The translations under genes and the position numbers were made by a program. Below are positions 1 through 37,303 of a DNA stretch of 37,303 bases, piece after piece. The notes beneath the pieces were generated by a model. It saw only the letters and a list, made by a program, of their open reading frames with translations, made no database searches and was not told where the DNA came from. Positions within the stretch are counted from its first letter, which is position 1. Every line of letters starts with the position of its first letter. This DNA comes from Beijerinckiaceae bacterium (lineage in GTDB: Bacteria; Pseudomonadota; Alphaproteobacteria; Rhizobiales; Beijerinckiaceae), in the NCBI GenBank assembly GCA_025458025.1, contig JALOTF010000019.1, positions 1-37,303 of the forward strand. The letters are read 5' to 3'.

Positions 1-992
1 ATGTGCAGCCGAATTCCGGTTCACAGGCCAATCAGGCCGTGTTCCTCGCGCTGATGAAGCCGGGCGATACCTTCATGGGCCTGAACCTCGCGGCGGGCGG
101 CCATCTCACGCATGGCGCTTCCGTGAACATGAGCGGCAAGTGGTTCAACGTGGTGCCCTACAACGTGAACCCGGAAACGCACCTGATCGACATGGAAGAG
201 GTCGAGCGCCTCGCCCATGAGCACAAGCCGAAGGTCATCGTGGCCGGTGGTTCGGGTTATGCGCGTCACTGGGATTTCGAAGGCTTCCGCCGCATCTGTG
301 ATGCCGTGGGCGCGTATTTCATGGTTGATATCGCGCATTTCGCAGGGTTGGTCGCGGGTGGCTCGCATCCCTCGCCGTTCCCGCATGCACATGTCGTCAC
401 CTCGACGACGCACAAGACCCTGCGCGGCCCGCGCGGCGGCATCGTGCTGACGAACGATCCGGATATCGCCAAGAAGATCAACTCGGCGGTGTTCCCCGGC
501 CTGCAAGGCGGCCCGCTGATGCATGTCATCGCGGCGAAGGCCGTGGCCTTCAACGAGGCTTTGCAGCCGGAATTCAAGACCTACGCCCATGCCGTGGTCG
601 CCAACGCGAAGGCTTTGGCGGAGACGCTGAAATCCAAGGGCTTCGCGATCATCACCGGCGGCACGGATAACCATCTGATGCTGGTGGATCTGCGCCCGAA
701 GAAGGTGACCGGCGTGGCCGCCGAGAAGGCTCTGGGCCGTGCGCACATCACCTGCAACAAGAACGGCATTCCTTTCGACCCCGAAAAGCCGATGGTGACG
801 AGCGGTATTCGCCTCGGTTCGCCGGCGGCGACCTCGCGCGGCTTCGGCGTGGCGGAGTTCCAGCAGATCGGCAACCTCATCGCCGAGGTGATCGACGGCC
901 TCGCCAAGAATGGCGAAGAGGGCAACGGCGCCGTGGAAGAGGCCGTGAAGGCCAAGGTTCATGCGCTGACGGCGCGCTTCCCGATCTATTGA
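1..992 (+). CDS. glyA: Serine hydroxymethyltransferase, 5'-truncated by window edge
   Basis: This is the C-terminal three quarters of the PLP enzyme that interconverts serine and glycine while charging tetrahydrofolate with a one-carbon unit in the cytoplasm. The reading frame is open from base 3, which falls inside the conserved [11 protein letters not shown] segment, so the real start lies upstream of the window. The PLP-binding lysine is in [14 protein letters not shown] (Lys codon at 414-416), and the later [16 protein letters not shown] segment matches the family near its C-terminus. The end IY* is followed by a terminator at 1059-1082, so the gene is probably its own transcription unit, separated from nrdR. 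Nothing is abnormal in the visible part. Confidence 0.97.
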
Positions 993-1002
993 TTGCGTGC
1001 AG

Positions 1003-1025
1003 GCCGGCTTTTCACGGGAGCCGGC
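1003..1025 (+). other. Stem-loop downstream of glyA
   Basis: A perfect 7-bp inverted repeat, gccggct at 1003-1009 and agccggc at 1019-1025, with a 9-base loop, lies just after the glyA stop codon. It has no T-run. It may protect the mRNA 3' end or act together with the proper terminator 34 bases further on. Confidence 0.4.
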
Positions 1026-1058
1026 TTGACCTTTCGGCTTGTTTCAAACACCCAGAGA

Positions 1059-1082
1059 CCGGGCCGCCAAGGCCCGGTTTTT
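1059..1082 (+). terminator. Rho-independent terminator after glyA
   Basis: A 7-bp GC stem, ccgggcc (1059-1065) with ggcccgg (1071-1077), has a 5-base loop and is followed directly by five Ts. It separates glyA from the nrdR-rib operon. It ends 17 bases before the chosen nrdR start, so nrdR transcription must come from read-through or from a promoter overlapping the glyA 3' end. Confidence 0.85.
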
Positions 1083-1099
1083 CGTTGCGGATTGCCCCA

Positions 1100-1585
1100 A
1101 TGCGTTGCCCCTTCTGTGGTTCCTTCGATACGCAGGTGAAGGACTCGCGCCCCGCCGATGATGGCGGCGCGATCCGTCGCAGGCGTGTCTGCACGGATTG
1201 TGGCGGCCGCTTCACGACCTTCGAGCGCGTGCAATTGAAGGAACTGATGGTGGTGAAGCGCTCGGGACGGCGCGTGCCGTTCGACCGCGACAAGCTCGCG
1301 CGCTCCATCGAGATCGCGCTCAGGAAGCGCCCCATCGATCGGGATCGGGTGGAGCGCCTCATCAACGGCATCGTGCGCGAACTCGAGAGCCAGTCCGAGG
1401 GGGAAGTGACGAGCGAGGGCATCGGCGCGCTGGTGATGGAGCGCCTGCGCCGGCTGGACCAGGTAGCCTATGTGCGCTTCGCCTCGGTCTACAAGAACTT
1501 CAACGCGGCCGAGGAATTCGGCGACATCCTGCGCGAATTGGGCCGCGAGGAAGCCTCCGGTGAAACCGCCGAGGATGGCGGATGA
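1100..1585 (+). CDS. nrdR: Transcriptional repressor NrdR
   Basis: NrdR represses ribonucleotide reductase genes in response to nucleotide (ATP/dATP) status. The protein has 161 residues, the usual length. It starts with MRCPFCGS, giving the first CxxC of the zinc ribbon, and the second is CTDCGGRF near residues 31-34; the two cysteine pairs are at the family spacing. The rest is the ATP-cone domain (about residues 47-140), including [16 protein letters not shown]. The frame is open upstream, but the ATG at 1100 gives the canonical N-terminus. The stop overlaps the ribD start as ATGA, so the two are translationally coupled. nrdR upstream of rib genes is a common bacterial arrangement. Confidence 0.96.
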
Positions 1586-2736
1586 TGCGAGCCTTGCGGG
1601 ATGAAGCCTTCATGCGCGCGGCGATTGCGCTGGCGCGGCGGGGGGTGGGACGCACATGGCCGAACCCCTCGGTGGCCGCGCTGGTGGTCGATGAAAGCGT
1701 CGAGCCGCCGGTTCTGCGTGGGCGGGGCCGCACCGCTCACGGTGGTCGTCCGCATGCCGAAGCGAATGCCGTGGCCGAGGCCGGCGAGGGGGCTCGTGGC
1801 GCCACGATGTATGTCACGCTCGAACCCTGCGCCCGGCGCTCGCAGCGCGTGTTCGGGCCGTCCTGCACGGAGATCATTCTGGCGAGCGGCATCCGCCGCG
1901 TGGTGATCGGGGCGAGTGATCCATCGCCCTTCGCGAGCGGGGAGGGGACGGCGGCTCTGCGCGCGGCGGGGCTGGAGGTCGTGACCGGCATCTGCGAAGC
2001 TGAGGCGCGCGAGGTGACGCGCGGCCATTGCCTGCGGGTCTCCAGCCATCGGCCTTTCGTGACCCTCAAGCTCGCGCAGACGCAGGATGGCTTTGCGGGA
2101 ACGGCGGACCGCCGACCGCTCGCCATCACGGGCGTGGAAGCGCAGGCCCATGTGCATCGCCTGCGGTCGATCCATGATGCGCTGATCACCGGCATCGGCA
2201 CGGTGCTGGCGGATGATCCGCGTCTCGATGTGCGCCTGCCGGGCATGGCCGGGATGAGCCCGATGCGGGTGGTGTTGGATACGGAGGGCCGTATCCCGGC
2301 CCGCGCGCGCATCCTCTCGGAAGCCCCGACAGCGCCCGTGATGATTCTCTCCGCGAAGGAGCGGACTCATTTCCAGAGCCACTTGAATCAATCTGTGAGC
2401 GGCGCGAATCCATCTGCGAACGATGGTACACAGCCTGTTGAAATCCTTGGTATTCCTAAGGGCGAGGATGGGCATCTTGATCTTGCTGCTGCGCTCGGCG
2501 CACTGGCCGCGCGCGGCCTGACGCGCGTGATGGTCGAGGCTGGGCCGACCCTCGCCAACGCTTTCGCGAAGTCGGGTTTCATCGACCGGCTGGAGCTGCT
2601 CACGGGCGCGAACGCCATCGGCAACGGCTTTCCCGCCATCGGACCGGACCTTGCCGGATGGATCGCGAAGGCCCACCTCGGCAGCGAGCGGAAGCTCGGG
2701 CCGGACCGGCTCCAGATCTTCGAAGGGCAAGCCTGA
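1582..2736 (+). CDS. ribD: Bifunctional diaminohydroxyphosphoribosylaminopyrimidine deaminase / 5-amino-6-(5-phosphoribosylamino)uracil reductase
   Basis: RibD carries out the second and third steps of riboflavin synthesis: deamination of the GTP cyclohydrolase II product, then NADPH reduction of its ribosyl side chain. The N-terminal deaminase (about residues 1-145) shows the zinc signature HAEANAV and LEPC; the second zinc cysteine is in FGPSC. The gap between the two cysteines is 12 positions, three more than in the B. subtilis/E. coli type (PCxxxGxTPPC), so the usual GxTPP loop is replaced. The reductase domain (about 150-384) has the [18 protein letters not shown] and [11 protein letters not shown] motifs. 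A 7-residue tandem repeat sits in it at bases 2385-2426. The stop overlaps the ribE start as TGATG. Confidence 0.95.
2385..2426 (+). repeat. In-frame 21-bp tandem duplication within ribD
   Basis: Bases 2385-2401 and 2406-2422 match at 14 of 17 positions (gaatcaatctgtgagcg against gaatccatctgcgaacg) with a 21-base period, encoding NQSVSGA then NPSANDG. The surrounding stretch (about 2365-2460) is visibly less GC-rich than the rest of ribD, and lies in a poorly conserved surface loop of the reductase domain. Confidence 0.5.
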
Positions 2737-3386
2737 TGTTCACCGGCATCGTCACCGACATCGGAAAAGTGGAGCGTGTCGAAGGCGGCGCGAGCCTGAA
2801 GCGCCTGCGCATCGCCTGCTCATATGATCCCGCGACGATCGCCATCGGTGCCTCTATCGCATGTGCCGGCTGCTGCCTTACGGCGATTGCGGTGGGCGGC
2901 GAAGCGGGCAAGAGCTGGTTCGAGGTGGAGGCGGCGGCGGAGACTCTGCGCCTCACCCATGTGGGTACCTGGCAGGCGGGCACGCGCATCAATCTCGAAC
3001 GTGCCCTGAAGATCGGCGATGAACTCGGCGGGCATATCGTGACCGGGCATGTCGATGCCCTCGCGGAGATTGTCGCCCGCGATGAGGTCACGCCGTCGGA
3101 TGCCAACTGGGGTGCCACCGCGCGCTTCACGCTGCGCGCGCCGAAGCCGCTGCATCGCTTCATTGCGGCCAAGGGTTCGGTTTGTCTTGATGGCGTCTCG
3201 CTCACGGTGAATACGGTGGAGGATGATCTCTTCTCCGTGCTGCTTATTCCGCACACTTTGGCCATCACTACCTTCGGAACACGCAAGGCGGGCGAGCATA
3301 TCCATCTCGAGATCGACATGATGGCGCGATACGCCGCGCGTCTGGCCGAGACCGCAAAGCTTGCCGAGACGGGAACAAGCGCCTAA
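2736..3386 (+). CDS. ribE: Riboflavin synthase, alpha chain
   Basis: Riboflavin synthase catalyses the last step: dismutation of two 6,7-dimethyl-8-ribityllumazine molecules to riboflavin. The 216-residue protein opens with the hallmark [10 protein letters not shown] and consists of two homologous barrel halves. The second begins near residue 98 around GGHIVTGHVD. SVCLDGVSLTVN, at about residues 148-159, is the conserved second-half segment. The chosen ATG overlaps the ribD stop by one base; an in-frame upstream extension would only read back through ribD. It is followed 31 bases later by ribH, whose product supplies the lumazine substrate. Confidence 0.96.
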   Translation: MFTGIVTDIGKVERVEGGASLKRLRIACSYDPATIAIGASIACAGCCLTAIAVGGEAGKSWFEVEAAAETLRLTHVGTWQAGTRINLERALKIGDELGGHIVTGHVDALAEIVARDEVTPSDANWGATARFTLRAPKPLHRFIAAKGSVCLDGVSLTVNTVEDDLFSVLLIPHTLAITTFGTRKAGEHIHLEIDMMARYAARLAETAKLAETGTSA

Positions 3387-3417
3387 ACGCAAGCGCTCAG
3401 GATTTCAGGAGTTTCCC

Positions 3418-3891
3418 ATGGCCGAGGCCAAGCGCCAGCAGGCGCCGATCACAGGCGCGCGCGGTGCCCATATCGTCGTCATCGAGGGGCGTTATTACGA
3501 CGATCTCAATGACATGTTGCGCAATGGCGCCACGGCAGCCATTCATGCTGCCGGTGCCACGGCCGAGGTGATCACCGTGCCCGGCGCGCTGGAGATTCCC
3601 GTGGCCATGGCGATCCGCGCCCAGCAGGAGCCGAAGCCCGATGGATTCGTGGCTTTGGGCGTCGTCATTCGCGGTGAAACCACGCATTATGACATTGTAT
3701 CCGTGCAGGCGAACCGCGCGCTGATCGACTACGCGACCAACCACGCCATGCCCTTCGGCAATGCCATCCTCACGGTGGAAAACGAGGCGCAGGCGGAAGC
3801 ACGCGCCAACCCGGCCAAGGGCGATAAGGGGGGCGATGCCGCCCGCGCCGCGCTCACGCTGGTCTCTCTCAAGCGGGGAGCCGCGCGATGA
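3418..3891 (+). CDS. ribH: 6,7-dimethyl-8-ribityllumazine synthase
   Basis: RibH condenses 5-amino-6-ribitylaminouracil with 3,4-dihydroxy-2-butanone 4-phosphate, giving the substrate of the preceding gene's product. The protein has 157 residues, the family norm. It shows VPGALEIPVA, the active-site segment VIRGETTHYDIV with the catalytic histidine, and GNAILTVE. The start is supported by an AGGAG at 3407-3411, six bases before ATG. The C-terminus (residues about 132-157) is the usual variable tail. Its stop overlaps the nusB start (ATGA). No enzyme making the dihydroxybutanone phosphate (RibB) is intact in this window. Confidence 0.97.
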   Translation: MAEAKRQQAPITGARGAHIVVIEGRYYDDLNDMLRNGATAAIHAAGATAEVITVPGALEIPVAMAIRAQQEPKPDGFVALGVVIRGETTHYDIVSVQANRALIDYATNHAMPFGNAILTVENEAQAEARANPAKGDKGGDAARAALTLVSLKRGAAR

Positions 3892-4406
3892 TCGAGGAAG
3901 GCAAGAAGATCCGCTCGCGCGATCGCTCGGTCAGCCGGGGCGAGAAGCGCGCTGCCGCGCGCCTTGCGGCCGTGCAGGCGCTCTACCAGATGGAAATCGC
4001 CGGCAAGGGCCTGAACGAGGTCTTCGCCGAATTCGAGAGCTTCTGGATGGGCCGGGAGATCGAGGGCGATCAATACAAGCCCGCCGAGGCCGCTCTGTTC
4101 CGCCACATTCTCGAAGGGGTGCTGAACGATCAGGTCGCGCTGGATCGCGCGGTGGATCGCATTCTCGAGGGCTGGCCGCTGAAGCGCATCGAGGCGATCA
4201 TGCGCGCCACGTTGCGCGCCGGGGCTTTCGAGCTGAAGCACGGGCGGGATGTGCCGCCGAGAGTCATCCTCTCGGAATATGTCGATATCGCTTCGGCCTT
4301 CCTGGAGAAGGATGAGGTGGGCATGGTCAATGCCGTGCTCGACAAGCTCGCGCGGGATTATCGCGCCGAGGATCTGGCGAAGCCTGCGCCCACCCGCGAG
4401 GGCTGA
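3888..4406 (+). CDS. nusB: Transcription antitermination factor NusB
   Basis: NusB pairs with NusE (S10) on boxA RNA to support antitermination of rRNA transcription. The 172-residue protein shows the expected all-helical pattern: SRGEKRAAARLAAVQALYQME at residues 14-34, the central RHILEGV, and the conserved end segment containing ILSEYVDIASAF and VNAVLDKLAR. Placement right after ribH, with overlapping codons, is common across proteobacteria. It is followed six bases later by thiL. Confidence 0.95.
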   Translation: MIEEGKKIRSRDRSVSRGEKRAAARLAAVQALYQMEIAGKGLNEVFAEFESFWMGREIEGDQYKPAEAALFRHILEGVLNDQVALDRAVDRILEGWPLKRIEAIMRATLRAGAFELKHGRDVPPRVILSEYVDIASAFLEKDEVGMVNAVLDKLARDYRAEDLAKPAPTREG

Positions 4407-4412
4407 GGCGCC

Positions 4413-5417
4413 ATGGCCGGCGATGCGCCCGGTGAGTTCGAGCTGATTGCGCGCCATTTCGCGCCGCTCGCCGGTCCCGGTGCCTTCGGCCTCATGGACG
4501 ACGCCGCGACCCTTGCTGTGCCCGCCGGCGAGAGCCTTGTGGTCACGAAGGATATGCTCGTCGAGGGCGTGCACTTCTTCGCCGAGGACGCCCCGGCTTC
4601 CATCGCGCACAAGGCTTTGGCCGTAAACCTCTCCGATCTTGCGGCGAAGGGCGCGAAACCGCTGGGGTTTCTCCTCGGTTTCGGGCGGACGCGGGCGCAG
4701 GATGAAGCGTGGTGCGCCGGTTTTGCTTCCGGCCTCGCGGCCTTGTCGGGCGCCAGCGGCTGCGTGCTGATGGGCGGGGACACGGTGAATGCACCCGCCC
4801 TCACGCTGTCGGTCACCGCCTTCGGCACGGTGCCGCGAGGGCGCATGGTGCCCCGGCAGGGCGGTGAGCCGGGTGATCTCGTCTATGTCTCCGGCACCAT
4901 CGGCGATGCGGCTCTGGGCCTCGCGCTGCGGCTCGCGCCAGATGCGCCATGGGCGGCTGCGATGACGGCGGAGCGACGCGATGTCCTGCTTGATCGCTAC
5001 CTTCATCCGCAGCCGCGCAACGCGCTTGCCCCCGCTTTGCTCGCCCATGCCCGCGGCGCGATGGATGTCTCCGATGGCCTCGTGGGCGATGCGGACAAGC
5101 TCGCGAGCCGTCTGGGTGGACGCTTCGAGATTGACAGGGTGCCGCTTTCCGAGGCGGCGCTCGCGGCCCTAAGTGCTAAGCCGGACCTGATCGAGACCAT
5201 CCTCACCGGCGGCGATGATTACGAGATCCTCTGCGTCATCCCGCCGGATCAATCTTTGATCTTCGAAGCGGCGGCGCGCGAAGTAGGGGTGCTAGTCACG
5301 CGCATCGGCGCGCTGGAAGCGGCAGGCAGCATGCGTCTTTGGTGCAACCCTGATGGTCGCGAACGGCGCTTCACGCGGCGCGCCTATGCGCATAGTTTCG
5401 GGACGCAAGAATCCTGA
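4413..5417 (+). CDS. thiL: Thiamine-monophosphate kinase
   Basis: ThiL phosphorylates thiamine monophosphate to thiamine diphosphate with ATP. The 334-residue protein has the AIR-synthase/ThiL fold: N-terminal GEFELIARHF and MDDAATL (in place of the commoner GDDAA), the Mg-binding region TKDMLVEGVHFF, AHKALAVNLSDLAAKGA, the glycine loop GGDTVNAP, and the later MDVSDGLVGDADKLA and GGDDYEIL. All nucleotide/metal motifs appear intact. No TPP riboswitch is possible in the six-base gap to nusB, so expression follows the rib-nus operon. Confidence 0.95.
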   Translation: MAGDAPGEFELIARHFAPLAGPGAFGLMDDAATLAVPAGESLVVTKDMLVEGVHFFAEDAPASIAHKALAVNLSDLAAKGAKPLGFLLGFGRTRAQDEAWCAGFASGLAALSGASGCVLMGGDTVNAPALTLSVTAFGTVPRGRMVPRQGGEPGDLVYVSGTIGDAALGLALRLAPDAPWAAAMTAERRDVLLDRYLHPQPRNALAPALLAHARGAMDVSDGLVGDADKLASRLGGRFEIDRVPLSEAALAALSAKPDLIETILTGGDDYEILCVIPPDQSLIFEAAAREVGVLVTRIGALEAAGSMRLWCNPDGRERRFTRRAYAHSFGTQES

Positions 5418-5428
5418 AGGATACCCCA

Positions 5429-6622
5429 ATGGCCCATGATGATGCGCTTGCGAAGCGCAATGCGCTCGTGCTGTCCGGCGCACAGGCGCTGGCAGGGGCA
5501 AATGCCTCGGTGGTCTTCGCCACAGGTGCGCTGGTCGGAGCCTCGCTGGGCCCGTCACCGGCCTGGGCCACGGCTCCCACGACTACCTTCGTGCTGGGAA
5601 CGGCTTTGGCCACCATGCCTGCGGCCTATCTGCTCCGAACGCTCGGGCGTCGTGCGGCCTATCAATACGGCGCGGCCATGGGCGTGCTCGCGGGGCTGCT
5701 CGCGGCCTATGCCGTGCGCGAAGGCTCTTTCGCGCTCTTCATGCTCGCAACCGCCCTGTGCGGCTGCTACCAGGCCTTCGTGGTGAACTATCGCTTCGGC
5801 GCCACGGATAATGCGAGCCCCGTTTTCCGCCCCAAGGCGATCGCCTGGGTGCTGGCCGGTGGAATCGCAGCCGCTTTCGTGGGGCCGCAATTGGTGATCC
5901 ACACGAAGGATATGCTCGCACCCTACACCTTCATGGCGAGCTATATCGGGCAGGCCGCAGTTGCAGGTCTTTCGATCTCGCTGCTCTTCTTTTTCCGCAA
6001 CGCGCCAGCGCCCGCTCCGGGCTCGCAGGAGCCTGCGCGACCCTTGCGCGAGATCCTGAAATCACGCCGCCTGAAGCTCGCCATCGGCATCTCGGCGATT
6101 GCGCAGGCGCTGATGAACTTCATCATGACCGCGACGCCGCTGGCGATGATCGGCTGCTTCCACACGACTACCGATGCGACATTGGCCATCCAGTGGCATA
6201 TCGTCGGCATGTTCCTGCCGGGCTTCTTCACCGGCCCGCTGATTGCGCGCTTCGGCGTCTACAAGGTGATCGCGGCAGGGCTTATCCTGCTGGCCCTGTG
6301 CGGAATTGTGGGGCTCTCGGGCATCACGATCGCGCATTTCAACACGGCGCTGGTCCTGCTGGGCATCGGCTGGAATTTCGCCTTTGTCGGAGCTTCCGCC
6401 GTGGTGGCCGAGGGGCAGAAGCCGGCAGAGCGCAATCTGGTGCAGGGCTTCACGGATCTTGTGATCTTCTCGGTGACAGCGCTTGCTTCACTCTCCTCCG
6501 GCAAGCTGCTGGCAGGTTTCGGCTGGACGAGCCTCAACATCGCGCTGTTCCCGTTCGTGGCGGCGGCTTTGGTGATGGTTTTCTTGCTGCTGCGCGACTC
6601 CCGGAAGCCCGCTACGGCCTGA
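5429..6622 (+). CDS. Major facilitator superfamily transporter, substrate unknown
   Basis: A 397-residue polytopic membrane protein with about 12 hydrophobic segments in two halves separated by a charged loop near residues 190-215 (APAPGSQEPARPLREILKS). LLRTLGRRAAYQYGA, after the second segment, resembles the loop 2-3 signature of the superfamily. It begins 11 bases after thiL and is likely in the same transcript. Related MFS genes sit next to thiL in other Hyphomicrobiales, by recollection of that gene order. The substrate cannot be read from the sequence; its neighbours make a vitamin or precursor possible, but that is inference only. Confidence 0.85.
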   Translation: MAHDDALAKRNALVLSGAQALAGANASVVFATGALVGASLGPSPAWATAPTTTFVLGTALATMPAAYLLRTLGRRAAYQYGAAMGVLAGLLAAYAVREGSFALFMLATALCGCYQAFVVNYRFGATDNASPVFRPKAIAWVLAGGIAAAFVGPQLVIHTKDMLAPYTFMASYIGQAAVAGLSISLLFFFRNAPAPAPGSQEPARPLREILKSRRLKLAIGISAIAQALMNFIMTATPLAMIGCFHTTTDATLAIQWHIVGMFLPGFFTGPLIARFGVYKVIAAGLILLALCGIVGLSGITIAHFNTALVLLGIGWNFAFVGASAVVAEGQKPAERNLVQGFTDLVIFSVTALASLSSGKLLAGFGWTSLNIALFPFVAAALVMVFLLLRDSRKPATA

Positions 6623-6797
6623 GCACCGGCATTCCCGGTCGATAACCCCGGCATTACCCGGATTGGGGGCTTGGAGAAGGGCTTGAAGCTTTGTAAACCC
6701 GTGCCCAACCCGCAGGACCGGACTGTGGCAGGGGGCTTCGTTCGGGGGATCTGCGGAGAACAAGAACACTTCGAGTGAAACGCGGAACGGGCACGAC
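6623..6797 (+). promoter_or_regulatory. Leader/promoter region of hppA
   Basis: This 175-base gap is the first sizeable non-coding stretch after the rib-thiL run. It contains repeated ccggcatt/cccgg-type motifs just after the MFS stop (6624-6663) that could fold, but there is no T-run, so termination is unclear. A promoter for hppA is expected here; I do not see a convincing -35/-10 pair. Confidence 0.35.
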
Positions 6798-8948
6798 ATG
6801 ACACCACTTCTCGTGATCATCGCGCTGGGGGCGCTCTCCATCCTTTATGCCGTCATCACCATCAACCAGGTGATGAGCAAGGATGCGGGCAGCCAGCGCA
6901 TGCAGGAAATCGCCGCCGCCGTTGCGGAAGGCGCACAGGCCTATCTCAACCGCCAGTACAAGACGATCGCGCTTGTGGGCGTGGTGATCTTTGGCGGCAC
7001 CTGGATGCTTCTGGGCCTGCCGGTCGCTATCGGCTTCCTGATCGGTGCGGTGCTCTCGGGCGCGGCCGGCTATATCGGCATGAACGTCTCGGTTCGTGCC
7101 AATGTGCGCACGGCGCAGGCGGCGATGCAGAGCCTCGCGGGCGGCCTTGATCTTGCCTTCAAGGCGGGTGCGGTCACCGGCATGCTCGTGGCGGGCCTCG
7201 CGCTCCTTGGCGTTGCGGTCTACTACATGATCCTTACGCAGTTCATGGGCCATGCTCCGGCGAGCCGCACGGTGATCGATGCGCTGGTGGCGCTCGGCTT
7301 CGGTGCGTCGCTGATCTCGATCTTCGCGCGCCTCGGCGGCGGCATCTTCACGAAGGGCGCTGACGTGGGCGCTGACCTCGTGGGCAAGGTGGAAGCCGGC
7401 ATCCCGGAAGATGACCCGCGCAACCCGGCCGTGATCGCCGATAACGTGGGCGACAACGTGGGTGACTGCGCCGGCATGGCGGCCGACCTCTTCGAGACCT
7501 ACGCCGTGACGCTCGTCGCCACGATGGTTCTCGCGGCGATCTTCTTTGCCGGTCAGGCGAACCTGACCAGCGCGATGATCTACCCGATGATGATCGGCGG
7601 CGTGTGCATTCTCACCTCGATCATCGGCTCGTATTTCGTGAAGCTCGGCGCCAATGGCTCGATCATGGGCGCGCTCTATAAGGGCCTCATCGCGACCGGC
7701 GTGCTCTCCATTGGTGGCCTGTGGGTCGCCACGCAATACACCATCGGCTGGGGCTCCATCGGCAAGGTCGCCGGGCAGGACATCACCGGCGGCGCGCTTT
7801 TCCTTTGCGGCCTCGTGGGTCTCGGCGTAACGGCGGCGATCGTTTGGATCACCGAATATTACACCGGCACGGGCATGCGCCCGGTCAACTCCATCAGCCA
7901 GGCCTCGGTGACCGGCCACGGCACGAACGTCATCCAGGGCCTCGCGGTGTCGCTGGAATCGACGGCGCTGCCGACCATCGTGATCGTCGCGGGCGTGATC
8001 CTCACCTACAACCTCGCGGGCCTCTTCGGCACGGCGATCGCCACGGCCTCGATGCTCGGCCTCGCCGGCATGATCGTGGCGCTCGATGCCTTCGGTCCGG
8101 TGACGGACAATGCCGGCGGCATCGCTGAAATGGCGGGCCTTCCGAAGGAAGTGCGCAAGTCGACCGACGCGCTCGATGCGGTGGGCAACACCACGAAGGC
8201 GGTCACCAAGGGCTATGCGATCGGTTCAGCGGGCCTCGGCGCGCTCGTGCTCTTCGCGGCCTATAACTACGACCTGCAATACTTCATCGCGGAAGCGAAC
8301 AAGGCCGGCTCGACCGCGTTCCCCTATTTCAAGGGCATCGGCGCGATCGATTTCGGCCTCGCCAATCCCTATGTCGTGGTGGGCCTGCTTCTTGGCGGCC
8401 TGATCCCCTACCTCTTCGGCGGCATCGCGATGACGGCCGTGGGCCGTGCGGCCGGCGACGTGGTGGTGGAAGTGCGCCGCCAGTTCAAGGAGAAGCCGGG
8501 CATCATGGACGGCACCGAGAAGCCGGATTATGCCCGCGCGGTCGACATGCTGACCAAGGCCGCCATCCGCGAGATGATCATCCCCTCGCTGCTGCCGGTT
8601 CTGGCGCCCGTCATCATCTTCTTCGGCGTGAACGCCATTGCCGGCAAGGCGCAGGCCTTCGCGGCGGTGGGCGCGATGCTGCTGGGCGTGATCGTCACGG
8701 GCCTCTTCGTCGCGATCTCGATGACCTCGGGCGGCGGCGCCTGGGACAACGCGAAGAAGTCCTTCGAGGATGGCTTCGTGGACCAGGATGGCGTGCGCCA
8801 CATGAAGGGCTCGGATGCCCACAAGGCCTCCGTGACCGGCGATACCGTCGGCGACCCCTACAAGGATACTGCCGGCCCGGCCGTGAACCCGGCCATCAAG
8901 ATCACGAACATCGTGGCTCTGCTGCTGCTTGCGATCCTCGCGCACTAA
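6798..8948 (+). CDS. hppA: K+-independent proton-translocating pyrophosphatase
   Basis: The enzyme hydrolyses pyrophosphate and pumps protons across the inner membrane. It has 716 residues and about 16 membrane segments. The catalytic region has [11 protein letters not shown] and then [20 protein letters not shown], the family's acidic PPi/Mg site; the C-terminal copy includes [18 protein letters not shown]. The subtype can be read directly: [10 protein letters not shown] carries Lys467 and Thr470 where K+-dependent enzymes have Ala and Gly, so this is a K+-independent, H+-pumping form. The gene is monocistronic, with its own upstream gap and a terminator directly downstream. Confidence 0.97.
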
Positions 8949-8971
8949 CCAGCGCCACAGCGATAAAAAAG

Positions 8972-9000
8972 AACCCGCGGAGTCAGCTCCGCGGGTTTTT
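8972..9000. terminator. Bidirectional terminator between hppA and bamE
   Basis: A perfect 11-bp stem, 8972-8982 with 8987-8997, has the loop tcag, T-rich sequence on the right and a run of six As (8965-8970) on the left. It therefore works for hppA on + and for the converging bamE on -. Confidence 0.92.
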
Positions 9001-9052
9001 CGTTTCCGGATCGGGGTAGGCGAAGGCCAGCTGCTCCGTGATCGAAGCGATA

Positions 9053-9502
9053 TTACACCGCGCTCTGGCCGAGGCGACGGAAAATGCCGCCGAGGAAGCT
9101 CGCCTCTTCGCCGCCCGTGGGGGTGGTGCGCGAGATGAAATCGAACACCACGCCATCCTTCAGGCCGTAATCGGCGATGCGCGCGACCTTGTTCTTGCCG
9201 TCGAGATAGATCGCGATCACGCGTTGATCGGTGATGCGGTCATTGAGCACGAGAACCGGGCGGCTCACCTTCTGCGAGATGTAGTAATAGGTCTGCCCGC
9301 CCACGGTGGAGGTGGTGGAGGGCGTGCCCATCACCAGCAGCACCTGTTCGGCCGAGGAGCCGACCTTGATCTGCGCCAGCGCCTTCTCATCCAGCACATA
9401 GCCGCGCTGGCCAATGCCCTGATCCGTGCAGGCGGCACTCGCGAGCAGCAGGGCCGCGATGGCCGAGGCGCCGGCGAGGCGAGGCAGGGTGCGGATCGTC
9501 AT
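9053..9502 (-). CDS. bamE: Outer membrane assembly lipoprotein BamE (SmpA/OmlA family)
   Basis: BamE is a small lipoprotein of the BAM complex, which inserts beta-barrel proteins into the outer membrane. The 149-residue protein has a signal peptide ending LLLASAAC, with Cys25 as the likely lipidation site. The lipobox is slightly degenerate, with Ser at -3. The SmpA/OmlA domain follows: LDEKALAQIKVGSSAEQVLLVMGTPS and GGQTYYYISQKV, with DQRVIAIYLD further on. The C-terminal tail (about residues 126-149) is a Gly/Arg-rich extension often seen in alphaproteobacterial versions. It converges on hppA and diverges from the downstream chaperone gene. Confidence 0.9.
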   Translation of the reverse strand: MTIRTLPRLAGASAIAALLLASAACTDQGIGQRGYVLDEKALAQIKVGSSAEQVLLVMGTPSTTSTVGGQTYYYISQKVSRPVLVLNDRITDQRVIAIYLDGKNKVARIADYGLKDGVVFDFISRTTPTGGEEASFLGGIFRRLGQSAV

Positions 9503-9690
9503 GCGTCAACTCCATTCGGTCAGAACGTCGGGCCGGGCCCGCAGGTTGTGGCCATGGATGCCCGTTTCAGCCGCGAAAGACAATCGTTCGATTGCGGAGA
9601 AATGAAGATTGAAAATCGGCGCGGCCTCCGTCACAAGCGGCGGACAAGGCGGCTCATTCGCCCACCGGCCGCTTCCCAAAGCAGGATTTC
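9503..9690. promoter_or_regulatory. Divergent promoter region between bamE and the bc1 chaperone gene
   Basis: These 188 bases separate two divergently transcribed genes and must carry promoters for both. No clear promoter hexamers or operators could be picked out by eye. Confidence 0.4.
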
Positions 9691-10221
9691 ATGTTCGGCT
9701 GGCTCTTTCGCTCCCGTTCCGCGCCCGATGTGGCGAAGCTGTTCCACGATATCGCGAATGCCGCGCGCAACCCGGTCGCCTATCGCGAGCATGGTGTCGC
9801 GGATACGTTCGAAGGCCGTTTCGAGCGGCTCGCGCTGGTAACAACCCTCGTGCTGCGCCGTCTCTCCGCCTTGCCCGCACCGGCCGAGGTCGTGGGGCAG
9901 GGGGTGGTGGACCAGCTTTTCGCGCATCTCGATGACGGTTTCCGCCGGGCCGGCGTGGGAGATCTTTCGGTGGGCAAGAAGGTGAAGGCGCTGGCACAGG
10001 GCTTCTATGGCCGCGCCAAAGCCTATACCGAGGCGCTGGATTCTGGTGAAGAAGCGCAGTTGCGTGCAGTGCTTGCCCGCAACCTCTACGGTTCGGAGAA
10101 GACCGCAGAGGACGTGCCGGCCGGATTGCTGGCGGAGATCGAGGGGCTCATCGCGGCACTGGAAAAGAAAGATCTCGCAGGGCTTCTTGCGGGTCGCGTT
10201 CTGGCGGGAGGTGAGGCATGA
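9691..10221 (+). CDS. Ubiquinol-cytochrome c chaperone family protein (CBP3-like)
   Basis: A 176-residue protein of the family related to mitochondrial CBP3, which helps assemble cytochrome b of the bc1 complex. The seen features are an N-terminal FGWLFRSRSAPDVAKLFHDI, the middle segment TFEGRFERLALVTTLVLRRL, and FAHLDDGFRRAGVGDLSVGK followed by KALAQGFYGRAKAY, which is the family core. It overlaps yceD by ATGA. A chaperone gene upstream of the DUF177 gene is a conserved alphaproteobacterial arrangement. The function is from family knowledge, not from a catalytic motif. Confidence 0.88.
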   Translation: MFGWLFRSRSAPDVAKLFHDIANAARNPVAYREHGVADTFEGRFERLALVTTLVLRRLSALPAPAEVVGQGVVDQLFAHLDDGFRRAGVGDLSVGKKVKALAQGFYGRAKAYTEALDSGEEAQLRAVLARNLYGSEKTAEDVPAGLLAEIEGLIAALEKKDLAGLLAGRVLAGGEA

Positions 10222-10787
10222 GCAAATCCAAGGCACCCGCGAAGCTTCCGGCTCTGCCCTATACCGAGCCGCTTTCGGTGATGACGCTGAAGGGCGAGAC
10301 GCATCTCGTGCTGAAGCCTGATGCCGAAATCCGCGCGCGCATTGCCAAATTCGCCGGGCTTCACGCGCTAGACAGCTTCGTGGCCAACCTCATCCTGCGC
10401 CCCAAGCATGATGGCTCGGTGGAGATCACCGGCCAGGTCGAGGCCGATACGCAGCCGATCTGTGTGGTCACGCTCGAACCCTTCGCGGATCATGTCTCCG
10501 AGCCGGTGGAGGCCCTCTTCTCGCCGCCGGAGGTGCTCGCGCGCCTTGTCGAGGAACTGGAGGAAGAGGACGAGGACGCGCCGATCGACGGCAGCCCCGA
10601 ATTGCCGGACGAGATCGTCAACGGCCAGATCGATCCGGCGGCGCTCGCCGTGGAGTTCCTGATCCTCGGGCTCGATCCCTATCCGCGCAAGCCGGATGCG
10701 GATTTTCCGGAGATGAAAGTGGGTGAGGACACAATTTCGCCCTTCGCAGCGCTCAAGGCGCTGAAAACGGATGAGGGCAAGGGCTGA
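10218..10787 (+). CDS. yceD: YceD/DUF177 family protein
   Basis: A 189-residue DUF177 protein. In other bacteria this family sits upstream of rpmF or plsX and is linked to 23S rRNA maturation. The hallmark central segment is ADTQPICVVTLEPF, with a single cysteine rather than a CxxC pair, followed by an acidic stretch (EELEEEDEDAP) and the conserved FLILGLDPYPRKP near residues 152-164. It is the upstream neighbour of plsX, as in many genomes, though separated from it by 124 bases. Confidence 0.87.
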   Translation: MSKSKAPAKLPALPYTEPLSVMTLKGETHLVLKPDAEIRARIAKFAGLHALDSFVANLILRPKHDGSVEITGQVEADTQPICVVTLEPFADHVSEPVEALFSPPEVLARLVEELEEEDEDAPIDGSPELPDEIVNGQIDPAALAVEFLILGLDPYPRKPDADFPEMKVGEDTISPFAALKALKTDEGKG

Positions 10788-10911
10788 ACACCCCCGCTTC
10801 GCGCTTGCCAGCGACGTCCGCGCATTCTAATCGATCCCACCGGCCGCGCGGGGGCTTCCCGTTTGCCGGTTCGCGAGCCGGCGGTTCGGCCGGCTGAGGA
10901 GTGAACACCGG
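10788..10911 (+). promoter_or_regulatory. Leader of plsX with GC-rich inverted repeats
   Basis: The gap between yceD and plsX has closely spaced gccgg/ccggc inverted repeats (about 10870-10903) that could form a stem-loop before the plsX ribosome binding site. No T-run and no clear promoter were seen. Confidence 0.3.
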
Positions 10912-12051
10912 ATGAGCGACGAGGCCCAGGCTCCCGAACCGCGCAAGAGCGGGCGCGCCCTGCGCATTTCGCTCGATGCGATGGGAGGGGATTTCGGCCC
11001 CTCGGTCACCGTGCCGGGCGCAGCCATTGCGCTGGAGCGGCACCCGGATTGCGAATTCCTGCTCTTCGGCCGCGAGAGCGAGATCAACGCCGAACTCGAC
11101 AAGCATCCCGCCCTGAAGGCCCGTGCGCGTGTGATCCACACCTACACCGTGGTCTCCATGGACGAGAAGCCCAGCCAGGCTTTGCGCCACGGCCGCTACA
11201 AATCCTCGATGTGGATGGCGATTGACGCCGTGCGCAAGGGCGAGGCGGATGTGTGCTGCTCCGCGGGCAATACCGGTGCGCTGATGGTGATGGCCCGTTT
11301 CTGCTTGCGCATGATGCCGGGCATTGATCGGCCAGCGCTCGCCTGCATGTGGCCCACCGCGCGCGGCGAGAGCATCGTGCTTGATGTCGGCGCCTCCATT
11401 GGTGCTACCGCCGAAAATCTCGTGGACATGGCGATCATGGGTTCGGCCATGGCGCGCATCGTCTTCGATCTTGAACGCCCGACGGTCGGTTTGCTCAATG
11501 TCGGCGTCGAGGAGATCAAGGGCGTCGAGCAGGTGAAAGAGGCGGGCTCCATCCTGCGAGAGGTCAACCTGCCGAACATGAACTATATCGGCTTCGTCGA
11601 GGGCGACGATATCGGCAAGGGCCGCTCGGATGTGGTGGTTACCGAAGGTTTTGCGGGCAATATCGCGCTGAAAACCGCCGAAGGCACCGCGAAGCAGATT
11701 GGCGACTACCTGAAAAGCGCCATCCAGTCCTCGCTGCTCGCGAAGATCGGCTACCTCTTCGCACGCGGCGCCTTCAATGCGCTGCGTCAGAAGATGGACC
11801 CGCGCCGCGTGAATGGGGCCGTGTTCCTCGGCCTTAACGGCGTGGTGGTGAAAAGCCATGGCGGCACCGATGCCCTCGGTTTTGCGAGCGCCGTGGATGT
11901 GGCCTATGACATGGCAAAATATGACCTGATGGCGAAGATTGGCACGGCTCTGGCCGAACGTGGCGAATGGATTTTGCCCGGTGCCTCCTCTGCCATGGTC
12001 GAGAACCGTGCCGATGAAAACTCGGCCGATAAGGAAACAGGACCAGCCTGA
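10912..12051 (+). CDS. plsX: Phosphate acyltransferase PlsX
   Basis: PlsX converts acyl-ACP to acyl-phosphate, the donor for glycerol-3-phosphate acylation in phospholipid synthesis. The 379-residue protein has the diagnostic [18 protein letters not shown] near the N-terminus, then [11 protein letters not shown] and [17 protein letters not shown]. The later [19 protein letters not shown] and [14 protein letters not shown] are also family signatures. The first 15 residues and the last 20 or so ([13 protein letters not shown]) are variable. It overlaps the fabH start by one base (TGATG). Confidence 0.97.
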
Positions 12052-13022
12052 TGCGTCGCTCGCGGATTGCCGGCGTGGGGAGCTATCTGCCCGCGCGCAT
12101 CGTCACCAATGCCGAACTCGCGGCCCGGATGGAGACATCCGACGACTGGATTCGCCAGCGCACCGGCATTGGCCAGCGCCACATCGCGGCGGAAGGCGAA
12201 ACCACCAGCATGCTCGCGCTCAAGGCGGCCGAGGCAGCGCTCGCCCATGCGGGGCTCACCGCGCAGGATATCGACCTCATCGTGCTGGCAACGGCCACGC
12301 CCGATTACACCTTTCCCTCCACCGCCACGCAGGTGCAGGCCGCGCTTGGCATCACCCATGGCGCGGCGTTCGATGTCGCGGCGGTCTGCTCCGGCTTCGT
12401 CTATGCGCTGACGGTCGCAGACAAGTTCATCGCCTCGGGCAGCAACAAGCGCGCGCTGGTCATCGGCGCCGAGACCTTCTCGCGCATCCTCGATTGGGAA
12501 GATCGCACCACGGCCGTGCTGTTCGGTGATGGTGCTGGCGCTGTGGTGCTGGAAGCCGTGGAAGGCAAGGGGGATGCCTCGGATACGGGCGTGCTCACCA
12601 CGCATCTGCGCTCCGATGGTCGCCACCGCGCGAAGCTTTATGTCGATGGCGGGCCGTCCACCACCGGCACTGTCGGCCATCTGCGCATGGAGGGCCGCGA
12701 GGTCTTCAAGCATGCGGTCGGCATGATCACCGATGTGATTGTCGATGCCTTCGCCGCCACCGGCTTTTCTGCCGAAACCATCGACTGGTTCGTGCCGCAT
12801 CAGGCCAACCAGCGGATCATCACGGCGAGTGCCGACAAGCTCGGTATTCCCATGGAGAAGGTGGTTCTCACGGTGGACCGGCACGGCAATACATCCGCCG
12901 CTTCCATTCCGCTCGCCTTCGATGCAGCCGTGCGCGACGGGCGCATCCAGCGCGGCGATGTGGTTCTCGTCGAGGCGATGGGCGGTGGTTTCACCTGGGG
13001 TTCGGCGCTTTTCCGCTTTTAG
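12051..13022 (+). CDS. fabH: 3-oxoacyl-[acyl-carrier-protein] synthase III
   Basis: FabH initiates fatty acid synthesis by condensing acetyl-CoA with malonyl-ACP. The 323-residue protein shows all three catalytic residues in context: Cys113 in [14 protein letters not shown], histidine in [10 protein letters not shown], and asparagine in [14 protein letters not shown]. The N-terminus ([12 protein letters not shown]) and the early [11 protein letters not shown] are canonical. The plsX-fabH-ihfA-merR order is typical of alphaproteobacteria, and coupling to plsX links the start of fatty acid and phospholipid synthesis. Confidence 0.97.
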
Positions 13023-13047
13023 GATTAGGACACAAAGGGGTTGCGGC

Positions 13048-13076
13048 TTGACCCTGCGACCGTTTGTCAATACCCT
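13048..13076 (+). promoter_or_regulatory. Possible sigma-70-type promoter for ihfA
   Basis: A ttgacc hexamer at 13048-13053 and taccct at 13071-13076 are separated by 17 bases, within the 161-base gap between fabH and ihfA. The -10 is weak. A small inverted repeat (ggccg...cggcc, about 13148-13166) lies further downstream in the leader. Confidence 0.35.
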
Positions 13077-13183
13077 CGGGAAATCAGCAGGATAGATTTG
13101 TAGTATCTGTGCCGTGTTTCGAGGCTGGCGATAAGAAAAAATTAAGGGGCCGCCTAGATTTCGGCCATTCGAGGGAGTGTACT

Positions 13184-13495
13184 ATGGCAGGTCGCACCAT
13201 CACGCGGGCCGATCTCTGCGAGTCTGTTTACCAGAAGCTCGGCCTCAGCCGGGCCGAATCGGCCGAGCTCGTTGAAACGGTGCTGAAGGAAATCAGCGAC
13301 ACGCTGGTTTCGGGCGAAACCGTGAAGCTCTCTTCCTTCGGTTCCTTTATCGTCCGTGAGAAGGGCGAGCGCATCGGGCGCAATCCCAAGACGGGCGTTG
13401 AAGTGCCGATCACCCCGCGCCGTGTGCTGGTTTTCAAGCCGTCCAACGTCATGAAGGCACGGATCAACGGCGACGAAGCCGCCAGCGAAGATTGA
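13184..13495 (+). CDS. ihfA: Integration host factor subunit alpha
   Basis: IHF-alpha pairs with IHF-beta to bend DNA at specific sites and helps recombination, replication and promoter architecture. The 103-residue protein has the DNABII fold: [20 protein letters not shown] at the N-terminus, [17 protein letters not shown], and the DNA-intercalating arm [14 protein letters not shown]. The ATG at 13184 follows a gagggag ribosome binding site. The longer open frame upstream begins in non-conserved sequence and is not used. The paired merR gene follows. Confidence 0.97.
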
Positions 13496-13619
13496 TCTCC
13501 AGCAAATTCTCCCCGACTTTTTTCATTAGACTGATTGGCCTACTTGCCATGTCCGCTTGTTCGCGGGCAAGACAAGGAGTTGGTATTCCACGCGTTTCGG
13601 CACCCGGGGAGAGGGGCTG

Positions 13620-14324
13620 ATGGACAAGGCACCTGATGCCTACCGCACGATCAGCGAAGTGGGCGATGATCTCGACATCGCGCAACACGTGCTGCGGTTC
13701 TGGGAAACCCGTTTCCCGCAGATCAAGCCGCTGAAACGCGGCGGCGGTCGTCGTTACTATCGCCCAGATGATGTCGAATTGCTCAAGGGCATCCGGCATC
13801 TGCTCTATCGCGAGGGCTACACGATCAAGGGTGTCCAGCGCATCCTGAAGGAGCAGGGCGCCAAGGCCGTGCAGGCCGTGGGCCGCGCTGGGTCGCTCGT
13901 GCCGGGGCTCGCGCCTGCTTCGCCCGAGGATGCCTATGACGAGGTCGTGCCATCCCCGTCGGCAGCCTATCAACCGCCTGCGCCATCGCCGGTCTACGAG
14001 CCCGTGGCACCGCCAGTAGCGGTGACTGCGCCGGTTCTCCGACCGGTCACGGCAACGCCGGTACTCCTTCCGTTTGACGCGCCGTCGCAGCCCGCCATAG
14101 CCGCGCGGATGGATGACGGGCAGGTCTCCTTCACCCGTGGTGGATTGGGCGCACGCCCGGCCTTCGCACCGGTGGAAGACCGGATGGAACCCGCTGCGTC
14201 ACCGGTTGTTCTGGAAGGCAATGCGGCCCGGCAGGCGCTTCTCGAAGCCTTGGGCGAACTCGAGAGCGCGCGCGCTGCGATCGGCCGTGTCCTGTCAACG
14301 CGGGATCGGCTCAGCGGCGATTGA
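13620..14324 (+). CDS. MerR-family transcriptional regulator
   Basis: A 234-residue regulator of the ihfA-linked MerR type. The N-terminal domain (about residues 6-75) is a winged helix: [20 protein letters not shown], then [17 protein letters not shown] and [16 protein letters not shown]. There are no cysteines in a metal-binding loop, unlike MerR or CueR. The middle (about 95-170) is a Pro/Ala/Val-rich linker, and the C-terminal [17 protein letters not shown] is a conserved helix. The target genes are unknown. The start at 13620 was chosen for the MerR N-terminus. Confidence 0.9.
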
Positions 14325-14326
14325 CT

Positions 14327-14345
14327 GCGCGCTTTTTCAGCGCGC
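14327..14345. terminator. Hairpin between convergent merR and YfhO-like genes
   Basis: A 7-bp stem, gcgcgct (14327-14333) with agcgcgc (14339-14345), sits in the 31-base gap between the two convergent genes. The T-run is in the loop rather than after the stem, so it is an imperfect terminator that could serve both directions. Confidence 0.45.
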
Positions 14346-14355
14346 CGCTCGCCCG

Positions 14356-16734
14356 TTAGCCCGGAATAACACCGGCATTCTTTAGCATTCGGCGCAGCAG
14401 GCCGCGCATCGGCTCGAAGCGGAAAGTCACAGTCTTCACGCCTGCTGGCAGGATGACCGCGCGGAAGATGCCGTTGGCGCGCAGAACGGGCGTGGATTTC
14501 CCGTCGATCTCGGCAAACCACCAGGGATGCCAGATGTCGTTCAGTAGCAGCACGCCGCCGCGTGCGGCATCGGTTTCCACCGTGATCTCGGTATTGGTGT
14601 AATGCGTGATCCGCGCCGAACCGCCGACACGCGTACGCGGCAGGGGCAGCGAGGTGCGCTCGATATAGGCCACGCGGCGGAAATCCGTGCCCGGCCATTC
14701 CCCGAATTGCAGCAGGCGGGTCTGGTCGACGATCTGCGCCTCGTTCACCACCATCACGCGGGGAAGGGCATCCGGATTCTCGTAAATGTAGGCGTCCTTA
14801 GTGCGGGTCACCAATGGCAACGGATTGGCGCGCAGCCGCGGATCAACTTCGGCGATGGGCGCGCCGATAGCAATGAAGCGCAGGCCCATCAGGTTTGCGA
14901 AAGGCGAACGGTAGGATGGGAAGAGCGGGGCAAAGTTATGCTGGTCGACGCCAGCCACCTGGTCGCCTGCGCCCGTCGCCGCAGCGTAATGCTTCAGCCG
15001 CAGCGGGTTGTAGCCGAGCGTGTTCTCGAAGCCGTGCACAAGCCCGAGATTCGGCCAGTGGAAGCCGAGGCCCGCAATTTCCACGCGGTCGCGACGCGTA
15101 CCATCGGCCACAATCAGCTTCTTCAGGGCGAGGATTGTCTCATTCCCGGTATCGAGGCGCATCGCGTCATATTCGGCGACGGGCAGGCCGGTTGAATCAT
15201 TCGGGCGCATGTTCCAGCCGAAATCAGTCAGCAGGAGCGCGGCAAAAGCCGTGGCTGCCACCACAGGCCGGCGCATGGCAATGGGCCGGATCAGCAGCAC
15301 CACAGTGAGAGTCACGGTCACGAAAGCCAGCGCAATCAGGATATCCGGACCGGCCTGCTTGAGCTTGCCGAGCCAGATCGCCATGCCGAGCGCACCGGCA
15401 AAGCCGATGCCGACAAGCCCGGCGAGCGCCAGCAATGCGCTCCGGCCGATCTCCTCGCCGCGGCGGATCAGGTGATCAATCCCGAAGCCCGCGAGGAAGG
15501 CACCCAGCGCGCCCACGAGAAACAGCGAATCCGCCGGGCGCCGGAATAGCGAGACCCCCGGCAGGGCGTGGTAGAGCACACCGAAGAGCGGAGTGTATTG
15601 GCCCAAAGCGTAGAGGATCATCACCACGAACATGACGCCGAGCACCATGAAGCGATGCCCATAGGCTCGACGCGATGTGAGCCACAGGACGATGCCCGCC
15701 AGTGGCAGCACGCCCATGTAGAAATTCGCCATGTTCCGGGCGACCACAAGGCTCACGATATAGGGCCAGTGGACGCTGGGCGCGCCCCAGAAATTCTCGG
15801 ACGGTCCGATGGTGCCAAACAGGTTCCCAACCAGCAGCGTCAGCAGGCTGGACGGGTGGAGAGACCCCATTTCCGCTTCGGCAATGGTGAAATGCGGACG
15901 ATTCGATTCCCCCGCGAAACTCAGCACCATGATGGTCGGCACGATGATGATCGCAAAACCAACGAGCGTGCCCATCGCCAGCGGCTTCACGGTGGCACGG
16001 AAGCGCGCAAGGAAGGCGCCTCCCGTCACCCAATAGGCGACGACATAGCCCGCGAGCGCCAGCAGCGTGAGGAAAGCCACCTGATCGGGATCAAGGGCAG
16101 TGAGTGCCGCAAACAGGCCCGCAAGCGCACCGTAGCGCGCTGAGCCGAGGCGCAGGCCGCGCTCCAGCATCCACAAGGCCCAGGGGAAGTAGATGAGCGA
16201 GAAGATCTGCCCCGTATGCTGGATGCGCCACGAGGCCGCCCCGCCATAAGCGAAGGCGATGGCCGCGACGAGCGCAGCCGCCGGATGCCAGCGTCTGTCG
16301 CGCCCGAATCCCAGCACGCCGAACGCGCCGAAGAGCAGGCCGAGGAAGGTCACGGCATCCACCATCTGCATGGTGGGGTTTGGCGTCAGAAACGCCAGCA
16401 GGAGATGCGGGGGCGAGAAGATCAGCGATTGCGGATCGGCAATCTGCGGGTGGCCACCAAACACGAACGGGGCCCAGAAGGGGCTCTCGCCGCGATGAAT
16501 GGATTGCGCCAGAAACACCATCTGCGCGTGGAAATGCGCCTTCGCATCCCACGGAATGGTGACAGTGCCGGAAAGCCACGGCCAGGCAAGGCCAGCCCAG
16601 ACGATGACCAGAAGGCCGGAAACCGCGAGCCATGTGCGGGCATCATCCCCCGGTGGAACAACCGGCGGGTAGGTGATGCGCGGAAGAGGGACCGTCGAAA
16701 GGTCCCTCTCCGTATCAGGAGATTTCTGGAGCAT
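14356..16734 (-). CDS. Large polytopic membrane protein, YfhO/GT-C-like
   Basis: A 792-residue inner-membrane protein. After a proline-rich cytoplasmic start there are about a dozen hydrophobic segments (residues about 35-510), then a soluble C-terminal domain of about 270 residues ending in a beta-rich fold (DAARGGVLLLNDIWHPWWFA). The arrangement, with an early extracytoplasmic loop containing FGGHPQIADPQSLIFSPPHL, resembles YfhO-family GT-C glycosyltransferases that use polyprenyl-linked sugars. This is a fold-level call; no substrate is known. It starts 43 bases after the ribA stop on the same strand and may be co-transcribed. ATG at 16734 is used. Confidence 0.75.
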   Translation of the reverse strand: MLQKSPDTERDLSTVPLPRITYPPVVPPGDDARTWLAVSGLLVIVWAGLAWPWLSGTVTIPWDAKAHFHAQMVFLAQSIHRGESPFWAPFVFGGHPQIADPQSLIFSPPHLLLAFLTPNPTMQMVDAVTFLGLLFGAFGVLGFGRDRRWHPAAALVAAIAFAYGGAASWRIQHTGQIFSLIYFPWALWMLERGLRLGSARYGALAGLFAALTALDPDQVAFLTLLALAGYVVAYWVTGGAFLARFRATVKPLAMGTLVGFAIIIVPTIMVLSFAGESNRPHFTIAEAEMGSLHPSSLLTLLVGNLFGTIGPSENFWGAPSVHWPYIVSLVVARNMANFYMGVLPLAGIVLWLTSRRAYGHRFMVLGVMFVVMILYALGQYTPLFGVLYHALPGVSLFRRPADSLFLVGALGAFLAGFGIDHLIRRGEEIGRSALLALAGLVGIGFAGALGMAIWLGKLKQAGPDILIALAFVTVTLTVVLLIRPIAMRRPVVAATAFAALLLTDFGWNMRPNDSTGLPVAEYDAMRLDTGNETILALKKLIVADGTRRDRVEIAGLGFHWPNLGLVHGFENTLGYNPLRLKHYAAATGAGDQVAGVDQHNFAPLFPSYRSPFANLMGLRFIAIGAPIAEVDPRLRANPLPLVTRTKDAYIYENPDALPRVMVVNEAQIVDQTRLLQFGEWPGTDFRRVAYIERTSLPLPRTRVGGSARITHYTNTEITVETDAARGGVLLLNDIWHPWWFAEIDGKSTPVLRANGIFRAVILPAGVKTVTFRFEPMRGLLRRMLKNAGVIPG

Positions 16735-16777
16735 GGTTCCCCCTCACGCTCACCGAAAGCCAGCCTTGTGTGGCTGG

Positions 16778-17899
16778 TCAGTCCGTCAGCGGCGCATGCG
16801 CCACCATCGCATCGAAATCGATGAAATGGCCCGCGCGGTCGCGCTTGGAGGCGAGGTAGCGCACATTTTCGGCCGTCGGGCGACCGTAGGCGCGGTTGTC
16901 GGCCACGACTTCGAGACCCGACGCCTTGAGCGCACCGATCTTCTCGGGGTTGTTGGTCATCACGCGGACGCTCGTCACGCCGAGCTTGCGCAGCATTTCG
17001 GCCGCGAAGTCGAAGCGACGCTGGTCGAGGCCGAAGCCCAGAACCTCGTCGGCGTCATAAGTGTCCCAGCCCTGCGACTGGAGCTTATAGGCGCGCATCT
17101 TGTTGGCGATGCCGTTCCCGCGGCCTTCCTGATCGAGATAGAGCAGGATGCCACCATCGGCCTGCGCCATCTTCTGAACGGTGCCGCGCAGCTGGTCGCC
17201 GCAATCGCATTTCAGCGAGCCGAACAGGTCGCCCGTGAGGCAGGCCGAATGCATGCGGATGGCCACCGGCTTCGCGAAATCCGGCTTTCCGACGATGATC
17301 GCCACCTGATCGCGCAGGCCTTCGCCGCCGCGGAACACGACAAACTCGGTCTCGGCCGCGAATTCCAGCGGAACCGGCGCGCGGCCGACGATCTGGATCG
17401 CCTTGACCTGCGCCGCACGATAATCGCGGATATCCTTCAGCGAGACGCGCATGATATCGCTCGTCAGCGTCGAAGCGGCCACCGGAATGGCATAAACCGC
17501 CGGGGTGAGGAGCGCGAGGCGCGCCAGCTCGATGGAGCCTTCATCCAGCGCGCCGGTGGGCGAAACCGGGGCATCGATGCGGGCATCGATCTTGAGTGCG
17601 AGCGTTTCCACGCGCACCGCATCCGGCACGGGGAAGGCCACAATGCCGGCCTGCTGGCGATCTAGCCCCAGACGGCGCAGGCGCGCAGCGGGGATGATGA
17701 GCCGGGCGCGGCCCGGGGCGAGGGTATCAAGGCCTTCCGCGATCCGCTGGGTCAGCGCATCCACCAGGAGCACCACGAGGGCTTCATCCCCCTCCACCAC
17801 AGCGACGGGGCGACCCGCGCGGAATTCGGCAATAGCGCGATCGACGGCGCGCTCGTCTGCAGTGTCGAAAAGGCCTAGAACTTCAGCAACCTTGCTCAT
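16778..17899 (-). CDS. ribA: GTP cyclohydrolase II with degenerate RibB-like N-terminal domain
   Basis: The C-terminal half (about residues 175-373) is GTP cyclohydrolase II, which opens GTP to 2,5-diamino-6-ribosylamino-4-pyrimidinone phosphate. Zinc cysteines Cys220, Cys231 and Cys233 are in SACLTGDLFGSLKCDCGDQL; catalytic segments QEGRGNGIANKMRAYKLQ and GFGLDQRRFDF follow. The N-terminal 170 residues align loosely with DHBP synthase (GRPVAVVEGDEAL), but the acidic DxEDRENEGD motif is gone, so RibB activity is unlikely. It diverges from a stand-alone RibD-type reductase and heads toward a YfhO-like gene. It may be the only GTP cyclohydrolase II for riboflavin, as the ribD-E-H set has none. 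Confidence 0.93.
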   Translation of the reverse strand: MSKVAEVLGLFDTADERAVDRAIAEFRAGRPVAVVEGDEALVVLLVDALTQRIAEGLDTLAPGRARLIIPAARLRRLGLDRQQAGIVAFPVPDAVRVETLALKIDARIDAPVSPTGALDEGSIELARLALLTPAVYAIPVAASTLTSDIMRVSLKDIRDYRAAQVKAIQIVGRAPVPLEFAAETEFVVFRGGEGLRDQVAIIVGKPDFAKPVAIRMHSACLTGDLFGSLKCDCGDQLRGTVQKMAQADGGILLYLDQEGRGNGIANKMRAYKLQSQGWDTYDADEVLGFGLDQRRFDFAAEMLRKLGVTSVRVMTNNPEKIGALKASGLEVVADNRAYGRPTAENVRYLASKRDRAGHFIDFDAMVAHAPLTD

Positions 17900-18119
17900 T
17901 TCACTTCCAATCAGTCCATGTTTACGGTCTTTTCGACGGAGGAATTCCGTCGGATGGACACCGTGTTCTCATTCGGTGGTGGCACTTATCACCAGCGAAG
18001 ATGAACGCAGCCTGTCTGGCCGTTCACCTTGTTTAAAATTCCTTGCCTTTGGCGGCGGGGTCCCTTCAGAACGAAATTCTGTGTTCTTCCGTGGGCCGCT
18101 TCCGGGCGGAGAAAGCACC
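17900..18119. promoter_or_regulatory. Divergent promoter region between ribA and the RibD-type reductase gene
   Basis: These 220 bases hold promoters for both genes. A 7-bp perfect inverted repeat, cgacgga (17934-17940) with tccgtcg (17946-17952) and loop ggaat, lies 35 bases upstream of the ribA start; it could be an operator or a leader hairpin. A second small hairpin, cagaa with ttctg, lies at about 18068-18083. I looked for a conserved FMN riboswitch on both strands and did not find its diagnostic core. Confidence 0.5.
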
Positions 18120-18836
18120 ATGTCTCCCTCTACGCGCCAACCTGCCGATCCGTTTGTTTTTTTTCGTCCGAACCTGCCGGATCGTCCATTCATCGTGGCG
18201 CAGCTCGGCCAATCGCTGGATGGGCGTATCGCCACTGTCACCGGTGACAGCAAATATATCGGCAGCCGGCCGTCGCTCGCGCATCTCCACGCCATCCGCG
18301 CGCATGTGGATGCGGTGGTGGTGGGAATCGGAACCGTGCTCGCCGATGATCCCAAGCTGAACGTGCGCCTATGCGCGGGGCCGAACCCGGCGCGAGTCGT
18401 GATCGATGCGAAAGGCCGCCTTCCCGCCACCGCTCAATGCCTCGATGGCGCGGATGGCGCGCGGCGCGTGGTTCTGCGCGGCCCCGAGGCGAAGGGCGAG
18501 GCGCTGCCGGCGGGTGTGGAGGTTCATGTTCTGCCGGTGAATACCGCCGGGCGATTCGACCTTCCGGAACTCGCGCGCGCGCTCCGCAACGTCGGTTTCG
18601 AGCGCGTGCTGCTGGAAGGCGGAGCCTCGATGATCTCACAGGCCATCGATGCGGGCATCGTGGACCGGCTGCATCTCATGGTCTCGCCGGTGCTCATCGG
18701 TTCGGGCCAGCCCGGTCTTGAGCTGCGGCCGGTGCAGCTTCTTGCCGAGGCGATGCGGCCTAAGGTCGAGGTGATTGTGCTCGGCGAGGGCGAGGTGTTA
18801 TTTGATTGCGACTTAAGTCGAAGGGAGAGGGATTGA
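18120..18836 (+). CDS. Stand-alone RibD C-terminal-type reductase (dihydrofolate reductase-like)
   Basis: A 238-residue NADPH-dependent reductase equal to the second half of RibD, with no deaminase. It has [48 protein letters not shown] and the cofactor-binding LLEGGASMISQAIDAGIVD. Family enzymes reduce the ribosyl side chain of the GTP cyclohydrolase II product or related pteridine/pyrimidine compounds. Since a complete RibD exists at 1582-2736, this paralogue is probably not needed for riboflavin. It is divergent from ribA and followed two bases after its stop by the cytochrome b561 gene. The true start is the ATG at 18120; an open frame continues upstream but across the divergent gene. Confidence 0.88.
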   Translation: MSPSTRQPADPFVFFRPNLPDRPFIVAQLGQSLDGRIATVTGDSKYIGSRPSLAHLHAIRAHVDAVVVGIGTVLADDPKLNVRLCAGPNPARVVIDAKGRLPATAQCLDGADGARRVVLRGPEAKGEALPAGVEVHVLPVNTAGRFDLPELARALRNVGFERVLLEGGASMISQAIDAGIVDRLHLMVSPVLIGSGQPGLELRPVQLLAEAMRPKVEVIVLGEGEVLFDCDLSRRERD

Positions 18837-18838
18837 GC

Positions 18839-19393
18839 ATGGCGACGGGACGCGAACCGCAATCCTATTCCGGCGCCCAGAAGGCGCTGCACTGGATCAT
18901 CGCTTTGATGATCCTGATCATGATCCCCATCGGCTTTTACATGGTCGATCGTGGCGAGAAGACCAATTTCGACGCCCTCACCAACACGCTCTACACCAAC
19001 CACAAGACCTTCGGCTTCGTGGTGCTGATGCTGGTCGCCCTGCGCATCGTCATCCGCCGCCGGCGAGGCGTGCCGGCACCGGTTTCCACGCTCACGCCCT
19101 TCGAGCGTTTCGCCTCCGAAGCGGTGCACAGGGCCTTGTATGGCCTCATGATTGTCGTGCCACTGCTGGGCTGGGCGGGTGTCTCGGCCTATCCCGCCCG
19201 GGGCATCCTGTTCGGCCTCTCGCTGCCGCCGATCGCGCCGGTGAACGAGACGCTCGCGAAGGTCTTGCTCGAGCTTCACGGCTGGGCGGCTCTCGCCATG
19301 GTCGCGCTGATTGCCGCGCATTTCGGCGGCGCGATGATGCATATGATCGTGAAGAAGGATGGCGTCGTGCGCCGGATGATGCCCGGCGTCTGA
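18839..19393 (+). CDS. Cytochrome b561 family protein
   Basis: A 184-residue, four-helix diheme membrane cytochrome that passes electrons between quinol and a partner. Histidines that could ligate heme are His18 (KALHW), His55 (TNHKTFG), His97 (AVHRALYG), His147 (LHGWAAL) and His161 (AHFGGA). Hydrophobic segments span about residues 18-35, 57-73, 98-115 and 143-165. It starts two bases after the RibD-type reductase stop, so it belongs to the same two-gene operon; a redox link with that operon is possible but unproven. It ends 3 bases before the converging GNAT gene. Confidence 0.9.
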   Translation: MATGREPQSYSGAQKALHWIIALMILIMIPIGFYMVDRGEKTNFDALTNTLYTNHKTFGFVVLMLVALRIVIRRRRGVPAPVSTLTPFERFASEAVHRALYGLMIVVPLLGWAGVSAYPARGILFGLSLPPIAPVNETLAKVLLELHGWAALAMVALIAAHFGGAMMHMIVKKDGVVRRMMPGV

Positions 19394-19396
19394 GGC

Positions 19397-19819
19397 TCAG
19401 AGCGTCCGGCTCATCCGCTGATAGAGGCGGCCATCTTTTTCATAGCGTTCCCCCTCGGGCTCAAGGCCCGCGCGGAGATAGATCGCCAGCGCATTCACTC
19501 GCGCATTGCACCAGAAGATGCGCCCGCCACGCCGGCGCGCTTCCTCAATCAGTGCAGCGAGAAGCCACGTGCCGATGCCCCGACCCTGCCAGGCGGGAAG
19601 CGTCGCGAATTTCCGCAATTGCACCCGCTCACCCTCGGTGAACAGGCTCGCGACGCTCACCACCATGCCCTCGGCCTCGATGGCCCAATGCGAGCCCTCG
19701 GCATCGTTCGCGATGCGCACGATATCGATGGGCTCGCCGGGATGCAGCCCCGCCACGCGCACGGGCAGGATTTCCGCAAGCGTTGCGGCGCGAACGAGGA
19801 GGGGCGGGAGGGCGTTCAT
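19397..19819 (-). CDS. GNAT-family N-acetyltransferase
   Basis: A 140-residue acetyltransferase. The acetyl-CoA binding motif A is visible as LRKFATLPAWQGRGIGTWLL (R/Q-x-x-G-x-G/A), with the following helix LIEEARRRGG and the beta-strand FWCNARVNALAIYLRAG. The substrate cannot be predicted. The ATG at 19819 overlaps the methyltransferase stop (TGATG), so it is translated with it; an in-frame TTG three bases earlier is less likely. It is the last gene of the PTPS-like/GT/methyltransferase run. Confidence 0.85.
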   Translation of the reverse strand: MNALPPLLVRAATLAEILPVRVAGLHPGEPIDIVRIANDAEGSHWAIEAEGMVVSVASLFTEGERVQLRKFATLPAWQGRGIGTWLLAALIEEARRRGGRIFWCNARVNALAIYLRAGLEPEGERYEKDGRLYQRMSRTL

Positions 19820-20670
19820 CAAGCCTTCGTGGCGAGAATATCCGTGTGGCCGGTCTTCATGCGCGAGCCCTTCTGGTCGCCCATGGAGGTGCGCCAGAAC
19901 AGCCAGTCATTCGCGCCATTGTCGGCGATCAGCCCGGTTTCCATCACGGCGCCATGCAGGCCCTTCAGAAGCTCGGTCTTCAGCGCGATATCCGAAGGTT
20001 TGAGCACCCACGGCGTATCGGCCGTTTCAACGCCGTAGCCTTCCTCGCGCAGAATCCGCGCGAGCGTGCCGGCGGCCAGCGGTCCCTCGGCCGGCCCGAA
20101 GCCCTTGTCGCGCTTCTGGTGGATCTTGAAGGCGTTGATCATGCCCCAATCGAAGGGATGCGCGGGGACGAAGTCATCGTCGCCGTTATAGGTCAGCACC
20201 GTGTAGAAGATGGCGGGCGTGGTCTTCAGCGCCTTCACGAAGCGGCGCATCCAGGGCTCGGAGATAAGGTCAAACAGGGCCGAGGCCGTGACGATATCGA
20301 CCTCGCCCGAGATGACCTTCTCGAGTTCGGTGTTGAGGTCCGCGATGCGGAAGGTGATGCCGATATTCTTGCCATCCTTCACGAGCACGAGGTTGTCGCC
20401 AATGGCCTTGGCCTCATCCGCCCATTCGGTCAGCACCTTGGCGGCGCGCTCCAGCAGGGCGGGATCGTAATCCACCAGCGTCCATTCCTGGTTTGGTCCG
20501 AGGGCAGGGGCGGTGGCGCGCAGGTTCGAGCCCGTGCCGCAGCCGAGATCGGTGATGCGCAACACGTCACGCCCCTCCACGCGCTTCGCGAGGTTCGCGA
20601 GCAGTTCGGCGGAACGGGAGCGATGGTCGGCAGGCTCACGCAGAGCCAGCCAATCGGCGGAGAAACCCAT
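19819..20670 (-). CDS. Class I SAM-dependent methyltransferase
   Basis: A 283-residue methyltransferase. Motif I is ITDLGCGTGSNLRATAP (about residues 39-55), followed by the acidic loop TLVDYDPALLERA and the motif IV-like DIVTASALFDLISEPW. The C-terminal half is rich in conserved aromatic residues (FDWGMINAFKIHQKRDKGF) not shared with common families such as UbiE. It is preceded two bases earlier by the glycosyltransferase and overlaps the GNAT gene. The substrate is unknown; the context suggests a small pteridine, pyrimidine or glycoside, as inference. Confidence 0.87.
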   Translation of the reverse strand: MGFSADWLALREPADHRSRSAELLANLAKRVEGRDVLRITDLGCGTGSNLRATAPALGPNQEWTLVDYDPALLERAAKVLTEWADEAKAIGDNLVLVKDGKNIGITFRIADLNTELEKVISGEVDIVTASALFDLISEPWMRRFVKALKTTPAIFYTVLTYNGDDDFVPAHPFDWGMINAFKIHQKRDKGFGPAEGPLAAGTLARILREEGYGVETADTPWVLKPSDIALKTELLKGLHGAVMETGLIADNGANDWLFWRTSMGDQKGSRMKTGHTDILATKA

Positions 20671-20672
20671 GG

Positions 20673-21758
20673 TCAGGCGCCTTTCGAGGCAGGGGAAACG
20701 AGTTCGGGAGCGCTGTGCGCAAGGTTTTGTAGCGCGGCAGCGATGATGCGGGCCGTATCCTCCCAGCTCGGGAGATTCTGGCCCGCGCGATGGGCGGCCT
20801 CGGCGAGGCTCGCACGCAGAGAGGGGTCGGCAAGGGCGTCATCCAGCGCCTTGCGCAGGGCGGAAACGTCACCCGGCGGCACCTTCAGGCCAGCGCCATC
20901 CGGCACGGTTTCGCTGGCAGCTCCGCCTGTCGTAGTGACGATGGGAAGCCCGCGCTGGAGGGCCTCGCTGAGCACCATGCCATAGCCTTCGAACAGCGAG
21001 GACATAACAAAAAGATCAGCCGATTCAAAAAGCTGGTCGAGATCGCGATCCGGAACCGCCCCCAGAAGCTGGATATGGTCATCGAGGCCGGAGAGGCGGA
21101 TCTGGTCGCGCAGGGCATTCACGGTTTCGAGGCTGCGCGCCGTGCCGGCAATGCGCAGCTTCCAGTTCCGCCGCTTCAGGCCATGCAGCGCCTCGATCAG
21201 CACGCCATAACCCTTGCGCGGCACGATGGAGCCCACGGCGAGCATGTTCACGATGTCGGATTTCGAGCCGGTCGCGCGCGCTTTCCGTGCCGTCCCGGGC
21301 TCGGCGACCGTGATTCGCTCACGCGGCACGCCGAAATCACCCGCGAGGATTTTCGCGGTGAGCGGCGAGGTCACAATCACATGCTCGGCCAGTGCGAGTG
21401 CTGTGGTCTCACTCGCATGAAGCGCTACGGCCCGCTCGGGCGAGATGCCGTTTTCCAGCGCGAGCGGATGGTGGCACAGGGCCACGATCCGCCGGTTGAA
21501 GCTGCGGATCAGGCTTTCGGGCATCGCGCCATAGGCGAGCCCGTCGATCAGCAGGATGTAATCCGACGGCAGGCTCGCGACAATCGCGGCTGTATCCGCG
21601 AGGTCCTCCGCGCTGGGGTTGGGGTAGCTGCCGGGCAGGGCGACGTGCAAGGCCTCCACCCCCGCCTGTGGCAGGAGGCGGATGACCGCGCGATCATACG
21701 CATAACCGCCCGTGGGCAGCGAGAGATCGCCGGGAATGACGAAGGCGATCTTGGCCAT
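20673..21758 (-). CDS. GT4-family glycosyltransferase
   Basis: A 361-residue GT-B glycosyltransferase. The donor-binding C-terminal half has LAVGSIVPRKGYGVLIEAL, then SSLFEGYGMVLSEALQRGLP with the ExxxxxxxE-type pair, and TGGAASETVPDGAG. The N-terminal half begins MAKIAFVIPGDLSLPTGGYA and includes CHHPLALENGIS. No membrane segment is evident, so it acts in the cytoplasm on a soluble or membrane-surface acceptor. A longer in-frame start exists upstream, but ATG at 21758 fits the family N-terminus and sits 4 bases after the PTPS-like stop. Acceptor and sugar are unknown. Confidence 0.9.
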   Translation of the reverse strand: MAKIAFVIPGDLSLPTGGYAYDRAVIRLLPQAGVEALHVALPGSYPNPSAEDLADTAAIVASLPSDYILLIDGLAYGAMPESLIRSFNRRIVALCHHPLALENGISPERAVALHASETTALALAEHVIVTSPLTAKILAGDFGVPRERITVAEPGTARKARATGSKSDIVNMLAVGSIVPRKGYGVLIEALHGLKRRNWKLRIAGTARSLETVNALRDQIRLSGLDDHIQLLGAVPDRDLDQLFESADLFVMSSLFEGYGMVLSEALQRGLPIVTTTGGAASETVPDGAGLKVPPGDVSALRKALDDALADPSLRASLAEAAHRAGQNLPSWEDTARIIAAALQNLAHSAPELVSPASKGA

Positions 21759-21762
21759 CGAC

Positions 21763-22164
21763 TTACGCGACCGCTCCCTCGAACCACGCGCGGGCGAGGT
21801 CCGTCTCGTGCAGGGTGACGCGGATCTTCGAGAGGCCCTTACCATCTTCGCCGAGCGCGCCGGATTTCGCCGCCTTCACCATCTCCTCGAAGATGTGATG
21901 AGCCAGGAATTCCGTGGTTGTGAGGATGTTCTTGAACTGCGGAAGCGTATCCAGGTTCTGGTATTTCAGCGGCTTAAGCACGGCTGCCAGCGTATCGAGT
22001 GCAGCGCCGATATCGACCACCACGTTCTGCTTCGTCATCGTCTCGCGGAAGAACGCGACATCCACTACGAAGGTGGCGCCGTGCATGTTCTGCGCCGGGC
22101 CAAAGAACGGATCGGGCAGCGAATGGCCGATCATGATGCGATCACGGACTTCAACGGCGAACAT
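21763..22164 (-). CDS. Divergent 6-pyruvoyltetrahydropterin synthase / QueD-like protein
   Basis: A 133-residue T-fold protein of the PTPS/QueD superfamily, whose usual members remodel dihydroneopterin triphosphate. Recognisable elements are GHSLP (His14), MHGATF (His28), VVDIGAALDTL, NLDTLPQF, TTTEFLAHHIFEEM and the C-terminal VTLHETDLARAWFEG. Two hallmarks differ: the HGH zinc motif is HGA (Ala30), and the protein has no cysteine at all, so the catalytic Cys of QueD/PTPS is absent. It may bind a pterin or catalyse a different reaction. The start at 22164 follows an AAGGA site. It is followed 4 bases later by the GT4 gene and preceded by a structured leader. Confidence 0.85.
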   Translation of the reverse strand: MFAVEVRDRIMIGHSLPDPFFGPAQNMHGATFVVDVAFFRETMTKQNVVVDIGAALDTLAAVLKPLKYQNLDTLPQFKNILTTTEFLAHHIFEEMVKAAKSGALGEDGKGLSKIRVTLHETDLARAWFEGAVA

Positions 22165-22201
22165 GGTGTGGTTCCTTCTTAACGTAGCCCGACGGGCGAC
22201 A

Positions 22202-22231
22202 GATCCCAATTCCTTGGGATCGCTGATCCCA
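22202..22231 (-). promoter_or_regulatory. Two mutually exclusive hairpins in the leader of the PTPS-like gene
   Basis: On the + strand gatccca occurs at 22202-22208 and 22225-22231, with tgggatc at 22215-22221 between them. Read on the - strand, the central arm can pair either with the upstream arm (3-base loop) or with the downstream arm (6-base loop). This is 38 bases before the PTPS-like start codon, the arrangement of a switchable leader. Confidence 0.5.
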
Positions 22232-22251
22232 AATGGCCAATGCGAGGGGCC

Positions 22252-22269
22252 TCGCGCCGGAAGGCGCGA
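22252..22269 (-). other. Hairpin after the MDR dehydrogenase gene
   Basis: A 7-bp stem, tcgcgcc (22252-22258) with ggcgcga (22263-22269), has a GGAA loop on the + strand and TTCC on the - strand. It lies 20 bases beyond the dehydrogenase stop. With no T-run it is a weak or attenuating terminator between the dehydrogenase and PTPS-like genes. Confidence 0.45.
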
Positions 22270-22289
22270 AACGAAAACAATGAGCTGGT

Positions 22290-23270
22290 TCAGTATTCAA
22301 CCAGCGTCACGAGGCCTTTCGCATCCGCAGCGAGCAGCCGTGGAATCGCGTCGGGCAAAGCGGGAAAGGGAAGCGTTTCGGTGAGAAGCGCGTCGAGCCT
22401 TTCGTCACGCAATAAGCGCAAGGCTGCCTGAAGGCGCGATGAATAAGTCCAGCCGCGCGATGCATGGCCCGGCGAAACCGTGCCGACCTGCGAGGAGACG
22501 AGCTTCACGCGGCCTGCATGGAAATGCCCGCCCAGCGGCACCATCAACGGCTTTTCGCCAAACCACGAGAGTTCGATCACCGTGCCGTTGGGTGCGGTGG
22601 AATGGATCGCCGTCGCGAGACCGGGCTGGCTCGCGGAGGTGTGGAACACGACATCCCTATGCTTCGGCGCATCGGCGGGCAGGGCGAATCGCGCGCCGAA
22701 ACGCTCGGCCATCTCGGCCCGCGCGGGGTTCACATCCACGAGTGTCACGTCCGCACCGGGAAAGCGCGCGGCGAGATACGTGACGAGCAGGCCCACGAGC
22801 CCGCCGCCGACCACAGTCACACGATCGGCCGCACTCATGCCGGAATCCCAGATCGCGTTGAGCGCCGTCTCCATATTGGCAGCGAGCGTCGCGCGCGGGG
22901 TGGGAATGTCATCGGGGATGAGGTTGAGCATCGCGGTTTTCGCGTTGAAGCGATCCTGATGCGGATGGAGCACGAAGACGCGCTTGCCCACGAGTTCCTC
23001 CGCCCCTTCCTCCACCTGCGCCACCGCGCAATAGCCGTATTTCACAGGGAAGGGGAAATCGCCGGACTGATGCGGGCAGCGCATGCGCTCGCGCTCGGCT
23101 TCCGGCACGAGGCCCGAGGCGATGAGCCGTTCCGTGCCGCGCGAGAGGGCCGAAGCCAGCATCACGAGGCGGGATTCATCCGCGAGCGTTGGCTCCACGC
23201 GCTCCTCGCGCAACTCGGCCTGCATGGGGCCGACATACCAGAGCGCGCGGGCGGGAATGGATGTGAACAT
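22290..23270 (-). CDS. MDR-superfamily dehydrogenase (zinc-binding alcohol dehydrogenase-like)
   Basis: A 326-residue medium-chain dehydrogenase/reductase. The Rossmann segment is TVVGGGLVGLLVTYLAARFP, followed by VTLVDVNPARAEMAERFGA; the acidic residue after the second strand favours NAD(H). The N-terminal half has ALSRGTERLIASGLVP and PVKYGYCAVAQVEEG, similar in style to the BchC-like branch. It lacks the GHE motif and the four structural-zinc cysteines of classic alcohol dehydrogenases, so zinc binding is uncertain. It is first in the - strand run, 125 bases before the PTPS-like gene. The substrate is unknown, probably an intermediate of the same pathway. Confidence 0.85.
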   Translation of the reverse strand: MFTSIPARALWYVGPMQAELREERVEPTLADESRLVMLASALSRGTERLIASGLVPEAERERMRCPHQSGDFPFPVKYGYCAVAQVEEGAEELVGKRVFVLHPHQDRFNAKTAMLNLIPDDIPTPRATLAANMETALNAIWDSGMSAADRVTVVGGGLVGLLVTYLAARFPGADVTLVDVNPARAEMAERFGARFALPADAPKHRDVVFHTSASQPGLATAIHSTAPNGTVIELSWFGEKPLMVPLGGHFHAGRVKLVSSQVGTVSPGHASRGWTYSSRLQAALRLLRDERLDALLTETLPFPALPDAIPRLLAADAKGLVTLVEY

Positions 23271-23453
23271 GGCTCGGCCGTTTCAGTTTGCTTCTGTTCA
23301 GATTGCGCATGGCAGGAAGCCGCCGCGAGACCGGGGAAACCCGCCTCGCACCGGTTTCGTTCTGCACCCTTTTCATGCCAGAGAGGGACGCGCAAGGCGG
23401 GACTTTTTTCAACTTCGCCCCATCTGACCTTCGATTGAAAGGCCTGATACGAC
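23271..23453. promoter_or_regulatory. Divergent promoter region between the MDR dehydrogenase and opgH genes
   Basis: This 183-base gap lies between divergent genes and should hold promoters for both. I see no certain hexamers or operator, only a T-run (23403-23409) without a clear stem. Confidence 0.4.
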
Positions 23454-25265
23454 ATGACCACCTCCACCGAGCCCGCCGCCCCCCGCGCCGAGCTTCCGCT
23501 GACCCCCACCGGCACCCAAAGCTCGGAAGTGCTGATGCTGCGCCGCCTCATCGTGGCGGGGCTCAACATCGTGCTGTATCTCGCGCTCGCGGCGTGGGGC
23601 TGGTCCATTCTGGCGGTGGGCGGCTGGTCCGTCGTCGATATCCTGCTCTTTATCTGCTTCCTGCTGGGCACGCCCTGGGCGGTTCTCGGCTTCTGGAACG
23701 CCATCATCGGCCTGTTCCTGCTCCATGGCCCGCGCAACGCGATGCAGGATGTCGCGCCCTTCGCGGCCATCGCTAACCCGGCCATGCCGGTGACGCTGAA
23801 GACCGCGATCTTCATGACCCTCCGCAACGAGGATCCCTCGCGCGCCTTCCGCCGGCTGCGGCTGGTGAAAGAAACGGTCGACGCGACCGGATATGGCACG
23901 CAATTCGCGTATTTCCTGCTCTCCGACACCAACAAGGATGATGTCGCGGCACAAGAAGAGGAACTCTTCGCCGCGTGGAAGGCCGAGGCCGGCGAAGCCG
24001 CGCCGCTGTTCTATCGTCGCCGCACGGACAATACCGGCTTCAAGGCCGGCAACGTGAAAGACTTCCTGAACCGCTGGGGCTCGGATTACGACCTCATGCT
24101 GCCGCTCGATGCGGATAGCCTGATGGATGGCGAGACGATCCTCCGCCATGTCCGCATCATGGAGGCGAACCCGAAGCTCGGCATTTTGCAGAGCCTTGTC
24201 GTGGGCATGCCCTCTCAGAGCCTGTTCGCGCGCGTTTTCCAGTTCGGCATGCGGCAGGGCATGCGCTCCTACACCATGGGTCAGGCCTGGTGGGTCGGCG
24301 ATTGCGGCCCGTTCTGGGGGCACAATGCGCTCGCGCGGATCGCGCCCTTCCGCGATCATTGCGAATTGCCGGTGCTGCCGGGTCCGCCGCCCTTTGGCGG
24401 GCATATCCTCAGCCATGATCAGGTGGAAGCCACCTTCATGCGTCGCGCCGGCTATGAAGTGCGCGTGATGCCGGAAGAGGGTGGTTCGTGGGAGGAAAAC
24501 CCGCCGACCATCCTCGAATTCATGAAGCGCAACACACGCTGGTGCCAGGGTAACCTGCAATATTTCAAGCTGCTCAACACGAAGGGCCTCTATCCGGTCA
24601 GCCGTTTCCAGCTGATCTGGGCCATCCTGATGTTCCTTGGCATCCCCGCCTGGACCTTGATGCTGCCGCTGGCGGCGCTGAAGCCCTTCGATGGCGAGAG
24701 CCTTGCGGCCTTCCCGGCCGGTTCGGCGCTGACGCTCTATATCTTCTTCACGATCATGAACCTCATGCCGAAGATCGCAGGCCTGCTGGATATCATGCTC
24801 ACTCCCGGCGGCACGAAGCGCTACGGCGGGACGGGCAAGTTCCTGTTCGCGGGGCTGACGGAAATCGTCTTCGCGTGGATTCTCGGTGCCTCGGACACCT
24901 TCCGCACCACCGTGTTCATCGTGGGCCTGCTGTTCGGCAAGTCGGTGACATGGGGCGGGCAGGCGCGTGACGCGCATGGCGTGCCGTGGGATGTCGCGAC
25001 CTCGAATCTTTGGCCGCAGACCCTGTTCGGCTTCTTCGTCGTGGGCCTGATGGCCACCACCTCGGTGCAGTTTGCGCTGTGGTCGCTGCCGCTGACCCTC
25101 GGCTTCCTCGTGGCCATCCCCTTCGCGGTATGGAGCGCCGAGCCGTCCCTCGGTGCGGGCAGCGTGAAGCGCGGCCTCTATGCGATACCCGAGGAAATCG
25201 ACACGCCGCCGATCGTGGCGAAGCTGCGCGCGCAGGAAAACGCGGCCCCGGAAGCAGGACACTGA
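23454..25265 (+). CDS. opgH: Glucans biosynthesis glucosyltransferase H (OpgH/MdoH)
   Basis: OpgH polymerises UDP-glucose into the backbone of osmoregulated periplasmic glucans and exports the chain. The 603-residue protein has two N-terminal membrane segments (about 25-85), a GT2 domain, and several C-terminal segments (about 385-560). GT2 landmarks are FMTLRNEDPSRAF, LLSDTNKDD, MLPLDADSLMDGE (DxD), FWGHNALARIAPFRDHC, LSHDQVEATFMRRAG and the RxxRW-like NTRWCQGNLQ. It is shorter than the 847-residue E. coli enzyme, lacking its long N-terminal extension, and no opgG lies beside it. Two bases separate it from the FkbM gene. Confidence 0.92.
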   Translation: MTTSTEPAAPRAELPLTPTGTQSSEVLMLRRLIVAGLNIVLYLALAAWGWSILAVGGWSVVDILLFICFLLGTPWAVLGFWNAIIGLFLLHGPRNAMQDVAPFAAIANPAMPVTLKTAIFMTLRNEDPSRAFRRLRLVKETVDATGYGTQFAYFLLSDTNKDDVAAQEEELFAAWKAEAGEAAPLFYRRRTDNTGFKAGNVKDFLNRWGSDYDLMLPLDADSLMDGETILRHVRIMEANPKLGILQSLVVGMPSQSLFARVFQFGMRQGMRSYTMGQAWWVGDCGPFWGHNALARIAPFRDHCELPVLPGPPPFGGHILSHDQVEATFMRRAGYEVRVMPEEGGSWEENPPTILEFMKRNTRWCQGNLQYFKLLNTKGLYPVSRFQLIWAILMFLGIPAWTLMLPLAALKPFDGESLAAFPAGSALTLYIFFTIMNLMPKIAGLLDIMLTPGGTKRYGGTGKFLFAGLTEIVFAWILGASDTFRTTVFIVGLLFGKSVTWGGQARDAHGVPWDVATSNLWPQTLFGFFVVGLMATTSVQFALWSLPLTLGFLVAIPFAVWSAEPSLGAGSVKRGLYAIPEEIDTPPIVAKLRAQENAAPEAGH

Positions 25266-25267
25266 CC

Positions 25268-26038
25268 ATGGCGCTTTCCACGCTTGAAATCTCCGCACTG
25301 ACGACGAAATGGCCGCATCTGAAGCGGTCCTTCGAGGTCTATCACGGCGACCAGCCGCGGGATGACGCGATGGACGCGCTTTATGCGCGCTTCCTCACGA
25401 AGGGGTCGCTCGCCTTCGATGTCGGCAGCCATGTGGGGGACCGGATCGGCTCCTTCCGCCGCTGCGGCGCGCGCGTCGTGGCGCTGGAACCCCAGCCGGA
25501 TTGCGCTTCCGCCATCCGGCTCGTCTTCGCGGGTGATACGAGCGTGACGCTGCTCGAAAGCGCCTGCGGGCCGAAGCCCGGCGAGCTCACGCTGCATGTG
25601 AATACGGCGAACCCCACGGTCTCCACCGCTTCCGCCGATTTCCTGAAGGCAGCGGATGGCGCGGCGGGTTGGGAAGGGCAGATCTGGGATCGCGAGATCC
25701 ATGTGCCGGTCACCACGCTGGATGCCCTCATCGCGCAATATGGCATGCCGGATTTCGTGAAGATCGATGTCGAAGGCTTCGAGGCCGATGTGCTCGGTGG
25801 CCTCACGCGGGCCATCCCGGCCTTGTCGTTCGAGTTCACGACCATCCAGCGCGACGTGGCCTATCAATGCCTCGCGCTCATCGCGAAGCGTGGCGCGTAT
25901 CGCTTCAACATCGCGCTGGGCGAGAGCCAGAACATGGCCTTCGCGGAGGGCATTTCCGCCGAAGCCATGGAAGCGCATATCCGCGCCCTGCCGCATGAAG
26001 CCAATTCGGGAGACGTCTATGCGGTTCTCGATCGCTAG
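25268..26038 (+). CDS. FkbM-family SAM-dependent methyltransferase
   Basis: A 256-residue FkbM-type methyltransferase, a family that usually O-methylates sugars or polyketides. Motif I is LAFDVGSHVGDRIGSFRRCG (residues about 43-62), then VVALEPQPDC, and the family-defining MPDFVKIDVEGFEADVLGGL (about 161-180). The start follows the opgH stop by two bases. The 3' end overlaps the next gene by 20 bases in another frame. Position next to opgH suggests methylation of a periplasmic glucan or other glycan precursor, by inference only. Confidence 0.9.
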   Translation: MALSTLEISALTTKWPHLKRSFEVYHGDQPRDDAMDALYARFLTKGSLAFDVGSHVGDRIGSFRRCGARVVALEPQPDCASAIRLVFAGDTSVTLLESACGPKPGELTLHVNTANPTVSTASADFLKAADGAAGWEGQIWDREIHVPVTTLDALIAQYGMPDFVKIDVEGFEADVLGGLTRAIPALSFEFTTIQRDVAYQCLALIAKRGAYRFNIALGESQNMAFAEGISAEAMEAHIRALPHEANSGDVYAVLDR

Positions 26039-26987
26039 TCTCGCCGCCATCCTCGCGCTTGTCGCGCCCGCTTTTGCCCAAAACACGCCCGGAGGCCCTG
26101 TGCTCGCTCCCCCGAAAGACGAAATGACCGTCAAGGTCCAGAACCTCTCCGAACCCGAGGTTTGCGCCGAGAAGGACAACATCGACATCCGCTTCTCGAA
26201 TCCGGATGTGCGGCGCTTCAAGATCCAGGCGATCCAGCCGAGCTATATCGGCATGCTGCGCGAGGACCGCTACCTGCCGGACTGGACCGCCTGCGACATG
26301 ACCGGCGATCCGGCCTATGTCTCGGGCAAGCCGCGGCAGGTGACCTTGTGGGAAACGCCCTCGATGTGGGTGGTGGGGCATGTCTTCCCGGCCTTCTGGC
26401 GCCCGGCCACCGTGCCGGTGAAGATCGGCGACCGTGTGGAGCATGGCCTGCACCTCATCCAGCTCTGGATGCGCGTGAACGAGCGCTCGGAAGAGATGCT
26501 CGTGGTCTACCCGCCCGATGGCTACTGGCGCATGCGCCCGCTTCCGCCGAAGCATCTCGGCTGGACCGCCTATGGCTCGAGCTTCATGGTCGGCCCGGTG
26601 ACGCATGAGGGGCGCCCGATCGTGGCGCTGAAGGAAATCGCCTTCGACCCCGAGGAGAAGAAGTTCACCTTCACCTTCCGCGATGGCGGGGAGGGGGCCT
26701 TGCGCATCGTGCACCTGGATACGGATCGCTTCGTGCTGGAGGCGACGCTGGCGGGGGATCTCCCGAAGGACAAGCCCTTCGCGGCCATTCGCTCGATGTA
26801 CATCACCGAGACGAATAACGATGCGGCCCGTGTTGCTTGGCGCGAGGCGAAGAACCCACGCTGGGGTGAAGAACATATCCTCGATTACAAGGGCGGCGAG
26901 GCAACCGAGTTCTGGGCCGGCCGCCATGTGGCCTCGCGCCATAACACCTCCGCGCCGGATATGGTGTTCTCCCGCTTCGAGAGATAA
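26019..26987 (+). CDS. Secreted protein of unknown function, opgH-linked
   Basis: A 322-residue protein with a clean Sec signal peptide (MRFSIASLAAILALVAPAFA, predicted cleavage after Ala20) and no further membrane segment, so it is periplasmic or exported. I do not recognise a named family. Visible features are an aromatic-rich core (LWETPSMWVVGHVFPAFWRP, DGYWRMRPLPPKHLGWTAYG) and a beta-rich C-terminal half with FTFTFRDGGEGALRIVHLD. It starts inside the fkbM gene (20-base overlap) and ends the operon before a strong terminator. Co-transcription with opgH suggests a role with periplasmic glucan, for example binding or trimming; that is inference. Confidence 0.85.
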   Translation: MRFSIASLAAILALVAPAFAQNTPGGPVLAPPKDEMTVKVQNLSEPEVCAEKDNIDIRFSNPDVRRFKIQAIQPSYIGMLREDRYLPDWTACDMTGDPAYVSGKPRQVTLWETPSMWVVGHVFPAFWRPATVPVKIGDRVEHGLHLIQLWMRVNERSEEMLVVYPPDGYWRMRPLPPKHLGWTAYGSSFMVGPVTHEGRPIVALKEIAFDPEEKKFTFTFRDGGEGALRIVHLDTDRFVLEATLAGDLPKDKPFAAIRSMYITETNNDAARVAWREAKNPRWGEEHILDYKGGEATEFWAGRHVASRHNTSAPDMVFSRFER

Positions 26988-27016
26988 GGCGCGCGGCAGG
27001 TTGTCGCGGCGATCGG

Positions 27017-27043
27017 CCCGCCCTGATGGGGCGGGTTTTTTTT
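27017..27043 (+). terminator. Rho-independent terminator after the opgH operon
   Basis: A 7-bp stem, cccgccc (27017-27023) with gggcggg (27029-27035), is followed by eight Ts. It ends transcription of opgH-fkbM-secreted protein and insulates the chemoreceptor gene downstream. Confidence 0.93.
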
Positions 27044-27194
27044 GACTTAAAAAACAACTGTAAATTGTATTTGGGGTGCAAATTTTACAAAGCATTAAGG
27101 GTATTCAGGTCAATTAACAACCAGGGGTTTAGTATTGCTCTCCATGGTCCGGCTCGTGTCGGCGCAAGGGAGTGTGGCCATTCAGGAGAACGGT
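27042..27194 (+). promoter_or_regulatory. AT-rich upstream region of the PilZ chemoreceptor
   Basis: About 90 bases after the terminator are strikingly AT-rich for this genome. A ttgact (27042-27047) overlapping the terminator T-run could be a -35 element, but no good -10 follows at proper spacing. A 15-base motif at 27062-27076 resembles one upstream of the second chemoreceptor (12 of 15 identical at 30204-30218). The ribosome binding site is aggag at 27184-27188. Confidence 0.4.
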
Positions 27195-29147
27195 ATGGGC
27201 ATTCTCAATAATATCCGGCTGAAGACGAAGCTTTTTGCCGTTGTGTTTTTCCTCGTGGCCGTTTCGCTCGGCATTTCCAGCACGGTCTATTTTTTTGTCC
27301 ACCACATCATCGAGCAGACCGCCGATATGAAGCGGGCGACCGAACAGGCCCAGCATTCCGGTCGTGCGACGGCCAACATGCTCGCCTTTGCGCGTGATGT
27401 AGAATTCCTGCCGCTCGAACTCACCCCTCAGCAGCGCAGCGAATTCGAACGGCAAGCCGCCGATGAGTTTCGTCGTCTCCATGTCCGGCTGGATCAGATG
27501 AAACCGAGCGATCCAGCGCTGCAACGCGATCTCGATGCGATCCGCTCGATAATGGCGCGGTATCAGCGCGAGATCCATGAGGAGGTCGTGAAGCAGGGGC
27601 GTGCGAATAACTTCGATGGCGCCACCAAAGCGGCCTTCGATGGCGCAACCCTCATCCATGAGGCGCGTCAGCTCCTGCGCAAAGTCGAGGATGCCTCGGT
27701 TGCATCCTCCAAGACCGAACTCGACAATCTTGTCGAAGATCAGAACAATCTGCTCCGATTGATTGTGGGCATTGCGGCGCTCGGCACGTTGCTCGGTGTG
27801 CTTGCAGCCTTCACCACCATTGTTCTGGGCATCACCCGGCCGCTGATGCGCCTGATCGGTGCCATGCAGGCGCTCGCTGCCGGCCGAACCAACGACGAGA
27901 TTGACGGAACCGAGCGCCGGGATGAAATCGGCCTGATGGCGCAAACCGTCTCGGTCTTCCGGGACAACGCGCAGGAACGCAACCGCCTGGAAGGCGAGAT
28001 GCGCCGCGAGCGCGACATGGAGAAGGCGCGCCAGAGCCGGATCGACCAGCTCATCACCGATTTCCGCGGCAATATTGGCGAGATCCGCAAGACGCTCGAC
28101 GGCCAGCTGAACATCCTTCAAAGCTCGTCATCCATGCTCGGACAGATCGCCGAGGAGGCCTCGCAGGGCGCGACTGTCGCCGGCAGCGCGACCTCGGAAT
28201 CCTCTGAGAACGTGGCGCATGTGGCCAATGCCGCCAGCGAACTCACCTCCGCCAGCCGCGAAATCTCCACGCAGGTCCACAAGGCCAGCGAATGCGTGAC
28301 CGAGGCAATGAATGTCGCGGAGCGGGCGGATCACGATGTGTCGAGCCTCGCAACACTCGCCGAGCGCATCGGCGCCATCGTGGATATCATCAATTCCATT
28401 GCCGAGCAGACCAACATGCTTGCCCTGAACGCGACCATCGAGGCCGCGCGCGCCGGCGAGGCGGGCCGCTCCTTCGCGGTTGTTGCCTCCGAGGTGAAGA
28501 CGCTCGCCGGTCAGACCGCCAAGGCGACGGATGAAATCTCCGCGCAGGTCCAGGCCATCCAGCAGGCGACCCAGCAGGCGGTGAATTCCATCCGCACCAT
28601 CACCAATCAGGTGTCGGAGATTCAGGGGCGCACCACGGCCATTGCCGCTGCCGTGGAAGAGCAGGAAGCCTCGACGCTGGAAATCAGCCGCGCCATCGCG
28701 CTCGCCTCGGAAGGGTCGGAGCAGGTCGCAGGCTCGGTCTCCACCATGGTCCAGTCCGTGGAAAAGACGAATGCCGAGGCCGGCCAGTTGCGCTCGATTT
28801 CCGATCTCATCGCCGATGTCAGCGGCAACCTCACGCGCACCGTCGATGGCTTCCTGCAGGGGGTCGCGGATGATGTGAAGGAGCGTCGTCGTGCTGTGCG
28901 CAAGGCCATCCGGCAAATCGCAGTGGTGACCAAGCGCGGCAAGCGCAACCAGACCGTCGCCGTGGATATTTCCACCATGGGCCTCAAGATCGAGGCCGTT
29001 CCGGGCCTGGTCGTCGGCGACATGCTGGAAATCGAATGGTCAACGGGTGATCGCCTGCGCGGCCGCCTCGTCTGGCTCCAGAACGGTTTCGGCGGCATCG
29101 AACTGGATGTCGAAGTGCCGGGTCACATCATCCAGGAAGCGGCCTGA
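27195..29147 (+). CDS. Methyl-accepting chemotaxis protein with C-terminal PilZ domain
   Basis: A 650-residue membrane chemoreceptor. TM1 is about residues 13-35, a helical periplasmic sensor follows, TM2 is about 183-213 ([18 protein letters not shown]), HAMP about 214-265, and the MA signalling domain about 300-555, with hairpin tip [20 protein letters not shown] near residue 405. After the receptor there is a PilZ-like domain: RRRAVRK (RxxxR) near residue 562 and [10 protein letters not shown] (DxSxxG), the cyclic-di-GMP-binding signature, then a small beta-barrel. It is a receptor that may sense cyclic-di-GMP directly. No CheR-binding pentapeptide is present. No che genes are adjacent. 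Confidence 0.94.
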
Positions 29148-29151
29148 GCCC

Positions 29152-29955
29152 TTATTGCCCTTCGAGCACCCGAATCGTGGGCCGCGTCGGCAAGCTGGCG
29201 CGGCTCAGAACCATGCTGGAGGTGCCGGTGCGCTCGATGGCATGGGTCTCGGTCATCCGCGTCAGGAAATTCTGCAGCACGCGCTCCGAGAAATAATGCA
29301 TCGGCACAACGATCTTCGGCTTCAATTGCCCGATTACCTCAATGATGCCCGAGAGATCAATCGTCCAGGAGCCATCGACCGCGGCGAGAACCACATCCAC
29401 CTGGCCGATGGCCGCGAGATGCTCCGGCGTGAGCGTGTGGTGGAGATGCCCGAGATGGGCCACGCATAACCCCGCCGCTTCGAAGATGAAGATGGAATTG
29501 CCATAGAATTCCGTCCGGCCCTCGCCCATGCCACCGCGAATGTTTGTGGGCACATTGCGCACGCGCATGTCGCGCTCCTGCACTTCGTGCCGGGGCATCG
29601 CGCCACCACGACCCCAGCCGCGCAGCACATGGCGGATGGCCGGATCCGGCGTGTAGGTGAAATGCGTGGAATGCGCATGGTTCATCGTGGCGATGTCGGG
29701 CAATGCCATGGGACGCACGTAATCATTGTAATCCGTGGCTGCCGTCACACCGCCAGGCGTTTGGATGGTGAAGGTCGCGTGGCCCACATAGGTCAGCCGC
29801 AGCTCGCCGGATTGCAGATTGGCCGGGAGGATCAGCGTCCCATCCGGCGCGCGGGGCGCATTCCGCGCAATAGGCCCGAGGCAGGGTTCGTCCGCCTTGG
29901 CCGGCAGGGTGCCGAGAAGGGCCACAACGAGCCCGAGACAGAAGGCGATCCGCAT
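29152..29955 (-). CDS. Secreted metallo-beta-lactamase-fold protein
   Basis: A 267-residue protein with a signal peptide (MRIAFCLGLVVALLGTLPAKA) and a UlaG/Lactamase_B_3-like MBL fold. The first strand is LRLTYVGHATFTIQTPGG. Metal-ligand candidates are the histidines of NHAHSTHF (H-x-H-x-x-H), then AHLGHLHH and VPMHYFSE, so the active site looks intact although the HxHxDH Asp is replaced by Ser/Thr. The substrate is unknown; it is exported, so it probably acts on an external or periplasmic ester or phosphate. It converges on the PilZ chemoreceptor with a four-base gap. Confidence 0.87.
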   Translation of the reverse strand: MRIAFCLGLVVALLGTLPAKADEPCLGPIARNAPRAPDGTLILPANLQSGELRLTYVGHATFTIQTPGGVTAATDYNDYVRPMALPDIATMNHAHSTHFTYTPDPAIRHVLRGWGRGGAMPRHEVQERDMRVRNVPTNIRGGMGEGRTEFYGNSIFIFEAAGLCVAHLGHLHHTLTPEHLAAIGQVDVVLAAVDGSWTIDLSGIIEVIGQLKPKIVVPMHYFSERVLQNFLTRMTETHAIERTGTSSMVLSRASLPTRPTIRVLEGQ

Positions 29956-30188
29956 GGTCGAACCTCCGCGCTTTCCTTAAACATGGCGCAGGAATGCGGG
30001 GAGGGAAGAGGGCGCAAGGTCGCGCCTGAGAAACGGCGCGCTGTTCCATGATCAGCCGATCCGCGCCCGCCGCACCGATCACGGGCTCACATCGATCACG
30101 AAGTATCGCATCCATTTCGGAATCCGGGAGAGGATCGACGATTAATCCGGATTTTTCCCGCCTATGGATCACTTTTTAGACCTTTTTT
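29956..30188. promoter_or_regulatory. Divergent region between MBL-fold gene and PAS chemoreceptor
   Basis: The two genes are divergent, so both promoters lie here or in the next few bases. An imperfect long-range inverted repeat, aatccgg (30121-30127) with ccggatt (30147-30153) followed by TTT, could fold with a 19-base loop. No confident -35/-10 pair was found. Confidence 0.35.
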
Positions 30189-30217
30189 CACAAATACAAC
30201 CTCAAATTGCATTTGTG
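30189..30217 (+). promoter_or_regulatory. Inverted repeat just upstream of the PAS chemoreceptor RBS
   Basis: A perfect 7-bp repeat, cacaaat (30189-30195) with atttgtg (30211-30217), has a 15-base AT-rich spacer and ends 6 bases before the GGAGG (30223-30227). It could be an operator or a leader hairpin. Confidence 0.45.
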
Positions 30218-30235
30218 TTTCTGGAGGATTCGAGC

Positions 30236-31720
30236 ATGCTCAGAGCGCTCAGCCGCAAAGCCTCTCGTGCCAATATTCCCGATTTCGGGCTGGTGCTCGA
30301 GACCGTGCCGAGCGCGATCATGATCTGCGACATCTCGAATTTCGAGATCGTCTACGCCAATCCGAAGTCGGTCGAGTTGTTGCTGTCGATCCAGCATGAG
30401 CTGAAAATCGATGCGACGACGATTGTCGGACAATCGATCGATGTCTTCCACAAACGGGCTGACCACCAGCGGAAGATGCTCTCCGATCTCCGCAACCTGC
30501 CGCACAAGACGACGATCCGGCTCGGCAAGGAATATCTTGAGCTCGATATTGTTCCGCTTTTCGACCGGCGCAAGCAATACACGCATGCGATCCTGACCTG
30601 GAAAGTCGTGACCAACGAAAAGCACAAGGAGCAGGATACCGAGCGGTTGCTCCAGATGATCGACAACATGCCGATCAATGTGATGACCTGCGATCCGGTC
30701 GAGTTCAAGATCAACTACGCCAACAAGACGAGCATCGATACACTCACCAAGATCGAGGCGCATATCCCGATCAAGGCGAAGGAGTTGGTCGGATCGACCA
30801 TCGATGTCTTCCACAAGAATCCGAGTCACCAGCACCGCATGCTCGCCGATACTTCGCGCTTGCCGCATACCGCGAACATCCGCGTGGGGCCGGAAACACT
30901 GAATCTCAAGGTTTCTGCCATCCGCTCGAAGGAGGGTACCTATCTTGGGCCCATGCTGACCTGGGCGATCGTGACCGATAATGTCCGCATGGCGGAAGGG
31001 GTCACCAGCGTCGTGGGCGATCTGCATCAGACTTCGCGTGCCATGTCGCAATCGGCGGAAAGCATGGCGCTGATTGCCGAGCGCGCGCAGGAAATGGCCG
31101 CGACGGTCTCGACCTCTACAACCGAGATGGCGTCAGCCATCAACGAGATCGCCGTGAACATCCAGAATGCCTCGCACAAGACGCAGGCCACGGCCCAAAA
31201 GGCGGCCGAAACGGATGAAACCGTGAAGAATCTCTCCGATGATGCGAGCCAGATCGGTTCGATCCTCGGCGTGATCGAGAGCATCGCGGCTCAGACGAAC
31301 CTCCTCGCGCTGAACGCCACCATCGAGGCTGCCCGGGCCGGCGAGGCCGGGCGCGGCTTCGCCGTGGTCGCAGCCGAGGTCAAGGCTCTGGCGCAGCAGA
31401 CCGCGCGTTCCACCAGCGAGATCAAGGCAAGGATCGAAGCGATCCAGAGCTCCACGGGCGCAACCGTGGATGCCATGCGCGTGATCGGGCGGGATGTTTC
31501 GGAGCTCAACAACATCACGATCCAGATCGCCGCGGCTGTGGAGCAGCAGACCGCCTCGATCAGCGAGATCACCACCAACATGGCGGGTGTGTCCGAAGCT
31601 GCGGTGCATACCGGGAAATCGGCAACGGAGGTCAAGGGCGTGGCGCAGGCGCTGGATTCCCAGTCGGCGCGCCTGAATAACGAGGTCAACAACTTCCTCT
31701 CCAGCTCACGCACGATGTGA
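30236..31720 (+). CDS. Soluble methyl-accepting chemotaxis protein with two PAS domains
   Basis: A 494-residue cytoplasmic chemoreceptor with no transmembrane segment and no HAMP. Two tandem PAS-type modules occupy about residues 15-130 and 135-255; each has the repeated element Gx[16 protein letters not shown] followed by HQ-x-RML and LPHxxxIRxG, so they arose by internal duplication. The MA signalling domain spans about 270-490, with the tip [20 protein letters not shown] near residue 352. The start at 30236 is set by GGAGG eight bases upstream; an in-frame ATG at 30164 would run through the inverted repeat. It probably senses redox state or a small ligand, as other PAS receptors do. Confidence 0.93.
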
Positions 31721-31733
31721 GCCGGGCGGAAAT

Positions 31734-31770
31734 CGTGACGGGCTAAACCCGCTCCGGGTTGGCCGTCACG
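31734..31770 (+). other. Two-tier hairpin between PAS chemoreceptor and small ORF
   Basis: An 8-bp outer stem, cgtgacgg (31734-31741) with ccgtcacg (31763-31770), encloses a second stem, aaccc (31746-31750) with gggtt (31756-31760). It lacks a T-run, so it may stabilise the receptor mRNA or separate it from the small ORF. Confidence 0.55.
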
Positions 31771-31810
31771 CAATGATAGAAAGCGATAACAACCGACAGG
31801 AGGTTCTCTC

Positions 31811-32002
31811 GTGCAGGATCGTGACAACATCATGCTTCGCAATGACCGCGTGCTCAACCTGCGGCAGGCCTTGCAGGAGATTCTGGAACACGCCGAGGAG
31901 TTGAAACACCACTCTAACCGCGTGCAGACCTACACGAGTGAATTGCAGCAGAGCGATTTCAATCGCTCGATGCGTCATTTCCTCGATGGAATTATCCACT
32001 AA
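31811..32002 (+). CDS. Small protein of unknown function (63 residues)
   Basis: A short gene with a GTG start seven bases after a perfect AGGAGG (31798-31803), the best Shine-Dalgarno in this region, which is the main reason to believe it. The protein is charged and helical (LRQALQEILEHAEELKHHSN), with a His-rich patch and no membrane segment. It follows the PAS chemoreceptor by 90 bases with a hairpin between. I do not recognise a family. An internal ATG at 31832 is possible but has no ribosome binding site. A role with the receptor or as an independent small regulator is speculative. Confidence 0.6.
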   Translation: MQDRDNIMLRNDRVLNLRQALQEILEHAEELKHHSNRVQTYTSELQQSDFNRSMRHFLDGIIH

Positions 32003-32218
32003 CACCCGATTTCGTCTCGCCTTGCGGCCTTGGCTCGGGGCTATTCGCGTGCCGAGGATACTCGCCCGGTGATCCTCGGGCGCGAGATCGATCGCGAAGT
32101 GAAGCGCGAGGCAACCGCGCAGGCTTTATCCGGTGCTGAACCGAGCTGGACCGCGCCCAAGTGTCGCGTGCTCAACCTGTCTCAAACATATGGCACCGGG
32201 AGAACCGGCTGACGCCCT
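32003..32218. other. Intergenic stretch, no supported gene
   Basis: This stretch lies between the small ORF and the terminator of the methyltransferase gene. It has a 60-codon open frame starting at a TTG with no ribosome binding site and no recognisable product. Codon-like composition suggests it may be a worn gene fragment, but nothing can be named. Confidence 0.4.
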
Positions 32219-32255
32219 CAAAAGATGAAAAGCCTCCCCCGGCGAAGGGGGAGGC
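32219..32255 (-). terminator. Terminator of the AT-rich methyltransferase gene
   Basis: A 9-bp GC stem, 32232-32240 with 32247-32255, is followed on the - strand by TTTTCATCTTTT. It lies 39 bases after the methyltransferase stop. Confidence 0.85.
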
Positions 32256-32294
32256 CAACCGAAACGATTCGTCCAGCGAAAGTAACGCAGCGGA

Positions 32295-32960
32295 TTACTT
32301 CGAGACCTCGATCACCGTGATGCAATCCAGGTTCTCGATGCCCCAGTTATGCAGCTTCTGTGAAACGACCTTGTGTCCTGACGAAATGCATATCTGCCTG
32401 AAGATATCGGCGCTCATGAAGTTTCGCCAATGCGGGTTATCTCGAATGTCCTTCGTGACAACAGGGTAATTCGAGTGATGCAGCATGGCGTAGCCTTTGC
32501 ATACCCGCGAAAGAGTGCGGATATAGCCAACTACATCCAGGATATCGAAGTGAACCATCGCATCCCAGCAATAGAGGAAATCAACGGGCTCGCCGTCAAA
32601 GTCTGAAAAATCGACTCCGTTGGTTTTTTTGGTCCAGATGGAGGCGCTATGCTCCACACTCCGTGCCCTGCTCTCGGCGATGGGCAAGTTATCTGCCGCA
32701 ACATCCAGCAGACCAAAAGACGCAACATCAACGCCGCAACCGCGTGACGCCTTTAGAAATTCACAAGCGATAGCACCGCCTCCGCAAGCGAAATCGGCCA
32801 CAGAAACAGATTTTGCTTTCAAGAGCGGCAGTGCACGACCGAACAATTGCTTGAATTGCGGGATCAGAATTGTTTCAACCTGCCCCTTTGCATCGCCTTC
32901 ACGCCGCGAATGATAATCAGAAGAGCTATTCCAGTGATCTTTGCTTGCGGTAATCGACAT
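32295..32960 (-). CDS. Class I SAM-dependent methyltransferase, atypical composition
   Basis: A 221-residue methyltransferase. Motif I is VSVADFACGGGAIACEFL, an unusual FACGGG form of the glycine loop; motif IV-like DFLYCWDAMVHFDI and the MLHHSNYPVV segment follow. The start at 32960 is preceded by GAGG at good distance, so the longer in-frame start (33002) is rejected. Base composition and codon use are plainly AT-richer than the flanking genes, and the gene stands alone between its own terminator and about 400 non-coding bases beside a tRNA. This suggests horizontal acquisition. The substrate is unknown; similar small enzymes often modify surface glycans. Confidence 0.85.
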   Translation of the reverse strand: MSITASKDHWNSSSDYHSRREGDAKGQVETILIPQFKQLFGRALPLLKAKSVSVADFACGGGAIACEFLKASRGCGVDVASFGLLDVAADNLPIAESRARSVEHSASIWTKKTNGVDFSDFDGEPVDFLYCWDAMVHFDILDVVGYIRTLSRVCKGYAMLHHSNYPVVTKDIRDNPHWRNFMSADIFRQICISSGHKVVSQKLHNWGIENLDCITVIEVSK

Positions 32961-33358
32961 TTTGACCTCGAAAAAATACATATTGAAGGTAATTGGAACC
33001 ACACAAAACTACTGACCGCAAGACTGCACGCGGAAAAACCGAAAAGGCTCGTCCGTCAGGAGGCGAACCGGGCAAATTCCAGCCCATAAGGCCAGTGAAG
33101 AATGCGCCCCGTCCTCGAAATCATGCCGAGCATGCGGCGTGCGATCCCAGTGCCAAGGCAACCCGATGTTGGGCTGCGCGACCAGCCTCGTGCCCGCCGC
33201 GAGCCTCGCGAGGTAATCCGATAAGGGTTATCGCTTGGGTGGCAATACTGATGCCCGCGACGACCTGGTAACGACACAACGGAAACGAGTGCCTGAGAAA
33301 GCGCTTCCATTAAGCGTAACACTTTCTGAAAAGCTAAAAAAATCAAGTATTTGGAAAG
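32961..33358. other. About 400-base AT-rich intergenic stretch next to tRNA-Pro
   Basis: No gene is supported here on either strand; the open frames have low-complexity, Arg-rich products and no ribosome binding sites. The region adjoins the 3' end of the tRNA and probably carries the methyltransferase promoter near 32980-33020. I searched by eye for a repeat of the tRNA 3' end (an attachment site copy) and found none. Confidence 0.5.
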
Positions 33359-33436
33359 TGGTCGGAGTGGCGGGATTCGAACCCACGACCCCTAGTCCCC
33401 CAGACTAGTGCGCTAACCAGGCTGCGCTACACTCCG
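33359..33436 (-). tRNA. tRNA-Pro (GGG anticodon), CCA encoded
   Basis: On the - strand a full cloverleaf is present: acceptor CGGAGTG/CACTCCG, D-arm GCGC/GCGC, anticodon stem CTAGT/ACTAG with loop CTGGGGG (anticodon GGG), and T-arm with TTCGAAT. The discriminator A and CCA are encoded at 33362-33359. It reads CCC proline codons. The 3' end faces the AT-rich methyltransferase region. Confidence 0.97.
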
Positions 33437-33608
33437 AACCGGTCGCCTCTATAGGCATTCGCTGCGGGGCTGGCAATCGGCTTCTCGCACGGTTTCCCCC
33501 GCCATTAAGGTTGAGAGGGGAAAGCACAAGGTTAACAAAGGGTTTCCGTGGCATGAATGGGGATGGCTGCCTCGTTGGCCTGCCACTTTTCCCCGAAAGG
33601 GTGCCCCG

Positions 33609-34436
33609 ATGAGCCTGACCGATCACGTATCCGCCGACCGTCTGGCCCTTGCGGGCCTCGCCTCATCCTCGCGTCAGGATGGACCGCTGGCAAATGCCGT
33701 CGCGGCCTTTCGCGCCATGACGCCGGGGCCGCACTGGCATTCGGATTGGGCGTGGGCGCATTACGAGGCCCTCGCGGTACATCTCGCGCAAAGCTTCGAA
33801 CTCCCGAGGCTTCTTGAGCTTGGCGGCGGGCGCGACCCGGCTTTCCTCGACAGCGGTCGCGAAGCGGGGCTATCCGTCACCATCAACGATATCGATGCAG
33901 GCGAGCTGGCGCATCTGCCGGCGGGCACGCAAACCGCGCGATTCGATCTCGTCGGCGATCTCAGGGGACGGCCGGATCTGCATGAGGCCTATGATATCGC
34001 GGTCTCGCGCATGGTGTTCGAGCATCTGCCGGATGTGCCGCGCGCCTGGCGCAACGTGCATCGCCTGCTGAAACCGGGCGGGGTTGGCATCGCTTTCTTC
34101 CCCACGCTTTATGCGTGGCCGTTCGTGGTCAACAAGCTGCTGCCGGACGATGTGGCGCGCGGCATTGTCGAGCGGCTCTTCCCCAATCGCAGCCGCGATG
34201 GCGGTGACCCCGTTTTTCCCGCGCATTACAGCGAATGCTTCGGCTCGGAGAAGCGCCTCCGGCGGATGCTCGACCCGATCGGTTTCCGCGAGGTGCAGGT
34301 TCTGCCCTTCTGGGGGCACCATTATCTCAAGCGCTTCCCTGGCGTTTATCAGGCCGAAGCGCTGATGAATCGCGCCTTTGCCGCGCTCGATTGCCGTTTG
34401 TTCACCACTTACGCGCTAGTGATCGTGCGAAAGTAA
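33609..34436 (+). CDS. Class I SAM-dependent methyltransferase
   Basis: A 275-residue protein with the methyltransferase-11 type fold: motif I LLELGGGRDPAFLDSGRE, an acidic turn TINDIDAGEL, and YDIAVSRMVFEHLPDVPRAW then HRLLKPGGVGIAFFPT. Motif I has GGGRD in place of GxGxG, still compatible with SAM binding. The C-terminal HYSECFGSEKRLRRML and FWGHHYLKRF segments are typical of polysaccharide-cluster methyltransferases. It is 51 bases before the GT4 gene on the same strand. The likely role is modification of a surface polysaccharide or its lipid carrier; the substrate is unknown. Confidence 0.87.
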   Translation: MSLTDHVSADRLALAGLASSSRQDGPLANAVAAFRAMTPGPHWHSDWAWAHYEALAVHLAQSFELPRLLELGGGRDPAFLDSGREAGLSVTINDIDAGELAHLPAGTQTARFDLVGDLRGRPDLHEAYDIAVSRMVFEHLPDVPRAWRNVHRLLKPGGVGIAFFPTLYAWPFVVNKLLPDDVARGIVERLFPNRSRDGGDPVFPAHYSECFGSEKRLRRMLDPIGFREVQVLPFWGHHYLKRFPGVYQAEALMNRAFAALDCRLFTTYALVIVRK

Positions 34437-34487
34437 CGCCAATCGCGGTTCGGCAGGCCGCGTTGCATCGCGGGTGCCGGGCCGTTC

Positions 34488-35711
34488 ATGCGTGTCATTC
34501 TCGTTCTCGACTGGGCTTATGTGAATGGCGGGCAGGCCAAGGTCGCGCTCGATTCCGCTTATGCCCTGAAGGCTAGGGGGCATGAGCCGATCGTCTTTGC
34601 GGCGGTGGGGCCGGTGGATCCGGCACTTCAGGCGGCGGGCATTGAAGTTCATTGCCTCAACCAGCCTGAACTTCTCGCTGATCCGAATAAGGCCGCTGCC
34701 GCCCTGCGCGGCATCCATAACCGCGAGGCCGCCCGCGCGCTTCATGCCCTGCTGAAGGCGCAGCCGCGCGGTGAGACGGTGATCCATGTGCATGGCTGGG
34801 CAAAAGCGCTCTCGGCGGCGATTGCCGGGCCAATTCGTGCCTCGAAACTGCCCGTGCTCTACACGATGCACGAATACTTCCTGCTCTGCCCCAATGGCGG
34901 GTTCTACAATTATCGGGCGCATCACCATTGCCCGCTGACACCCCTCTCGCTCGCCTGCCTCGCAACGCATTGCGACAGCCGCACCTTCGGCTACAAGCTG
35001 TGGCGTTCGGCGCGGTTGGGCGTGGCGCGCTTCATCCAGCGACTGCCCGCGACCCTTGGCGATATCGCCTATTTCCACCCCTTCCAGCGCGCGATCATCG
35101 AGAAGCATCTCCCGGCTTCCGCACGCCTGCATGAGGTCGCGAACCCCATCGAGGCGGAACCTCTGGGCGAGAAGGAGGATGGCGCGGCGGGCGAGATCAT
35201 CTTCCTGGGGCGCCTCTCGGAGGAGAAGGGCGTGTTCCTCTATGCCTCGGCGATGCGCAAGGCCGGGCTCACCCCTGTTTTCGTCGGCGATGGCCCTGCG
35301 GTCCCCATGCTGAAGGCGCGCTTCCCCGAGGCGACTTTCCTCGGCTGGCATGATGCGAAGGGCGTGCGCCGCCGCCTGCGCGAGGCGCGCGCGCTGGTCT
35401 TCCCCTCGCTCTGGTATGAGGGCCAGCCGCTCACGGTGCTGGAAAGCCTCTCGCTCGGCACGCCAGTCATCACCTCCGATGGCTGCGCGGGCCGCGAGAG
35501 CGTGCGCGATGGCGAGACCGGCCTGTGGTTCCGCCACATGGACGAGGAAGACCTCGCGCGCGCCATACGTGTGCTTATGCGCGATGACGTGGCGCGCGCG
35601 ATGTCCGAAGCGGCCTATCGCCGCTACTGGACCGAACCCTTCACAATCGATCGTCACTGCGCGCGGCTGGAGGCGGTCTACGGCGAGATGCTCGCGCGGA
35701 AAGCGGCCTAG
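34488..35711 (+). CDS. GT4-family glycosyltransferase, polysaccharide region
   Basis: A 407-residue GT-B glycosyltransferase. N-terminal features include VLDWAYVNGGQAKVALDSAY and the acceptor-side YTMHEYFLLCPNGGFYNY with several cysteines (LCP...HHHCP...ACLATHC) that may bind metal or form a structural cluster. The donor half has IIFLGRLSEEKGVFLYASAM, FVGDGPAVPML, FPSLWYEGQPLTVLESLSLG and SDGCAGRESVRDGETGLWF, the usual GT4 nucleotide-sugar motifs. It follows the methyltransferase and converges on the O-antigen ligase-like gene. Linkage and sugar are unknown. Confidence 0.92.
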   Translation: MRVILVLDWAYVNGGQAKVALDSAYALKARGHEPIVFAAVGPVDPALQAAGIEVHCLNQPELLADPNKAAAALRGIHNREAARALHALLKAQPRGETVIHVHGWAKALSAAIAGPIRASKLPVLYTMHEYFLLCPNGGFYNYRAHHHCPLTPLSLACLATHCDSRTFGYKLWRSARLGVARFIQRLPATLGDIAYFHPFQRAIIEKHLPASARLHEVANPIEAEPLGEKEDGAAGEIIFLGRLSEEKGVFLYASAMRKAGLTPVFVGDGPAVPMLKARFPEATFLGWHDAKGVRRRLREARALVFPSLWYEGQPLTVLESLSLGTPVITSDGCAGRESVRDGETGLWFRHMDEEDLARAIRVLMRDDVARAMSEAAYRRYWTEPFTIDRHCARLEAVYGEMLARKAA

Positions 35712-35714
35712 GAA

Positions 35715-35756
35715 CGTTTGCGAGCGAAGTGGTCGCTGGTTCACGTGCAGCAAACG
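35715..35756. terminator. Cruciform-like hairpin between convergent polysaccharide genes
   Basis: An outer 7-bp repeat, cgtttgc (35715-35721) with gcaaacg (35750-35756), encloses a smaller agcga/tcgct hairpin. It occupies the 58-base gap between the convergent GT4 and O-antigen ligase-like genes, so it may end both transcripts although no long T-run is present. Confidence 0.4.
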
Positions 35757-35769
35757 CCACCAGCAAAAA

Positions 35770-37062
35770 TCACTCTGCCGGTTGGGCGCTCGCCGCGAGG
35801 TTCATCTGCGCGCGATAGGCCTGATGCGCATAGGCGCGATACTCCCACAGCCAGCGCAGGGAAATCGCCGCGAGGCCCCAGGTGAGGCCGTACATCATGA
35901 AGAGGTGACGCCAGCGGTCCATGTCGATCTGGAACATCTGGATGAGGTGCGGCACGAAGCCCGAGAAGATCACGATGGCATAGGACTGGAACGGCGTGCG
36001 CATCATCACCGTGCGGATCGAGATCGCAATCGTCGTCACGATGAAGGCGAGGAAGATGATGCCGCCCATCCAGCCATAGGACGAGAACGCCATGATGAAG
36101 GTGTTATGCGGGTTCTCGGTATAAAAGATCCAGAACCGGTTCGGCCCGAAGCCGAAGGGCATTTCCAGAAGCTCTGGAATGGAGCGCAACTGGTTGCCGA
36201 AGCGTCCGGAGGGGCCGGAATCGTAGTCTTTCGCCAGCGTGAAGCGGTCTGCAAAGACCTCGTAAATCTGGTCCACCGAGAGGATCACAGCGAGGCCGAG
36301 TACGAGGAACACCGCGCCGAGCATCGAGAACAGCATGAGACGCGCGCGTGTCGCGCGGTCGGGCGTGGTAATCGCGTTCAGTATCACAAGCATGCCAAGC
36401 CCGACGACCAGCGCGATCCATGAGCCGCGCGAGAAGGACAGGAAAATCCCCAGCACGATAAGCGAGAAGATGCCGAGCCGGATGAGCACCGAGCCCCGCC
36501 CGCGCAGGAGATCATTGGCCACGAACAGCGCAGGCAGCACGAGGAAGGAGCCGAACACGTTGGGGTCCCGGAAGGTGCCGGAAACGCGGCTCTCGAACAT
36601 CACGAAGCGCCCTTCGAGGCCGGGCAACCCGATATAGCCCGCCAGGCCGGTCAGGGTGGCCATCAGCGCTCCGAGAATAAAGCCCCATTTCACGGCTTCG
36701 AGCCGCTGGAGGGCGTTCTCGTTCAGAATCATGGCGAAGAACACCGCCGTCACCGCCACGAAGCAGGTGCCGAGCATGAAATCGCGGCTATCGTCGAAAT
36801 CGAGATGCGGTTGCAGCGCAATCAGGCCGGCGATGTTGAACATCGCAAGAAACAGGATGAGCGGCACATTCGCCCGGTCGAGCCGCAAGCCAAGCAGGAA
36901 GAACAGCCCCACGGCGCTCACCGCCATGGCGTTGTAGATCACATCCACCAGCACCAGCGCGCTGGAGAACACGGTCAGCGTCAGCCAGAGCAGTAGCAGC
37001 CATTCTACACCGTGGCGCGGCGGCGTCGTCAGCCGCGAGGGGAAGGGCGGGGGGCCGCGCAT
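35770..37062 (-). CDS. O-antigen ligase / polymerase-like membrane protein (Wzy_C family)
   Basis: A 430-residue polytopic inner-membrane protein with about 11 hydrophobic segments and one large periplasmic loop (about residues 260-320) containing RFTLAKDYDSGPSGRFGNQL and ENPHNTFIMAFSSYGWMGG. The HN in this loop matches the conserved PHN/H motif of O-antigen ligases and polymerases. Segment SRVSGTFRDPNVFGSFLVLP is another family landmark. It would join glycan repeat units or transfer them to a carrier. It starts 7 bases after the sugar transferase stop, so both are in one operon. Polymerase and ligase cannot be told apart here. Confidence 0.9.
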   Translation of the reverse strand: MRGPPPFPSRLTTPPRHGVEWLLLLWLTLTVFSSALVLVDVIYNAMAVSAVGLFFLLGLRLDRANVPLILFLAMFNIAGLIALQPHLDFDDSRDFMLGTCFVAVTAVFFAMILNENALQRLEAVKWGFILGALMATLTGLAGYIGLPGLEGRFVMFESRVSGTFRDPNVFGSFLVLPALFVANDLLRGRGSVLIRLGIFSLIVLGIFLSFSRGSWIALVVGLGMLVILNAITTPDRATRARLMLFSMLGAVFLVLGLAVILSVDQIYEVFADRFTLAKDYDSGPSGRFGNQLRSIPELLEMPFGFGPNRFWIFYTENPHNTFIMAFSSYGWMGGIIFLAFIVTTIAISIRTVMMRTPFQSYAIVIFSGFVPHLIQMFQIDMDRWRHLFMMYGLTWGLAAISLRWLWEYRAYAHQAYRAQMNLAASAQPAE

Positions 37063-37069
37063 CGGGCGC

Positions 37070-37303
37070 TCAGTAGGCGTTCTCGCCCCGGAGGAGCGCC
37101 ACCGGCGTCATCCCGAGGATCGAGAGATCGAAGAAGAGCGACCAGTTATCGATGTAATGCCGGTCATGCTCCACGCGCTTCTGCAGCTTTTCGGGCGTGT
37201 CGGTCTCGCCGCGCCAGCCATTGATCTGCGCCCAGCCGGTCATGCCCGGCTTCACGCGGTGGCGGGCGAAGTAGCCGTCGATCACATCCTCGTAGAGCCG
37301 GTC
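37070..37303 (-). CDS. Polyprenyl-phosphate sugar phosphotransferase, C-terminal part, truncated by window edge
   Basis: The last 77 residues of a bacterial sugar transferase (WbaP/ExoY type), which starts polysaccharide repeat units by moving a sugar phosphate onto undecaprenyl phosphate. Diagnostic segments are HRVKPGMTGWAQINGWRGET and KRVEHDRHYIDNWSLFFDL, ending RGENAY. The frame is open to the window edge, so the start and the N-terminal membrane segments lie beyond 37303. It lies directly upstream of the O-antigen ligase-like gene on the same strand, supporting a surface-polysaccharide operon. Confidence 0.93.
   Translation of the reverse strand, partial: DRLYEDVIDGYFARHRVKPGMTGWAQINGWRGETDTPEKLQKRVEHDRHYIDNWSLFFDLSILGMTPVALLRGENAY

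Follow-up and report, generated by a model that had tools for sequence, protein, structure and literature searches.

In the window (the whole analysed stretch of 37,303 nt from a Beijerinckiaceae bacterium), the genes of an MDR-type dehydrogenase (MDR), a PTPS-like protein of the PTPS-IV subfamily, a GT4 glycosyltransferase (GT4) and a class I SAM-dependent methyltransferase (MT) follow one another on the - strand and form a real conserved cluster, to which a RibD-type reductase (RibDr) also belongs. The cluster probably encodes a dedicated, partly mobile pathway that branches from a riboflavin intermediate and ends in a pyrimidine or pteridine that has been methylated and glycosylated.

All eight genes of the region 16778-23270 are present and open, with families matched in Pfam/NCBIfam; the enzyme types named in the original prediction hold, whereas its single block is in fact three strand runs. 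The first run (- strand) starts with the MDR gene (22290-23270; its top NCBIfam hit, BchC, scores far under the cut-off) and continues with the genes of the PTPS-like T-fold protein with its FGPAQ...HGA residues (21763-22164; Pfam and alignment), GT4 (20673-21758; Pfam), MT (19819-20670; Pfam) and a GNAT acetyltransferase (19397-19822; Pfam), the spacing being 125, 4 and 2 bp, followed by a 4-bp overlap of MT and GNAT. The second run (+ strand) comprises RibDr with its RibD_C domain only (18120-18836) and a cytochrome b561 gene (18839-19393) starting 2 bp 3' of it, and the third is the GTP cyclohydrolase II (GCHII) gene ribA (16778-17899, - strand), divergent from RibDr (all three Pfam/NCBIfam). 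The starts of RibDr, b561, GT4 and PTPS are internal ATG codons that we picked. Outside this region, an MdoH-like GT2 gene (23454-25265, + strand; NCBIfam) is divergent from MDR and lies next to an FkbM-type methyltransferase gene (25268-26038, + strand; named from an annotated homologue and inspection by eye), and a large YfhO-like protein is encoded just downstream of ribA (14356-16734, - strand; a sub-threshold match of 18.4 bits against the YfhO cut-off of 28.5).

Gene content, gene order, co-occurrence and residue losses were observed directly. Across 84,980 species genomes, a scan yielded at least 589 stretches encoding PTPS-IV, where one locus may count twice. Among loci with full flanks, the MDR, PTPS, GT4 and MT genes share a strand and lie within 6 kb in 26 of 28 class-sample loci, 51 of 63 named loci and six of eight plasmid loci; 7 of 35 class-sample and 17 of 80 named loci had incomplete flanks and do not enter the 6-kb counts, and the 80 named loci, as the best-scoring ones of the genome scan, are biased to close relatives. 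In the class sample, GT4 is found on the same strand within this distance in 27 of 28 loci and MT in 26, while RibDr is that close in 22 of 28 class-sample, 40 of 63 named and five of eight plasmid loci. Thus, the PTPS-like gene has the conserved neighbours (MDR, GT4, MT and the RibD-type reductase) which the original prediction had named as support for a cluster. This arrangement of the four genes is not found in the class-sample loci L063 and L064, the plasmid loci L185 and L191, where PTPS-IV stands alone, and the named loci L092, L103, L111, L113, L116, L122, L127, L133, L135, L136, L142 and L149. Counting against the pathway, MDR is absent at 9 of 115 loci (L111, which has PTPS-IV alone, L072, L074, L092, L131, L135, and L058, L077 and L107, which adjoin a contig end), and the family matches of MDR and MT are generic.

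Of the 289 sampled Alphaproteobacteria, the 36 that carry the PTPS-like gene are exactly those that carry MDR, with MDR called at E<=1e-20 and up to seven candidates scored per genome, and this shared distribution is more than chance. In one genome (G035) the two genes are on separate contigs. The cluster also occurs in Actinomycetota and Gammaproteobacteria, the records carrying it including Streptomyces, Microbacterium, Thiodictyon, Agrobacterium, Methylosinus and Palleronia. Clean-frame loci were aligned for PTPS (119 of 123 plus the window) and MDR (112 plus the window), and in the combined MDR and PTPS tree, built from the window and 35 of 123 loci chosen for spread (L125 and L149 were chosen and are absent), the gammaproteobacterium Pseudohaliea pairs with the alphaproteobacterium Palleronia (0.93). 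The order creatininase-MDR-PTPS-GT4-MT-RibDr-RibA is retained in two small genomes of 1.4 and 1.6 Mb, whose loci have 26-28% GC.

By its residues, the PTPS-like protein is assigned to the known PTPS-IV subfamily, for which FGPAQ is given as the signature in the part of PMC5445326 considered here. Among the 120 aligned proteins, the signature is nearly invariant (F36 in 120, G37 in 120, P38 in 119, A39 in 119, Q40 in 118). The FGKC motif is replaced by FGPA in 118 of 120 and the HGH motif by HGA in 119 of 120, so that the catalytic Cys and the HGH zinc site are missing, and the Asp-His pair is replaced as well; the Glu is kept in all 120, and the TTTE stretch is retained too. The actinobacterial homologue SCO6650 of Streptomyces coelicolor (PDB 3d7j) belongs to the same family (profile match E 1e-60, 131 positions). 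It reportedly has no zinc, no triad and no PTPS activity.

RibDr is likewise distinct. It has no deaminase domain and is closest to Rib7/RibD reductases, the best solved relatives (6p8c, 2azn, 5xv2) being of the Rib7 type. The residue at the Lys151/152 site, whose role in riboflavin reductases is described in PMC3631187, is Lys in bacteria, Thr in fungi and Asn in archaea. Among 79 RibDr, it is Gln in 61, His in 16, Leu in one and a gap in one, so neither the Lys of bifunctional RibD nor the Asn or Thr of archaeal and fungal Rib7 is found. At the positions of Asp33 and Arg36, presumably marker residues of archaeal and fungal Rib7, 11 of 79 have Asp and none has Arg (His in 75), as mapped through an alignment with the solved relatives. 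By these residues, RibDr (Gln at the Lys151 position in the window) is a divergent subfamily without the mark of bacterial, fungal or archaeal riboflavin reductases, and hence may act on something other than a riboflavin intermediate.

The substrate, order of steps, product and envelope location in the following scheme are what we infer from these families. RibA, probably shared with riboflavin synthesis in the window genome, would open GTP to 2,5-diamino-6-ribosylamino-pyrimidinone phosphate, and RibDr would reduce the ribosyl side chain of this product, or of a modified relative, to ribityl. PTPS-IV, which keeps the base-anchoring Glu and TTTE and has lost the catalytic residues and one zinc ligand, would bind the pyrimidine or pteridine, and either carry the bound ring or catalyse another kind of ring or side-chain reaction. 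MDR would oxidise a hydroxyl, MT would methylate, and GT4 would add a sugar, most likely onto the polyol chain, which would give a glycosylated, methylated pyrimidine or pteridine. Solved relatives of GT4 include PimB', MshA and PimA, which act on inositol-type acceptors. One of two adjoining membrane modules suggests that the product could then be exported or anchored in the envelope.

The start of this scheme depends on RibA, which keeps the GCHII zinc Cys residues and the active-site Tyr (conserved in 52 of 53 at each of C220, C231, C233 and Y254; no domain could be read in L163, L177 and L203, and none clearly in L208), and whose N-terminal part has no match to a separate RibB model in Pfam/NCBIfam. 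It could instead be a housekeeping riboflavin enzyme located here by chance, with an MDR-PTPS-GT4-MT-RibDr pathway that does not start from GCHII, which we consider possible, if rather doubtful. In line with this, only 11 of the 28 class-sample loci have RibA in the 6-kb range and 17 do not, relatives scoring at least 165 bits to NF006456 (a threshold that we set at a gap in the score distribution) occur in 88 of 253 cluster-less genomes, and of the three GCHII domains of the window genome only the cluster RibA exceeds the riboflavin-type cut-offs, the other two being a RibBA (C47) without zinc Cys (GCHII part 35.9 bits, cut-off 205.85) and a protein with the Cys motif (C112) that matches another GCHII-named family, NF005536 (739.5 bits), which we take to be the uracil-catabolic URC1. 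Against a chance location, distant taxa also have RibA next to the cluster (Streptomyces L184, Agrobacterium L188, Palleronia L190, and L133 and L149 from records titled betaproteobacteria), a second GCHII is present within the cluster region of three genomes (G015, G216, G161), and within the family of the window RibA is present in both sampled genomes that carry the cluster, whereas the two without it show only a RibBA-like domain lacking the zinc Cys. GCHII at the 165-bit level is found in 28 of 36 cluster genomes vs 88 of 253 others (Fisher p 2e-6, kinship ignored); its absence from the remaining 8 of 36 counts against the pathway. RibA is, then, a frequent, optional partner of the cluster that here probably also serves riboflavin synthesis. 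The original prediction had opposed a pathway role of ribA to a housekeeping one; given that no other GCHII of the window genome passes the riboflavin-type cut-offs, both may be true. NF006456 was rejected as a cluster-specific RibA marker: only two of 289 genomes (G000, G189) exceed its cut-off, and the Agrobacterium plasmid RibA also passes.

There are three other explanations. A normal PTPS/QueD reaction, leading to tetrahydrobiopterin or a queuosine precursor beside incidental neighbours, agrees with the annotation as 6-carboxytetrahydropterin synthase that all eight plasmid records carry and with the gene being the sole PTPS Pfam match of the window genome. Lacking the catalytic residues, however, the "T-fold pterin enzyme" of the original prediction cannot be an ordinary PTPS/QueD, and with 30.8 bits against the QueD cut-off of 89.25 such a function is hardly credible. 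Coenzyme F420 synthesis shares intermediates with that of riboflavin, and in one genome (G246) an F420-like gene set begins about 5.5 kb from PTPS-IV. Involvement of PTPS-IV in F420 synthesis is mentioned, for archaea and as unpublished work, in part of PMC5041015; this is very unlikely to hold here, since 7 of 36 cluster genomes have CofH above its cut-off vs 12 of 80 hand-picked cluster-less ones (Fisher p 0.59), hence without enrichment, the window genome has no CofH match, and F420 genes are near the cluster at 1 of 123 loci.

Finally, the cluster could make a cell-envelope glycan or lipid, with the RibD-, PTPS- and MDR-like proteins recruited to non-pteridine chemistry. This would fit the two recurring membrane modules, MdoH-like/YfhO-like and CDP-alcohol phosphatidyltransferase/flippase/annotated sulfatase, which are almost mutually exclusive (the CDP gene is found in 2 of 63 MdoH loci vs 26 of 60 others). 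The recurrence of RibA and the conserved Glu and TTTE of PTPS-IV argue against it, the distribution of the modules partly follows taxonomy, and neither module is present at the cluster in the two small genomes; we consider this explanation unlikely. The MdoH-like GT2 itself is near the cluster in 7 of 28 class-sample and 44 of 63 named loci, being a partner in one cluster type, the FkbM-type protein is found at 40 of 115 loci and the YfhO-like one at 16 of 115. The "sulfatase" at L188 had no Pfam/NCBIfam match and only chance-level PDB matches. A creatininase-family gene occurs at 9 of 123 loci; an ArfB-type deformylase is not supported in the one compared with NCBIfam, the L039 protein, whose highest score is to MftE (106.5 bits; cut-off 172), ArfB reaching only 19.3 bits.

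Two predicted members fared less well. Cytochrome b561, a common partner in some lineages only, lies within 6 kb in 37 of 63 named and 6 of 28 class-sample loci. The GNAT acetyltransferase is probably outside the pathway: despite its overlap with MT, a homologue beside the cluster was found at 0 of 123 loci at E<=1e-5. The pathway reading may be extended, rather speculatively, to a glycosylated, methylated ribityl-pyrimidine or pteridine shared by Proteobacteria and Actinomycetota, anchored in or decorating the envelope via the phosphatidyl-transfer or glucan module, possibly as a membrane redox partner of b561 or a UV-absorbing compound, with a PTPS-IV reaction new for T-fold proteins.

Among known systems, the toxoflavin pathway also combines GCHII, a RibD-type enzyme and a methyltransferase; PTPS-IV, MDR and GT4 are not known to belong to it. 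The synthesis of pterin glycosides in cyanobacteria and Chlorobium begins with GTP cyclohydrolase I and a catalytic PTPS-II, unlike the window cluster with its GCHII and a PTPS relative devoid of catalytic residues. These glycosides are a bacterial precedent for pterin glycosylation, as far as the parts of PMC13259868 and PMC5683033 considered here describe it. Literature searches of open-licence papers led to the two PTPS-IV papers PMC5445326 and PMC5041015, and no description of the whole cluster was found among the matches listed. In the sections considered, a PTPS-IV neighbourhood with PF00925 and PF01872 is reported for cluster-node 62 (561 sequences; AGeNNT, PMC5445326; cf. the paralogs review PMC5041015), and FGPAQ and both families are common to it and the window; these sections name PF00925 GTP cyclohydrolase I/FolE2 and do not mention MDR, GT4, MT or the membrane modules. 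Thus, the novelty is partial, as this neighbourhood was already in print in 2017.

A solved pathway would correct the annotation of plasmid records that name PTPS-IV proteins queuosine enzymes despite the loss of the catalytic residues, would explain the second RibD-type reductase in cluster genomes, and might bring to light a new pteridine-like cofactor, pigment or envelope component. Since MDR and PTPS-IV have an identical distribution and the cluster is present in cultured strains, the pathway is directly testable. Separately, PADLOC gave one match in the window, that of the MT to mads_2 (40.7 bits).

All eight genes that the original prediction had gathered into one block are present, but by strand they fall into three runs. 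The MDR-type dehydrogenase (MDR; 22290-23270), the PTPS-like T-fold protein (21763-22164), the glycosyltransferase GT4 (20673-21758), the SAM methyltransferase (19819-20670) and the GNAT protein (19397-19822) are encoded on the minus strand with tight spacing (125, 4 and 2 bp between successive genes, the last two genes overlapping by 4 bp). The RibD_C-only reductase RibDr (18120-18836) and b561 (18839-19393) form a plus-strand run, and ribA, coding for GTP cyclohydrolase II (GCHII; 16778-17899), is on the minus strand, divergent from the RibDr gene. As a bifunctional riboflavin RibD is encoded elsewhere in the window (1582-2736; TIGR00326, 222.9 bits, over the cut-off), RibDr is a second RibD-type reductase.

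There is good support for the cluster being a functional unit. The PTPS-like protein was found in 36 of 289 Alphaproteobacteria genomes (including the window's own), one copy each, and the MDR search (E <= 1e-20; at most seven candidates scored per genome) returned the identical 36 genomes and none besides. Flanks were obtained for 35 other loci from this class sample and for 80 named loci, the best 80 of at least 589 matching stretches in the scan. In these 115 loci, tblastn with the window proteins matched PTPS-like in 115, methyltransferase in 107, MDR in 106, GT4 in 105 and RibDr in 74, followed by MdoH-like GT2 (62), b561 (50), RibA (48), FkbM (40), YfhO-like (16) and fabH (2). Same-strand counts were made for loci with 6 kb on either side: the MDR, PTPS-like, GT4 and methyltransferase genes are all on the same strand in 26 of 28 class-sample, 51 of 63 named and 6 of 8 plasmid loci. 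Within 6 kb, the 28 class-sample loci also contain RibDr (n = 22), RibA (n = 11), MdoH-like (n = 7) and b561 (n = 6). The neighbourhood test put forward in the original prediction, co-occurrence of the PTPS-like gene with the MDR, GT4, methyltransferase and reductase genes, came out in favour of the cluster. The GNAT gene had no match across all 123 loci, plasmid loci included. MDR was not found in 9 of the 115 (L058, L072, L074, L077, L092, L107, L111, L131, L135), three of them (L058, L077, L107) close to a contig end. Solitary PTPS-like genes occur at L111 and on two plasmids of Streptomyces (L185, L191); on the plasmids, MEKHLA-domain, cupin and MBL-fold genes lie nearby, and the cluster is absent.

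A profile of the 36 PTPS-like members matched PDB 3d7j (Streptomyces coelicolor SCO6650; E 1e-60), placing both in one family, and true PTPS and QueD only weakly. SCO6650 is reported to lack zinc, the triad and PTPS activity. The PTPS motifs FGKC, HGH and LDHKNLD are replaced by FGPA, HGA and LNYxNLD; among 120 aligned proteins (the window's and those of 119 of the 123 loci), HGA is present in 119 and FGPA in 118, and all of them keep the first His and the Glu. The family has therefore lost the catalytic Cys of PTPS, its Asp-His pair and one of the zinc ligands, with the Glu retained. The PTPS-like protein is the only PTPS Pfam match in the window genome (97% complete), where canonical QueD was not found. 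The protein belongs to the PTPS-IV subfamily, whose signature is given as FGPAQ in passages of PMC5445326 that also place PF00925 and PF01872 in its neighbourhood; a PTPS-IV/GCHII/RibD neighbourhood is thus already published.

A passage of PMC5041015 mentions, as unpublished, PTPS-IV in archaeal F420 synthesis. Such a role is not supported for the cluster: CofH exceeds the cut-off in 7 of 36 cluster genomes versus 12 of 80 without it, and F420 genes are close to the cluster in one of 123 loci; the window genome has no CofH match. In one genome, the PTPS-IV gene has an F420-like set (L038:8085-14206) beginning about 5.5 kb away, FbiC being confirmed by the CofH model, and CofC, CofD, CofE and an F420:NADPH oxidoreductase-like protein recognized by eye.

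The best RibDr matches are Rib7-type reductases (6p8c, 2azn, 5xv2). The archaeal pair Asp33/Arg36 is not retained (Asp 11/79, Arg 0/79). According to passages of PMC3631187, the 2-oxo group is recognized by Lys in bacterial RibD/RibG, by Thr in the fungal and by Asn in the archaeal enzymes. Of 79 RibDr proteins, 61 have Gln and 16 have His at the Lys-equivalent position, so RibDr probably acts on a relative of the riboflavin intermediates that is different or modified. For MDR, the best score was to BchC, far under the cut-off. Positions 43-47 and 78-80, in places where zinc MDRs carry their ligands, are nearly invariant in the 112 aligned proteins covering the site (Ser43, Gly45, Glu47, Gly79 and Tyr80 in 112, Tyr78 in 111, Thr46 in 110, Arg44 in 107), and MDR may lack a catalytic zinc. 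Solved GT4 relatives include inositol-type glycosyltransferases; the methyltransferase had no informative match.

As for chemistry and product, we infer, with somewhat better than even confidence, a dedicated branch that leaves the riboflavin intermediate and ends in a pyrimidine or pteridine bearing methyl and sugar groups. The original alternative, that ribA is simply the housekeeping riboflavin gene, may be true together with this reading. In the window RibA, the zinc Cys and the Tyr of GCHII are in place; in the genome's RibBA the RibB part exceeds the cut-off, while the GCHII part scores 35.9 against 205.85 bits and lacks the zinc Cys. The third GCHII domain, with the Cys motif, is an NF005536 protein named GTP cyclohydrolase II (739.5 bits), beside a gene without NCBIfam match (L070:12413-14909); it is probably uracil-catabolic, the pair being probably URC1/URC4. 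Given these two, the window RibA probably, though not certainly, doubles as the riboflavin enzyme. Against a purely housekeeping role, the cluster region of three genomes (G015, G216, G161) encodes a second GCHII. GCHII scoring at least 165 bits to NF006456 occurs in 28 of 36 cluster genomes versus 88 of 253 others (Fisher p 2e-6, relatedness ignored), and the two sampled genomes from the window's family that lack the cluster (G070, G283; L194, L193, L214, L215) each show only one GCHII domain, RibBA-like and lacking the zinc Cys. From this distribution, RibA appears to act as a supplier, either shared or optional.

The window RibA and RibBA (L069:6566-7858) appear to have decayed complementarily: the former has intact GCHII and an N-terminal part without separate RibB model match, the latter intact RibB scores and GCHII without the zinc Cys. 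In 165 of the 253 sampled Alphaproteobacteria without the cluster, no GCHII exceeds 165 bits to NF006456, and the readable RibBA-like domains lack the zinc Cys.

Among the open-licence papers listed in literature searches, none describing the full cluster was found. Other recurring neighbours in the 123 loci were CDP-alcohol phosphatidyltransferase (28), annotated sulfatase (17), inositol-monophosphatase-type (14), LPG-synthase-TM flippase (13), YceI-like (11, named by eye) and creatininase (9). Two membrane modules are conspicuous: one pairs MdoH-like GT2 with the YfhO-like protein, the other combines the CDP gene with those for the flippase and the annotated sulfatase. The modules are near-exclusive (CDP gene in 2 of 63 MdoH loci versus 26 of the remaining 60), taxonomy accounting for part. 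Envelope anchoring of the product is a bolder, less certain extension, which we regard as rather doubtful. Downstream of the window's FkbM gene, a protein without Pfam match (25767-26987) has a signal-like start by eye; 25 of 115 loci have a protein that by eye looks similar.

A Streptomyces fungicidicus plasmid record has the cluster with CDP-alcohol phosphatidyltransferase, creatininase and RibA, and annotated plasmid records with the cluster also come from Microbacterium, Thiodictyon (a Gammaproteobacterium), Agrobacterium, Methylosinus and Palleronia. The grouping of Pseudohaliea, a Gammaproteobacterium, with Palleronia in the MDR+PTPS tree (0.93) suggests gene transfer. Two small genomes (1.4 and 1.6 Mb; L054, L052, loci 26-28% GC) retain creatininase-MDR-PTPS-GT4-methyltransferase-RibDr-RibA, perhaps the minimal set. 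In L125 and L137, titled Aquiluna and Methylopumilus, the cluster arrangement resembles that found in Rhodobacteraceae and in a record titled Alcaligenaceae; these are possibly mis-binned contigs.
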